Shown here in pieces: positions 1 to 52,076 of a stretch of DNA of 52,076 nucleotides. The notes under the pieces were generated by a model. The model searched no databases, was not told the origin of the DNA, and worked only from the letters and a program-made list of their open reading frames with translations. Origin of the DNA: Phaeodactylibacter luteus (GTDB taxonomy: Bacteria; Bacteroidota; Bacteroidia; Chitinophagales; Saprospiraceae); contig NZ_VOOR01000037.1 of NCBI RefSeq assembly GCF_007993045.1, positions 1 to 52,076 of the forward strand, read 5' to 3'. Every line of letters starts with the position of its first letter. The first letter of the stretch is position 1. The position numbers and the translations under genes are program-made.

Positions 1-51
1 TTTTTTCTTAAAACACAAATTTTTTTAAAATCTAAAGGTTATTTTTGTGAT

Positions 52-1674
52 ATGGATGTTTTGACTAAAGAGCAGCGGCGGAAGAATATGCAGGCTATAA
101 AAAGCAAGAATACTGAAATTGAGTTAATTCTTGGCAAAGCTCTTTGGGCAAGAGGGCATCGGTATCGAAAGAATAATGATAAAATTTTTGGAAAACCTGA
201 TTTTACGATACGGAAATTTAAAATCGCAATATTCTGCGATGGCGACTTTTTTCATGGAAAAGACTGGGTTACTTCTAAGGAGCGGATAAAATCTAACGTG
301 GACTTCTGGCATAAAAAAATTGAGTCAAACATTGAGAGAGATAAAGTTGTTTCGGCGACTTTGAGGAAAGAAGGCTGGACTGTCATCCGGTTTTGGGGAA
401 GTGATATAAAAAAGAATTTGAACGATTGTCTTATGAAGGTAGACAGAGCTATTATGGAGGCTAAAAGTGTCAAATACTCAAGCCTAAAGCGCCATTTCAA
501 CTTAGATCCAAGAAAGCTAGACGGTGGTGAGGGGCTAGCCTATTTGACTCATTATTTACAGAATAAAGAGAATACTACAGGAGCGATTTTTGAGGAAGAG
601 GCTGAACAATATTTGCTTGAGCTTGGGTTAGCTGAAGACTCGGAATTTCAGTACGAATTACCAATTAAGTATGATGTCCCCTTCCCTCCGCCTTTGCAGC
701 CTAAGTTCAAATTTATTGATTTGTTTGCTGGAATTGGGGGCTTTAGGTTAGCATTTCAAAATCTTGGTGGCAAGTGTGTATTTACATCCGAGTGGAACAA
801 ATTTTCAAAGAAGACTTATGAAGCGAATTTCGGAGAGGTCCCTTTCGGAGATATTACAAAAATAGACGAAGATATAATTCCTGATCATGATGTACTATTA
901 GCGGGTTTTCCTTGTCAACCATTTTCAATAGCGGGGGTGAGTAAGAAAAAAAGTTTAGGAAAGGAACATGGATTTAAAGATGAGACTCAAGGCACACTTT
1001 TTTTTGATATAGTCCGTATTCTTGATAAGAAGAGACCTAAAGCGTTTTTATTAGAAAATGTAAAGAATCTTGTATCTCACGATAAGGGTAAAACTTTTAA
1101 AGTAATAAAAGGTGCTCTTGAGGAGCTAGGGTATTCAATTCATTATAAGGTTTTGGATGGGAAGCATTTTGTTCCTCAGCATAGAGAGCGAATCTTTATC
1201 GCAGGCTTTGACAAAGCAATATATAATGGTGAAGAGGAATTTGGCTTTCCGGAACTGCCAGATCCAAGTTGCATAGTAGAAGAAATACTGGAACAAAGGG
1301 TTGACCCGAAATATACACTTTCTGATAAGTTGTGGAATTACCTTCAAAATTATGCAAAGAAGCATAAAGAGAAAGGAAATGGCTTTGGTTTCGGTTTAGT
1401 AGATTTTGAAGGTATTACTCGTACAATTAGTGCTAGGTATTATAAGGATGGATCAGAGATACTGATTCCTCAAGAGGGCAAGAACCCACGAAAGTTGACC
1501 CCAAGAGAGTGTGCAAGATTACAAGGTTACCCCGAGTCTTTCGTGATCCCTGTTTCTGATACACAAGCATATCGTCAGTTCGGGAATTCAGTTGTAATGC
1601 CCTTAGTTCGTGCCATAGGGAATAAACTAACAGAAGTCATACTTAATGAGCGAAATTCTACAAAGTGTAATTGA
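52..1674 (+). CDS. Vsr mismatch endonuclease fused to C5-cytosine DNA methyltransferase
   Basis: A 540-residue fusion. Residues 1-150 read as a very-short-patch repair (Vsr) nickase: the N-terminal [20 protein letters not shown] stretch is typical, D50 lies in KPDF, and H68 lies in the CDGDFFHG segment that corresponds to the catalytic region of E. coli Vsr, although the zinc ligands of E. coli Vsr are not evident. After a helical linker, residues 219-540 are a complete C5 methyltransferase: motif [11 protein letters not shown], motif IV with nucleophile C288 (GFPCQPFS), motif VI ENVKNL, motif [14 protein letters not shown] and motif [11 protein letters not shown]. Vsr proteins repair T:G mismatches left by deamination of 5-methylcytosine, so the fusion couples methylation with its repair. 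The stop overlaps the next gene by 29 bases. The gene is visibly AT-rich compared with genes beyond 2.9 kb, which suggests transfer. The target is inferred to be CCWGG-like from the EcoRII-type partner; this is not shown by the sequence. Confidence 0.93.
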
Positions 1675-2824
1675 TGTTGTAAGTAAAGCGGAATACGCTT
1701 TCTGCAAGTTTATATCTGCAAATGATGCAGGTAAAACAGGTGCTCACCAGGCAGGATTTTATATGCCTAAAAGTACTATCCCATTAATGTTTGACTCTCC
1801 TCAAAAGAGGGGTACTGTTGTTAAAAGGGAAATTGAGATTATATGGCAGGATGACTTTAAAACAGAGAGTGCTTTTACTTACTATGGAGCTAAAACAAGA
1901 AATGAATATAGATTAACTCGTTTTGGAAAAGGTTTTCCTTTCTTTGAAGATGAAAACGTTGGAGATTTATTGATTCTAGCTAAAGTTGGAGGCGATTTTT
2001 ATAGAGGTTATGTCCTTTCAACAGACGATGAGATAGAAGATTTTTTCTCAGCTTTTAACATCTCCCCGACAGATACAAATAAGCTAATCAATACAAATAA
2101 ACAAATAAGCGAAAGAGATTGGGTCCTATCTTGTTTCCAAAGCTATATATCAGGAATTACTTCAGGTGAGTTCCCTCCAACTAGGGAAATTGCTGATATG
2201 GCACGTATTTGCCTATCGAAGGGTAAATCTAGAGTCACAGGAGAAGTGATCACTAAACCTGATAAGATAATCTTAAAATGGTTAGAATATGAGTTCGAAC
2301 TCTTTAAAGCCATAGAAAACAAGTTTTACTCTAAAATAATTGAGCGTCCTTTTTTATCAGTAGAGGAACTCGTTAAAACAGCTAATTCTATCCTAAATCG
2401 TAGGAAAAGTAGGGCTGGTAAGTCTTTAGAACACCACCTTGAGAAAATTTTTGTGGCTAGTAGTTTAGTTTTCGATGCTCAGGCAAGAATTGATGGAAAT
2501 AAAAAACCAGACTTTTTATTTCCAAGCAAAGAAAAGTACGAAATGTCAGTGAAAGGAGATGATAGTTTAACTTTTCTGGCAGCAAAGACAACTTGCAAGG
2601 ATAGGTGGCGACAAATTTTAAATGAAGCTGAAAAAATACCTTTAAAGCATTTGTTTACCATTCAGCAAGGAATATCAAAAAATCAATTAGCAGAAATGAA
2701 GAAGGCAAATGTTAAACTTGTCGTTCCTAAGCAGTATATCTCCTTTTTTCCAAAAGAGTACCAAAATGAGCTACTTAATCTAAAGCATTTTATTGGGCTT
2801 GTTAAGGGCAAGCAAGAATTATAA
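1646..2824 (+). CDS. EcoRII-like type II restriction endonuclease
   Basis: A 392-residue protein with the two-domain build of EcoRII. Residues 5-140 resemble the EcoRII N-terminal effector-DNA-binding domain ([20 protein letters not shown], then a [12 protein letters not shown] and TRFGKGFPF region). Residues 220-390 are the catalytic domain: [19 protein letters not shown]288-D289 in KKPDFLFP, and the signature [16 protein letters not shown] with K314, K318 and R320. EcoRII cuts CCWGG and needs two sites for full activity. The ATG at 1646 lies inside the end of the methyltransferase gene, 29 bases before its stop, so translation is probably coupled and expression of the nuclease follows its protective partner. 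The AT-rich composition matches the upstream gene. The specificity is an inference from the family. Confidence 0.92.
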
Positions 2825-2910
2825 ATACCCTAAGTAGATGAGATTTAGCAGGCATTTCCCCACCTTCCTTTCCCGTTTGCGGCAGGAGCAGGCAGCCCAA
2901 CAGCGGTTGT

Positions 2911-3897
2911 TCAACCAAAATCGGCCATGATTTTGCTGGCGATGACTTGGGCGAGGCGCACAGGCACGGCATTGCCGATCATCTTATAGGCAGCGGCCAG
3001 GTTTTTGTAGTAGAATATGAAGTCATCGGGGAAGGTTTGGATGCGGGCGACTTCGCGCACGCTGAGGCGGCGGTAGAGGTGCTCGCTGCCCTTGGCGAAG
3101 CGGCGCGTCTCTTTGTCCACTGCTTCCATTTTTGGGGCCTGTGGGTGGAGAGGGGCATGCCTGCCGCTGGCCTGAATGGTGAAAGAGACCTCATCCCAGC
3201 TGCGCACGCGGTTGCGGGACATATAGAGGCTGGAGAAGCCGCCGGTGAAATATTCGTGGTTGGGCACCCGGCAAGCTCTGCCGTTGGTGTAGTTGCCATC
3301 CCGTGCGGGGATGGCAAGGTCCTGTAGGTCGCCTATGGCCGACTTTAGGCTCAGCTTCATATCGATAGGCTCCGGAAACTCGAACCGCTGCCCGAGGTCA
3401 CGGCGGTAGCCAATGAAGAAGACCCGCTTGCGGTCTTGGGGCACGAGGTAGTCCCGGGCGTTGATGAGCTGAAAGGAGAGGTCGTATCCTGCCCCGGCAT
3501 TTTTGAATAGCTTTTTGATGCTGTTGAGGGCTTCCGAGTTGCGGGGCAGCAGCATGCCGGCTACATTTTCTGCCAGGAAGAACTTCGGCTGCTTTTCTTC
3601 GAGTATGCGGATGAAATCGTAGAAGAGTTTGCCCCGGTTGTCGTTGATGCCCCGTAGTTTGCCGGCAGTGCTCCAGCTTTGGCAGGGCGGCCCGCCTATC
3701 ATGCCGTCGCAGTCGGGGATCTCGGTGGGGTCAATGGCCGTGATGCTGCGTTTTTCCAGATGGGTGTGCGGGTGGTTTTTGGCATAAGTCTCCCAGATAT
3801 CCCGGTCGTACTCATTGGCCCAGATAACATCGAAGCCAGCCCTTTGGAAGCCCAGGTCGAGCCCGCCTGCACCTGCGAAAAACGAAGCGATTCTCAT
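2911..3897 (-). CDS. C5-cytosine DNA methyltransferase, apparently solitary
   Basis: A 328-residue complete methyltransferase: motif I SFFAGAGGLDLGF at the N terminus, motif IV GGPPCQSWS, motif VI AENVAGML, motif VIII QDRKRVFFIGYR, a target recognition region at about residues 190-260, and motif X MIGNAVPVRLA. It is transcribed towards the restriction module and ends 87 bases from it. Its base composition is that of the resident genome, not the AT-rich module, so it probably arrived separately or is a long-standing resident. No nuclease gene is adjacent on its 5' side, so it may be an orphan enzyme that protects or regulates. The recognition sequence cannot be read from the sequence. The start is the ATG at 3897, directly followed by the family's usual N terminus. 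Confidence 0.9.
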   Translation of the reverse strand: MRIASFFAGAGGLDLGFQRAGFDVIWANEYDRDIWETYAKNHPHTHLEKRSITAIDPTEIPDCDGMIGGPPCQSWSTAGKLRGINDNRGKLFYDFIRILEEKQPKFFLAENVAGMLLPRNSEALNSIKKLFKNAGAGYDLSFQLINARDYLVPQDRKRVFFIGYRRDLGQRFEFPEPIDMKLSLKSAIGDLQDLAIPARDGNYTNGRACRVPNHEYFTGGFSSLYMSRNRVRSWDEVSFTIQASGRHAPLHPQAPKMEAVDKETRRFAKGSEHLYRRLSVREVARIQTFPDDFIFYYKNLAAAYKMIGNAVPVRLAQVIASKIMADFG

Positions 3898-4063
3898 GGT
3901 TGAAGTTGAAATGGAAGCCTGCCTGGCCAGAGCCAGCCTTTATTCAGCAAAGCAAGGTAAGGATTTTTCCGGTAAAGGGGGCGGTAAGGTAAGCGGTGCA
4001 GGCTTGTGCCCCCTGATCTGGGCGTAGGGCGGCACATGAGGGAGCGTACCTGCAAGGGGGGCA

Positions 4064-4095
4064 ATAAAAAAGCCGGGCAGCCCGAACTGCCCGGC
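4064..4095 (-). terminator. Rho-independent terminator, leftward
   Basis: A perfect 9-bp stem (GCCGGGCAG at 4072-4080, CTGCCCGGC at 4087-4095) with a 6-base loop. On the minus strand it is followed by a run of Ts (the A run at 4066-4071). It would end leftward transcripts coming from the right, where no leftward gene is recognised. Confidence 0.75.
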
Positions 4096-4140
4096 AGAAC
4101 ACACATATGCACAAAATTTGTTGTCAGGAATTTGGAGGTG

Positions 4141-4181
4141 CTAGTAGGCTTCGCCATTAAATTAATAGCGAAGCCTGCTAG
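4141..4181. repeat. Long hairpin
   Basis: CTAGTAGGCTTCGC (4141-4154) pairs with GCGAAGCCTGCTAG (4168-4181), 13 of 14 positions plus a G-U pair, around an AT-rich loop. It lies 46 bases from the leftward terminator. It could be part of a small leftward RNA. Confidence 0.5.
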
Positions 4182-4523
4182 GCTATTGGGCATACATTCG
4201 ATTAGCAAATTTATGGGGCTGTGTACGTAGGCGCAAGAAAATAAAGCTGATATTTTTTTAACTTAAATATCTGGTTGCCATTTATTTACGAACTTTTGTG
4301 GTACTTGTGTTGAACAGCTGGGAGCTGCCCAATTGCCTGGATGGCTGCTTTTTTTCCTCCATATCTTTTATAGCCTGGCCTGCTCAGGCGGCTTGGGGGG
4401 CGTTTTCTGATGATCGGGCGAGGGGGCGGCCAACGGGCTAAAACGGCGGTGCCTTGAGCAAATTGTGCTGCAAGATAACATTTTATTAAAAATTTCATAT
4501 AGGATTATTTTTAGTTTATATTT

Positions 4524-4554
4524 TTGACAATATGTATAAAACCCCTTAGCTTTG
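4524..4554 (+). promoter_or_regulatory. Bacteroidetes-type promoter
   Basis: TTG at 4524-4526 and TAGCTTTG at 4547-4554, separated by 20 bases, match the Bacteroidetes -33/-7 pattern (TTTG, TAnnTTTG). The predicted transcript starts near 4561 and would read into the protease gene at 5173 through a leader of about 600 bases. Confidence 0.45.
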
Positions 4555-5172
4555 TCTCACTCAATGAAAACAACAGGAGGGGAGTACAGCTTGGGGAGAG
4601 CGTATCCTTTTCTGTGCCAATAATAATCAAGACGACGACAAAGGCAGTCTCTGCCTGCACCTTGAATTCCATTCACCACCGGGCCGCCGGTGCCCCATAC
4701 GATGAGAATACGAAACGGCTGCTGTGGTTTTCTGCCCCAGCGAGCAAGCCCCGGGGCATCTTATTTATGCCAATAGCAAATCACAATCTTTACTCAGTTA
4801 GACTTGATGCGTCGGGTCAGTGTAGTGGGGGAAATGAGCATTTTTCAACCATACGCCGGCTTTTTCGGGAGCTTCGCCTGAGCTAAGTGACTGGAAAAGG
4901 CATAGGGGGTGAAGGGAAGCGCCACTATAACCCTGCACTGATCCTTGGCGCATCAAATCTATTCATAAGTCAGGGCGCATAATTAGCGCACAGCATGACC
5001 ATAGCAGCCTGAGCTGTTTCGGTGGCAATGCTGTATGTGTCTTTTTTGCAGGGCTGGAGTTTTCTGCACCTTACAGCAGGTGTTGTATGCTTAATCAAAG
5101 CCGGCTGATGGTGCGGAGGGTTACCTGTTGCCCATCAGTAGGATATTGACCAAAAACCGTAAAAACAAACCA

Positions 5173-7629
5173 ATGCGATTTATTATGATTGCAGCTGCCT
5201 TATTGGCAGCCTTGGGCTGCTATGCCCAATCCCCATTGAAGCCTGCCGATTTGGTGGCTCAGGCCTCAGTATCTACATCATTTATCCGGTACGAGCCTTT
5301 CCGGGCAGTCCGCACAAAAAGAGCGGAGGGCAGCGCAGCCGGGCTCAGGCCGGCTGATGTTCAATGGCTCGAAGCTGATATGGAGCGATTGTCTCAGCTG
5401 CAGATGGAGAAGCCGAGTGCCATCAGGCTGGCCCTCCCCGGGATAGCAGGCCGGTCAGGCATTGCGCTGCTGCTTGTCGAGGTGGCCCCCGCCTTGCCAG
5501 GGTTTGTGCCCCGCCGTGCCTCAGACGGCAGGCCGTTGCCCCGCAGCGCATCAGGTGCCCACTATCAGGGTACCGTGGAAGGTGTTCCGGGGTCATTGGC
5601 AGCGGTGAGTGTTGTCGAAGGCGAAATTATGGGGCTGATCAGCTGGCCGGGAGGTGGCAATTGGGTCTTAGGCCGCCGGCCAAATGCCCGGCAGGCTGCC
5701 GGTGGGGGCGGGCATGTGCTTTACAAGGATACAGGCCTGCTGCGGGAAATACCATTCTTGTGCGCCACCTCAGACGAAGGCGATGATTATGTGGCAGAAC
5801 AGCTCGCGCCACAGTTAGAGGGCCGCACCGAAGCACCTTGTGTCGGGGTTTACTTAGAGGTCGACTACGATATTGTACAGGAGAAAGGAGGGGCTGAGCC
5901 CGCATTGGATTTCGTAACGGCGCTGTTCAATCAGGTAGCGGTCTTGTATGCCAATGAAGGGGTGCAGCTAAGGCTTTCCGAGGTGCTGCTCTGGGATGGC
6001 ATCAGCCCTTACGGAGGCACCAATAGTTTTCATTTGCTTTCCCAATTTGTAGCGGAGCGCAGCAGTTTTAACGGCGACCTTGCCCACCTGCTGAGCTATC
6101 AGGCAAGCGGGGGCGTGGCCTATTTGTCGGGGCTTTGCCGGGCTACGGGCCCACAGCATGGTTTTTCCAGCATCAGCACTGGATTTGCTGAAGTGCCTGC
6201 TTATTCCTACTCTGTTATGGTCATAGCGCACGAGCTTGGGCATCAGCTGGGGTCAAGGCATACGCATGCCTGTGTATGGAATGGCGATAACACCGCCATA
6301 GACGATTGCGCAGGGGTGACAGAAGGCAGCTGCCCTTCTCCTGGCATCCCACAGGATGGGGGCACGATTATGAGCTATTGCCATATCCGTGAGGTGGGCA
6401 TTGATTTCACCAAAGGCTTTGGGCCTCAGCCCGGAAATGTCATCCGTTATGAAATAGCAGAAGCAGCTTGTCTGCAAGCCTGTGCAGATACGGTTTTAGC
6501 CGGGCAGGATACTTGCGCGGGCTTGCCGTTGAGGCTGGAGCTGATGACCGACCAATATGCCTTGGAGACGCAGTGGGCTATACGGGATACGGCAGGCGAA
6601 GCCTTGTATCAGGGCGGCCCCTATGCGGGACAGCCTAACGAGCTGATTGTGGCGTCATTTTGCCTGCCGCAAGGCTGTTATACCTTCGAGGTGAGCGACA
6701 GCTACGGAGATGGCATCTGTTGTGATTTTGGGGAGGGCTACTACCTTTTGCAGGATACTTCGGGGGCTGTCCTGGCTACCGGCGGAGCTTTTGGGCAGGG
6801 GGATACTACCTTGTTCTGCCTGCCTCCGGCAGATACCGTTTCAACAGATACTTTGCGCTGTACAGCAGTTGATTTTTCAGCAGAAGGCTTGTTCTCTTTT
6901 GGCGGCCCTCAGGATCAAGGCCAGGCGGGGTTCTTTGCAGATGGGGAAGTCCTTTACCTTCATGGCAATGCCTGGAAAGCGATCCGCCTCCCTTACACGG
7001 TCACTCCGCAGACTGTGCTTGAGTTTGATTTTGGCTCTACCCAGGAAGGGGAGATCCACGGCATCGGCTTTGATGAGAACGAAACGATAACGGCTTCGCG
7101 CACCTTCCGCCTTTTCGGCGTGCAAAGCTGGGGCATTAGCGATTTTGCCAACTATGAAGGCGGGGCAACGTGGCAGCACTATACCATTCCGGTAGGGGCG
7201 TATTATACAGGCGGTTTCCAATATCTTTTCTTCACGGCAGACCATGACCGCTTTCCGCAAAACGGCAACAGCTACTTCCGCAATATCCGCATACATGAGG
7301 GCGGAGGCTGCGGCCAAAGCCTCGCAACGGGGGGGAGGCTGCCAACGGGGCCAAAGCAGGCAGAAGCCTCGAGGAAGGGCATTAGGGTGTTCCCAAACCC
7401 TGCTCAGGGGTGGGTTACTGTTGCGCTTGAAGGGGCAGCGGAAGGGGAGCGGCCTCAGGTATCCCTCTTCAGCGCATCCGGGCAGTTCTTGTACGGGGTA
7501 CGCCCTCGGTGGTCTGAAGGGCAGTGGGAGGCAAGGGTAGATGCCGGGCCATTGCCGGGCGGGCTGTACTACATCCGGGCGCACACGGCTACCGGAAGCT
7601 GGGCAGCGCCCTTTGCCAAGGCCCCATAG
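5173..7629 (+). CDS. Secreted reprolysin-type zinc metalloprotease with T9SS sorting tail
   Basis: An 818-residue protein counted from the ATG at 5173, which gives a clean signal peptide (MRFIMIAAALLAALGCYAQS); an in-frame ATG at 5128 would put a charged extension before it. Residues 20-215 form a propeptide-like region. The catalytic domain starts near CVGVYLEVDYDI and contains the zinc site HELGHQLGSRH at residues 353-363 (HExxHxxGxxH, as in M12B/reprolysin enzymes), followed by the DGGTIMSYCH Met-turn. Next comes a Cys-rich module (DSYGDGICC), a beta-rich region, and a C-terminal T9SS type A sorting domain (FPNPAQG...GGLYYIRA). The protein is expected to be exported, cleaved and anchored or released at the cell surface. 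The gene at 8359 is a paralog. The stop codon lies at the edge of repeat R1 copy 1. Confidence 0.9.
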   Translation: MRFIMIAAALLAALGCYAQSPLKPADLVAQASVSTSFIRYEPFRAVRTKRAEGSAAGLRPADVQWLEADMERLSQLQMEKPSAIRLALPGIAGRSGIALLLVEVAPALPGFVPRRASDGRPLPRSASGAHYQGTVEGVPGSLAAVSVVEGEIMGLISWPGGGNWVLGRRPNARQAAGGGGHVLYKDTGLLREIPFLCATSDEGDDYVAEQLAPQLEGRTEAPCVGVYLEVDYDIVQEKGGAEPALDFVTALFNQVAVLYANEGVQLRLSEVLLWDGISPYGGTNSFHLLSQFVAERSSFNGDLAHLLSYQASGGVAYLSGLCRATGPQHGFSSISTGFAEVPAYSYSVMVIAHELGHQLGSRHTHACVWNGDNTAIDDCAGVTEGSCPSPGIPQDGGTIMSYCHIREVGIDFTKGFGPQPGNVIRYEIAEAACLQACADTVLAGQDTCAGLPLRLELMTDQYALETQWAIRDTAGEALYQGGPYAGQPNELIVASFCLPQGCYTFEVSDSYGDGICCDFGEGYYLLQDTSGAVLATGGAFGQGDTTLFCLPPADTVSTDTLRCTAVDFSAEGLFSFGGPQDQGQAGFFADGEVLYLHGNAWKAIRLPYTVTPQTVLEFDFGSTQEGEIHGIGFDENETITASRTFRLFGVQSWGISDFANYEGGATWQHYTIPVGAYYTGGFQYLFFTADHDRFPQNGNSYFRNIRIHEGGGCGQSLATGGRLPTGPKQAEASRKGIRVFPNPAQGWVTVALEGAAEGERPQVSLFSASGQFLYGVRPRWSEGQWEARVDAGPLPGGLYYIRAHTATGSWAAPFAKAP

Positions 7630-7634
7630 CAAAG

Positions 7635-7835
7635 GGGCGCAAACCAAAATGTCGCAGGCGTCTATGCTTTTTGGGCTTTAGCCTGGCTGGCCTAGCGCTG
7701 CGAAGGGGTATGTAAGCCCGACAGGGCCGAGCGGATAGCGAGCCCCGGAGCATAGCGGCACCTGCCTATTGGCAGGGGCAGGCCCCAAAACCTGACGGTA
7801 GGGGCAGGGCAAAAAGCGGCAATCGGGTTTGCCCC
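7635..7835 (+). repeat. R1 repeat, copy 1 (MITE-like)
   Basis: A roughly 200-bp element with inverted ends: GGGCGCAAACCAAAATGTCG at the left and CGGCAATCGGGTTTGCCCC at the right. It is flanked by the direct repeat ATAGCAAAG (7626-7634 and 7836-7844); identity extends to 14 bases if the preceding GCCCC is counted. The left direct repeat contains the TAG stop of the protease gene. The core (CTAGCGCTGCGAAGGGG, GAGCATAGCGGCACCTGCC) recurs at six other places in the window. No protein is evident. Confidence 0.85.
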
Positions 7836-7873
7836 ATAGCAAAGTATTAGTTAATTGTGTGAAATGTGTGAGG

Positions 7874-7906
7874 CACTGCAGCTGGGAACGGCTGCAGTGT
7901 TTTTTA
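7874..7906 (+). terminator. Rho-independent terminator
   Basis: CACTGCAGC (7874-7882) pairs perfectly with GCTGCAGTG (7891-7899) around an 8-base loop and is followed by a T run. It probably ends the transcript of the protease gene at 5173, whose own 3' end was displaced by the R1 insertion. Confidence 0.8.
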
Positions 7907-7976
7907 TTGTAATTGTTACACTATCCCCAATAGAAAGTATGTTTAGGTGGGTTTTTATCAAAAAACATATCTTTAT

Positions 7977-8007
7977 TTTGCTCTTTTTTGAATTATTGTT
8001 ACTTTTG
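7977..8007 (+). promoter_or_regulatory. Bacteroidetes-type promoter
   Basis: TTTG at 7977-7980, a spacer of exactly 19 bases, then TACTTTTG at 8000-8007: a full match to TTTG-N19-TAnnTTTG. Transcription would begin near 8014. It reads towards the second protease gene (8359) through a hairpin terminator at 8057-8079. Confidence 0.6.
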
Positions 8008-8056
8008 AGTGTCCTTCTGACGAAGGGTCAATACAAACTTCCCAAGTTATAAACAA

Positions 8057-8079
8057 GGGCGCCCAAAGCGCCTCTTTTT
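8057..8079 (+). terminator. Terminator-like hairpin in the leader of the second protease gene
   Basis: GGCGC (8058-8062) and GCGCC (8068-8072) form a short GC stem followed by TCTTTTT. It lies about 45 bases downstream of the predicted transcription start, so it would release a very short RNA or act as an attenuator for the gene at 8359. Apart from this, 8,080-8,358 shows no recognisable feature. Confidence 0.55.
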
Positions 8080-8358
8080 CGCCCGACAGCTTCCAGGTTT
8101 CCCGTCAAATTGCCCTTCCGGGCTATGCTGTTAAGTTCTAACTACGTACGTATTGCGCTAATTGCGAGTCCTCTTTAAATTATTTTTTCACTCTAGAACG
8201 ACTGCCTTGTGCAGCCGCCTATTGTATTTGACTGGACGTTTTGCTTTCAACAGATGCATAGCGAACGGGAAAGCTTTGCACGGTTTGTAGCATGCGGGAG
8301 CAATCGGGGATGCTTGTTTATAACTTTATTCTTCCACCTAGAAATTCTTAGGATTAGT

Positions 8359-10752
8359 ATGAAAAATCTGTTCACATCAATCTGTCTACTGCTAGCGGTA
8401 GGCCTGTTCGGCCAAGGGGCCGTACTCAAGCCGGCGGAGCTGGTTTCGGCAAGCAAAGCTAAGGGTGCGCCCTTTGCCACGGCTGCTGTTTTTGAGGTTT
8501 CAAATGCCAGGGTCAGCTTGGGCGATGAGGCCCCGAGCACCTATGAATTGTTACAGCTCAAAGAAGCTGACTACCAAGCGCTATTGCAGGAATCTCCGGA
8601 CGAAATGACTTTCGCCCTTCCATCCTTTGGGCGTCAGGCGCTAGCGCTCGAACTGGTAAAAGTGGACCTGTTTGCTGAGGGGTTTCAGGTAACAGAAAGC
8701 CACACGGAGCAAGCTGCCGACGTAGATCTGGGCGTGCACTACCGCGGGGTCATCAAAGGCCTGCCCGGTTCAGTAGCTGCCATCAGTATTTTCCCGGATG
8801 CGGTTATGGGGCTGATGAGCTCTGCGGAAACTGGCAACCTTGTACTGGGGCAGCTTGAGGGCAGCCGGAACCAAGAGGCCTACATCCTCTACAACGACCA
8901 AGATATCCTGCAGCGGCAGTCCTATGATTGCGCTACGCCTGACGATGGCGAAACTTACACGCGGGAAGACCTTATGCCGCAGGTTACCACCCGTGCGCTC
9001 AGCGATTGTGTCCGCCTGTATTTTGAAGTCGACTACGATATCTTCCAGAACAAAGGGGGCACGCAGGGGGCTACCAATTACACGACCGGCATTTTCAATG
9101 AGATGGCTACGCTGTACGCCAATGAGAACATCAATACGGTGATCTCTGAAATTTTTGTCTGGACCTCCACCAGCCCTTACAGCAGCACTTCCAGCTCAGG
9201 TATGCTGTCTGATTTCCAGAACTACCGCAACAGCTGGAATGGCGACTTGGCACAGTTGCTGTCTTACCAGGCTAGCGGGGGCGTCGCAGCGGGCTTCTCG
9301 GGCCTGTGCAATTCCAACCGAGACAACAGCATGAGCTTCTCCTCCATTGGGTCTTCCTACGCTCAAGTGCCTACTTACTCCTTTACCGTAATGGTCGTTA
9401 CGCATGAGTTTGGCCACTTGTTCGGTTCCCGCCATACCCATGCCTGCGTCTGGAATGGCAATAATACGGCCATTGACGGATGTGCAGGGTATGTAGAGGG
9501 GAACTGTTCCCGGCCGGGCAATCCTAGCAATGGTGGCACCATTATGAGCTACTGCCATGTGCAGAGCGTGGGCATCAATTTCAACCTTGGCTTTGGCCCT
9601 CAGCCTGGCAATGTCATCCGCAACCGCGTCAGCAATGCATCATGCCTGCAGGCGTGCGACGGCGGTGGCGGTGGCAATGGGTGTGAAGACAACGAGATTA
9701 ACCTCACGATCAATCTCGATAACTATCCCGGTGAAACGACTTGGCAGATTACCAACAGCGGAGGCAGCACCGTGGCTTCTGGCGGGAGCTACAGCGGTGC
9801 AGGCTCTACGGTTTCAGAGAGCATTTGCCTACCTGATGGCTGCTATGATTTCACCATTTTCGACAGCTACGGAGATGGCATCTGCTGCGGCTATGGCAAC
9901 GGCTCTTACAGCCTTACCGATGGCAGCACGGTTTTGGCCTCCGGTGGCAGTTTCGCTAGTAGCGAAACAACGAACTTTTGCATAGGGGGCACCCCTCCAC
10001 CGCCGCCGGTCAATTACTGTGGCTCCGAAGGCAGCAACTCCAGCTATGAGTGGATCCAGCGTATACAGTTTGGCAGCATCAACAATACCTCCGGAAACGA
10101 TGGCGGCTACGGCGACTACACGAGCTTGTCTACCGCTCTTACCCCGGGTGGTTCTGTATCCGTCACGTTGGTGCCTGGCTTCTCCAGTTCTACTTATACT
10201 GAATACTGGCGCTTGTGGATTGACTACAACCAGGACGGTGACTTTGACGATGCCGGCGAACAGATTGGGCAAGGCAGTGGCACAGGCACGCTTTCTGGCA
10301 CACTCAGCGTTTCTTCCAGCGCATTGCCTGGCACCACACGCCTGCGGGTAGCAATGAAGTACAATGCCTACGGCACACCTTGTGAGACGTTCTCCTACGG
10401 AGAGGTAGAAGATTACACCGTGACCATTGGCTCTGCACTGCCTGGCGAAAACGAGGTGGCTGCAGAAGCGACTGGCCTCGAAGGTGGTGGCGAGCGCGCT
10501 GCTGGGTTCCAGTTGTTCCCGAACCCGGCTAACGGGCACCTCCATGTCAACTACCGCGCAGCAGAAGCCGGTACGGTCGATATCACCGTAGTCGATGTGA
10601 TGGGGCGTGTCTTGGAGGCTCGTACCGAAGGCGCTGTGGTAGGCGAAAATGTATTCCATCTTGATACGGGCACATTCCCCGAGGGCACCTATATAATCCG
10701 TTTACAACAGCACGGGCAACAGTTCACAGAACGTGCAGTAATCAGCCATTAA
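8359..10752 (+). CDS. Secreted reprolysin-type zinc metalloprotease with GEVED domain and T9SS sorting tail
   Basis: A 797-residue protein from the ATG at 8359, which starts a typical signal peptide (MKNLFTSICLLLAVGLFGQG); the frame is open for 50 more codons upstream but without a signal. It has a propeptide-like region to about residue 210 and a catalytic domain from CVRLYFEVDYDI with HEFGHLFGSRH at residues 349-359 and a GGTIMSYCH Met-turn. A DSYGDGICC Cys-rich module follows, then a GEVED domain (WIDYNQDGDFDDAGE...YGEVEDYTV), then a T9SS type A tail (FPNPANG...EGTYIIRL). The prodomain and catalytic domain are closely similar to the gene at 5173, so a tandem duplication is likely; only this copy has the GEVED domain. 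Probably an extracellular protease. Confidence 0.9.
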   Translation: MKNLFTSICLLLAVGLFGQGAVLKPAELVSASKAKGAPFATAAVFEVSNARVSLGDEAPSTYELLQLKEADYQALLQESPDEMTFALPSFGRQALALELVKVDLFAEGFQVTESHTEQAADVDLGVHYRGVIKGLPGSVAAISIFPDAVMGLMSSAETGNLVLGQLEGSRNQEAYILYNDQDILQRQSYDCATPDDGETYTREDLMPQVTTRALSDCVRLYFEVDYDIFQNKGGTQGATNYTTGIFNEMATLYANENINTVISEIFVWTSTSPYSSTSSSGMLSDFQNYRNSWNGDLAQLLSYQASGGVAAGFSGLCNSNRDNSMSFSSIGSSYAQVPTYSFTVMVVTHEFGHLFGSRHTHACVWNGNNTAIDGCAGYVEGNCSRPGNPSNGGTIMSYCHVQSVGINFNLGFGPQPGNVIRNRVSNASCLQACDGGGGGNGCEDNEINLTINLDNYPGETTWQITNSGGSTVASGGSYSGAGSTVSESICLPDGCYDFTIFDSYGDGICCGYGNGSYSLTDGSTVLASGGSFASSETTNFCIGGTPPPPPVNYCGSEGSNSSYEWIQRIQFGSINNTSGNDGGYGDYTSLSTALTPGGSVSVTLVPGFSSSTYTEYWRLWIDYNQDGDFDDAGEQIGQGSGTGTLSGTLSVSSSALPGTTRLRVAMKYNAYGTPCETFSYGEVEDYTVTIGSALPGENEVAAEATGLEGGGERAAGFQLFPNPANGHLHVNYRAAEAGTVDITVVDVMGRVLEARTEGAVVGENVFHLDTGTFPEGTYIIRLQQHGQQFTERAVISH

Positions 10753-10861
10753 AGCTCGCTGATCACAAGACTGGGCAGGTTATTGTAGGGGGGGAGCGCC
10801 TTTTAACTCTGTAATGCCCCCCTGGCTCATCAGGCCTGTAGTGCGCAGTAAGCACAGTTAT

Positions 10862-10899
10862 CCCCCCCGGATGGTTCGCCTGTCCGGGGGGGGCTTTTT
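10862..10899 (+). terminator. Rho-independent terminator
   Basis: CCCCCCCGGA (10862-10871) pairs with TCCGGGGGGG (10883-10892) and is followed by a T run. It ends the transcript of the second protease gene. Confidence 0.9.
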
Positions 10900-10992
10900 G
10901 TAAATGACAAGGTTTAGGCATTTTGCCGCTTATGCTTCAGATCTAAGAACCGAATCCTAGGAATGCTGTTTGAGGTTTAAAATTAACCTAGC

Positions 10993-11772
10993 ATGAAGCA
11001 AATAAGCAAACTACTGGTTTTGGCAGCCCTCGCACTAGGGTATTGCCTGCCGAACATGAACGCACAAAGTGAGGAGATCAAGAACTTTCTCAAACTAGAG
11101 GATGGGCAATACTTTGCCGATCGGGACAGCGCCTACCTTGATCCTTATTATGGGCTGAAAAAGCTGATTTATGGCAACAAACGGTTTGCGGAGAACAAAA
11201 GCATCTCTCCGCGTCAGACCGACGCAGACCTGAAGAACAACGAATTGGGGCAGTCTCCGTTTGCTGTGATCATCGGGTGTGCCGACAGCCGTGTGCCCAA
11301 CGAAATTATTTTTGACCAAGGCGTAGGCGACCTCTTCATTACCCGTACAGCTGGCCAGGTTATGGCAGAAGCTTCCTACGGCACCATTGAGTATGCTGTT
11401 GTAGCTCTAGACACCAGGCTCATCGTAGTTCTTGGGCATGAGTCTTGCGGTGCTGTCACTGCAGCGGTCAAGCGCCCGGAAAATCCTCCGGGGCATGTGG
11501 TCACCCTCATCAATGCGATCAAGCCTGCAGCCTTGCGCGCAGAGGAGATGACTGAGTCTAAAGATGAGATGTTGGATGCGGCGATCCGGGAGAACGTCAT
11601 TGAGCAGGTCAACCTCCTCCGCGGGCTTGAGCCGGTCATGAGCCGCAAATACGAAAATGGTGAGATCTTGATCGTAGGGGCTGTTTACAATCTGCACACA
11701 GGCAAGGTGGAGTTCATCGATGACACCATCACCAGCCTGCCCGGCTATAAAAAATACATGGCAGCCCGTTAA
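10993..11772 (+). CDS. Exported beta-class carbonic anhydrase
   Basis: A 259-residue beta-carbonic anhydrase that interconverts CO2 and bicarbonate. The zinc site is visible: C96, D98 and R100 in CADSR, and H149 and C152 in GHESCGA. The first 24 residues (MKQISKLLVLAALALGYCLP then NMNAQ) form a signal peptide, so the enzyme is expected in the periplasm, where beta-class enzymes are less usual than alpha-class ones. About 30 residues between the signal and the core (KLEDGQYFADRD) are extra compared with a minimal enzyme. It stands alone, between terminators at 10862 and 11869. Confidence 0.93.
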   Translation: MKQISKLLVLAALALGYCLPNMNAQSEEIKNFLKLEDGQYFADRDSAYLDPYYGLKKLIYGNKRFAENKSISPRQTDADLKNNELGQSPFAVIIGCADSRVPNEIIFDQGVGDLFITRTAGQVMAEASYGTIEYAVVALDTRLIVVLGHESCGAVTAAVKRPENPPGHVVTLINAIKPAALRAEEMTESKDEMLDAAIRENVIEQVNLLRGLEPVMSRKYENGEILIVGAVYNLHTGKVEFIDDTITSLPGYKKYMAAR

Positions 11773-11868
11773 TTTCAGAACCTGGCCGTTGTGGTACTAA
11801 GCACCGTTGTTAAGTTGGCTTTATGACCGGCATGGTGCTCACCGCATTGAGCCTATTTTTTCACCCTT

Positions 11869-11919
11869 AGCAAATGCCCGCGGTTGGAGCGATAGCCTAG
11901 CAGCGGGCATTTGCTTTTT
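11869..11919 (+). terminator. Terminator hairpin downstream of carbonic anhydrase
   Basis: AGCAAATGCCCGC (11869-11881) pairs perfectly with GCGGGCATTTGCT (11903-11915) across a 21-base loop and is followed by a T run. From here to the stop of the next gene at 12229 the only feature is MITE-A. Confidence 0.7.
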
Positions 11920-11992
11920 GGCAGCTAGCGGCAGCCGCTCCGCACATGCTTACAGCGGCTTTCCCATTTTGGGCTATAGCCCGGCCTGACGT

Positions 11993-12170
11993 TTAGAGTG
12001 TGTTGGGACTTTAGTAATCGGTCTGTCCCGCTAGACAGCGGGACACTTTTTCGCTTATACTCCGCCCCGAAACTTTGGCAAAGCTCCGGTTTTCGGGTCT
12101 CGTTTAATCAAAAAATGGCTTGAGGCACTAATTTTCAACTAGAAGGCCAAAACCCCAACACGCTCTCTTA
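11993..12170. repeat. MITE-A, copy 1
   Basis: A 178-bp element. Its left end TTTAGAGTGTGTTGGGAC is an imperfect inverted copy of its right end CCCCAACACGCTCTCTTA. The interior carries GTCCCGCT/AGCGGGAC followed by a T run (a terminator-like hairpin near 12028-12052). A second copy lies at 47418-47586. Copy 1 has about 10 extra bases (near 12118-12130) resembling the end of MITE-B. No coding capacity. Confidence 0.8.
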
Positions 12171-12228
12171 GAGGCTATCAGTGGCACTGAATTCAGCAAT
12201 GGCCGTTCGGCTATCGGTAAACCGGCGG

Positions 12229-13185
12229 CTAAAAAGGCAGCTGTTCTACATCTACGTTGCCCCCGGTAAGGATGATGCCCACCCGCTTCCCCTGGAAAGG
12301 CTCCGGATAACGGAGCAAAGCCGCTAAGGGCACCGCACAGGAAGGCTCTATGATGATTTTCATCCTTTCCCAAATCAGCCTCATGGCGCTCACAATCTCC
12401 TCCTCGCTCACCGTCAATATCTGTTTCAGTTCCGCCTGCATGATGCCAAAAGTCTTATCGCCGAGGTTGGTCCTCAGCCCGTCGGCAATGGTATCGATAC
12501 GGGAGTTGGCTTGTATGCTACCTGCCTGTAGGGAGCGGAACGCATCATTTACGCGTTCCGGCTCTGCACCGTATACAGGGATGCCCGGGGCGAAATATTT
12601 TGCGCTAAGCGCAGTGCCACTGATGAGCCCCCCGCCTCCCACGGGAGCGATCAGGGCGCTCAGCCCTTCCACATCTTCCAAGAGCTCCTTGGCACAGGTC
12701 GCCTGCCCTGCTATGACGTTGTAATCGTTGTAGGGGTGGATAAAAGCCGCACCGGTTTTTTCGACTACTTCCTCTAGGGTAGATTCCCTGGCTTCCAGGG
12801 TGTTGGCACAGGTGTAGATATTCGCCCCGTACCCGGCAGTAGCCGCCCTTTTGATGACCGGCGCGCCTTCGGGCATGACGATATGAGCGGGCACGCCCAG
12901 CTGTTTTGCGCTAAGCGCTACAGCCTGTGCATGGTTGCCAGAAGAATGCGTGGCCAGCCCCCGCTTAAGTTGTTCTTTGCTGAGGCGCAGTGCAGCACTG
13001 CTTGCCCCCCGCATTTTGAAAGCGCCGATTTTCTGGAAGTTCTCACATTTGAAGTAGAGCGCCGCACCTGATAGGGCGTCAATAGCACGGCAGGTAAGGA
13101 CGGGGGTGCGGTGAATGTGTGGCCCGATGGCCTCATGTGCCGTCTCAATATCAGCAGCCGAAGGGATGTTGGTCAGCCATTGCAT
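12229..13185 (-). CDS. PLP-dependent threonine dehydratase / serine racemase family enzyme
   Basis: A 318-residue fold-type II PLP enzyme. K57 in GAFKMRGA is the Schiff-base lysine, SSGNHAQA contacts the substrate, and GGGGLISG is the phosphate-binding loop. The length and the lack of a C-terminal ACT-like regulatory domain place it with catabolic threonine deaminases and serine racemases rather than biosynthetic IlvA, which is longer. It would deaminate threonine or serine to 2-oxo acids plus ammonia, or racemise serine; the sequence does not decide. It starts 6 bases after the end of a small membrane protein gene, so the two are probably cotranscribed. Confidence 0.85.
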   Translation of the reverse strand: MQWLTNIPSAADIETAHEAIGPHIHRTPVLTCRAIDALSGAALYFKCENFQKIGAFKMRGASSAALRLSKEQLKRGLATHSSGNHAQAVALSAKQLGVPAHIVMPEGAPVIKRAATAGYGANIYTCANTLEARESTLEEVVEKTGAAFIHPYNDYNVIAGQATCAKELLEDVEGLSALIAPVGGGGLISGTALSAKYFAPGIPVYGAEPERVNDAFRSLQAGSIQANSRIDTIADGLRTNLGDKTFGIMQAELKQILTVSEEEIVSAMRLIWERMKIIIEPSCAVPLAALLRYPEPFQGKRVGIILTGGNVDVEQLPF

Positions 13186-13191
13186 ATCTGT

Positions 13192-13398
13192 TCAGGGTTT
13201 GTCTTTGGAAGAAAGCCGGAAGGTACGAATGATAACCAGCAGGGCCAGCGTGAAGATAATGATAAAAGGCAGCCAGCTGCCAATCTGATACCCAATTTGG
13301 TAGCCAGCTGAGGTGGTGTCTACGGCTGCTTCTTGCGCAAAGAGGCCCGCCTGCCTGAAGAACATTGCAGCGGCTAAAGCCAACCCTTTGTTTTTCAT
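13192..13398 (-). CDS. Small exported or membrane protein
   Basis: 68 residues: a signal-like N terminus (MKNKGLALAAAMFFRQAGLFAQ), a short linker with the repeated GYQIGYQIG, one strongly hydrophobic segment (WLPFIIIFTLALLVIIRTF), and a basic tail (RLSSKDKP). It is probably a single-pass inner-membrane protein with its N side exported. It is the first gene of a likely two-gene unit with the PLP enzyme. No family recognised. Confidence 0.6.
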   Translation of the reverse strand: MKNKGLALAAAMFFRQAGLFAQEAAVDTTSAGYQIGYQIGSWLPFIIIFTLALLVIIRTFRLSSKDKP

Positions 13399-13569
13399 TG
13401 TTGAGTGCTTTTTCTGAACGGCAACCCGCCAGGGCGCAATGATGCTGATACAGCGGCCGTCCCGGCTTCATTTTGCGTTCAATTGCTAAATGTCAGCTAA
13501 ATATAGCCGACTTTAACGTAAATTGTGTAAAAACCCATGCGGGCCTGTGCCTGCGCAAAAATCCCGATT

Positions 13570-14052
13570 ATGAAGATTCCTGCTTTTTCTCTTATGCTGC
13601 TTGGCTTGTTCGCCTTCTACCAAGGACGGGCGCAGCAGCCGCTCGAATATTGCAACAACCGCTTCGGGTTCTGTGTTGAATACCCCGTTGACCTTCACCT
13701 AGCCAAGGACCGCCCCATCAACGGCGATGGCATTACCCTCGAGGCAGATGCAGGGGAGATCGAGGTCGTTATCGCCGGCTCCCACAACGTTATGGAATGG
13801 ACGCCCGAAAAGATTTTCAGCTTCGAGAAGGCAGAGTTTGAAGATACTTACAAAGCTCCTGCCCAAGAGCTCAAATTCCAGGCGGACAGCCAGGGTTTTG
13901 AGGCTATCTTATCTGCCGGGGGCGAGATAGAAGCCATCCGGATGTGGAGCCTGAACGGTGTATACGTCTTAGTCAGCATAAAGGGGCCAGAGGCTAAGAC
14001 TGCACGGGTGGAATCCTTATGGAACAGCATGCGGGTGAAGTTCAGCAGCTAA
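13570..14052 (+). CDS. Secreted protein of unknown function
   Basis: 160 residues from the ATG at 13570, chosen because it opens a clean signal peptide (MKIPAFSLMLLGLFAFYQGRAQ); an in-frame ATG at 13537 would add a Cys-rich lead. The mature part is a single small domain, beginning CNNRFGFCVEYPVDL and ending with a predicted strand and helix (VESLWNSMRVKF). The shape recalls proteins that describe a surface-exposed lipocalin- or PsbP-like fold, but no family is assigned. R1 copy 2 begins a few bases after its stop. Confidence 0.7.
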   Translation: MKIPAFSLMLLGLFAFYQGRAQQPLEYCNNRFGFCVEYPVDLHLAKDRPINGDGITLEADAGEIEVVIAGSHNVMEWTPEKIFSFEKAEFEDTYKAPAQELKFQADSQGFEAILSAGGEIEAIRMWSLNGVYVLVSIKGPEAKTARVESLWNSMRVKFSS

Positions 14053-14065
14053 AGCAGGCCTGAGG

Positions 14066-14295
14066 AGGCGCAAATCAGATTGCCGTTTTTTGGCTTGCCC
14101 CTACCGCAAGGATGGGGCTTACCCCTGACGTAAGGATGAGGGGCCTGCCCCTGCCTGATGGCAGGTGCCGCTATGCTCCGGGGCTCGCTATCCGCTCGGC
14201 CCTATCGGGCTTCACACCCCTTCGCAGCGCTAGGCCAATGCCAGGCTTATAAAGCCCGAAAAGCATAAATGCCTGCGACATTTTGGTATACGCCC
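14066..14295 (-). repeat. R1 repeat, copy 2
   Basis: Reverse-oriented copy of R1: it begins GGCGCAAATCAGATTGCCG and ends CGACATTTTGGTATACGCCC. Near-identical direct repeats GCCTGAGG (14058-14065) and GCCTAAGG (14296-14303) flank it (7 of 8). It starts 13 bases after the stop of the gene at 13570. Confidence 0.8.
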
Positions 14296-14326
14296 GCCTA
14301 AGGGCACCAATTAATGACTAAGCCTG

Positions 14327-15127
14327 ATGGATTTTCTAGTTACTGGAGACCGTAGTATTTTTTTCTATCTGCTGTTGTTTTTCCTGGCAGCAGGTGTCCT
14401 TCAAGCCTTGAGCCTTGGCGCCTTGTTCTTCCTCAAGCGCTCTGGCGACAGCCGGGCCAACGCTGCCTATGGCCTGCTTCTTATAGGATTTGGGCTGACA
14501 CTCCTGCACAACATCCTCAACTTCATAGGCTTGTACGAGGCTTATCCCGGGCTCAAGTTCCTGCCGCTGTATTACACGCTGTCTTTTCCGGTATTATTGT
14601 TTTTCCACGCAAAGCTCAGTTTGTACCCTGCTTACAAACTGCGGTGGACGGATGCGAAGCACCTGCTTCTGCCTGTAGGGCAGCTGCTTTTCTTTACTCT
14701 TTTGTTCCTTCAGCCTGCCGATTACAAAGCCGGAGTATCAAGGGCTTTTTACAACCCTTTTTACGGTGCCTTGGAACAAGGGCTTTATTTGGTTTCCTTT
14801 TTTGCCTATCTGTACTTTGCCCACCGTTATGTCCGTGCAAGGCGCAGGGAAGCCCGAAGGCTGCATCAGCAGCAGGAGCTGCGCAAGGCCTTGTACCTGC
14901 GCACCTTATTGCGGGTATTGCTCGTACTGTTTACGATACATACCGTCTTTGTGCTTACAGATTTTGTGTATTACGAGTTCTTGGAGATCAATCTTCGTTC
15001 GGTAAAGCCTTACGTGGCGCTCGGTATGCTCTCTTTTGCAGTATTGGGCTATTGGATGGGCACCTACGGCTTCCAAGTGCTATTCTGGGGCCGCTATGTT
15101 TTTGGCGGGAAGCAGCAGGAGCAATAA
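14327..15127 (+). CDS. Multi-pass membrane protein (7TM sensor-like module without output domain)
   Basis: 266 residues with about seven hydrophobic segments (for example at residues 12-36, 46-67, 76-94, 110-128, 145-165, 188-212 and 225-245) and basic cytoplasmic loops (RARRREARRLHQQQELRK). The layout resembles the membrane half of Bacteroidetes AraC-type regulators that carry a 7TM sensor, but the protein ends at GGKQQEQ with no helix-turn-helix domain. No function is assigned. It stands alone, between R1 copy 2 and a bidirectional terminator. Confidence 0.65.
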   Translation: MDFLVTGDRSIFFYLLLFFLAAGVLQALSLGALFFLKRSGDSRANAAYGLLLIGFGLTLLHNILNFIGLYEAYPGLKFLPLYYTLSFPVLLFFHAKLSLYPAYKLRWTDAKHLLLPVGQLLFFTLLFLQPADYKAGVSRAFYNPFYGALEQGLYLVSFFAYLYFAHRYVRARRREARRLHQQQELRKALYLRTLLRVLLVLFTIHTVFVLTDFVYYEFLEINLRSVKPYVALGMLSFAVLGYWMGTYGFQVLFWGRYVFGGKQQEQ

Positions 15128-15159
15128 ACGCAAAAAGCCGGAAAAGTTGGCCCCAGCAC

Positions 15160-15200
15160 AAAGAGGAAAGCCCTACGCTAACGGTAAGGCTTTCCTCTTT
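15160..15200. terminator. Bidirectional terminator
   Basis: AAAGAGGAAAGCC (15160-15172) pairs perfectly with GGCTTTCCTCTTT (15188-15200). It has A and T runs on both sides and sits between the convergent genes ending at 15127 and 15224. Confidence 0.85.
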
Positions 15201-15223
15201 GTTTTCAGTACAACGGCTGCAGC

Positions 15224-15874
15224 TTACTGCCCGTTTTCATCCTTTTTCTTAAAGTCTCCTGCTTTCCAGGCATCGAAGAAGCGTTTCCAGGCTACAGGGT
15301 TGAAAATATTCATAGGAGGCTGCTGCCCAATGTAGTAGTACTCGCGGGATTGCTGCCGCAGGTAGCTGCCTGCGTTCTCAGGCCCATCCGGGATCACTTC
15401 ATTCCGCATACGCGCAAGCGCATCATTAGCCAGGTTTTCCTGTGCCCGCTGCTGCAGCTCAGGGGTGACATCCATAGCCAGGAATTCCAGTTTGAAGTGC
15501 TCCCGGCTAGGCCAAGGGAAGACTACGGTTTCCGGGAGGTTGATGGCATCTTGTGTCATAAGCTGCACGATGGAATAGCGGGTGTCTTCTAAGTCCTCCG
15601 GTATCTGGTATTCTACGGTCTTGTAGCCGATGGCAGAAAAGACGATGACATCCCCTTTTTCTACTACGATGGAGAAAAAACCACGGAGGTCAGAATAGGT
15701 GCCCCGCCCTTTTTCTTTGACCAATATATTGGTATAGGGCACTGGGTAAAGCTGCTCATCAGTACCATCGAGCACCATGCCCGAAAACTGGACAAGGTTT
15801 TCGTTATCCTGCGACCAGGCCAGTGCAGAGGTGAGCAAAAAAGCCAGCGTGAAGAAAAGTGGGCGGATATTCAT
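15224..15874 (-). CDS. Exported protein with carboxypeptidase regulatory-like domain
   Basis: 216 residues from the ATG at 15874, which starts the signal peptide MNIRPLFFTLAFLLTSALAW; the frame continues 27 codons upstream without a signal. Residues 30-115 match the CarboxypepD_reg-like beta fold common at the N terminus of Bacteroidetes outer-membrane proteins (FSGMVLDGTDEQLYPVPYTN, GTYSDLRGFFSIVV, DVIVFSAIGYKT). The C-terminal half is helical and charged and contains YYIGQQPPMNIFNPVAWKRF. No outer-membrane barrel follows, so it is probably a soluble periplasmic or surface protein. Function unknown. Confidence 0.75.
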   Translation of the reverse strand: MNIRPLFFTLAFLLTSALAWSQDNENLVQFSGMVLDGTDEQLYPVPYTNILVKEKGRGTYSDLRGFFSIVVEKGDVIVFSAIGYKTVEYQIPEDLEDTRYSIVQLMTQDAINLPETVVFPWPSREHFKLEFLAMDVTPELQQRAQENLANDALARMRNEVIPDGPENAGSYLRQQSREYYYIGQQPPMNIFNPVAWKRFFDAWKAGDFKKKDENGQ

Positions 15875-16076
15875 AAGAGTTTCGTGTGTTGCATGAATCA
15901 AAACGGGCAGGCGGCCCCGGGAAGCTAAAATAAGTGTTTCCAAATCAAAACCCACAGCTGAGCCGGTGCAGTTTCAAGTAAAGCGTTAGCCTGCGCCTCC
16001 TGCGCCAATACACCTAATAAGACCCGCCTTCCCCCTTAAAGGTTTGTTGATGCGCCCGTGAATCTTCATGGCCTGC

Positions 16077-18485
16077 TCACAATACGAGCCCAAGCGTCAG
16101 CTTCAGCACTTCCTCCATGCGGGTCACATAATGAAACTGCATGCCTGAGATATAGTCCTGATTGATCTCTTCCACGTGCTTGCGGTTTTCTGAACACATG
16201 ATGACTTCCTTCATTCCAGCACGTTTAGCGGCCAAGACTTTTTCTTTAATGCCGCCTACCGGAAGGACTTTCCCGCGCAGGGTGATCTCACCGGTCATGG
16301 CCACGAAAGGCTTGACCGGCTTGCCGGTGAAAGCAGAAGCCAGGGCTGTGAGCATAGTGATGCCTGCAGAAGGCCCATCTTTGGGTATCGCCCCTTCCGG
16401 TACATGTAGGTGGATGTCCCGCTCAGCGAACAGCTTAGTATCTATGCCCATTTTTCCCGCATTGGCTTTAATGAAGCTTAGTGCCGTAACGGTAGACTCT
16501 TTCATGACATCGCCGAGATTGCCCGTGATGGTCATTTTGCCTTTGCCTTCGCTCAAGCTCGCTTCCACGAAAAGGATATCGCCCCCGGTCTGTGTCCAGG
16601 CGAGGCCAACGGTTACTCCCGGCACCTGAGGCTCCGCGTAGCGGTCTTTGCTGAACCGCTCCGGGCCGAGTATAGCTTCTAAATCACCAGCTTTCACACC
16701 CACCTCATAGGGCTCTTCCATAGCCACTTTTTTGGCAATGCTCCGCATCACCCCAGCGATCTGCCGGTTGAGGGAGCGCACGCCCGATTCCCGGGTATAA
16801 TGTTCGATGAGGTGCTGAATCGTGCGTTTGCCCAGCCGGACCTGATCGCTCTTCAGCCCATGCTCTTTGCGCTGCTCAGGGATGAGGTGCTGCTTCGCAA
16901 TCTCTATTTTCTCCTCCGTAGAATATCCGCTGACCTGTATGATCTCCATACGGTCCAGCAAAGCCGGCTGTATGGTGTTCAGGGAGTTGGCGGTGGCAAT
17001 GAACATCACCTTGCTCAAATCATATTCCAGCTCGAGGTAATTATCGTAGAACGTGGCATTCTGCTCGGGGTCCAGCACTTCCAGCAGGGCGGAAGAAGGG
17101 TCGCCCCGGAAATCTTTGCCAACTTTGTCGATTTCATCCAGGATAAAAACCGGGTTAGAAGAGCCCGCCCGCTTCAGCGACTGTATGATCCGACCGGGCA
17201 GTGCGCCAATGTAGGTCTTTCGATGGCCACGGATCTCCGATTCATCGTGGAGCCCACCCAGAGACATCCTGATGAACTCCCGCTTGATGGCCCGGGCAAT
17301 AGAGCGCCCCAGAGAGGTTTTGCCCACGCCCGGAGGGCCCACCAGGCATAGGATAGGCGCTTTCATATCCCCTTTTAGCTTCAGCACCGCCAAGTGCTCC
17401 AGAATCCGCTCCTTGACCTTTTCCAGCCCAAAGTGGTCTTTATCAAGAACGGCCCTCACCTTCTTGAGGTCAAAATTATCTTTAGTATAAGTATCCCATG
17501 GCAGCTCGGTGAGCAGTTCTAAATAGCTGAGCTGTATAGAAAACTCTGCCACTTGCGGGTTCATCCGCCGCAGGCGCGCCAGTTCCTTCTCGAAGGTTTT
17601 CCCAACAGCTTCTGGCCACTTCTTCTTTTTGGCCCGGGCTACCAGTTTATTGATCTCTTCTTCTTGTGGGTTTTGGCCCAGCTCCTCTTGTATCGTTTTC
17701 AACTGCTTATTGAGGAAGTAATCCCGTTGTTGCTTCTCAATATCGATACGGACCTTGCTCTCAATCTGGTCTTTGAGCTCCAGCAGCTGCAGCTCGCTAT
17801 TGAGCTGCCTAAGTATGAGCTGCCCCTTGTCGAAGAGGTTGTCGTCTTCCAGTATTTCCTGCTTGAGCGGCACCTTTGCACTGAGGTTTGAAGCTATAAA
17901 ATTGAGCAGGAATGAGGTGTTGTTGATGTTTTTCAGCATCACATTGGCCTCGGAAGGGATATTGGGAGAGAGCTCAATGATCTGCTGTGCCCGCTCCAGG
18001 ATGGTGGAGGTCAGGGCCTCAAATTCTAGATCGTCTTCAATCTCATCATACTCCACAGGGGCCACCTCTGCCTCCATGTAAGGGTCTTCGCTCAGCATGG
18101 CCTTCAGCTCGCAGCGTTTGCGCCCTTGCAAAATGGCAGTAGTCGTGCCATCAGGCATACGGAGCAGTTTCAGGATGCGCGCAATAGTGCCCAAGTGGTA
18201 CAGGTCATCCACCCCCGGGTCCTCCACATTACTGTCCATTTGCGACATGACGGCCACAAGCCGGTCGCCGGCATGTGATTTATTGATGGCTTTGATAGAC
18301 TTATCCCTGCCCACGGTGATCGGAATGACAATCCCGGGGAATAGGACGGTGTTTTTCAATGCCAGCAGCGGCATACGGTTGGGGAAGGCCTCATTGGGGT
18401 TCTCCTCCTCTTCGTCAATGGAGAGCATTGGCATGAAATCCCCATCATCATCTAAGCGCTGCTGTGCAAACAAATCGTCAAACAT
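16077..18485 (-). CDS. lon: ATP-dependent Lon protease
   Basis: An 802-residue LonA protease that degrades misfolded and regulatory proteins in the cytoplasm. It has an N-terminal substrate-binding domain (about residues 35-230), a coiled coil, an AAA+ module with Walker A GPPGVGKT (K389), and a protease domain with the Ser-Lys dyad S706 ([11 protein letters not shown]) and K749 ([14 protein letters not shown]), 43 residues apart as in E. coli Lon. The length and domain order are normal. It follows the topoisomerase gene at 18711 in the same direction after 225 bases, so it could be separately promoted. Confidence 0.97.
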
Positions 18486-18710
18486 AATTTTGGATATAGC
18501 TACAGCTGCCCATTTGTACAGGCAGCTGTCAGGTTATTTTGTAAGAGCTTCAAACCTCCTCTAGGTGCTGAAACGGCGGTGACAAGCTGGCAGAAAACAT
18601 TTTACCCCCAGCCCTAAACAACAGGGCAAGGATTGTGCCATGCCTGTTTTTGCTCACCGGGCCTGCCTATGCGGCTGGAATGACAGACAAAACGGCAGGC
18701 AGAGTAAGTG

Positions 18711-20606
<1,896 letters not shown>

Positions 20607-20827
20607 GAGGCTAAATTGTGGTCATATCGGGTAAAAACCGGTGTAAAAGGTCAGCAAAAATCGGATAAACTTGTTGGTAGTGGGGCGGAAAGTTTTGCAC
20701 AACATCTTATTCAGCACCTATTTTATCCAATTTTTTGTGCAAAAATACAACTTTCTGCATTTTTTATCAACAAAATGTTGCTAAGCAAATCCTTTTGAAA
20801 GCCCATCAGACAGATCAGCACCCCGCT

Positions 20828-21319
20828 ATGCAGCGCCTGCTGCGAGGCTTCAGGCAAGAGCACCGGCTAAAAACGGCTTGTGCGCTTGCCCTTCAGCTGT
20901 TGGGGCTAAGCTTTATCTACAGCTTTTTTCAGGATAGCGTATGGCTCAGCATCTTTGGGCTGCTGTGCACCGTCCTCGGGCTGCGCTTCTTTTTTGCCCT
21001 TCTACAAGAATGGCAGCTGCCCGGGCGCGAGCTCATCCTGCTCCTGCATTTCCACCCCGAAGAAATTGTGTGGGTATACAGTATCGTTACGGAGCGCCTC
21101 CCTTTTGGGCTGCAGATGTTCCACAACGGCACCCTGTTTTTCAAGACAATCGACGGAAGGGAGTTCTCCCTGATCTTGCCCAGGCAGGACCTGAAGCCTA
21201 TTTCTGCTTACCTCAACAGCCTTCTCCCCCACGCCACTTTTGGCTACACCAAAGACCGGGAGCAGTGGTTTATGGCTAGCCCGCTGATGCTGTTGCGGGA
21301 AAAAGAGGAGGATTCTTAA
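20828..21319 (+). CDS. Small membrane protein of unknown function
   Basis: 163 residues from the ATG at 20828 (MQRLLRGFRQEHRLK); an ATG at 20735 would add 31 unconvincing residues from the AT-rich spacer. Two hydrophobic segments (about residues 18-37 and 39-59) form a hairpin near the N terminus, followed by a cytoplasmic domain of about 95 residues with EEIVWVYSIVTERLPFG and REFSLILP. It is divergent from the topoisomerase gene. No family recognised. The 20607-20827 spacer is AT-rich and probably holds both promoters. Confidence 0.65.
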   Translation: MQRLLRGFRQEHRLKTACALALQLLGLSFIYSFFQDSVWLSIFGLLCTVLGLRFFFALLQEWQLPGRELILLLHFHPEEIVWVYSIVTERLPFGLQMFHNGTLFFKTIDGREFSLILPRQDLKPISAYLNSLLPHATFGYTKDREQWFMASPLMLLREKEEDS

Positions 21320-21334
21320 ATCAGACGGACAAAC

Positions 21335-21513
21335 GGCCGCAATCCAGATTGCCGTTAGGAGGGGCCTGCCCCTGCCAGCGGGCAGGTGCCGCTATGCTCC
21401 GGGGCTCGCTATCCGCTCGGCCCTATCGGGCTTACATACCCCTCCGCAGCGCTAGGCCAATGCCAGCCTAAAGCCGAAAAAGCTAAACGCCCGCGGCATT
21501 TGAGCCCACGCCC
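21335..21513 (-). repeat. R1 repeat, copy 3
   Basis: Reverse-oriented R1 copy starting GGCCGCAATCCAGATTGCCG just after the stop at 21319 and ending near GAGCCCACGCCC. It contains the conserved core GGCAGGTGCCGCTATGCTCC. Flanking direct repeats are not clear. From 21514 to 21703 nothing is recognised. Confidence 0.75.
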
Positions 21514-21703
21514 AGCCCAACTCAACATTTGGCTTAATCCGCCTTTTTGCGAGGCTCCGGATGTCGGCATTGTGGTTGTCCCAGCGCCTTCGATGCTGCC
21601 GGTTACTGAAGGCGGATTGGGGCACCTGCCGAAAGGGCTTTGCATGGCTGTGGTTCATTGGGCGGCAGCACCGTATGCGCAAAGGTGGTGGAGCAGCCCC
21701 TTC

Positions 21704-21736
21704 AATAAAACAGCCCCGCAGCAACCGCTGCGGGGC
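21704..21736 (-). terminator. Rho-independent terminator of the nrd operon
   Basis: GCCCCGCAGC (21713-21722) pairs perfectly with GCTGCGGGGC (21727-21736) around a 4-base loop. On the minus strand a T-rich run follows (21705-21710). It lies 40 bases beyond the nrdA stop. Confidence 0.88.
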
Positions 21737-21775
21737 CATCCTTGTCGTATCAGCAAATTAATCCATCAGGCTGCT

Positions 21776-23437
21776 CTAGGAAGCACAGCTCACGCACTCC
21801 TTGAACTTGTTAGCCATTTCTTGGGCTACACTGGAAGAGCGCTGATAATAGAGGCTTTTGACGCCCAGCTTCCAAGCTTCGATCATCAGGGCATTGACCT
21901 CTTTCACCGGCATCTGCGGCGGGATATTGAGGTTGAGCGACTGCGACTGATCGATGAATTTTTGCCGGGCCGCTGCCTGAATGATGATTTCGCGCGGGTT
22001 GATTTCCCGGAAGGTCTTGAACACCTCCTTCTCGTGCGCTGTCAGCCCATCCAGATGCTGCACAGAGCCATTTTTGAGGAGTATGGACTGCCAGATTTCT
22101 TCCTTGTCCAGCCCCTTTTCCTGCAGCAAGGCCGTCAGGAATTTATTCTTGCGCATGAAGTTGCCTTTAGAGAGGCCTACCTTATAGTAGTTGCTGCTGT
22201 AGGGCTCAATGCCCGGTGAGGTCTGCCCGAGTATGGCCGAGGAAGAAGTGGTGGGCGCTACCGCCATCAGGGTGGTGTTGCGCCGCCCATAGCCTTTGAG
22301 CACCTCCGGCTCCCCGTAGGCCTCTGCAAGTGCTGCGGAAGCTTTTTCCGCCTCCGAGCGGATATAGCGGAAGGCAGAACTGTTGAACTGCTTCGCTTCC
22401 ATGCTCTCGAAAGGGATGTTGTTCTTCTGCAGGTAGGCATGATAGCCCATGACCCCAAGCCCAAGGGCACGGTGCCGCTTCGCAAAATTGTGGGTGCGCT
22501 CCATATAAGGCTGCCCGGCAGACTTTTGGATGAACTCCTCCATCACTGCATCCAAGAACCAAATGGCGTAGTGCACTGCGTCCGTCCCTTTCCACTCCTC
22601 GTACAGCTCCAGGTTCATGGAAGCCAGGCAGCAAACGAAGCTCTCGTCATCGCTCACTGGCAGGGCGATCTCGGAGCAGAGGTTGGAATTGTATACCCGC
22701 ATCCCTTTGTCACGGTATACATCAGCGGCCTGATCATTGACGTTGTCAGCGAAGAGGATGTAGGGCAGCCCTTTTTCCTGACGGCTGTGCAGCACTTTCG
22801 CCCAGGTGGCCCGCTTCGCCTTGTCCCCTGCTACCATCTCCTCCATCCAGGCATTCGTGACCGAGACCCCAAAAAAGATGTTTTGGATGGCATTGCCAAT
22901 GTCCTTTATTTTTAGGAACTCCTCTACATCAGGGTGCTCGATATCCAAGTAAGCAGCAAACGCCCCACGGCGCACATTGCCTTGGCTTACCGTATCGATC
23001 ATTGCATCGAACATCTTCAGGAAAGAGACCGGGCCGGAAGATTTGCCGTTGTTGTTGATGGAAGCCCCCCTTTCTCGCAGGTGTCCAAAATATGCAGAGG
23101 TGCCGCCCCCGTTTTTGGTCATCATAATGCACTCAGAGAGGGTTTTGGTAATGCCGGCCATGCTGTCGGGCACGTAGCTGCCAAAACAGCTGATGGGCAG
23201 GCCACGGCTCGCGCCCATATTGGCCCAAACAGGTGAGGAGAGCGACATCCAGCCATTGGCAACCAGCTCTTCAAACTTGGGCTGAAGGTCTGGCCGCCCC
23301 AGGCGGTTGGCTGCGGCGGTGGTTACGCGGCGCACGGCTTCTTGTGGCCCTTCTCCTTCGAGCAGGTAGCCTCTTTCCAATACGGTGCGGCTTTCGGGGG
23401 TAACCCAGTGGTAAGGTGCTAAGGTGATGGTATCCAT
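21776..23437 (-). CDS. nrdA: Class I ribonucleoside-diphosphate reductase, alpha subunit
   Basis: A 553-residue catalytic subunit that reduces ribonucleotides to deoxyribonucleotides. Visible active-site residues are C84 (PISCFGSY), N252, C254 and E256 (NSNLCSEIALP, with the thiyl radical cysteine), the tyrosine pair in SLYYQRSS, and the C-terminal CVSC pair (C548, C551) that shuttles reducing equivalents. It is about 200 residues shorter than E. coli NrdA and starts almost directly at the catalytic barrel, with no N-terminal ATP-cone. Overall dATP inhibition through a cone is therefore not expected here. It follows nrdB after 85 bases and shares its riboswitch-controlled transcript. Confidence 0.95.
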   Translation of the reverse strand: MDTITLAPYHWVTPESRTVLERGYLLEGEGPQEAVRRVTTAAANRLGRPDLQPKFEELVANGWMSLSSPVWANMGASRGLPISCFGSYVPDSMAGITKTLSECIMMTKNGGGTSAYFGHLRERGASINNNGKSSGPVSFLKMFDAMIDTVSQGNVRRGAFAAYLDIEHPDVEEFLKIKDIGNAIQNIFFGVSVTNAWMEEMVAGDKAKRATWAKVLHSRQEKGLPYILFADNVNDQAADVYRDKGMRVYNSNLCSEIALPVSDDESFVCCLASMNLELYEEWKGTDAVHYAIWFLDAVMEEFIQKSAGQPYMERTHNFAKRHRALGLGVMGYHAYLQKNNIPFESMEAKQFNSSAFRYIRSEAEKASAALAEAYGEPEVLKGYGRRNTTLMAVAPTTSSSAILGQTSPGIEPYSSNYYKVGLSKGNFMRKNKFLTALLQEKGLDKEEIWQSILLKNGSVQHLDGLTAHEKEVFKTFREINPREIIIQAAARQKFIDQSQSLNLNIPPQMPVKEVNALMIEAWKLGVKSLYYQRSSSVAQEMANKFKECVSCAS

Positions 23438-23522
23438 GGTCTTTGTCTTTTTGGGTATATGAAGGCCCGGGGCTGAGGGGCGGCGCCCAAGCCTTTATTG
23501 ATCAGGATGGAATTAAAATGGT

Positions 23523-24503
23523 TTAGAACAGGTCGTCGGCAGTGAAGGACTGATTGTGCTTGGAGTACTCCACGGGGCGCTTGGCGAAAAAGTCGTCCAG
23601 GGTATTGGCGAAGACCTCCTCCTCAAACCAGTTCATACGGCGCAGCTGCTCCCGGCCTACCTCAAATATGGGCTCCAGCCCAATCTGCTCCAGGCTGCTG
23701 TTGACGCGGTGCTTCATAAAATTGAGCAGGTCTGCTTTGGACAAATGCGCCAGCTCCCCTTCTTCGAAAATCCAGTCCAAGATGCGCTCTTCCTGCGCTA
23801 TGCTCGCCCGCGCGGTCTCGTAGATGACGGCCTCGTACTGCTGCGAGAGCCAGCCGGGGTTCTCCTCCACAATACGGTTGAAAATGTAGATGCCAGCGTT
23901 GGCGTGCAGCTGCTCGTCTTTGCTCGTCCAGGCGATTATATTGCTCGTGCTCTTCATCAGCCCCCTAAAGTGGGTAAAAGAGAGGACGGTAGCAAATTGG
24001 CTGAAGAGGGAGACGTTCTCCACCAGCATAGAGAACAGGATCAGGTTGAGCCCGAAGGCCTGCTCCGGGGAATCGAGCTGAGCGGCAGCCCGGCGGTCTC
24101 GCAAGAACGCGATCCGGTCTTTGAGCACGGAAGTTTGCAAAGCCTCTTCAAAAGCATTGTCCAGCCCTAGCACATTCAGCAATTGAGCGTAAGCTTCTGA
24201 ATGGCGGAACTCGCACTCTGCAAAAGTACTGCCCAGGCCATTGAACTCCGGCTTGGGCAGGTGTTGGTAAAGGTTGCCCCAAAAAGACTTCACGTCTACC
24301 TCCACCTGAGCAATGGCCAAGAGGGTCCGTTTGACCGCTTCGCGCTCGCTATTGGACAACTCCACCTTGAAGTCTTGAATATCGCCGGTGAAATCTACTT
24401 CGGAGTGCACCCAGAAGGTCTGATTGATGGTATTGATGAATTCCAGTACCTCGGGGTATTCGAAAGGCTTGTAAGCAAGCCGGGGCTGGAAAATGCGGCT
24501 CAT
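23523..24503 (-). CDS. nrdB: Class I ribonucleoside-diphosphate reductase, beta subunit
   Basis: A 326-residue radical-generating subunit with a ferritin-like four-helix core. The EFRHSEAY segment (E98, H101, Y105) matches the E-x2-H-x3-Y pattern in which the last residue is the stable tyrosyl radical of class Ia enzymes, so an Fe-O-Fe/tyrosyl cofactor that needs oxygen is likely. There is no N-terminal ATP-cone. The C-terminal tail (KHNQSFTADDLF) should dock onto NrdA. It is the first gene of the nrdB-nrdA transcript; a cobalamin riboswitch ends about 130 bases before its ATG. Confidence 0.95.
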   Translation of the reverse strand: MSRIFQPRLAYKPFEYPEVLEFINTINQTFWVHSEVDFTGDIQDFKVELSNSEREAVKRTLLAIAQVEVDVKSFWGNLYQHLPKPEFNGLGSTFAECEFRHSEAYAQLLNVLGLDNAFEEALQTSVLKDRIAFLRDRRAAAQLDSPEQAFGLNLILFSMLVENVSLFSQFATVLSFTHFRGLMKSTSNIIAWTSKDEQLHANAGIYIFNRIVEENPGWLSQQYEAVIYETARASIAQEERILDWIFEEGELAHLSKADLLNFMKHRVNSSLEQIGLEPIFEVGREQLRRMNWFEEEVFANTLDDFFAKRPVEYSKHNQSFTADDLF

Positions 24504-24631
24504 GATGCATATGTTTTGGGGCAGCCCCGGCAGTCATGAGCGAAGGGTGGCAGGCACAGCCCGTACCCTTGTTGGCCGGTTGTGCGCACCGCTTGCTCTA
24601 GCTCCCGAAAGCTTGCAGGTTAAGAAAAATG

Positions 24632-24813
24632 GCTTGGCCGGTCTTCTGGCTCGCCCCGGCCGTGCCCCCTTCCCGCCCGCAGCAGCGGGCAGTGGCTATT
24701 TGGCACGGCTTTGACAGCTGGCACTTGCCAGCATTGGGGCTTACAGCAGCGGGTACTGCCCGGGGTTCTCACCCGGTTCCCTGGGAAGGCATAAGCTGCC
24801 TCCCCGCCAAACG
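24632..24813 (-). promoter_or_regulatory. Cobalamin (B12) riboswitch in the leader of nrdBA
   Basis: On the minus strand the class signatures occur in order: GGGAACCGGGTGAGAACCCC, then CAGTACCCGCTGCTGTAAGC, two variable hairpins, and the closing element GAGCCAGAAGACCGGCC. The outer helix can form between 24806-24810 and 24635-24639. The leader continues about 130 bases to the nrdB start. A U-rich tract (24624-24630) follows a GGCCGG/CCGGCC stem, which could allow transcription termination; control of translation is also possible. B12 riboswitches that repress class Ia reductases are known where a B12-dependent class II reductase is also present. Confidence 0.92.
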
Positions 24814-24878
24814 TCTTGAAAGATACAAGGGTGTAACCGTTCTTTCAAAAAGACGTTGTAGATAATTACCAACATTAT

Positions 24879-25075
24879 GTGGATAACTACTGATGCCTTT
24901 TGCGGGGTGCGAATATAGCCGGCCTGCCTTCGGAACGGGTAAAATCGGCTTTAGTAAATATCCACACCTTGTGGAGAAAAGGTTGGAACCCTTGCAGAGG
25001 CTGTTTTGGCCTGCCCCAAAACGCCAAGGTGCTGCAGCCCACGCTCTGGAAGCAGGGGGGCTGCAACTTTCCACA
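24879..25075. promoter_or_regulatory. Cluster of DnaA-box-like sites
   Basis: Four sites in about 200 bp: a perfect TTATCCACA on the minus strand (24879-24887), ATATCCACA (24958-24966), TTCTCCACA on the minus strand (24970-24978), and CTTTCCACA (25067-25075), which match the consensus at 9, 8, 8 and 7 of 9 positions. The cluster lies upstream of the nrdBA leader. DnaA is known to regulate nrdAB in E. coli, so it may link dNTP supply with replication; a titration site is another possibility. The 24504-25098 gap holds nothing else beyond the riboswitch. Confidence 0.5.
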
Positions 25076-25098
25076 TTAGGGTGGCGGCACTTGTGCTG

Positions 25099-26193
25099 TT
25101 ACCAGCGCAGGGCCTCCAGGATCTTCCCAAAAATGTCGCTGTTCTGGTAAATGCCTTGGAATTTGGCAGCACTAGGCCCGTAGGCATAGACGGGGATAAG
25201 GGAGGCCGAATGCCCGCCTGTGGAAAAAGTGGGGTTGATGTGCTCGTAAGTCCGCTGCATGCGCACTTCTGCAGCAGAAAGAGAAAGCCCTCCGGTCTCG
25301 TGGTCAGCTGTCACGACAACAAGGGTGTTGCCCTCCTGCTCTGCGAAGTCTAGTGCTGCGCCGATCGCCCGGTCAAAGTCTTTTACTTCTTCGATAATGT
25401 ATTCCCCATCGTTGGCGTGCCCGCCCCAATCTATCTGTGAGCCTTCCACCATGAGGAAAAAGCCGTCTTTGTCTTGAGAGAGGTGCTCCAAGGCGAGCTG
25501 TGTCGCTTCGGCCAGGAAATCGCCCCGCCCTTCCTGCATTTTGGGCATACCGTCGTTGGCGAGCAGGTAGCCGTAGCGCTTTCCAGCCTGTAGGCTGCCC
25601 TTGGCAGGCAGGGCGGTCGTGTCCACAAGGTACCCTGCGGTTTTCAAGGAGTCCAGGTAGTTGAGGTCATCTTTTCGGCGGGCAAAGAATTTGATGCCGC
25701 CCCCCGCGAAGAAGTCGACAGGGGCATGTACGAGCTGTGCCGCGATTTCTTCCTGCATGCTGCGCTGCTCAACATGCGCAAAAAAAGAAGCCGGCGTAGC
25801 ATGTGTGATGGAGGATGTGGCGATCACGCCTGTGGACTGCCCTCGCTCAGCGGCTATTTCCAACAGGGTTTTCCGGGCCTGTTGGCTGCTGTCCACCCCA
25901 ATAGCCCCATTGTAGGTCTTTACCCCTGCAGAGAAGGCTGTCGCTCCGGCAGCAGAGTCGGTAATCTGTGCACCGCTGGGCTTAGGCCGGTGCAGCCCAA
26001 GATGCTGGAAACGCACGAAGTTGGGGGCCTCCTCCTGGTAGTAAAATGCAGTAGACATTTGTGCGAGCCCCATCCCGTCTCCAATCAGGAGGATGACGTT
26101 TTGTGGCTTTTTGCGGATAGCAATCTGCTGGTAGCTGTTGTTGCAGCCCTGTACCATAAGAACAACAGCAAGGAAGAAGAGTAGCTTTTTCAT
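25099..26193 (-). CDS. Alkaline phosphatase, lipoprotein
   Basis: 364 residues from the ATG at 26193, which opens a lipoprotein signal (MKKLLFFLAVVLMVQGC, acylated Cys 17). It is a PhoA-superfamily phosphomonoesterase: metal ligand in LLIGDGMG, nucleophile S80 in TDSAAGATAFSAG, and metal-binding EGSQIDWGGHAND, TADHETGGLS and STGGHSA. It would release phosphate from organic monoesters at the cell envelope. It is transcribed leftward and ends just before the DnaA-box-like cluster. R1 copy 4 lies upstream. Confidence 0.93.
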   Translation of the reverse strand: MKKLLFFLAVVLMVQGCNNSYQQIAIRKKPQNVILLIGDGMGLAQMSTAFYYQEEAPNFVRFQHLGLHRPKPSGAQITDSAAGATAFSAGVKTYNGAIGVDSSQQARKTLLEIAAERGQSTGVIATSSITHATPASFFAHVEQRSMQEEIAAQLVHAPVDFFAGGGIKFFARRKDDLNYLDSLKTAGYLVDTTALPAKGSLQAGKRYGYLLANDGMPKMQEGRGDFLAEATQLALEHLSQDKDGFFLMVEGSQIDWGGHANDGEYIIEEVKDFDRAIGAALDFAEQEGNTLVVVTADHETGGLSLSAAEVRMQRTYEHINPTFSTGGHSASLIPVYAYGPSAAKFQGIYQNSDIFGKILEALRW

Positions 26194-26251
26194 ATCGTGC
26201 GATGCAGCTTTTCGCAAAGGTAAGGCTTTGGTAGGTTTTGACCATATATCT

Positions 26252-26454
26252 GGGCGTAAACCAGAACGTCGCAGTCGTTTATGCTTTTGGGGCTTTGGCC
26301 TGGCATTGGCCTAGCGCTGCGAAGGGGTGGCAAGCCCGATAGGGCCGAGCGGACAGCGAGCCCCGGAGCATAGCGGCACCTGCCCTCATGGCAGGGGCAG
26401 GCCCCTCATCCTTACGTTAGGGGCAGAAAAAAAAACGGCAATCTGGATTGCGCT
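26252..26454 (+). repeat. R1 repeat, copy 4
   Basis: A full copy: GGGCGTAAACCAGAACGTCG at the left, CGGCAATCTGGATTGCGCTC at the right. The flanks carry CATATATCT (left) and CATTATATCT (right), an imperfect direct repeat. It occupies most of the space between two divergent genes. Confidence 0.82.
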
Positions 26455-26514
26455 CATTATATCTTTATACATTCAGCGCAGCTAAGTAACTATAAACATA
26501 AAAGACGATAACCG

Positions 26515-27093
26515 ATGAGCCAAACCATTTTACAGCTCAAGATAACACTGATGGGCTCCCAAAAGCCTCCTATCTGGCGGCAGGTACAGATCCCTGCAGG
26601 CCTGAATTTTGTGCAGCTTCATGTAATCATTCAAGGTGCAATGGGCTGGGAAAATAGCCACCTGCATGCTTTTACAGACCGCTGGCGGAGTTTCAGTATT
26701 GGCATGCCGGACGGTTTTGATATGGATGATATGCAGGACGGCTGGGCGGTAAAGGTGGAGGATTACCTTAGCGCTAAAGGCGACACCCTGATTTATGAGT
26801 ATGATTTCGGAGATAGCTGGGAACACAGGGTGGAGGTCCAAAAGGTTTTAGAGGCTGCTCCGGGCGAAACCTACCCCAAGCTGCTCAAGGGGAAAGGGGC
26901 TTGCCCGCCTGAAGACTGTGGCGGCATTGGGGGCTACTACTACATGATGGAAGCGGTCAATGACCCCGGGCACGAGGGCCATGATGATATGGTGGAATGG
27001 CTGGGCGTTGAAAAATGGGATGTCCATGCATTTGACGAAGCTTATGCCCGAGAGCGGATGCTCAATTACTACAATAGCGTAGGCGGCTCCTGA
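26515..27093 (+). CDS. Plasmid pRiA4b ORF-3-like family protein
   Basis: 192 residues matching the pRiA4b ORF-3-like family: an N-terminal strand-rich part with PPIWRQVQIPAG and FVQLHVIIQGAMGWENSHLH, then the hallmark YEYDFGDSWEHRVEV and CPPEDCGGIGGYY. The family is widespread in bacteria and mobile elements and has no established function. It is convergent with argH, with only 2 bases between the stop codons. Confidence 0.88.
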   Translation: MSQTILQLKITLMGSQKPPIWRQVQIPAGLNFVQLHVIIQGAMGWENSHLHAFTDRWRSFSIGMPDGFDMDDMQDGWAVKVEDYLSAKGDTLIYEYDFGDSWEHRVEVQKVLEAAPGETYPKLLKGKGACPPEDCGGIGGYYYMMEAVNDPGHEGHDDMVEWLGVEKWDVHAFDEAYARERMLNYYNSVGGS

Positions 27094-27095
27094 TT

Positions 27096-28436
27096 TTAAT
27101 AAGGTTGGCCCGCCAATTGCCGGATGGCTTTTTCGACCTGTTCGAAGGGGAAGCCCTGAGCCGTACGCTCCCATTTTGCACGGATTTCTGGCAGGCATAA
27201 GTTGCCAATGCTGCCTTCGTGCGTATGTTTCACCTCTCGTGGCGGGTCAAAAGTGCCGTTGGCGATCTGCTCGCCTACCAAGCGGTAGGCATCTCGGAAG
27301 GGCAGCCCTTCCAAGACAAGCTGATTGACGGCTTCCACGCTGAATAGGAACCGGTAGCGCTCGTCTTCCAGCAGGCGTTCAGCAGGCTTTGCTTTAGGCA
27401 GGGCATAGGTAAGGATTTGTAGGCACTCTTTGAGTTGTTGGAGAGCCGGGAAAATGGCCTCCTTCAGCAATTGGAAGTCGCGGTGATAGCCAGAGGGCAG
27501 CCCAGCTGTCAGTTGGCTGATTTGTACGGGCAGGGCCTGAAGGCTGTTGCACCGGGCGCGCAGCAGCTCGAACACATCCGGGTTTTTCTTGTGCGGCATA
27601 ATGCTCGACCCGGTCGTCAGCTCATCGGGGAAGGAAAGAAAGGCAAAGTTCTGGCTGACATAAAGCACTACATCTGCGGCTAGCTTCCCTAGGGTTGCTG
27701 CTGTGCCGGCTATGCCATAACTGAGCTGTAGCTCCGATTTCCCCCGGCCCATTTGAGCGTGCACTACGTTATAGCTCAGGTCTTCAAAGCCCAACAGCCG
27801 TGTAGTCAGGGTGCGGTCGAGGGGGAAGGAAGCGCCATAGCCTGCCGCAGAGCCCAGCGGGTTGTGATTGAGGGTATGGTAAATGCTTTGCCAGAGCCGC
27901 AGATCGTCTACCAGGCTTTCCGCGTAAGCGCTGAACCATAGCCCAAAACTGGAAGGCATAGCGGCCTGGTAGTGGGTGTAGCCAGGCAGGAGGACGTCTT
28001 TGTAGGCTGCGGCCTGCCCCAGCAGGGCGTCGAACAAGGCTTTCATCAGCCTGCTGATTTCCGCTACCTCCGCGCGGAAGAACAGCCGCAGGTCTACTAG
28101 TACCTGATCGTTGCGGGAACGGCCAGCGTGGATTTTTTTGCCAGTGTCGCCGAGCTCCCGGGTCAAAAGGTATTCTACCTGAGAGTGGATGTCCTCCATG
28201 CCCGGCTCCACAGTCATGCCTTCCGTTACGGCTATCTGGTAGAGCTTCCGCAGAGCGGCCTGCAGCTGTTGCAGCTCTTCCGCGGCAAGCAGCCCTATGC
28301 TGCACAACATTTCTACATGGGCGAGGGAGCCAAGGATGTCCCAGGGGGCTAGGAAAGTGTCGAGCTCGCGGTCCTGCCCTACGGTAAAGGCTTCTATCTG
28401 CTGGTCGAGGCTGTAGCTTTTTTGCCAGAGTTTCAT
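27096..28436 (-). CDS. argH: Argininosuccinate lyase
   Basis: 446 residues of the fumarase/aspartase superfamily. It splits argininosuccinate into arginine and fumarate, the last step of arginine synthesis. The signature GSSIMPHKKNPDVFE is present, as are HAGRSRNDQV near residue 103 and the TGGLPSGYHRD-like loop (TAGLPSGYHRDFQ). The length is near the family's 460. It is cut off from the other arg genes by the 2.6-kb dehydrogenase-cytochrome gene immediately upstream in the same direction (50-base gap), so it may still be read by the same transcript. Confidence 0.96.
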   Translation of the reverse strand: MKLWQKSYSLDQQIEAFTVGQDRELDTFLAPWDILGSLAHVEMLCSIGLLAAEELQQLQAALRKLYQIAVTEGMTVEPGMEDIHSQVEYLLTRELGDTGKKIHAGRSRNDQVLVDLRLFFRAEVAEISRLMKALFDALLGQAAAYKDVLLPGYTHYQAAMPSSFGLWFSAYAESLVDDLRLWQSIYHTLNHNPLGSAAGYGASFPLDRTLTTRLLGFEDLSYNVVHAQMGRGKSELQLSYGIAGTAATLGKLAADVVLYVSQNFAFLSFPDELTTGSSIMPHKKNPDVFELLRARCNSLQALPVQISQLTAGLPSGYHRDFQLLKEAIFPALQQLKECLQILTYALPKAKPAERLLEDERYRFLFSVEAVNQLVLEGLPFRDAYRLVGEQIANGTFDPPREVKHTHEGSIGNLCLPEIRAKWERTAQGFPFEQVEKAIRQLAGQPY

Positions 28437-28486
28437 CGCTGATTTTTTGTTTTAGTGGTTGGAATAGGAGCCCGGTGCGCCCCTGT

Positions 28487-31099
28487 TTATTGGACAATGA
28501 ACCGCTCCGTAGCCTGCTGTTGCCCATTGCTGAGCTGAAGCAGGTAAGCCCCGGCGGGCAGCCCCTGCAATGCAAAGAAATAACTATGGTCTTCAAATGC
28601 AGCCCGCTGTACCAGCTGGCCGTTCAAGTTGTAGGCTGCGAGCTCGAAAGGGCCTTCCCAGCTGTCAGGCGCGCGCAGGCTTAGCCATTGCGCGGCGGGG
28701 TTGGGGTATAAAACCCAGTGATCGACTTGTCCGGCATCTGCTGGCAGCCCGTCAATCCATTCTGCCAGTTTATCAAGGTAGGCTTCATCAATGATGGAGC
28801 GTGCCAAAGGGGGCATCTGATTGGTGGCAAGGCTAGCGTCTCTGATCCAGATTTCAGATGCGGCATGGTTTCCGGGCTGCACGATGAGCCGTCCTGCCCC
28901 GGAGTTGGCGCTGCGCACGGGCTGGCTCACCATGTTTTGGAGGTACAATGGGGTTTGGAAACGAAAGTCCAGGCTGATTTCCGGAATACCTCCAGGCCGG
29001 TGGCAGGGCGCACAGTTGGCATCGAGGTAGGAGCGTACCCGTAGGCCCAGGCTGGCCTCATCGTCTGTCAGTGCGTAAGATTTAGGATAATCGGCAGGAG
29101 AGGTAAAGGCATGGCCTAGCACCCCAATCTGGCTAAGGTAATCAAGCTGATTGAGGGTCTGCCCAGAAGCAGGGTAGTAGAGATCTCCATTGAGCTGATG
29201 GGTTTTTACCCCAAGCACAAAACCTGCGTTGGCGGTATGGCAGTCAAGGCACTGTGCCCGGCTTGGGAACTCCCAGGTCTGTGTGCCCGCAGGCGCCCCA
29301 TTTTCCCAAAGGGCATAATCTGCTTGAGCGCCGCTTTGCAGCAGTACGGCATCTGTCCCTTCCTCATTCCATTTGTAGGTCAGTCCATAGCCCCTTCCTT
29401 CAGCGCCCAAGATGAAAAAACGGGTTTCGAGGGGGGCAAACGCCTGCGGGCTGCTCCCTACAGGCAGCTCAAAATGCTTGATGAATACGGTGCCTTCCGG
29501 GAAAGCCCAGTCGCCTTTGCGGCTGAACCCAATCTGTTCCTCGGGGGTGTCGTATTGCCCGTCGTTGGGTATAGCGGCCCACCGCTGTTTGCGGGCGCCA
29601 TCTGACCATAAAGGGGCATTAACGGTGTAGGGGAGTATGCCATCTGAGACGCTGCGGGCTGTCAGATCGGTAAAAACGCCTAGGTCAGAAAGCAGCTGTG
29701 GCGGGTCTGCCACCGCCTCTTCTGCGGTGAGCCGTAGGATTTTGCCTGCATCGTCAAACTCGTTGCCCTGCACCGTGACGAGGATGTTCCCGTCGGGCTG
29801 AGGGAACAGGCCTGTGATGCCCGGGTTGTCCGGCAGGCTGAGCCCCAAGCTTTTGACGTTCGCTATAATCAGCTCTTCCGACGTCTCTCCACTGACAGGG
29901 TCGTATTCCAGTGCTTTGATAAACCCTTTGATGTAATCCGCAAAAAGGTATTTGCCGCCGAGGTTGGGGTAAAGTGCGCCCCGGTATATACCGCCACCGA
30001 TGATACAGGGGCCAACTTCCCGGCTGTACTCAAAAAGGGGGGCTTTCTCCTGCCCAATGACTTCCTGCGGCCTGTTGTGGGTTTCTGAGGAGGCAGTGCC
30101 TTCCATAAAAGGCCATTGGAGATTATCGCCCCGCTCAATGATAGAGACTTCTTCCCGCAAGACCTGGCCGACATCGGCTACCCATATTTGCTTGGTGGGG
30201 AGGTCAAAGCTGGTAGAGTAGGGGCTGCGCAGCCCAATGGCAAAAAACTCTTCTAGTGCGCTGCTGTCCGGGCTCTGCCAAGGGTTGTCGTTGGGGATGG
30301 AATAGCCTTGGGAGAAAGTTGGGCCCCAGTCTGGGTCTTCCGGGCCCCATTCTGCTGGCTGCGGCTGCCGGCGTATGGGATGGCTGCGGTCCGGGTTGTT
30401 GTCTACATCAATACGGATCAGCCCGCCAAATAAGCCACGGTCTAAGCGTTGGTTGGAAGCATCTTTATATTGCTGATGGCCTTCGTCGCCCAGTGCCAGG
30501 TAGAGGAAGCCGTCATCGGGGTGGAAAAAGAGCCCGCCCCCATTGTGCCAGGTGCTGCGGTCGTACTGCTGAATGAGCACCTGTTCGCTGCCGGGGCTGA
30601 ACCGCTGAGCCTGCCCGTCCCAGCGGAACCTCGATAGCCTGTTGTACCCTTTTTCGTTCCATGAGTTGGGGTTGGGTTTGTAGCGGTAGAAGACGAAGAT
30701 CTCCTGATGTTCTGGGGCGGTGGGGTCTCCAAAACGGGGATGTAGGGCGATGCTTGTTGTACCGGCCTCCCCGGCTTTGAAGGCGCGGTCTTTGATGTCT
30801 AAGACCAGGGATTGCGTTTGGCTGCTCAGCGACACCCGCCAAACTTCCCCACGTTTGCTGAGCACTAGGAGGTCGTCCGTCCCAGGGAAGGGGATAATTT
30901 GAAGAGGAGAGGGGATAGCCAGCTCGGGCCATGCATCCTCTAGCCCCCATGCCCCGCTTGCTCCGGGCGCGCGTGTTGGGAATATGCCGTTCAAGTAAGG
31001 GCCTACCGGGCCCGGCGGGGCGGGAGGGGCTTGTACCAGGGACAAGGCGGAAAAGGTGAGGAGGAGCAAAAGGGAGAGAAAAGCGATTGGTTTTAGCAT
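28487..31099 (-). CDS. Secreted glucose/sorbosone dehydrogenase-diheme cytochrome c fusion with T9SS tail
   Basis: 870 residues from the ATG at 31099 (signal MLKPIAFLSLLLLLTFSALS); an ATG at 31168 would precede this. Residues 30-470 form a six-bladed quinoprotein-type glucose/sorbosone dehydrogenase domain (ELAIPSPLQIIPFPGTDDLL, STWHNGGGLFFHPDDGFLYL, GLRSPYSTSFDLPTKQIWVADVG in two parts). Residues 480-780 resemble SO2930-type diheme cytochromes: the haem motifs are C617-LDC-H621 and C696-APC-H700. The C terminus is a T9SS type A sorting domain (LYPNPAAQ...PAGAYLLQL). It probably oxidises a sugar or aldose at the cell surface and passes electrons to its own haems. The substrate is unknown. It interrupts the arginine cluster. 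Confidence 0.85.
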   Translation of the reverse strand: MLKPIAFLSLLLLLTFSALSLVQAPPAPPGPVGPYLNGIFPTRAPGASGAWGLEDAWPELAIPSPLQIIPFPGTDDLLVLSKRGEVWRVSLSSQTQSLVLDIKDRAFKAGEAGTTSIALHPRFGDPTAPEHQEIFVFYRYKPNPNSWNEKGYNRLSRFRWDGQAQRFSPGSEQVLIQQYDRSTWHNGGGLFFHPDDGFLYLALGDEGHQQYKDASNQRLDRGLFGGLIRIDVDNNPDRSHPIRRQPQPAEWGPEDPDWGPTFSQGYSIPNDNPWQSPDSSALEEFFAIGLRSPYSTSFDLPTKQIWVADVGQVLREEVSIIERGDNLQWPFMEGTASSETHNRPQEVIGQEKAPLFEYSREVGPCIIGGGIYRGALYPNLGGKYLFADYIKGFIKALEYDPVSGETSEELIIANVKSLGLSLPDNPGITGLFPQPDGNILVTVQGNEFDDAGKILRLTAEEAVADPPQLLSDLGVFTDLTARSVSDGILPYTVNAPLWSDGARKQRWAAIPNDGQYDTPEEQIGFSRKGDWAFPEGTVFIKHFELPVGSSPQAFAPLETRFFILGAEGRGYGLTYKWNEEGTDAVLLQSGAQADYALWENGAPAGTQTWEFPSRAQCLDCHTANAGFVLGVKTHQLNGDLYYPASGQTLNQLDYLSQIGVLGHAFTSPADYPKSYALTDDEASLGLRVRSYLDANCAPCHRPGGIPEISLDFRFQTPLYLQNMVSQPVRSANSGAGRLIVQPGNHAASEIWIRDASLATNQMPPLARSIIDEAYLDKLAEWIDGLPADAGQVDHWVLYPNPAAQWLSLRAPDSWEGPFELAAYNLNGQLVQRAAFEDHSYFFALQGLPAGAYLLQLSNGQQQATERFIVQ

Positions 31100-31187
31100 C
31101 GTACAGGTCTTAATTATGATGAAACAGCGAAAAGCCAGCCCTAGAGGCAGACTTTGTTTTCTGGGCAAAAGGTTGGGGCCTATTGGC

Positions 31188-31356
31188 CTAGTGGCTCAGG
31201 CCATAAATCCTTGACACCCCCAGTTTCGTTATTTTCCGCCTACTCTTCGTTAAAGAACCGCTCCTTTAGCTCTGGCTAAAGCCGCGAACCTTTGCCTTGA
31301 TTAGCCGGAAAACAACTTCAACTTAAGTATCAGAGATTTATGACTTAAGGCACTAG
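31188..31356. repeat. MITE-B, copy 1
   Basis: A 169-bp element with inverted ends: CTAGTGGCTCAGGCCATAAA at the left, TTTATGACTTAAGGCACTAG at the right. The other copy, at 47638-47806, is the same length. Both ends carry CTAG, which may be a 4-bp target duplication as in IS5-type transposition. The right end overlaps argE: its last sense codons and stop (31345-31356) lie in this repeat. Confidence 0.85.
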
Positions 31357-32421
31357 CTTTTTGGCATACTTCTCTAGTAGGGCAATATATCCTTGGATGC
31401 CCTTTTCAATTTCTTCCAACCGGATAAACTCATCGGCCGTATGCGAGCGGGCGGAATCTCCGGGGCCAATTTTTACCGTGGCAAAAGGGCAGAGCGCCTG
31501 ATCAGAGAGGGTGGGAGAGCCAAAAGTGCCCATGCCCATTTCCAGTCCAGCCTGTACCAAAGGGTGGCTTTCGGCTATGCCGCTCGGGTTGAGCCGCAGG
31601 GAGCGGGGGATAAGTATGGATTTGGTATGGATCTGTAGGTACTCCAAGACTTCTGCATTGGTGTAAAGCTCATTGGTGCGCACATCAATGACGTAGTGGC
31701 AGCGGTCGGGCACGACATTATGCTGGCTGCCCGCTTCGATCTGTGTCACGGTCGCTTTGACCGGGCCGAGCAGCCGGCTTACCCGCTCGAATCGGAGCTG
31801 CCGTATCCATTCGATATCCTGTAGCGCCAGGTAAATGGCATTCACCCCTTCGTCCCTTGCTGCATGCCCGGATACCCCTGTCACTTCGGCATCGATGACC
31901 ATCAGGCCGCGTTCAGCGATAGCCAGCTGCATCTGTGTAGGCTCTCCGATAATGCCAAGGCTGATATCGGGCAGCGCTGTCAGTATACTGGCTATGCCAT
32001 TGGGGCCTGATATTTCTTCTTCAGCGGTAGCTGCCAAAATGAGATTGAAGGGCAGCCCTTCTTTTTGGTGGAAGTGCAAAAAAGTGGCGATCAGGCTGAC
32101 GAGGGGCCCGCCGGCGTCGTTGCTGCCCAGGCCGTAAAGCGTGCCACCTTCCATTTCTGGTGAGAAGGGGTCTCTTGTCCAGCCCTTGGCAGGCTTTACG
32201 GTATCGTGGTGGGAGTTGAGCAGCACATAGGGCTTTTCGGGGCTGTGCCCATGGCTGAACGCCCAAACGTTGTGCCCCTTCTGGTGCACCTCCACGCCCT
32301 GGCCGGTCAAAAACTCAGCGATCAGGGCCGCTGTCCTGCCTTCTTCCCGTGACAGGGAGGGTGTGGCAATGAGCGTCTTCAGCAGGGCAATGCTCTGTTC
32401 GGAGAGGGAAGGATGGTTCAT
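31345..32421 (-). CDS. argE: N-acyl-ornithine/citrulline deacylase (M20 peptidase family)
   Basis: 358 residues from the ATG at 32421 (MNHPSLSEQSIALLKTLI); the frame is open 17 codons further but that part looks non-native. M20 metal-binding features are visible: LLNSHHDTV, GLGSNDAGGPL, and the catalytic pair in TAEEEISG; the dimerisation lid follows. In this cluster the substrate should be the N-acetyl or N-succinyl citrulline made by the carbamoyltransferase, not ornithine. The last four sense positions before the stop (KLVP) are encoded in the end of MITE-B copy 1, so the C terminus was altered by an insertion. It follows argB with 47 bases between the stop of argB and this start. Confidence 0.88.
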   Translation of the reverse strand: MNHPSLSEQSIALLKTLIATPSLSREEGRTAALIAEFLTGQGVEVHQKGHNVWAFSHGHSPEKPYVLLNSHHDTVKPAKGWTRDPFSPEMEGGTLYGLGSNDAGGPLVSLIATFLHFHQKEGLPFNLILAATAEEEISGPNGIASILTALPDISLGIIGEPTQMQLAIAERGLMVIDAEVTGVSGHAARDEGVNAIYLALQDIEWIRQLRFERVSRLLGPVKATVTQIEAGSQHNVVPDRCHYVIDVRTNELYTNAEVLEYLQIHTKSILIPRSLRLNPSGIAESHPLVQAGLEMGMGTFGSPTLSDQALCPFATVKIGPGDSARSHTADEFIRLEEIEKGIQGYIALLEKYAKKLVP

Positions 32422-32468
32422 GTGCGCGGGGTTGTTCCTGGGGTGAAAAGATAGGTAAAAAGCATGGG

Positions 32469-33242
32469 TCATAGCCGGATTGTCGTGCCCCCGCCATTGC
32501 GGAGCCCCTCAAGGTCGGCAATGAGGGCTTTGCGGGCACCTGCATTGACGGCCCGGAATGCATTATCTAATTTGGGCAGCATGCCGCCGGCAATAACCCC
32601 GGCCGCCCGGTAGCGGGCATAGCTGTCAGGGCGCAACTCCTGTATCAGGGAATCGGGGCGGCTGAGGTCTTCCATTACACCGGGCTGTTCGAAACAGTAA
32701 AGCAGGTCTACGTGATAATCTGCTGCCAGCCCGGCAGCCAAAACGGCGGCGATAGTATCCGCATTGGTGTTGAGCAGCTGCCCTTGCCCATCGTGGGTAA
32801 TGGCGCAGCAGACCGGGGCGAGCCCGGCCCCGAGGAGGGCCTGCAAAGGGGCTTTTTGTACACTGATCACATCTCCGGCAAAGCCATAGTCTACTGTAGT
32901 GTGCTTGCGTTTTTCGGAAAGGATGATGTTGGCATCTGCCCCGCTCAGCCCTATAGCGTTGGTGCCCATGTGCTGCAGTTGGGCTACAAGGCGCTTGTTC
33001 TCTAGCCCGGCGTACACCATGGTCACCACTTCTAAGGTTGCCGCGTCTGTGAGCCGGCGCCCTTCGTGCATCTGCGGTGCAATGCCCAGCCTGCGGCTGA
33101 TGTCGCTTGCTTTGCGCCCGCCCCCGTGTACCAGGATTTTCTGCCCGGGCATGCCCGTGAAAAATTGGAGGGCAGCGGACAGGGCGGCTTCGTCCTGCAG
33201 TACTGCTCCCCCTATCTTAAGGATGGTCAGTGAATGGCTCAT
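32469..33242 (-). CDS. argB: Acetylglutamate kinase (N-acylglutamate kinase)
   Basis: 257 residues of the amino acid kinase family. It phosphorylates the gamma-carboxyl of N-acylglutamate in the second step of arginine synthesis. The phosphate-binding KIGGAVL, the HGGGRKAS loop, the nucleotide and substrate site NTNADTIAAVLA, and the C-terminal AGVIAGGMLPKL are present. The length matches short ArgB proteins of the E. coli type that lack the N-terminal helix of arginine-inhibited hexamers, so feedback by arginine at this enzyme is doubtful. Only one base separates it from the carbamoyltransferase gene. Confidence 0.94.
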   Translation of the reverse strand: MSHSLTILKIGGAVLQDEAALSAALQFFTGMPGQKILVHGGGRKASDISRRLGIAPQMHEGRRLTDAATLEVVTMVYAGLENKRLVAQLQHMGTNAIGLSGADANIILSEKRKHTTVDYGFAGDVISVQKAPLQALLGAGLAPVCCAITHDGQGQLLNTNADTIAAVLAAGLAADYHVDLLYCFEQPGVMEDLSRPDSLIQELRPDSYARYRAAGVIAGGMLPKLDNAFRAVNAGARKALIADLEGLRNGGGTTIRL

Positions 33243-33243
33243 C

Positions 33244-34197
33244 TCAGTGGTTTTGGGGTTGCAAAAGGGCTTCTATGGCAGCAGCGGCGGCCCAAGTCCG
33301 GTTGTGGCTCTGCTGCAGGTGGAGCGATCTCGGATGATCGATAACCGCATCGGCAATGACCACATTGCGCCGCACCGGGAGGCAATGCATAAAGCGCCCT
33401 TCCCGTGTGAGCGACATCTTCTCCGGGGTGATCATCCACTCCGGGCTGTTGATTTTCACCTGGCCATAATCGTGATAGGAAGACCAGTTCTTTACGTACA
33501 CAAAATCGGCGCCGTCTAAAGCTTTGCGCTGATCGTGCTCCACCGCAGTGCCCTCGTGAAACTCCGGTGCCAGCTCATAGCCTTCCGGGTGGGCCACGGT
33601 CAGGTCCACGTCTGCTACTTTCATCCACTCTATAAAGGAGTTGGCCACAGCCTGTGGCAGGGGTCGTGGGTGAGGTGCCCAGCTTAGCACCACTTTTGGC
33701 CTGTGGGCCGGGCGGTGCTCGGTTATCGTCAGCCAATCAGCCAGGGATTGCAGCGGGTGGCGGATGGCGGATTCCAAGCTCACAACGGGCACAGTAGCAT
33801 AGCGCATGAACTGCTTCAGGATGGCATCCTGGTAGTCGGCCGCCCGGTCTTTGAGGCCGGGGAAAGTACGCACCCCAATGATGTCGGCATATTGGCTGAT
33901 GACAGCTGCTGCCTCTTTGACATGTTCGGCTTTATCGCCATTCATGATATTGCCTTCTTCAAATTCCAATTGCCAGCCTTGTCCAGCGTTGTGCACCATG
34001 ACTTGCATGCCAAGCGAGAAGCCTGCTTTTTGGGTGCTCAGGCGGGTACGCAGGCTGGGGTTGAGAAAAAGTAGGACGAGCGTTTTGTGCCGCCCGATTT
34101 CCAGCAAGGCTTCCGGCGGGAGCTTTTTGAGGGCCAGTGCCCGCTCCATAAGGGCTTGGGGGTCGTCGACATCATGTACGGAAGTAAAATGCTTCAT
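33244..34197 (-). CDS. argF': N-acylornithine carbamoyltransferase (succinyl- or acetyl-ornithine type)
   Basis: 317 residues. Carbamoyl phosphate is bound by FLNPSLRTR and HCLPVRR. The sequence from MVHNAGQGWQLEF to EGNIMNGDKAEHVKEAA and GADFVYVKNWSSY belongs to the acylornithine subfamily, not to ordinary ornithine carbamoyltransferase. Residue 90 in GDKAEH is alanine. By position it corresponds to the residue that is proline in Bacteroides succinylornithine carbamoyltransferase and glutamate in the Xanthomonas acetylornithine enzyme; a small uncharged residue favours the succinyl type. The product feeds the argE deacylase downstream. Confidence 0.9.
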   Translation of the reverse strand: MKHFTSVHDVDDPQALMERALALKKLPPEALLEIGRHKTLVLLFLNPSLRTRLSTQKAGFSLGMQVMVHNAGQGWQLEFEEGNIMNGDKAEHVKEAAAVISQYADIIGVRTFPGLKDRAADYQDAILKQFMRYATVPVVSLESAIRHPLQSLADWLTITEHRPAHRPKVVLSWAPHPRPLPQAVANSFIEWMKVADVDLTVAHPEGYELAPEFHEGTAVEHDQRKALDGADFVYVKNWSSYHDYGQVKINSPEWMITPEKMSLTREGRFMHCLPVRRNVVIADAVIDHPRSLHLQQSHNRTWAAAAAIEALLQPQNH

Positions 34198-34233
34198 GCT
34201 GCGGATTTTATGTAGTGTTAAGGTGCCTGTAGG

Positions 34234-35211
34234 CTAAAATTGACTGGGCTTGAGCCGTAGCCCAGCCGCTTCGTCCAGCCCGAACATCAGGTTCATATTT
34301 TGTACGGCTTGGCCGGAAGCCCCTTTCAAAAGGTTGTCGATCATGCTGATGATCAGCAGGCGGCTGCCGTGCTTTTCCAAGTATAGGACCCCTTTATTGG
34401 TATTGACGACTTGTTTCAAGTCTGGGTTGGAAGGGGATAGGAAAACGAAGGGCGAGCCGGCGTAGAAGGCTTCGTAAAGGTCTCGGGCCTTGTCTGCCCC
34501 CAGATCGGTATAGAGATAGGCTGTAGCAAAGATCCCACGGCTGAAATTCCCTCTCAGGGGGAGGAAGTTCAGTTGATGGGCAAAGCCGGGCTGAAGTTGT
34601 GTGAGGCTTTGGCGGATTTCTGCGAGATGCTGATGGCTGAAAGCTTTGTAGACCGAGAGGTTGTTGTCGCGCCAGCTGAAGTGTGTGGTAGCGCCGGGTG
34701 CCTGCCCTGCCCCGGTTGCCCCTGTAACCGCGTGGATATGGACATCATCCTCCAGCAGCCCATGCCTGGCCAGAGGAAGGAGGGCCAGCTGTATGGCAGT
34801 GGCGAAACATCCGGGGTTGGCAATTCGGTTGGCTTCGCGTATGCGGCTGCGCTGAAGCTCAGGCAAGCCGTACACAAATTCGTGGCTGGGGCTTTCCGCC
34901 CGGAAATCGGTGCTCAGGTCAATGATGCGCACTTCTGGCGGTACCGGTGTAGCTTCTAAGAAAGCTGCGGATTTGCCGTGGCCCATGCAGAGGAAAAGGA
35001 CATCGGCTTTACCGTAATCTCCCTGAGCGGTGAAGTGGAGGAAGGTTTCGCCTATGAGGCTGGTGTGGACCGAGGCGATAGGCTTGCCAGCCTGGCTATT
35101 GCTCTGGACAAAAGCGATGTCCACATCGGGATGGTTGATCAAGATGCGGAGCAGCTCCCCGGCTGTATACCCTGCCCCGCCTATGATGCCTGCATTAATC
35201 ATCCTGTTCAT
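34234..35211 (-). CDS. argC: N-acetyl-gamma-glutamyl-phosphate reductase
   Basis: 325 residues; it reduces N-acylglutamyl phosphate to the semialdehyde with NADPH. It has the Rossmann motif GIIGGAGYTAGEL at residues 8-20 and catalytic C135 in ANPGCFAT. The length is normal. The first ATG (35211) overlaps the end of argG by 17 bases; a second ATG at 35202 (MINAGIIGG) is an equally good start. The partner aminotransferase ArgD is not next to it, although it often sits in this cluster in relatives. Confidence 0.93.
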   Translation of the reverse strand: MNRMINAGIIGGAGYTAGELLRILINHPDVDIAFVQSNSQAGKPIASVHTSLIGETFLHFTAQGDYGKADVLFLCMGHGKSAAFLEATPVPPEVRIIDLSTDFRAESPSHEFVYGLPELQRSRIREANRIANPGCFATAIQLALLPLARHGLLEDDVHIHAVTGATGAGQAPGATTHFSWRDNNLSVYKAFSHQHLAEIRQSLTQLQPGFAHQLNFLPLRGNFSRGIFATAYLYTDLGADKARDLYEAFYAGSPFVFLSPSNPDLKQVVNTNKGVLYLEKHGSRLLIISMIDNLLKGASGQAVQNMNLMFGLDEAAGLRLKPSQF

Positions 35212-36406
35212 TTTTTTGGCTTACGAAATGCTGGATTTTGAGCGCATTGGATAGGATCTTGGTGAAGCCTTTGACATCCTGGCCGCTCCAGGCCTTGTTC
35301 ATTTCTCCGTACTGGCCGAAGCCGCTGTTCATGAGGTCGTAGCCAGACTCAATGCCCAGCAGCTCGAACCGGTAGGGGTGCAGGCGCAGGAATACCTTTC
35401 CGGTAACGGTGCTTTGGGTGTCCTCCAGGAAGCGCTCGATATTGCGCATGACAGGCTCAAGCAGCTGCCCTTCGTGCAGCAGCATGCCGTACCAGTTGGC
35501 CAGTTGTTCTTTCCAATACTGTTGCCATTTGGTCAGGGTGTGTTTTTCCAGGAGGTGGTGTGCTTTGATGATGAGGAGCGGGGCAGCGGCTTCAAACCCA
35601 ACGCGGCCTTTGATCCCGATGATGGTATCTCCAACGTGGGTGTCGCGCCCAATAGCAAAGGGGGCGGCGATTTCCTGTAGGGCTTGTATGGCAGCTACCG
35701 GATGGCTGGCCTTGGCCCCGTTGATGCCCGTCAGCTCGCCTTTTTCGAAGTGGAGGGTTAGGTCTAGCGGGCCTTCAGCAGTGAGCTGACTGGGGTAGGC
35801 CTGTTCAGGCAGGGCCTGATGCGAAGTCAGGGTTTCGGCCCCACCTACGCTCGTGCCCCAAATGCCTTGGTTGATAGAATACTGGGCTTTTTCCCAGGGC
35901 CAGTTCACGCCGTGTTTTTCCAAGAACTCGATTTCCGCCTGCCGGGAAAGCTGCAGATCGCGTATGGGGGTAATGATTTCCAGGTCATTGCCCAGTATTT
36001 CGAAGACGAGGTCAAACCGCACCTGATCGTTGCCCGCACCGGTGCTGCCGTGGGCTACCGCCTGAGCACCGATTTCATTGGCATACTTTACGGTTTCCAA
36101 GGCTTGGAACATGCGCTCCGCGCTTACCGAGAGCGGATAGGTATTGTTGCGCAGTACGTTGCCGAAGATAAGGTATCGGATACACTGCTGATAGTAGGCA
36201 GGCAGGGCGTCTACCGCCCGGTAGGAAGCGGCGCCCAGGTCAAGCGCTTTTTGCTCCAGGGCTTTTAGCTCTTCAGGGCTAAAGCCTCCTGTGTTGACGG
36301 TCAGGGCGTGTACTTCGTACCCTTTCTCGAGGGAGAGGTGCTTGATGCAGAAAGAAGTATCGAGGCCCCCGCTGTATGCGAGGACGACTTGGCGTGGTTG
36401 GCTCAT
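35195..36406 (-). CDS. argG: Argininosuccinate synthase
   Basis: 403 residues from the ATG at 36406 (MSQPRQVVLAYSGGLDTSF), chosen because the ATP-binding P-loop AYSGGLDTS should lie near the N terminus; an upstream ATG at 36520 would add 38 residues that overlap the preceding gene. It joins citrulline and aspartate with ATP. Other family landmarks include VAHGSTGAGNDQVRFD and ITPIRDLQLSR. It lies between the GNAT gene (20-base gap) and argC (overlap), so it is part of one transcription unit. Confidence 0.95.
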   Translation of the reverse strand: MSQPRQVVLAYSGGLDTSFCIKHLSLEKGYEVHALTVNTGGFSPEELKALEQKALDLGAASYRAVDALPAYYQQCIRYLIFGNVLRNNTYPLSVSAERMFQALETVKYANEIGAQAVAHGSTGAGNDQVRFDLVFEILGNDLEIITPIRDLQLSRQAEIEFLEKHGVNWPWEKAQYSINQGIWGTSVGGAETLTSHQALPEQAYPSQLTAEGPLDLTLHFEKGELTGINGAKASHPVAAIQALQEIAAPFAIGRDTHVGDTIIGIKGRVGFEAAAPLLIIKAHHLLEKHTLTKWQQYWKEQLANWYGMLLHEGQLLEPVMRNIERFLEDTQSTVTGKVFLRLHPYRFELLGIESGYDLMNSGFGQYGEMNKAWSGQDVKGFTKILSNALKIQHFVSQKNEQDD

Positions 36407-36426
36407 ATTCGAAAGTTGAAAGTAGT

Positions 36427-37011
36427 TTATCGGTTGTTGATGACAAGGCTGCTGAGGTCGTGCGCCATCCGGGCCTCCTCTTCTGCTTTGGAAGGAGCGA
36501 GCATAGCCGTGCACAGGCACATACGGCGTTGGTTGCGCTCGAGGATATCATAATTGGGGCAAGACTGGCAGCCTTTCCAGAAGGCTTCGTCTTGGGTAAG
36601 CTCTGAAAAAGTGACGGGGCGGTAGCCCAAGTCCGAATTGATGCGCATGACCGGGAGGCTCGTCGTAATGCCGAAAAGGCGGGCATTGGGGTATTTGTTG
36701 CGGGAGAGCTCAAAAGCTTTGGCTTTGATGAGGCGGGCCAGGCCGTGCTGCCGGAAGTCCGGGAATACGATCAGCCCCGAGTTGGCCACGTAGCGCTCGT
36801 GGCTCCAAACCTCTATATAACAAAAGCCGGCCACCTTGCCGTCCTGCATAGCGATAATGGCATTGCCATTCCGGATTTTGGTGCGGATATAATCCGGTTC
36901 TCTTTTGGCGATACCGGTGCCCCTCGAGCGGGCAGACTCAGCGTAGTTGTCGCAGATTTCTTCTGCGAACGGCTCATGGGCAGCATCTGCAATTAGGATG
37001 TCAAATTTCAT
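36427..37011 (-). CDS. GNAT N-acetyltransferase, candidate N-acylglutamate synthase
   Basis: 194 residues. The GNAT fold is recognisable from GKVAGFCYIEVW, SGLIVFPDFRQHGLARLIK (acyl-CoA pyrophosphate loop with R-Q-H-G-L-A) and LFGITTSLPVMRINSDLGYRPV. It is the first gene of the arginine cluster. As no ArgA or ArgJ is in the window and related Bacteroidetes clusters carry a similar GNAT gene at this position, it is a good candidate for the first step, transfer of an acetyl or succinyl group to glutamate. That role is an inference from position. The C terminus contains four cysteines (CQSCPNYD, MCLCT) of unknown purpose. Confidence 0.8.
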   Translation of the reverse strand: MKFDILIADAAHEPFAEEICDNYAESARSRGTGIAKREPDYIRTKIRNGNAIIAMQDGKVAGFCYIEVWSHERYVANSGLIVFPDFRQHGLARLIKAKAFELSRNKYPNARLFGITTSLPVMRINSDLGYRPVTFSELTQDEAFWKGCQSCPNYDILERNQRRMCLCTAMLAPSKAEEEARMAHDLSSLVINNR

Positions 37012-37517
37012 TCGTTTTGGTTGTGCTTGATGCAGGGTATTGGCCTGCGGATAAAACCATAGCGATCGGGCCCTCCGGACAGCGGCCGGGCCGGGCCGGG
37101 TAAAATATAATTGGCCTGTACTTTAGGTTCAGGGAGAGGCGTGCCTTTGGCTGGGCACGGATGGCAGGTGTAATCCTGCACGGATGGGTAATATGGAAAT
37201 TGTCCGCCCCTAAGGGCGGCGCAGGAAGCGTCGGCGGATAGCAACCGGGGTATGCCGGTTGGCCAGAGTAGAGATATGTAATTCGCCGTGCTGCATGAAG
37301 ATTTTGCTCTGTACAGCCCTTCACAGTAGGCGAAGTGGCTGAGCTTTAATTTTATTGAGCAGGCAATGTAGCAGCCTTTTTACTGAAAAGCAAACCCTAG
37401 TGATAGGAAATCAGGCAGATAGAGATGAAAAAAGCAGGAGATTACGATTTCTAAAGCTTGTGTGATCTTCTGCCTAGACTGTAGGCTGCGCTTATGTGAT
37501 CTTTGCCACAAAAAGAT
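37012..37517. other. Intergenic leader region of the arginine cluster
   Basis: 506 bases between divergent genes. It must hold the promoters for the arg cluster (leftward) and DUF202 gene (rightward), but no TAnnTTTG match with a good -33 partner stands out, and no clear arginine-repressor box was found. Nothing else is recognised here. Confidence 0.4.
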
Positions 37518-37787
37518 ATGGACCATCCAAAACCACTGATCACTCGTGACTATTTGGCGATTGAGCGCACCCACTTGGCCAATGAGCGTACATTCCTTGC
37601 CTATTTCCGTACCGCTTTGGTCTTTTTGAGCGGAGGTGTTGCCATATTACAAATGGAGGTGTTGCGTGAGATCCGGCCGCTGGGCTTTTTTTTATTGGCC
37701 GCTTCGCCTTTTATCTTGGGCATTGGCATTTTTCGTTTGTTGTACGTGAAGCGGCAGATCAAAAAGTACTACAAATATTCCAAGTAG
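37518..37787 (+). CDS. DUF202 family membrane protein (YidH-like)
   Basis: 89 residues from the ATG at 37518 (MDHPKPLITRDYLAIERTHL). The family hallmark LANERTFLAYFRTAL is followed by two membrane segments (about residues 29-48 and 56-76) and a basic tail (KRQIKKYYKYSK). Small inner-membrane protein of unknown function, found widely in bacteria. It stands alone, with its own terminator downstream. Confidence 0.85.
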   Translation: MDHPKPLITRDYLAIERTHLANERTFLAYFRTALVFLSGGVAILQMEVLREIRPLGFFLLAASPFILGIGIFRLLYVKRQIKKYYKYSK

Positions 37788-37863
37788 CTTTGGGCATGGG
37801 CTTGCAGGGGCGGAGTAAAAGCCTTAGCTTCACCGGACCAAACTAAACTACTTTTTAGGAGAA

Positions 37864-37902
37864 CGCCCGGCGTACATTGCGTACAGCCGGGCGCTTTGTT
37901 TT
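37864..37902 (+). terminator. Rho-independent terminator
   Basis: CGCCCGGC (37864-37871) pairs with GCCGGGCG (37886-37893), with GTAC/GTAC pairing inside, followed by TTTGTTTT. It ends the DUF202 transcript. Confidence 0.85.
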
Positions 37903-37957
37903 AGTATCAGCAAAATAGTGCGGGCGGTGCCTTTTATGATCAGCTGCGGTTAGGCAG

Positions 37958-38746
37958 TTATGATTTGGGCAGGTACTGCTTTTTGATTTCTCCGTTTTTG
38001 TCTTCCCATTCTTTTAGGCCGTACACAAAAGACCTGCCGTCGTGCTTCTTTTTGGACAAGATGTCGTTTTTGTTAGAAAGCTTGTTCAGGCTGCGGTTGA
38101 GCTTGGTCTTAATGACAGCGGTGCCCTCCTTGATGCTAGGGTCTGCAGAGCCGATTGCTGCGAGATCGCCGGTGGTCAGCGCCTGATTTTTTTCCCGTAT
38201 GGCATTAATCACGAAGTTGTCCCATTCAGACAGGCGCACGCCCTCAATGGTTGTAGGCTCAGCGGCTGTTGTGGGCTCAGCAGCAGGCTGGGCTTCAGCA
38301 GCAGGCTGGGCCTTTGGGGCTGCCTTTGCTGATGCTGATTTGGCCGGCTTGGCAGCGGCAGCCTTAGTGGTTTTATTTTTACTGCCTTTTGGGCGCCCCC
38401 GGCCTTTTGATTTGGCAGCTGTATTGGTTTTTCTGCTTTTGGCTGCTGTCTTGGTGCTTCTTGCCGGCTTAGGCTTTTCTTCTGCAGCAGGCTGCTGCTC
38501 GGCAACGGGCTGTTTTTCAGCAGCGGGTTGTTCCTCTGCAGGTGACGGGGCGGAAGTTGTAGGGGGCAGCGCGTAGATCGTCGCTTCTTCTACAGCTAGT
38601 GCTTCTTCCAGGTTTGCGGCATATTCTTGCAGTTGTTTTACAACGGCTTCATTTTGCATGACCTGGAAATTCAATTTCCGCAATTCAGATTGGTACTTGT
38701 TAATTAGATCCCTTACCTCAAGTGGGCTCAAATGTGTCAACGCCAT
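37958..38746 (-). CDS. AT-hook nucleoid-type protein with coiled coil and Ala/Pro/Lys-rich linker
   Basis: 262 residues in three parts. Residues 5-55 are helical and probably coiled-coil (LEVRDLINKYQSELRKLNFQ). Residues 60-165 are a low-complexity linker with acidic repeats (PAAEEQ, PAAEKQ, PVAEQQ) and then a histone H1-like basic stretch with a canonical AT-hook GRGRPKG at 115-121. Residues 167-250 are a compact domain (LSEWDNFVINAIREKNQALT...GRSFVYGL) that looks like a winged helix. It probably binds AT-rich DNA as an architectural or regulatory protein. No gene symbol assigned. A good promoter lies directly upstream. Confidence 0.75.
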   Translation of the reverse strand: MALTHLSPLEVRDLINKYQSELRKLNFQVMQNEAVVKQLQEYAANLEEALAVEEATIYALPPTTSAPSPAEEQPAAEKQPVAEQQPAAEEKPKPARSTKTAAKSRKTNTAAKSKGRGRPKGSKNKTTKAAAAKPAKSASAKAAPKAQPAAEAQPAAEPTTAAEPTTIEGVRLSEWDNFVINAIREKNQALTTGDLAAIGSADPSIKEGTAVIKTKLNRSLNKLSNKNDILSKKKHDGRSFVYGLKEWEDKNGEIKKQYLPKS

Positions 38747-38767
38747 GTGTGGTTTTTTTATTTGTCA

Positions 38768-38800
38768 CAAAACTAAATAAAATAATTTCACCTGGCACAA
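38768..38800 (-). promoter_or_regulatory. Bacteroidetes-type promoter of the AT-hook gene
   Basis: On the minus strand, TTG (38798-38800) and TAGTTTTG (38768-38775) are separated by 22 bases in a very AT-rich stretch. The predicted start near 38761 leaves a leader of about 15 bases before the ATG at 38746. Confidence 0.5.
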
Positions 38801-38892
38801 TTGTTTGTTTTGTTTTTTTGATGAGGGGAGTAGATTCCTAACCTGTATTTACAAGATAGATACTTATCCATTCGGGGAGCTTGGGGCTGTAG

Positions 38893-39041
38893 AGCCGGAA
38901 TGTCGCAAGCTTTGAGCTCGAGTAGGGGACCGGACTAGCGCTGCGGAGGGGTGGCAAGCCCGATAGGGCCGAGCGGATAGCGAGCCCCGCAGCATAGCGG
39001 CACCTGCCGTATGGCAGGGGCAGGCCCCCTTTCGTTGGGCA
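38893..39041 (+). repeat. R1 repeat, copy 5 (partial)
   Basis: Contains the R1 core (CTAGCGCTGCGGAGGGG, GAGCATAGCGGCACCTGCC-like, with GCAGCATAGC) and a degraded left end (GGAATGTCGCAAGC). The right inverted end is missing after GGCAGGCCCCC, so this copy is truncated. Confidence 0.7.
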
Positions 39042-39351
39042 GGATATCAATCTCAACACGCTCTGAGTGTGTAGCTCAGTAAAGCTAGGCTAGCAGGCGA
39101 ATCGGCTATTGCTGCACGGTGGCAATGTTTAAATGGGGTAGTGGATTGTGCAGGCTGTTCAGCCGGAGTGTTGCCTTTCATCGGAAAGTAGCGCGGGCTG
39201 GCCTGAAAATTTGGAAAGGCGGAAAGCGGGCACTTATCATGTCTGCTCAATTGCTGCGGAGGGGCTCAGAGCATTTTTGGAGCTCCTTCTTTTTGCAAAT
39301 CAACGCGCTTTATGAACCTGGCTTCCGCACTAAAATTATTTAACCTGCAAA
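39042..39351. other. Intergenic, nothing recognised
   Basis: 310 bases between R1 copy 5 and repeat D copy 1. No gene, hairpin or promoter could be supported here. Confidence 0.4.
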
Positions 39352-39436
39352 GCTCAAATTTAGCAGCTCCGCAGGGCCCTGCCGGACAGCAGGCGTGCAT
39401 AGGTCCTTGATTTTTAAAACGAAACCGCTACAAATA
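39352..39436. repeat. Repeat D, copy 1
   Basis: An 85-bp sequence that begins GCTCAAAT, contains GGCCCTGCCGGACAGCAGGC, and ends near AAACCGCTACAAAT. It is related to 47983-48066. The ends are imperfect inverted repeats (CAGCTCCG and its counterpart), so it can fold on itself. It sits 40 bases upstream of the DUF4407 start. Confidence 0.6.
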
Positions 39437-39475
39437 AGCGCTCAGGCGCTTCTGCCAAAAGTAAACCACCCGGCT

Positions 39476-40606
39476 ATGTCAACAATCAAGCAGTTTTTAA
39501 TTTATTGTTCCGGCGCAGATGCCGATATCCTCAAGCAGTGCCCCTCCGACGAGCAGAAGTTTGTGGGCATAGGCGGTACTATTTTATTCACGGGGCTGCT
39601 GGCGTTTTGCTCAGCCACGTATGCTATCTACACCGTCTTTGATACCTACTGGGCTGCAGTGCCTTTTGGGCTGTTGTGGGGGCTCATGATTTTCAACCTA
39701 GACCGCTATATCGTATCGAGCATGAAGAAGCAGGGCGGTTTTTTCAAGGACTTTTTCATTGCTTTCCCCCGTTTGTTCATGGCGGTGCTGCTGGCTTTGG
39801 TCATATCGAAACCGTTAGAGCTGAAGATTTTTGAAAAGGAGATCAATGCTGAGCTGCTGGTGATGGAGCAGGAGGTGTATCAGGAGCAGGAGAGCCGTAT
39901 ACAAGCCCGTTATGCGGGGCAGATAGCAGGGCACACTTCTCGCAAGGCTGCTTTGCAGGCAGAGATCGAGGCGCAGGCCGCGCTTCGGGATACGCTTTCT
40001 CTTATGGCCATACAGGAGGCAGACGGCACAGGCGGCTCCGGTAAGCGCAACCTGGGCCCGATCTACCGGGCTAAGAAGGCCAATGCAGATGCAGCTCAGG
40101 CCAGTTTGGAGCAGTTGGAGGCACGCCTGCTGCCCCTTATCGGGGAGGAGCAGGCTGCTATCGGCAATCTGGATAGCCTGATGAAAGCGGATATCGCCGG
40201 GCTAGGCCGGGGCGCTTATGGCGGCATGGCAGCCCGTATGGACGCCCTGCACCGGCTGGGGCAGGGCAGCGAGGCGATTTATTGGGCTAGCCTGTTCATC
40301 ATGCTGTTGTTTATTGCCGTGGAGACGGCCCCTATCTTTGCTAAGCTGATAGCAGCCCGCAGCCCATACGATTACCTTTTGCAGGAGCACGAACACCGCT
40401 TTGAGATGGAAAGCTTTGAAGCGGTGAGCTTGCGCAACAACGCCGTGCGCAATAAGGTCAAGTTTGATACCGAAACGAGTGTCTACCGTACGCAGCAGGA
40501 GATCGGGGTGGAAAAAGAGCTGACCAACATTTGGCTGCGCCGGCGCAAAGAAGCTATTGAACGGTCTCCGGCAGACTGGCGCCCGCCCTTTATCAAAAAT
40601 GCCTAA
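39476..40606 (+). CDS. DUF4407 family membrane protein
   Basis: 376 residues from the ATG at 39476 (MSTIKQFLIYCSGADADILK), which matches the usual start of DUF4407; an ATG at 39395 would begin in repeat D. The family landmarks FVGIGGTILFTGLLAF and GLLWGLMIFNLDRYIVSSM are present. Three membrane segments lie in residues 30-115, then a long charged coiled coil (about 120-255), then a fourth membrane segment (IYWASLFIMLLFIAVETAP) and a helical cytoplasmic tail. Function unknown; found widely in Bacteroidetes. Confidence 0.88.
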   Translation: MSTIKQFLIYCSGADADILKQCPSDEQKFVGIGGTILFTGLLAFCSATYAIYTVFDTYWAAVPFGLLWGLMIFNLDRYIVSSMKKQGGFFKDFFIAFPRLFMAVLLALVISKPLELKIFEKEINAELLVMEQEVYQEQESRIQARYAGQIAGHTSRKAALQAEIEAQAALRDTLSLMAIQEADGTGGSGKRNLGPIYRAKKANADAAQASLEQLEARLLPLIGEEQAAIGNLDSLMKADIAGLGRGAYGGMAARMDALHRLGQGSEAIYWASLFIMLLFIAVETAPIFAKLIAARSPYDYLLQEHEHRFEMESFEAVSLRNNAVRNKVKFDTETSVYRTQQEIGVEKELTNIWLRRRKEAIERSPADWRPPFIKNA

Positions 40607-40612
40607 GTGTGT

Positions 40613-40620
40613 TATCTTTG
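40613..40620 (+). promoter_or_regulatory. Bacteroidetes -7 element upstream of the dinB-uvrC genes
   Basis: TATCTTTG at 40613-40620 matches TAnnTTTG exactly; the -33 partner at the expected distance is weak (TTTA). It lies between the DUF4407 stop (40606) and the DinB start (40684) and would give a leader of about 57 bases. Confidence 0.45.
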
Positions 40621-40683
40621 TGCTTGTAATGGCAAGGTATATAGGCACCCCGCTGCTTTTATGATGAATCACCCCACGCTACT

Positions 40684-41235
40684 ATGAGTTTATTCCAAAC
40701 TGCGGCAGCATTGCTGCTACAGCTGCGCGCTTACCTTTCTGTATTAACGCCCCAACAGTACCAAGGCAAATCCAAGGTCCTGTTGGGCAGCAGCATTGGG
40801 GAGCATACACGCCACTTGCTGGAGTTTTTCCAGTGCCTTTTGCTACAGGCGGCTGCCGAGCCAAGGCAGATAGACTATGCCGCCCGCGAAAGAGACCCCC
40901 GGCTAGAGGCAGACCCTGCTTTTGCTTTGGCCATGGCGGAACAACTGGCTCTGGCCCTGCAAGGGCTTTCGGGCAATCCCCCTTGCAGGGTCAGTGTTGC
41001 AGATGTGACGGGGGAAGAGGGAGCCCCCACCGTGCCTTCTTGTTTAGAGCGGGAAATACTGTACAATATCGAGCACACCATCCACCATTTAGCCATCATC
41101 CGTATTGGGCTCGGCGAAGCCGCCCCTGAGCTTGAGCTTCCAGAAGATTTTGGCGTTGCCCGGTCTACGTTGAGCTACAAGGCCCAAGAAAGGAGTCATC
41201 AAAATCCCGACAGGGTTGTTACCTTAGCAAAGTAA
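40684..41235 (+). CDS. DinB superfamily protein
   Basis: 183 residues forming a four-helix bundle of the DinB/YfiT type. The presumed metal-binding histidines are visible: H41 and H44 in SIGEHTRHLLEF, and HTIHH in YNIEHTIHHLAIIRIG. Members are thiol transferases or of unknown role. It precedes uvrC by 44 bases in the same direction, so it may be cotranscribed with this repair gene, but a functional link is not shown. Confidence 0.82.
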   Translation: MSLFQTAAALLLQLRAYLSVLTPQQYQGKSKVLLGSSIGEHTRHLLEFFQCLLLQAAAEPRQIDYAARERDPRLEADPAFALAMAEQLALALQGLSGNPPCRVSVADVTGEEGAPTVPSCLEREILYNIEHTIHHLAIIRIGLGEAAPELELPEDFGVARSTLSYKAQERSHQNPDRVVTLAK

Positions 41236-41279
41236 GGCTGAGGCTGGCAAGCTTTAGCTGTTAGACCAGTCGATAAGGT

Positions 41280-43115
41280 ATGACAACAGAAGACTTTAAA
41301 GCGATAGCTGACACCATCCCACGTTTGCCCGGCGTATACCGTTTTTTTGATGCAGAAGATTGCATACTCTATGTGGGCAAAGCCAAGAACCTGCGCAACC
41401 GGGTCTCCTCTTATTTTGGGGAGCGCAGGGACCGTGCGCACCGCACCCGGGTCATGGTCAAACATGCCCGCCGAATTGAGTTCACTATCGTGGAAACGGA
41501 AGCGGATGCCCTCCTGCTTGAAAACACCCTCATCAAAAAATACCAGCCGCGCTATAATGTCATGTTGCGCGACGATAAAAGCTATTCCTACATTTGTATC
41601 AAGAAGGAGCGCTTCCCCCGGGTATTCATCACCCGCCGGGTCATACGCGATGGCTCTACTTACTTTGGCCCTTACACTAGCCGCTCCCGCCTGAAAGTCA
41701 TCTTGGAGCTGATCAAGCGTCTTTTCCCTTTGCGCACCTGCAGTTACAATCTTTCTGCCGATAATATTGAGGCGGGCAAGTTCAAAGTTTGCCTGGAGTA
41801 CCATATCAAAAACTGCCTGGGGCCCTGCGAAGGGCTCGAGAGCGAGGCGGAGTACAACGAGAAAATTGCACAGGTGCGCAATATATTGCGCGGCAACTTC
41901 GGGGCAGTGCGCAATCATTTCCGCGATGTCATGGGGGTATTGGCCGAAAACCTCGAATTTGAAAAAGCGCAGCGCATTAAGGAAAAACTGACCGCCTTTG
42001 AAGATTATCAGGCGAAGTCGACAGTGGTAAGCACTACGATACGGGATGTAGATGTCTTTTCTATCGCCTCAGAGGAGAAAGAAGCTTACGTTAATTACAT
42101 CAAGGTGGTGAATGGGGCGATCATTCATGCGCACACTCAGGAGTTGATCAAAAACTTGGACGATGACGACGAGGCGGGGCTCTTGCAATACGCAATCCCA
42201 ATTATCCGTGACCGCTTCAACAGCATCGCTACAGAGCTGGTGCTGCCTTACGAATTGCCCCTGGGCGATGATGCGCTGCAAGTGACGGTGCCTAAAATTG
42301 GCGATAAGCGCAAACTGCTCGACCTGTCTGAGAAGAACCTCAAATATTATATGCTGCAGCGGCAAAAGCAGCGGGCGACTGCCCGGAAAAAACAGACTTC
42401 TGCAGAGCGCATCCTCCGCACCCTGCAGGCCGATCTCAATATGGACGAGCTGCCCCTGCACATAGAGTGCTTCGACAACTCCAACATCCTGGGGCATTTT
42501 CCGGTCTCATCCTGTGTGGTTTTCAAAAATGCGAAGCCCAGCAAAAAAGATTACCGCCACTTCAATGTGAAGACGGTGGTCGGGCCAGATGATTTTGCCT
42601 CTATGGCAGAGGTGGTGCACCGCCGCTACCGCCGGCTGTTGGACGAGGGGGAGCCACTGCCGCAGCTCATCATCATCGATGGGGGCAAAGGGCAGCTCGG
42701 GGCAGCTGTCGAAAGCCTGCGGACATTGGGCCTGCTTGATCAGATCACCATCATTGGCATTGCAAAGCGGCTCGAGGAGATATTCCTGCCTGGCGACGCG
42801 GTGCCCCTGTATATTGACAAAAAATCCGAGTCGCTCAAGCTCATTCAGCAAGCCCGGGACGAGGCCCACCGGTTTGCCATCACTTTCCACCGCAACAAGC
42901 GTTCTCAGTTCTTCACAGCTACGGAGCTGACCAACATCCCCGGGGTAGGGGAGAAAACGGCCGAGAAGCTGCTGAGCCACTTTGGCTCCGTCAAAAAGGT
43001 GAAGGAAGCCCGGGCATCCGACTTGGCTGCTGTAGCTGGGCTGAGCGTAGCTAAAAAAGTAAAAATGTATTTTGCAGAAGCAGAAGCTGGCAGCAGCCCT
43101 TCTGCCAACGAATAG
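41280..43115 (+). CDS. uvrC: Excinuclease ABC subunit C
   Basis: 611 residues; it makes both incisions around bulky DNA lesions in nucleotide excision repair. Order of domains: GIY-YIG nuclease (LPGVYRFFDAEDCILYVGKA, residues 14-95), Cys-containing region (CLEYHIKNCLGPCEG), UVR/UvrB-interacting helix near residue 200-240 (AENLEFEKAQRIKEKL), RNase H-like nuclease (ECFDNSNILG, IIDGGKGQL), and a helix-hairpin-helix pair (IPGVGEKTAEKLLSHFGS). The length is typical. It is followed after 16 bases by the FAD oxidoreductase gene. Confidence 0.97.
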   Translation: MTTEDFKAIADTIPRLPGVYRFFDAEDCILYVGKAKNLRNRVSSYFGERRDRAHRTRVMVKHARRIEFTIVETEADALLLENTLIKKYQPRYNVMLRDDKSYSYICIKKERFPRVFITRRVIRDGSTYFGPYTSRSRLKVILELIKRLFPLRTCSYNLSADNIEAGKFKVCLEYHIKNCLGPCEGLESEAEYNEKIAQVRNILRGNFGAVRNHFRDVMGVLAENLEFEKAQRIKEKLTAFEDYQAKSTVVSTTIRDVDVFSIASEEKEAYVNYIKVVNGAIIHAHTQELIKNLDDDDEAGLLQYAIPIIRDRFNSIATELVLPYELPLGDDALQVTVPKIGDKRKLLDLSEKNLKYYMLQRQKQRATARKKQTSAERILRTLQADLNMDELPLHIECFDNSNILGHFPVSSCVVFKNAKPSKKDYRHFNVKTVVGPDDFASMAEVVHRRYRRLLDEGEPLPQLIIIDGGKGQLGAAVESLRTLGLLDQITIIGIAKRLEEIFLPGDAVPLYIDKKSESLKLIQQARDEAHRFAITFHRNKRSQFFTATELTNIPGVGEKTAEKLLSHFGSVKKVKEARASDLAAVAGLSVAKKVKMYFAEAEAGSSPSANE

Positions 43116-43131
43116 CAAACCACCCACCAAC

Positions 43132-44355
43132 ATGGCTGATATCATCATCATAGGCGCCGGGCTGTCTGGCCTTACGGCAGCAAATTACTTACACCAAAAG
43201 GGCCGTTCGGTACTCGTCTTAGAAGCCGCTGGCCGGCCTGGCGGGCGTGTGCAGACCACGGAGCAGGACGGTTTTCTGCTGGACCATGGCTTTCAGGTCC
43301 TGGCCACTGCTTACCCCGAAGCCCGTGCATTGCTGGACTATAGCGCGCTGGATTTGCGCCCGTTCAAGCCTGGCGCGCTTTTGTTGCAGCCCGATGGCTC
43401 GCGGGGGCGGATTGGCGATCCTATCCGGGACCCCGGCAGCCTTTTCCCTACCCTTTTCGCCAAGGCTGGCGGGCTGAGCAGCAAACTGGGCATCCTACGC
43501 TTGCGCAATCAGCTGGCCAGGCTTTCCGCCGAAGAAGTGTTTCAGCGGGAGGAGCGCCCCACGGCCGAAGTGCTGAGGGGGGAATACGGGTTTTCAGAAG
43601 AGCTGGCCGCCCGATTTTTCCGCCCGTTCTATGCCGGGATTTTTCTAGAGCCCGAGCTCAGGACAAGCCGCCGCATGTTTGATTTTGTTTTCAAAATGTT
43701 TGCGGAAGGCGCTGTGGCTGTGCCCAATGGCGGCATGGGGCAGATCCCTTTGCAGCTGGCGGGCCGTTTGCCGGAAGGCAGCATACGCTACAATAGCCGT
43801 GTAGCACACATCGAAGGGCAGCATGTCCATCTGGAGAGCGGTGCTGTCCTTTCTGCCGGGAAAATCATTTTGGCTACAGAAGCTACGGGTTTGGTCAAAG
43901 ATTACGCCCCGGCGGTCAATACCCAATTTGTCAGCACCACGCATTTGCATTTCCGGGCTGCAGAGGCCCCGTTGCGCTCCCCCCTTATCGCGCTCAACAC
44001 TCGGCCTACAGACCGGGTCAATAGCCTGGCCGTCATGGATCAGGTAGCGCCCGGGTACGCACCTGCCGGGCAGCACCTGTTGTCTGTTGCTATGGTGGGC
44101 CAACAGATGGGCACAGACGGGGAGCTGTTCGCGCAGGCACAACAAGAGCTGTCGCGTTGGTTTGGGCAGGCGGCAGCAGGCTGGCAGCCCCTGCACCTCC
44201 GCAGGGTAAAATATGCGCTCCCGGCTCAGGAGCACGTACAAGGGCAGGCCAGTTATAAAATACGCGATGGGCTCTATGTGATAGGAGACCACCTATTGCA
44301 CGGCTCTATCAATGGGGCCATGCAGTCGGGCAGAGAGGTGGCCGAGCAGCTGTAA
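43132..44355 (+). CDS. FAD-dependent amine oxidoreductase family protein
   Basis: 407 residues from the ATG at 43132 (MADIIIIGAGLSGLTAANYL), which places the dinucleotide-binding GxGxxG motif at the N terminus; a longer frame starts inside uvrC. The flavin amine oxidase pattern continues with VLEAAGRPGGRVQT and ends with YVIGDHLLHGSINGAMQSG. Members include phytoene desaturase-like and protoporphyrinogen oxidase-like enzymes; the substrate cannot be named. The TAA stop lies within a 7-bp direct repeat flanking R1 copy 6. Confidence 0.85.
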   Translation: MADIIIIGAGLSGLTAANYLHQKGRSVLVLEAAGRPGGRVQTTEQDGFLLDHGFQVLATAYPEARALLDYSALDLRPFKPGALLLQPDGSRGRIGDPIRDPGSLFPTLFAKAGGLSSKLGILRLRNQLARLSAEEVFQREERPTAEVLRGEYGFSEELAARFFRPFYAGIFLEPELRTSRRMFDFVFKMFAEGAVAVPNGGMGQIPLQLAGRLPEGSIRYNSRVAHIEGQHVHLESGAVLSAGKIILATEATGLVKDYAPAVNTQFVSTTHLHFRAAEAPLRSPLIALNTRPTDRVNSLAVMDQVAPGYAPAGQHLLSVAMVGQQMGTDGELFAQAQQELSRWFGQAAAGWQPLHLRRVKYALPAQEHVQGQASYKIRDGLYVIGDHLLHGSINGAMQSGREVAEQL

Positions 44356-44555
44356 GGGCACCAACGAGATTGTCGTTTTTTGGGCCTGCCCCTGCCTGAG
44401 GGCAGGTGCCGCTATGCTACGGGGCTCGCTGTCCGCTCGGCCCCTCGCCCTACAGGCGTCGGGTCTGGCCTTCGGCCACCCCTTCGCAGCGCTAGGCCAA
44501 TGCCAGGCTAAAGCCCGGAAAGCTTGAACGGCTGCAGCACTTTGATTGCCCCCCC
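44356..44555 (-). repeat. R1 repeat, copy 6
   Basis: Reverse-oriented, 200 bp. It is flanked by perfect GCTGTAA direct repeats (44349-44355 and 44556-44562), the first of which contains the stop codon of the oxidoreductase gene. Its centre has the longer form CGCCCTACAGGCGTCGGG, shared only with copy 7, so R1 has at least two subtypes. The outer ends are more degraded than in other copies. Confidence 0.8.
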
Positions 44556-44648
44556 GCTGTAATGCCCGTTCGTGCAACAGCAGGGGCAGTTGGTGCAATA
44601 GATTTGGCAGGGCAGCTGCTGGAGCTTTTTTTTGGGCAAAAAAGAAAG

Positions 44649-45725
44649 ATGAAGAAGATGATGATGAGCCCACTCCGCTGGGGGCGCCTGCTGAGTGCCC
44701 TGCTATTGTTGTTCTGGCTGTTTACCCTGATGCTGCTTACACAGGACTGTGCTTTTGAGCCAGAAGACTGGGGAGCGATAGGAGCGGGCGAATACCGATG
44801 GCTGCGCTGCTTTTCCTACTTTTTCACCCTTCATCTGCCTTATGCTGGCATGGTCGCTTTCAGTTGGGCCTGGCTGTTGCCCCGATGGGCTGCCGGGGGC
44901 AGCCGGCGGAAGCTGTTGGGGCTGGCTGCAGGCTATATCCTTTTGGGCGGGCTATGCACTTCTTTCCACCCTTTTTACCAAGAGTTGTACAATGGCGGGC
45001 CGGGCTTCGCTTTTTCTGGCATCAGTTGGATGGAGAGCAGCTGGTATTTGTTGTGGGTGCTCTTGCTGAGCAGCCCGCTGTATTTGTCCTATCATTGGTT
45101 TGTACAGCGAGGCCGGATACAGGAGCTCGATAATGCCCGCCTGGAGCAGGAGCTTGCCTTGCTGCGGAGCCAGGTCAATCCGCATTTTTTCTTCAACACC
45201 TTGCACAGCCTCTACGCCCTTTCGCTAGAGCAGAGCCCCCGCACCCCTGAAGCGATCCTGAAACTGAGCAGCCTGATGCGCTACGCCCTCACTGAGGCCG
45301 ATGCTGCGGCTGTTGCATTGGGGCGCGAGCTGGAAGTGGTAGAACAGTATCTGGAGCTGCAGCAAATGCGCCGGGTACAGCCGGCCAAGATTACTTTTGA
45401 AAAACAGGTGGCGGATGAAGGCGTCAGGGTGCCCCCTATGATGATGCTTGGGCTGGCCGAGAATGCTTTCCACCACGGTGCGGAGACCTTGCGAGAAGGG
45501 GCATGGATCAAGCTGTCTGTTCATGCCGATGCTTCCCGTATGGCCTTCCGCGTAGAGAACAACACAGGGGGGCGGGCGGCAGGCCCGCATCACGGCAAAG
45601 GGCTGGCCAATATTGAACGGCGGCTTTCGCTCCTCTACCCGGGGCGTAGCTCCCTACAGACCGCTCTCGAGGAGGGGGCCTTTTCTGCAGTGCTGGAGCT
45701 GCCCCTGGCCGCCCCCGCTGAATAG
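44649..45725 (+). CDS. LytS-type sensor histidine kinase
   Basis: 358 residues from the ATG at 44649 (MKKMMMSPLRWGRLL). Four hydrophobic segments in the first 140 residues form the membrane sensor. The His_kinase domain follows, with H179 in QVNPHFFFNTLHSLYAL as the phosphate acceptor, a conserved SSLMRYAL box, and a GHKL ATPase with AENAFHHG and GKGLANIERRL. The gene for its LytTR response regulator follows after 29 bases. The signal sensed is unknown. Confidence 0.92.
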   Translation: MKKMMMSPLRWGRLLSALLLLFWLFTLMLLTQDCAFEPEDWGAIGAGEYRWLRCFSYFFTLHLPYAGMVAFSWAWLLPRWAAGGSRRKLLGLAAGYILLGGLCTSFHPFYQELYNGGPGFAFSGISWMESSWYLLWVLLLSSPLYLSYHWFVQRGRIQELDNARLEQELALLRSQVNPHFFFNTLHSLYALSLEQSPRTPEAILKLSSLMRYALTEADAAAVALGRELEVVEQYLELQQMRRVQPAKITFEKQVADEGVRVPPMMMLGLAENAFHHGAETLREGAWIKLSVHADASRMAFRVENNTGGRAAGPHHGKGLANIERRLSLLYPGRSSLQTALEEGAFSAVLELPLAAPAE

Positions 45726-45754
45726 CATTTTGGGGCCAAGAAAACACCAATAAC

Positions 45755-46432
45755 ATGCCAATCCGCTATCTGATCATAGATGATGAGCCGCTCGCACACC
45801 GCGTGCTCCTGAAGTATGCTGCTTCTCTGCCTGTTTTGCAGTTGGCAGGGCAGTGCTACGATGCCGAGCAGGCCAGAGCGGTTTTAGGGCAAGAGCCATT
45901 GGACCTTGTGTTTTTGGACATCCGCATGCCTGGTCAGACTGGGCTGGATTTGCTTCGAGGTTTGGCATATCCCCCTCAGGTTATTTTGGCCACGGCCCAC
46001 GCAGAATATGCCTTGGATGGCTTCGAGTGCAATGTGGCAGACTACCTGCTCAAGCCTTTCAGCGAAGCCCGGTTTCTGACAGCAGTCCAACGTGCGGCCG
46101 GGCAGCTTCAGGCACAGGAGCCTGCCTTTATCTTGCTGAAGGAAGGGAGGGGCTACCACAGACTGCCGCACAGTGCGGTTTTTTACCTGAAAGGGATGGG
46201 GGGCTATACCCGGGTATTCCACGAAGGCGGAGTGCTTACAGCCCAGGGCAACCTCAGGTCCATCCTTTCAGGCTGCCCCTCGGTTTTCTTACGGATCCAT
46301 AAATCTTATGCTGTGCATACAGCCCATGTGACAAAAGTGGCTGGCAGCCGGCTGTGGGCAGGTGGCGAGGCCCTGCCCATAGGAGAAGCCTATAGGGAAA
46401 TGGTTTATCGGGCTTTGGGCCTTGCCACCTGA
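45755..46432 (+). CDS. LytTR-family response regulator
   Basis: 225 residues: a receiver domain with D10, E11 and phosphorylated D55 (VFLDIRMPG), T81-like switch (ILATAHAEYA) and K104-like (LLKPF), then a LytTR DNA-binding domain (YHRLPHSAVFYLKGMGGYTR, RIHKSYAVHTAHVTKV). It is the partner of the kinase at 44649. It acts in the cytoplasm as a transcription regulator; the targets are unknown and it is not followed by a gene in the same direction. Confidence 0.92.
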   Translation: MPIRYLIIDDEPLAHRVLLKYAASLPVLQLAGQCYDAEQARAVLGQEPLDLVFLDIRMPGQTGLDLLRGLAYPPQVILATAHAEYALDGFECNVADYLLKPFSEARFLTAVQRAAGQLQAQEPAFILLKEGRGYHRLPHSAVFYLKGMGGYTRVFHEGGVLTAQGNLRSILSGCPSVFLRIHKSYAVHTAHVTKVAGSRLWAGGEALPIGEAYREMVYRALGLAT

Positions 46433-46452
46433 GTGCTGTTGCTGCAATACGA

Positions 46453-47238
46453 TCACATATTTTTCAGCCGGCCACCATCTACAGCAAGGGCAACCCCTGT
46501 GATATAGGCCGCTGCCGGAGTGGCCAGAAAGGCAATAGCAGCGCCAATCTCTTCGGGCTCAGCGAAACGCCCCAAGGGGATGCTGCTCTGCATGCCTGCT
46601 ATGATTTCCAGCTTCGACTTCCCTGTAGTGGCCGATTTTTTGTCGATGATCTCCTGCAGGCGGTCGGTGTTGGTCGCGCCGGGCAGGATATTGTTCACCG
46701 TGATGTGGTCTGGGCCGAGCTCATTGGCCATAGTCTTGGCCCAGTTGGCCACTGCGCCGCGTACGGTATTGGATACGCCAAGCCCTGGCAAAGGAGCTTT
46801 TACAGAAGTGGAAATGACATTGATGATCCGGCCGTACTGTTCCCGCCTCATGCCAGGGATGACGGCTTTTGCCAAGAGGTGGTTGCAGATGAGGTGGGTG
46901 GTGTAAGCCTGTAAAAAGGCTTCTTCCTCGGCTTCGGTAATGGGCCCGCTTGGCGGCCCGCCCGTATTGTTGACAAGGATGTGTATGGGCTTGAGGGCGG
47001 TGAGCCCGCGGATTTTCCTCTTGAGATCTTTGGTATTGGTGAAATCCGCAGCAAGAAAATCGTGCTGCTGCCCGGCAGTGCGGGCCATTTGCTGGGTGAT
47101 GGCCACCATTTTATCGGCAGAACGGGAAACGAGGGTGACATTAGCGCCAAGCTTTGCCAATTCAAACGCTGCGGCTTTGCCGATCCCTTTGCTGCTGCCG
47201 CAGACTAGCGCATTTTTTCCTTTGAGGTCTAAGTTCAT
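46453..47238 (-). CDS. Atypical short-chain dehydrogenase/reductase
   Basis: 261 residues of the classical SDR fold: cofactor motif VCGSSKGIGKA, VNNTGGPPSG, and a C-terminal GVALAVDGG. In the catalytic segment, IISTSVKAPLPGLGVSNTVR... the usual Tyr and Lys of Y-x3-K are Ser156 and Arg160, while the serine (S143) is retained. This matches a divergent SDR subfamily with an S-N-x-x-R segment, in which the enzyme reaction is not established. It may use a different mechanism or have lost dehydrogenase activity. Confidence 0.8.
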   Translation of the reverse strand: MNLDLKGKNALVCGSSKGIGKAAAFELAKLGANVTLVSRSADKMVAITQQMARTAGQQHDFLAADFTNTKDLKRKIRGLTALKPIHILVNNTGGPPSGPITEAEEEAFLQAYTTHLICNHLLAKAVIPGMRREQYGRIINVISTSVKAPLPGLGVSNTVRGAVANWAKTMANELGPDHITVNNILPGATNTDRLQEIIDKKSATTGKSKLEIIAGMQSSIPLGRFAEPEEIGAAIAFLATPAAAYITGVALAVDGGRLKNM

Positions 47239-47417
47239 GAAATGTGTTTTGTATCTTGAATTTGTCCTTTATGATTAGGGTTGAACGGACAGCGTTGCAG
47301 GGCTATTTTGCCGTATGGCAGCTGGCCTGCCGCCCAAGCGCAGGCTTGGTGTCCTTAGGTTTTGAAAATCAGTGTCTTACAAGCCTGGCTTTCTCGCTGA
47401 ATTTTCATTTAGCCCGC

Positions 47418-47586
47418 TTAGAGCGTATTGGGACTTTAGTAATTGGTCTGTCCCGCTAGACAGCGGGACACTTTTTCGCTTATACTTCGCCCCGAAACTT
47501 TGGCTAAACTCCGGTTTTCGGGCCTCGTCTAATCAAAAAATGGCTAGTTTTAGACTAGAAGGCCAAAATCCCAACACGCTCTCTAA
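47418..47586. repeat. MITE-A, copy 2
   Basis: A 169-bp copy with ends TTAGAGCGTATTGGGACTT and CCCAACACGCTCTCTAAG as inverted repeats. The internal hairpin GTCCCGCT/AGCGGGAC with a T run is conserved. It begins a block of nested repeats that runs to 48,066. 47239-47417, between SDR start and this repeat, holds no recognised feature. Confidence 0.8.
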
Positions 47587-47594
47587 GCTCAAAT

Positions 47595-47982
47595 GGGCGC
47601 AAACCAAAATGCCGCAGTCGTTGATGCTTTCCGGGCTCTAGTGCCTCAAGCTATAAATCCTTGCCACCCCAAGTTTCGTTCTTTTCCGCCTACTCTTCGT
47701 TAAAGAACCGCTCCTTTAGCTCGGGCTAAAGTCGCGAACCTTCGCCTTGATTAGCCGGAAAATAACTTCAACTTAAGTATCAGAGATTTATGGCTTAAGG
47801 CACTAGCCTGGCATTGGCCTAGCGCTGCGAAGGGGTGGCCGAAGGCCAGACCCGATGCCTGTAAGGCGAGGGGCCGAGCGGGCAGCGAGCCCCGTAGCAT
47901 AGCGGCACCTGCCCTCAGGCAGGGGCAGGCCCCTATCCTTGCGGAGGGGGCAGGCAAAAAAGCGGCAATCTGGTTTGCGCCC
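47595..47982 (+). repeat. R1 repeat, copy 7, interrupted by MITE-B
   Basis: Ends GGGCGCAAACC and GGTTTGCGCCC are perfect inverted repeats of 11 bp. Perfect direct repeats GCTCAAAT flank the composite (47587-47594 and 47983-47990). MITE-B copy 2 lies inside it at 47638-47806. Like copy 6 it has the longer centre (GCCTGTAAGGCGAGGGG). Confidence 0.87.
47638..47806. repeat. MITE-B, copy 2 (inside R1 copy 7)
   Basis: 169 bp, ends CTAGTGCCTCAAGCTATAAA and TTTATGGCTTAAGGCACTAG. The R1 sequence before it (TTTCCGGGCT) and after (CCTGGCATTGGCC) joins to give the uninterrupted R1 sequence seen at 26252, apart from CTAG versus TTAG-like bases, which supports insertion at a CTAG-like target. Confidence 0.87.
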
Positions 47983-48066
47983 GCTCAAATGCAGCGGCTC
48001 CGCCAAGGCCCTGCTGACACAGCAGGCGGCATAAATTCTGGATTTTATGACGGAACCGCTCCAAAT
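47983..48066. repeat. Repeat D, copy 2
   Basis: 84 bp beginning GCTCAAAT, with AGCGGCTCCG near the left and CGGAACCGCT near the right as inverted repeats, and an inner hairpin CCTGCTG/CAGCAGG. Related to the copy at 39352. Its first eight bases are the right direct repeat of R1 copy 7, showing that R1 inserted at the edge of an older repeat D. Confidence 0.65.
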
Positions 48067-48141
48067 TTAAATAAATTACGGAACCTGAGGGCTGTACAGT
48101 TGGGTATGGCCTGATGGAAAACACGCTAAATACGATGCCTT

Positions 48142-48660
48142 ATGCCACTAGCCAAACCTTTTAATTTGCAAAAATGGGTGGACGATAACCGCCACCTGCT
48201 CAAGCCGCCTGTGGGCAACCAACAAGTCTTCAAAGGCAATGACGATTACATTGTGATGGTCGTTGGAGGGCCAAATGGGCGGAAGGATTACCACTGGGAG
48301 GAAGGCGAGGAGCTCTTTTACCAGCTGGAAGGGGACATTACCCTGAAGATCATTAACGAGGATGGCACCCCGGAGGATATCCAGATCCGTGAAGGGGAGA
48401 TGTTCCTTTTGCCGCCCCGCATACCGCACTCTCCTCAGCGCCCCGCCAATACGGTTGGCATGGTGATAGAGCGCTACCGCCGTGAAGGGGAGGAAGATAA
48501 GCTGATGTGGTTTTGTGAAAGCTGCAACCACAAGCTGCACGAAGCTTCTTTTCCATTGAAGGATATTGTGGCACAGCTCAAGTCTGCGATAGAAGGCTTT
48601 ATGAGCGACGAGGCGCTGCGCACTTGTGGTAATTGCGGCACGGTCATGGAGAAAGGGTAG
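48142..48660 (+). CDS. 3-hydroxyanthranilate 3,4-dioxygenase
   Basis: 172 residues of the cupin-fold bacterial 3-hydroxyanthranilate dioxygenase, which opens the ring of 3-hydroxyanthranilate in tryptophan degradation through kynurenine and towards quinolinate and NAD. The catalytic iron ligands are H51, E57 and H96 (DYHWEEGEELFYQL, PPRIPHSPQR). A second, rubredoxin-like iron site typical of bacterial forms is seen as C125-ESC128 and C162-GNC165. The N- and C-termini are complete. No other kynurenine-pathway gene is within the window. Confidence 0.94.
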   Translation: MPLAKPFNLQKWVDDNRHLLKPPVGNQQVFKGNDDYIVMVVGGPNGRKDYHWEEGEELFYQLEGDITLKIINEDGTPEDIQIREGEMFLLPPRIPHSPQRPANTVGMVIERYRREGEEDKLMWFCESCNHKLHEASFPLKDIVAQLKSAIEGFMSDEALRTCGNCGTVMEKG

Positions 48661-48692
48661 CCTGGGCATAGGTGTCAATTGGCCGGACGGCC

Positions 48693-48948
48693 AGCAATGC
48701 TCAATTTGGCCTTTTACCCGATTGCGCTTTTTGCATTGTAGCCACAGCGTATAGGATGTGCCCCGTGTCTTTGCAAGGCAAAATCGTGAACACCGGCCTG
48801 ATGCGCTCCAAGCGTTTTGCCCTGGCCTTGGGCTCGCGCAGCACTGCCCGTCAGAGTGGCGTGCCCCCAAGCCCTCTTGTCTTTTTCCCATCGGCGAAAG
48901 GCGTGCAGACACAGGGCAAAGGGCCGGTTCATTAAATTGAGCATTGCT
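48693..48948. repeat. 256-bp segment bounded by a perfect 15-bp inverted repeat
   Basis: AGCAATGCTCAATTT (48693-48707) and AAATTGAGCATTGCT (48934-48948) are exact inverted copies. The interior (48,708-48,933) carries no recognisable gene. It looks like another small non-autonomous element, but only one copy is in the window. Confidence 0.5.
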
Positions 48949-49043
48949 GATTTTTAACCACTGAGCTTCCCAGGCCGAAGGCAGATTGGCCAAACGTGGC
49001 TACCGATCTTTTGCCAGGTACTGCGAACCGCTTTCCTATGGTT

Positions 49044-49130
49044 GACGGACCGCGGAGTACGAGGTCCGTACGCTAAGTGGTGTGAGAGGGATAAGGAGTG
49101 GTAATTTCGCCGCTCCTTACCCTACTCGAT
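49044..49130 (+). mobile_element. Group II intron 3' remnant (domain V-VI like), copy A
   Basis: A domain V-like hairpin (ACCGC pairing with GTGGT, inner stem GTACG/CGTAC) is followed by GTGTGAGAGGG and a domain VI-like hairpin (TAAGGAG at 49092-49098, CTCCTTA at 49113-49119), then the intron-end sequence CCCTACTCGAT. This order is that of Bacteroidetes group II intron 3' ends. No reverse transcriptase is present. Confidence 0.62.
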
Positions 49131-49152
49131 TGTGTGCCTGTTTCTTTTTTGG

Positions 49153-49598
49153 TTACTCTCCTACTCTTTCTAAAATTTGATTCTTGAGCCTTTCTGACAT
49201 TTGGAAATCAACTTTTTCTAGTTTCTCGATTAAGGGCTTTACTCGGTTTATTACCCCTATTTCTTTTGCTCGTATCATGACTCCTAAAATCCCTGTTGTC
49301 TTGATTCCCAATTTTTTAGCTATTCCCCTTCCCTTTTCTCGTCAATTATCAATAAACTAGCTTCGTTTTCTAAAGCCAATGTTATTCCACTAGATTCACC
49401 TTTATCTAATTCAAGGTTCAGCAGCTTAAACTTCTGTATATCTTCTATTTTCTCGATCCTTATCCAACCTGGAGTTTCAAGTCCATATTCTTCTCCGATC
49501 TCTGGTGTTATTACGACTTCTTCATATACCTTTTTCAGCAGTTCTAATTCTCCAATATTTGTTAAGGCTATCAAACTGCTTGTATCTGAGATGATTAT
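49153..49598 (-). pseudogene. DUF3368/PIN-domain toxin-like gene, broken
   Basis: The minus strand reads IIISDTSSLIALTNIGELEL at 49598, then continues to SSGITLALENEASLLIIDEK. Near 49325-49340 the frame ends as REGE-stop. Restoring one base there (as if one G were lost from the AGGGAAGGGGA run) opens a second half: IAKKLGIKTTGILGVMIRAK through QMSERLKNQILERVGE to a stop at 49153. The result is a full DUF3368 protein of about 148 residues. At the 5' end the codon before IIIS is AAG, preceded by a TAG stop, so no start codon remains. Such PIN proteins are usually toxins (nucleases) paired with an antitoxin of the UPF0175 type, which is not seen here. Confidence 0.8.
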
Positions 49599-49612
49599 CT
49601 TCTAGTCCTGAA

Positions 49613-49693
49613 GAGCCGTGTGAATCGAGAGGTTCAAGCACGGTTCTGTGAGAGGGTGGGGAACTGCTTAGTCAGTTCCCTGCTCTACTCGAC
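49613..49693 (+). mobile_element. Group II intron 3' remnant (domain V-VI), copy B
   Basis: A canonical 34-nt domain V at 49613-49646: it opens GAGCCG with the AGC triad, has a GAGA tetraloop closed by GAATC/GGTTC, an unpaired bulge, and closes CACGGTTC. GTGAGAGGGTGGG and a domain VI-like hairpin (GGGAACTG, CAGTTCCC) follow, then CTCTACTCGAC as the intron end. No other intron domain is nearby. It lies 15 bases from the broken PIN gene and in the same orientation as copy A. Confidence 0.85.
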
Positions 49694-49719
49694 TTTCTTC
49701 TTCAAATTCTTTGGATTGA

Positions 49720-50787
49720 TTAATTTCGGTTCATCTGCTCGACCTGCTTGTTCGTGTATTTCTCCTTCTCTGTTTTTAGCGAGGTGAGCCATTCGACATA
49801 CATCTGTTCGGGCATCTGTCGGTAGCCAAGTTGGTAAATCTTCATGTAGAGGCTGTTCATCTCGTCCCAGAATTTCATGCCCTCTTCCAGCTTGGTCACT
49901 TCTTTCAGGTAGGTATATCCGTACTTCTTTTGCATGGCTTGCAGTTGTTTCAGGCGGGTCTCGGCTTTGAGCAGGAGGGCATTGACGAAATCGGGGAAAT
50001 GTTGCAGGGCAAGGGCGCAGCACTTGATGACAAATGTCCCGTCATTATCGGGGTATTTGTGGTTGTACCCTTGCGCCAAGTCAATCACGCAAAGGGCAAT
50101 GCTTTCCTTTTCTGTCAGCGTGTCAAGGTAAATTCCTTTCTGTACGCTTTCAAGTGAAATGTAACCCGATGCCATGAGCCATGCGTCTATAGGGAAAGTT
50201 CCACTTGTTAATTCTGTGTTATACATTCCGCACTTTTCCGCTCTATGCTTAATGTAAATATGATTTGGGGCAAGAGCCAAATGAGCATCTTCTCCTATTT
50301 CAGTAGCAAGGATTTTATATAGATATGGCAGGGAATGGCAATTCCCTTTTTTGGTTGTAAGCAATTTCGAGACAAACATTTTTTGCCAATCATCCGACCC
50401 AAAAACATCATCAAAATCATAAATATATGGAGTATGAAAAATAGTATCGCTATTGACAAGTAAAATAGTAGTGTCTTTAAGCACGGAAAACAAACTCGCA
50501 TAATTTTTCACTTTGTCAAGGTCTTTTTTGTCATACTCTATCTGAATGGATTGGGCTTTTTTCTGTACCAGAAATTTCAGAATTGCAATTTGTACCCCAA
50601 AATCATCTATATCCAATTGTCCGTCAAGGAAAGCATTCTCAACCGTAATTACAGCATTTTTGAATGACGGCATTTGTTCGCCCGTAAGCATTGTTTCCAG
50701 TTCGACTTTGGCATTGTCATACCATATTGATTGTGAGTGTAAAGGGAAATTGAAAAACAGAAAGAGGATGAGAATATACCTGTTCAT
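49720..50787 (-). CDS. Exported protein of unknown function, possibly transglutaminase-like
   Basis: 355 residues with a signal peptide (MNRYILILFLFFNFPLHSQS). The middle part around residues 140-190 (TTKKGNCHSLPYLYKILATE, then HLALAPNHIYIKHR) has a Cys and His spaced like a transglutaminase-like fold; that resemblance is weak and unproven. The C-terminal third is a helical, TPR-like region (FVNALLLKAETRLKQLQAM). Its ATG overlaps the stop of the lipoprotein gene by the ATGA arrangement, so translation is coupled. It may help in immunity to the toxin upstream. AT-rich composition. Confidence 0.65.
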   Translation of the reverse strand: MNRYILILFLFFNFPLHSQSIWYDNAKVELETMLTGEQMPSFKNAVITVENAFLDGQLDIDDFGVQIAILKFLVQKKAQSIQIEYDKKDLDKVKNYASLFSVLKDTTILLVNSDTIFHTPYIYDFDDVFGSDDWQKMFVSKLLTTKKGNCHSLPYLYKILATEIGEDAHLALAPNHIYIKHRAEKCGMYNTELTSGTFPIDAWLMASGYISLESVQKGIYLDTLTEKESIALCVIDLAQGYNHKYPDNDGTFVIKCCALALQHFPDFVNALLLKAETRLKQLQAMQKKYGYTYLKEVTKLEEGMKFWDEMNSLYMKIYQLGYRQMPEQMYVEWLTSLKTEKEKYTNKQVEQMNRN

Positions 50788-51404
50788 TTTTTATTTTTTT
50801 GGGCGACTGAAAAAACTTTATTTGCAACGAGGAACTGGGGAAGGGACAGTACAGCTACATAATTAACGTCAATGATTTTATTGTCTTTGAATTCTGTAAT
50901 GAAAATGTACCAGCCCCCAGAGTGGATTAGCTCCTCAGCCTCCAAATCCGTTTTAAATTTTACGAACTGCTTTAAGAACTTTGGCTTTGTGTCCATGTCA
51001 TGCCACTTCCAATCTTCCCCTTGCCATACCCCCTGATACCTGTTCCCCTTTATCCAGAACATGCCATAGTGCAGCATGGACGTTTCTCCCTGTAAATAAT
51101 ACTCTGCAAAATAAGTAGAGGCTTTTGGTGGTATATGCCCCAAATGATGTCTTGCTGTATCATATTTCAATAAGAATTTTTCAGCATCGGTTCGCTCTAT
51201 ACATTGTTCCAAGTTTTCGAAGGCAGACTTTGCCCACGATAAAGAATCATTAATAGTAGCTTTTTCGGCTTTAATTTTAGAAACCAATGCTTTTTTCCAT
51301 TCCTCAACGTCTATTTCATGGTTTGAAGAATATCTTGAAATACCGCCCACATAACAGGAAGCGAATATGCTGGATAAAAAACAAACAGTCAGTAAATATT
51401 TCAT
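50784..51404 (-). CDS. Lipoprotein, candidate immunity protein of the RHS toxin
   Basis: 206 residues. A lipoprotein signal peptide (MKYLLTVCFLSSIFASC, acylated C17) precedes a helical stretch and a beta-rich C-terminal half (MLHYGMFWIKGNRYQGVW). It starts 3 bases after the toxin gene ends, in the same direction, and overlaps the next gene, so it is part of one operon. The gene directly after an RHS toxin commonly encodes its immunity protein, and this one is the best candidate; no family is recognised. The lipid anchor suggests an envelope location. Confidence 0.65.
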   Translation of the reverse strand: MKYLLTVCFLSSIFASCYVGGISRYSSNHEIDVEEWKKALVSKIKAEKATINDSLSWAKSAFENLEQCIERTDAEKFLLKYDTARHHLGHIPPKASTYFAEYYLQGETSMLHYGMFWIKGNRYQGVWQGEDWKWHDMDTKPKFLKQFVKFKTDLEAEELIHSGGWYIFITEFKDNKIIDVNYVAVLSLPQFLVANKVFSVAQKNKK

Positions 51405-51407
51405 TTC

Positions 51408-52076
51408 TTAGTTATTATTAGATGGTGGCAACACCCTCAAAGGTTCTCCCTGCTCTTGGCGGATAAAATTTTCTAAAAATCGTGTAACAAATTCTGTCCG
51501 TGAAATTGTATTTCCCTGATTTGAGTTAGGTTCTGACTCAATATGAGTTTGTGAAGTAATGTTAATCCCTTCCATATTTATAGCTGCATGAAATAATTCA
51601 TGAGCCAATCCAATGTTTGATGGTCTCTGAGTGGCTCCCTCTACGTTCATACCTCCCTCCGTATCATTTGGGTTGAACCTTATCCATGAACTTGCACCTT
51701 CGCCAGCTGTACCGTCGGCTTGTAGATTTACATTCGGACTAAATGCAAGTGTTAGATTTCCTTGGTCTGAGCTTGCAGGGGCTTCAAGAAAGGCATGTTT
51801 ATCATCACTTTGGATTAAACCCGCAATCAAAGAAGTTCCAAAACCAAGGTCTTTGCCACTATTTGCTGTCCCCCTTTCTGCTATTATTACTATGTCCCTT
51901 CCGCTATTATCTTTGCCCCAACCGAGCTTGTCGTTAGTTAAGCTCTGTAAATGGTTGAATACTGTTTGCTGGTATTCTCTGGTGTTATCGCCACCCAATT
52001 TTTCTCCTGTCAAGGGAATAACAATATTTCTCCCGTCTGGGTCAATAAATGCAATCGGGTTGTTTGCAACATAAGC
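51408..52076 (-). CDS. RHS-type toxin, C-terminal part with zinc-metalloprotease domain (5' end outside window)
   Basis: The frame is open to the window edge (223 residues shown). The first residues (AYVANNPIAFIDPDGRNIVI) are the conserved end of the RHS core (N-P-x6-D-P-x-G), after which the variable toxin domain starts. That domain carries an HExxH zinc site in GLAHELFHAAINMEG and resembles the M91 (NleD-like) effector peptidases attached to RHS proteins. The RHS shell encloses the toxin and is cleaved by itself. The toxin ends with VLPPSNNN. The gene is followed by two exported-protein genes in close packing. The AT-rich composition fits a mobile polymorphic toxin cassette. Confidence 0.85.
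   Translation of the reverse strand, partial: AYVANNPIAFIDPDGRNIVIPLTGEKLGGDNTREYQQTVFNHLQSLTNDKLGWGKDNSGRDIVIIAERGTANSGKDLGFGTSLIAGLIQSDDKHAFLEAPASSDQGNLTLAFSPNVNLQADGTAGEGASSWIRFNPNDTEGGMNVEGATQRPSNIGLAHELFHAAINMEGINITSQTHIESEPNSNQGNTISRTEFVTRFLENFIRQEQGEPLRVLPPSNNN

Follow-up and report, generated by a model that had tools for sequence, protein, structure and literature searches.

A cobalamin riboswitch precedes the nrdBA genes of an apparent class Id ribonucleotide reductase in Phaeodactylibacter luteus

In Streptomyces, adenosylcobalamin acts on the riboswitch of nrdABS and regulates transcription (PMC4991794). The locus reported here resembles nrdABS of Streptomyces coelicolor in having a cobalamin riboswitch before a class I ribonucleotide reductase (RNR) in a bacterium that also has NrdJ, whereas the S. 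coelicolor target is a class Ia enzyme of an actinobacterium and the present one is of class Id type and belongs to the Bacteroidota (Borovok 2006, cited in PMC4991794). In Propionibacterium acnes, riboswitches likewise precede the B12-independent reductases nrdAB and nrdDG, and none is given for its nrdRJ in the available text of PMC3848588; unlike the situation here, P. acnes expresses B12 synthesis genes and has the class III nrdDG, and both the riboswitch control and, from RNA-seq, an early termination were deduced there. Within the same phylum as the present locus, the btu loci of Bacteroides thetaiotaomicron carry B12 riboswitches at which repression by B12 has been measured (about 70-fold), but those treated in the available text of PMC6143338 govern B12 uptake genes and no reductase. 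For the Bacteroidetes, a complete B12 pathway has been predicted in 0.6%, and B12-dependent enzymes in 96% (PMC6461909). No B12 control of the class Id RNR of Flavobacterium johnsoniae was found in the available portions of the class Id literature searched, and the literature searched, whose reach did not extend to older comparative surveys, held no account of a class Id enzyme or of Bacteroidota nrd genes under B12 control. The comparative survey of Rodionov and colleagues from 2003 reportedly proposed that, in organisms with both isozymes, the B12-independent one comes under the control of a B12 element. The regulatory logic is known from actinobacteria; the class Id target and the spread in the Bacteroidota appear to be unreported.

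The genome of Phaeodactylibacter luteus comprises 6.01 Mb in 301 contigs (99.85% complete), and the whole stretch of 52,076 nucleotides analysed here is referred to as the window. On its minus strand the order from 5′ to 3′ was an alkaline-phosphatase-like gene, a promoter-like site, the aptamer, a hairpin, nrdB and nrdA. The first of these genes ends at 25099 (−) and reached 178.4 bits to NF007810, which is below the cut-off. The aptamer, a full-length Rfam match of the long type, occupies 24619-24826 (−) and lies on the nrdBA strand with a spacing of 115 nt to nrdB (23523-24503, −), which encodes a radical-generating subunit of class Id type (326 aa). It is followed by nrdA (21776-23437, −) for the class I catalytic (alpha) subunit of 553 aa (TIGR02510, 752.6 bits, over the cut-off). 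A promoter-like site, TTGAAA-17-TATCTT, matched the consensus at the front of the aptamer (24820-24848, −), but as one such site was found against 0.4 expected in the region it is weak alone. A Bacteroidota-type promoter pattern, fixed only after the leaders had been viewed, fitted 6 of the 8 long leaders described below (0.24 expected), lying more than 60 nt upstream in L023 and L028, but fitted neither the window nor L026. The only other gathering-level Rfam match in the window was a group II intron RNA at 49611-49693 (+) (RF00029, 57.2 bits).

The presence of a cobalamin riboswitch before nrdBA, placed at 24632-24813 by a preliminary description, was confirmed. When the whole window was compared with Rfam by cmscan, RF00174 (Cobalamin) matched over model positions 1-189 of 189 with 77.9 bits, well over the cut-off of 31.5 (E = 1.4e-17), and the span proposed earlier fell inside this match; a rerun with alignment over 24300-25100 returned the same match. 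Among the matches listed, all of the seven nearest relatives examined (Phaeodactylibacter, Flavilitoribacter, Lewinella, Saprospiraceae and two bins), whose NrdB proteins were 77-86% identical, had an RF00174 element directly before nrdB, and in each it was the long aptamer (73.6-106.9 bits). Phaeodactylibacter xiamenensis belongs to the Saprospirales. In the eight long leaders, the window and these seven, a structure of three helices and 14 pairs, derived from the same eight sequences on which the pairs were counted, was pairing in 112 of 112 cells, with changes on both sides in 5 of the 14 pairs. Sliding the partner columns by 1-3 lowered the pairing to 28-66%. On one of five measures, the number of pair types beyond the first, the eight leaders did not exceed shuffles. 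Given the E-value, the element in seven of seven nearest relatives and the paired changes across eight leaders, chance was not a serious option.

The controlled enzyme had been described as a class Ia reductase, and on this point the sequence says otherwise. The best PDB relative of NrdB was 6cwo (428.9 bits), followed by 6cwq (397) and 6cwp (383.3), and that of NrdA was 6dqw (822 bits); we take 6cwo and 6dqw also to be the class Id RNR of F. johnsoniae. 6CWP and 6CWQ are class Id structures, and the F. johnsoniae enzyme is treated as the type of class Id, a dimanganese, superoxide-activated RNR with a Tyr/Glu pair, for which Lys71, Tyr104 and Thr191 are named (PMC8463856). In the alignment to 6cwo, which assumes a 20-residue tag on the chain and so brings each of the three named residues into register, these correspond to K72, Y105 and T193 of NrdB, while E68 is assigned by position to the place of the Glu metal ligand. 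The Glu ligand with its second-sphere Tyr and the equivalents of Lys71 and Thr191 are thus present, and E68, K72, Y105 and T193 were invariant in seven aligned NrdB relatives. The Tyr, Lys and Thr signature is shared with the F. johnsoniae enzyme, the Glu being matched by position, and its structures are the closest solved relatives. Pfam gave NrdA two reductase domains only, so the alpha subunit has no ATP cone, and the same scan detected an ATP cone in the NrdB of locus L018. At the position taken as that of the ligand, NrdB has Glu and not the Asp that pairs with a radical Tyr in class Ia (pairing rule from PMC8463856). The ligand residue and the nearest solved structures rule out the class Ia label, and together with the Lys/Tyr/Thr signature they assign nrdBA to class Id, apparently as a manganese-dependent enzyme. 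In the class Id-like NrdB of L018 (3836-5110, −; 424 aa) the ATP cone (PF03477, 72.4 bits) is N-terminal, a feature that has been reported for some Id beta subunits (PMC8463856).

Two large class I/II subunits were found in the genome, the NrdA of the window and an 854-aa NrdJ on contig C269. NrdJ reached 559.9 bits to TIGR02504 against a cut-off of 399.95 and is an adenosylcobalamin-dependent class II reductase, which bears out the earlier prediction of a B12-dependent reductase elsewhere in this genome. NrdA itself scored 265.8 bits with this model, under the same cut-off, and was rejected as a class II enzyme. The genome gave no NRDD match for a class III reductase, and no match to CbiC, a marker of B12 synthesis; inability to make B12 is likely, CbiC being one marker of the pathway. 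A second cobalamin riboswitch in the genome (98.2 bits) lies 191 nt before a gene for a TonB-dependent receptor. Of the NCBIfam models, the B12 receptor fitted this protein best, but at 47.6 against 599.7 bits it was far below the cut-off. The pairing of riboswitch and receptor, with no match to CbiC, fits a B12 scavenger. Two genomes of the window's family, G017 and G105, had NrdJ but no PF00268 match, and B12 may be needed there for DNA precursors.

B12-riboswitch control of a B12-independent isozyme would call for a B12-dependent isozyme in the same genome, and NrdJ is such an isozyme. It is very probable, judging from the sequences, that the nrdBA leader functions as a cobalamin riboswitch, by which plentiful B12 would turn the class Id RNR down while NrdJ supplies the deoxynucleotides, and scarce B12 would permit nrdBA to be expressed. 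Because a riboswitch before the B12-independent enzyme and the B12-dependent NrdJ occur in the same bacterium, the cell probably uses whichever reductase the B12 supply allows. In the proposed scheme a corrinoid would bind the aptamer, B12 would repress rather than activate nrdBA, and a kissing loop between L5 and L13 would be the binding signal. The aptamer of the window is of the long type, with a full-length RF00174 match and P13, and long-type cobalamin riboswitches usually respond to adenosylcobalamin. These properties make it unlikely that it senses mainly another corrinoid and gives no direct report of the NrdJ cofactor, as might be suspected from those short-type relatives that match RF01689 or RF01482 and not RF00174, and from the varying corrinoid selectivity of cobalamin riboswitches (PMC9600662).

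An L5-L13 kissing loop has been described for cobalamin riboswitches (PMC9600662). In the window, the candidate partners are the bases CCCG at 24750-24753 (−), which the Rfam structure line puts in L5, and the complementary loop CGGG of the P13/L13 hairpin GCUUU-CGGGAGCU-AGAGC (24595-24612, −), which is part of the expression platform. The five-pair stem of P13 was kept in 8 of 8 long leaders, with changes on both sides in two of the five pairs, and L5/L13 read CCCG/CGGG in all eight. The four loop pairs never vary within the long type, and support for the kissing loop therefore comes from the comparison with the short type of aptamer treated below, in which L5/L13 was UGCG/CGCA in 27 of 32 leaders and AGCG/CGCU and CGCG/CGCG once each, both still complementary; the letters were non-pairing in the remaining three (L046, L052 and L083). 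Letters that differ between the types and are mostly complementary all the same are as a kissing loop predicts, and the pairing is put forward on that ground.

The last regulatory step is harder to assign. A candidate is a block of the translation start. In the short type, 16 of 32 leaders reached p 0.05 against shuffles when the P13 arm was paired with a segment lying close upstream of the start codon (mean z −1.92); the sequences used ended 3 nt short of that codon, which makes the true distances three larger. In the long type of the window, the corresponding long-range helix did not exceed shuffles (mean z −0.65, with 0 of 8 leaders passing the 5% level) and was rejected there, and it is a hint only, since 16 of the 32 short leaders pass. 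The possible alternative partner of P13/L13 in the window, shortly before the nrdB start (24523-24546, −), formed a predicted duplex with a non-significant z of −0.4. A search of 24400-25100 found no intrinsic terminator after the aptamer; the sole terminator-like site was located upstream of it, at 24961-24975, and shuffles averaged 1.4 such sites. We lean to a block of the translation start, with chances little better than even, because of this missing terminator and because the P13 arm of the short type can pair about 25-50 nt before the start codon. Somewhat below even are the chances of premature transcription termination through Rho or an unrecognised terminator, with which the biological logic would be the same: transcription of P. 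acnes nrdAB is reported mostly to stop before the first gene (PMC3848588), and structured, often GC-rich stretches were predicted between L13 and the start, while the upstream position of the only terminator-like site speaks against it.

The distribution of the arrangement was followed in 119 genomes of the order, P. luteus included, of which 69 of the 70 with a PF00268 match were used. Left out were G110, with one weak PF00268 match (59.4 bits), and secondary weak matches in G011, G104, G098 and G021. With the split NrdJ genes of G049, G102 and G118 counted as present, a riboswitch preceded nrdB in 7 of the 35 genomes that had both enzymes and in 0 of the 34 that had NrdB without NrdJ (one-sided p = 0.006); without the split genes the numbers in this sample were 7 of 32 and 0 of 37 (p = 0.003). 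In the seven genomes, all of which had NrdJ over the cut-off, the riboswitch lay upstream of the NrdB domain match at a distance of 112-163 nt. Three of the seven riboswitch-bearing nrdB genes belonged to the class Id family and four to another NrdB family that is 23-24% identical to it (L019, L020, L021 and L022, in G057, G101, G070 and G115, respectively, G057 being in the same bacterial family as the window). Because the filters of the genome search were strict and some genomes incomplete, the leaders of the other 62 genomes were rechecked over about 430-730 nt before nrdB with the core motifs of both types, and no missed aptamer emerged; the exception was G044, with an isolated end-motif at −25, and positive controls were recognised in 7 of 7 cases.

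The riboswitch was lacking in 28 of the 35 genomes of the order sample with both enzymes, among them G107 with a class Id nrdB. So many genomes of this kind, and a score of the window's aptamer (77.9 bits) below that of the receptor-side copy (98.2), would suit an aptamer that has decayed or become idle, leaving nrdBA no longer controlled. This is very improbable, as the element is kept in the seven nearest relatives among the matches listed, with paired changes in two helices.

A second sample consisted of the 80 class-Id-like nrdB loci that ranked best among 571 confirmed candidates; two of them, L048 and L064, are apparently identical with G034 and G032 in the sample of the order, so the two tables overlap. 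An element at Rfam gathering level was found before nrdB in 32 of these best 80 loci, 29 of the 32 with NrdJ, and eight further leaders had a ten-base core of the short type no more than 450 nt from nrdB, giving 40 of 80. Within the same best 80 of 571, NrdJ accompanied 36 of the 40 riboswitch loci against 10 of the 40 without (p = 1.8e-9). L086, a locus with no riboswitch, has its NrdJ split on two contigs, and when this is counted the latter figure becomes 11 of 40 (p = 6.9e-9). Since species are not independent votes, the loci were also collapsed, with groups taken from record titles, to one vote per group and state, which left 28:4 against 8:15 in 50 groups (p = 6.7e-5). In this selection of the best 80, the riboswitch occurred without NrdJ at four loci, all from MAGs, and the thresholds used revealed no element at 10 of the 46 NrdJ-bearing loci; L031, which is among these ten, had a sub-threshold match at the right place. 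Genomes with NrdJ and no riboswitch included Niabella, Myroides pelagicus and Kaistella, which shows that riboswitch control is not obligatory. The preliminary description held such control to be known from a few actinobacteria; among the sampled Bacteroidota with both enzymes the arrangement is frequent.

Two architectures of the aptamer were distinguished. The long aptamer was present in the window and in the seven of seven nearest relatives among the matches listed, and a short core in 32 more distant loci of the best 80 of 571, for example in Salegentibacter (Flavobacteriia) and Edaphocola (Chitinophagia). An initial regular expression written for the core of the aptamer recognised the long-type leaders only. 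Short-type leaders had low RF00174 scores or matched RF01689 or RF01482 instead, and L055 was counted as short by its core motif, though long by Rfam (88.6 bits). Eight leaders with the short core were below the Rfam gathering level (L032, L036, L038, L044, L046, L068, L083 and L085), L032 with 31.2 against a cut-off of 31.5. The Rfam clan models seem to cover the short type poorly.

There is about an even chance that the two B12 riboswitch architectures before class Id nrdBA and before another class I nrdB family represent a convergent rule across the Bacteroidota, in which, wherever a metal- and oxygen-dependent reductase and NrdJ coexist, B12 decides between manganese and cobalt for DNA synthesis. 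With a B12 switch on a manganese-type reductase, the supply of DNA precursors would be tied to B12 taken from neighbours, an essential step would involve a choice between cobalt and manganese, and a logic known from actinobacteria would be common in another phylum. The cultured strains to which the finding points are Phaeodactylibacter xiamenensis, Flavilitoribacter nigricans, Edaphocola flava and Salegentibacter species. At L036 and L038 (G132 and G134), nrdJ adjoins nrdBA in opposite orientation, so that a single intergenic region appears to be common to both reductases.
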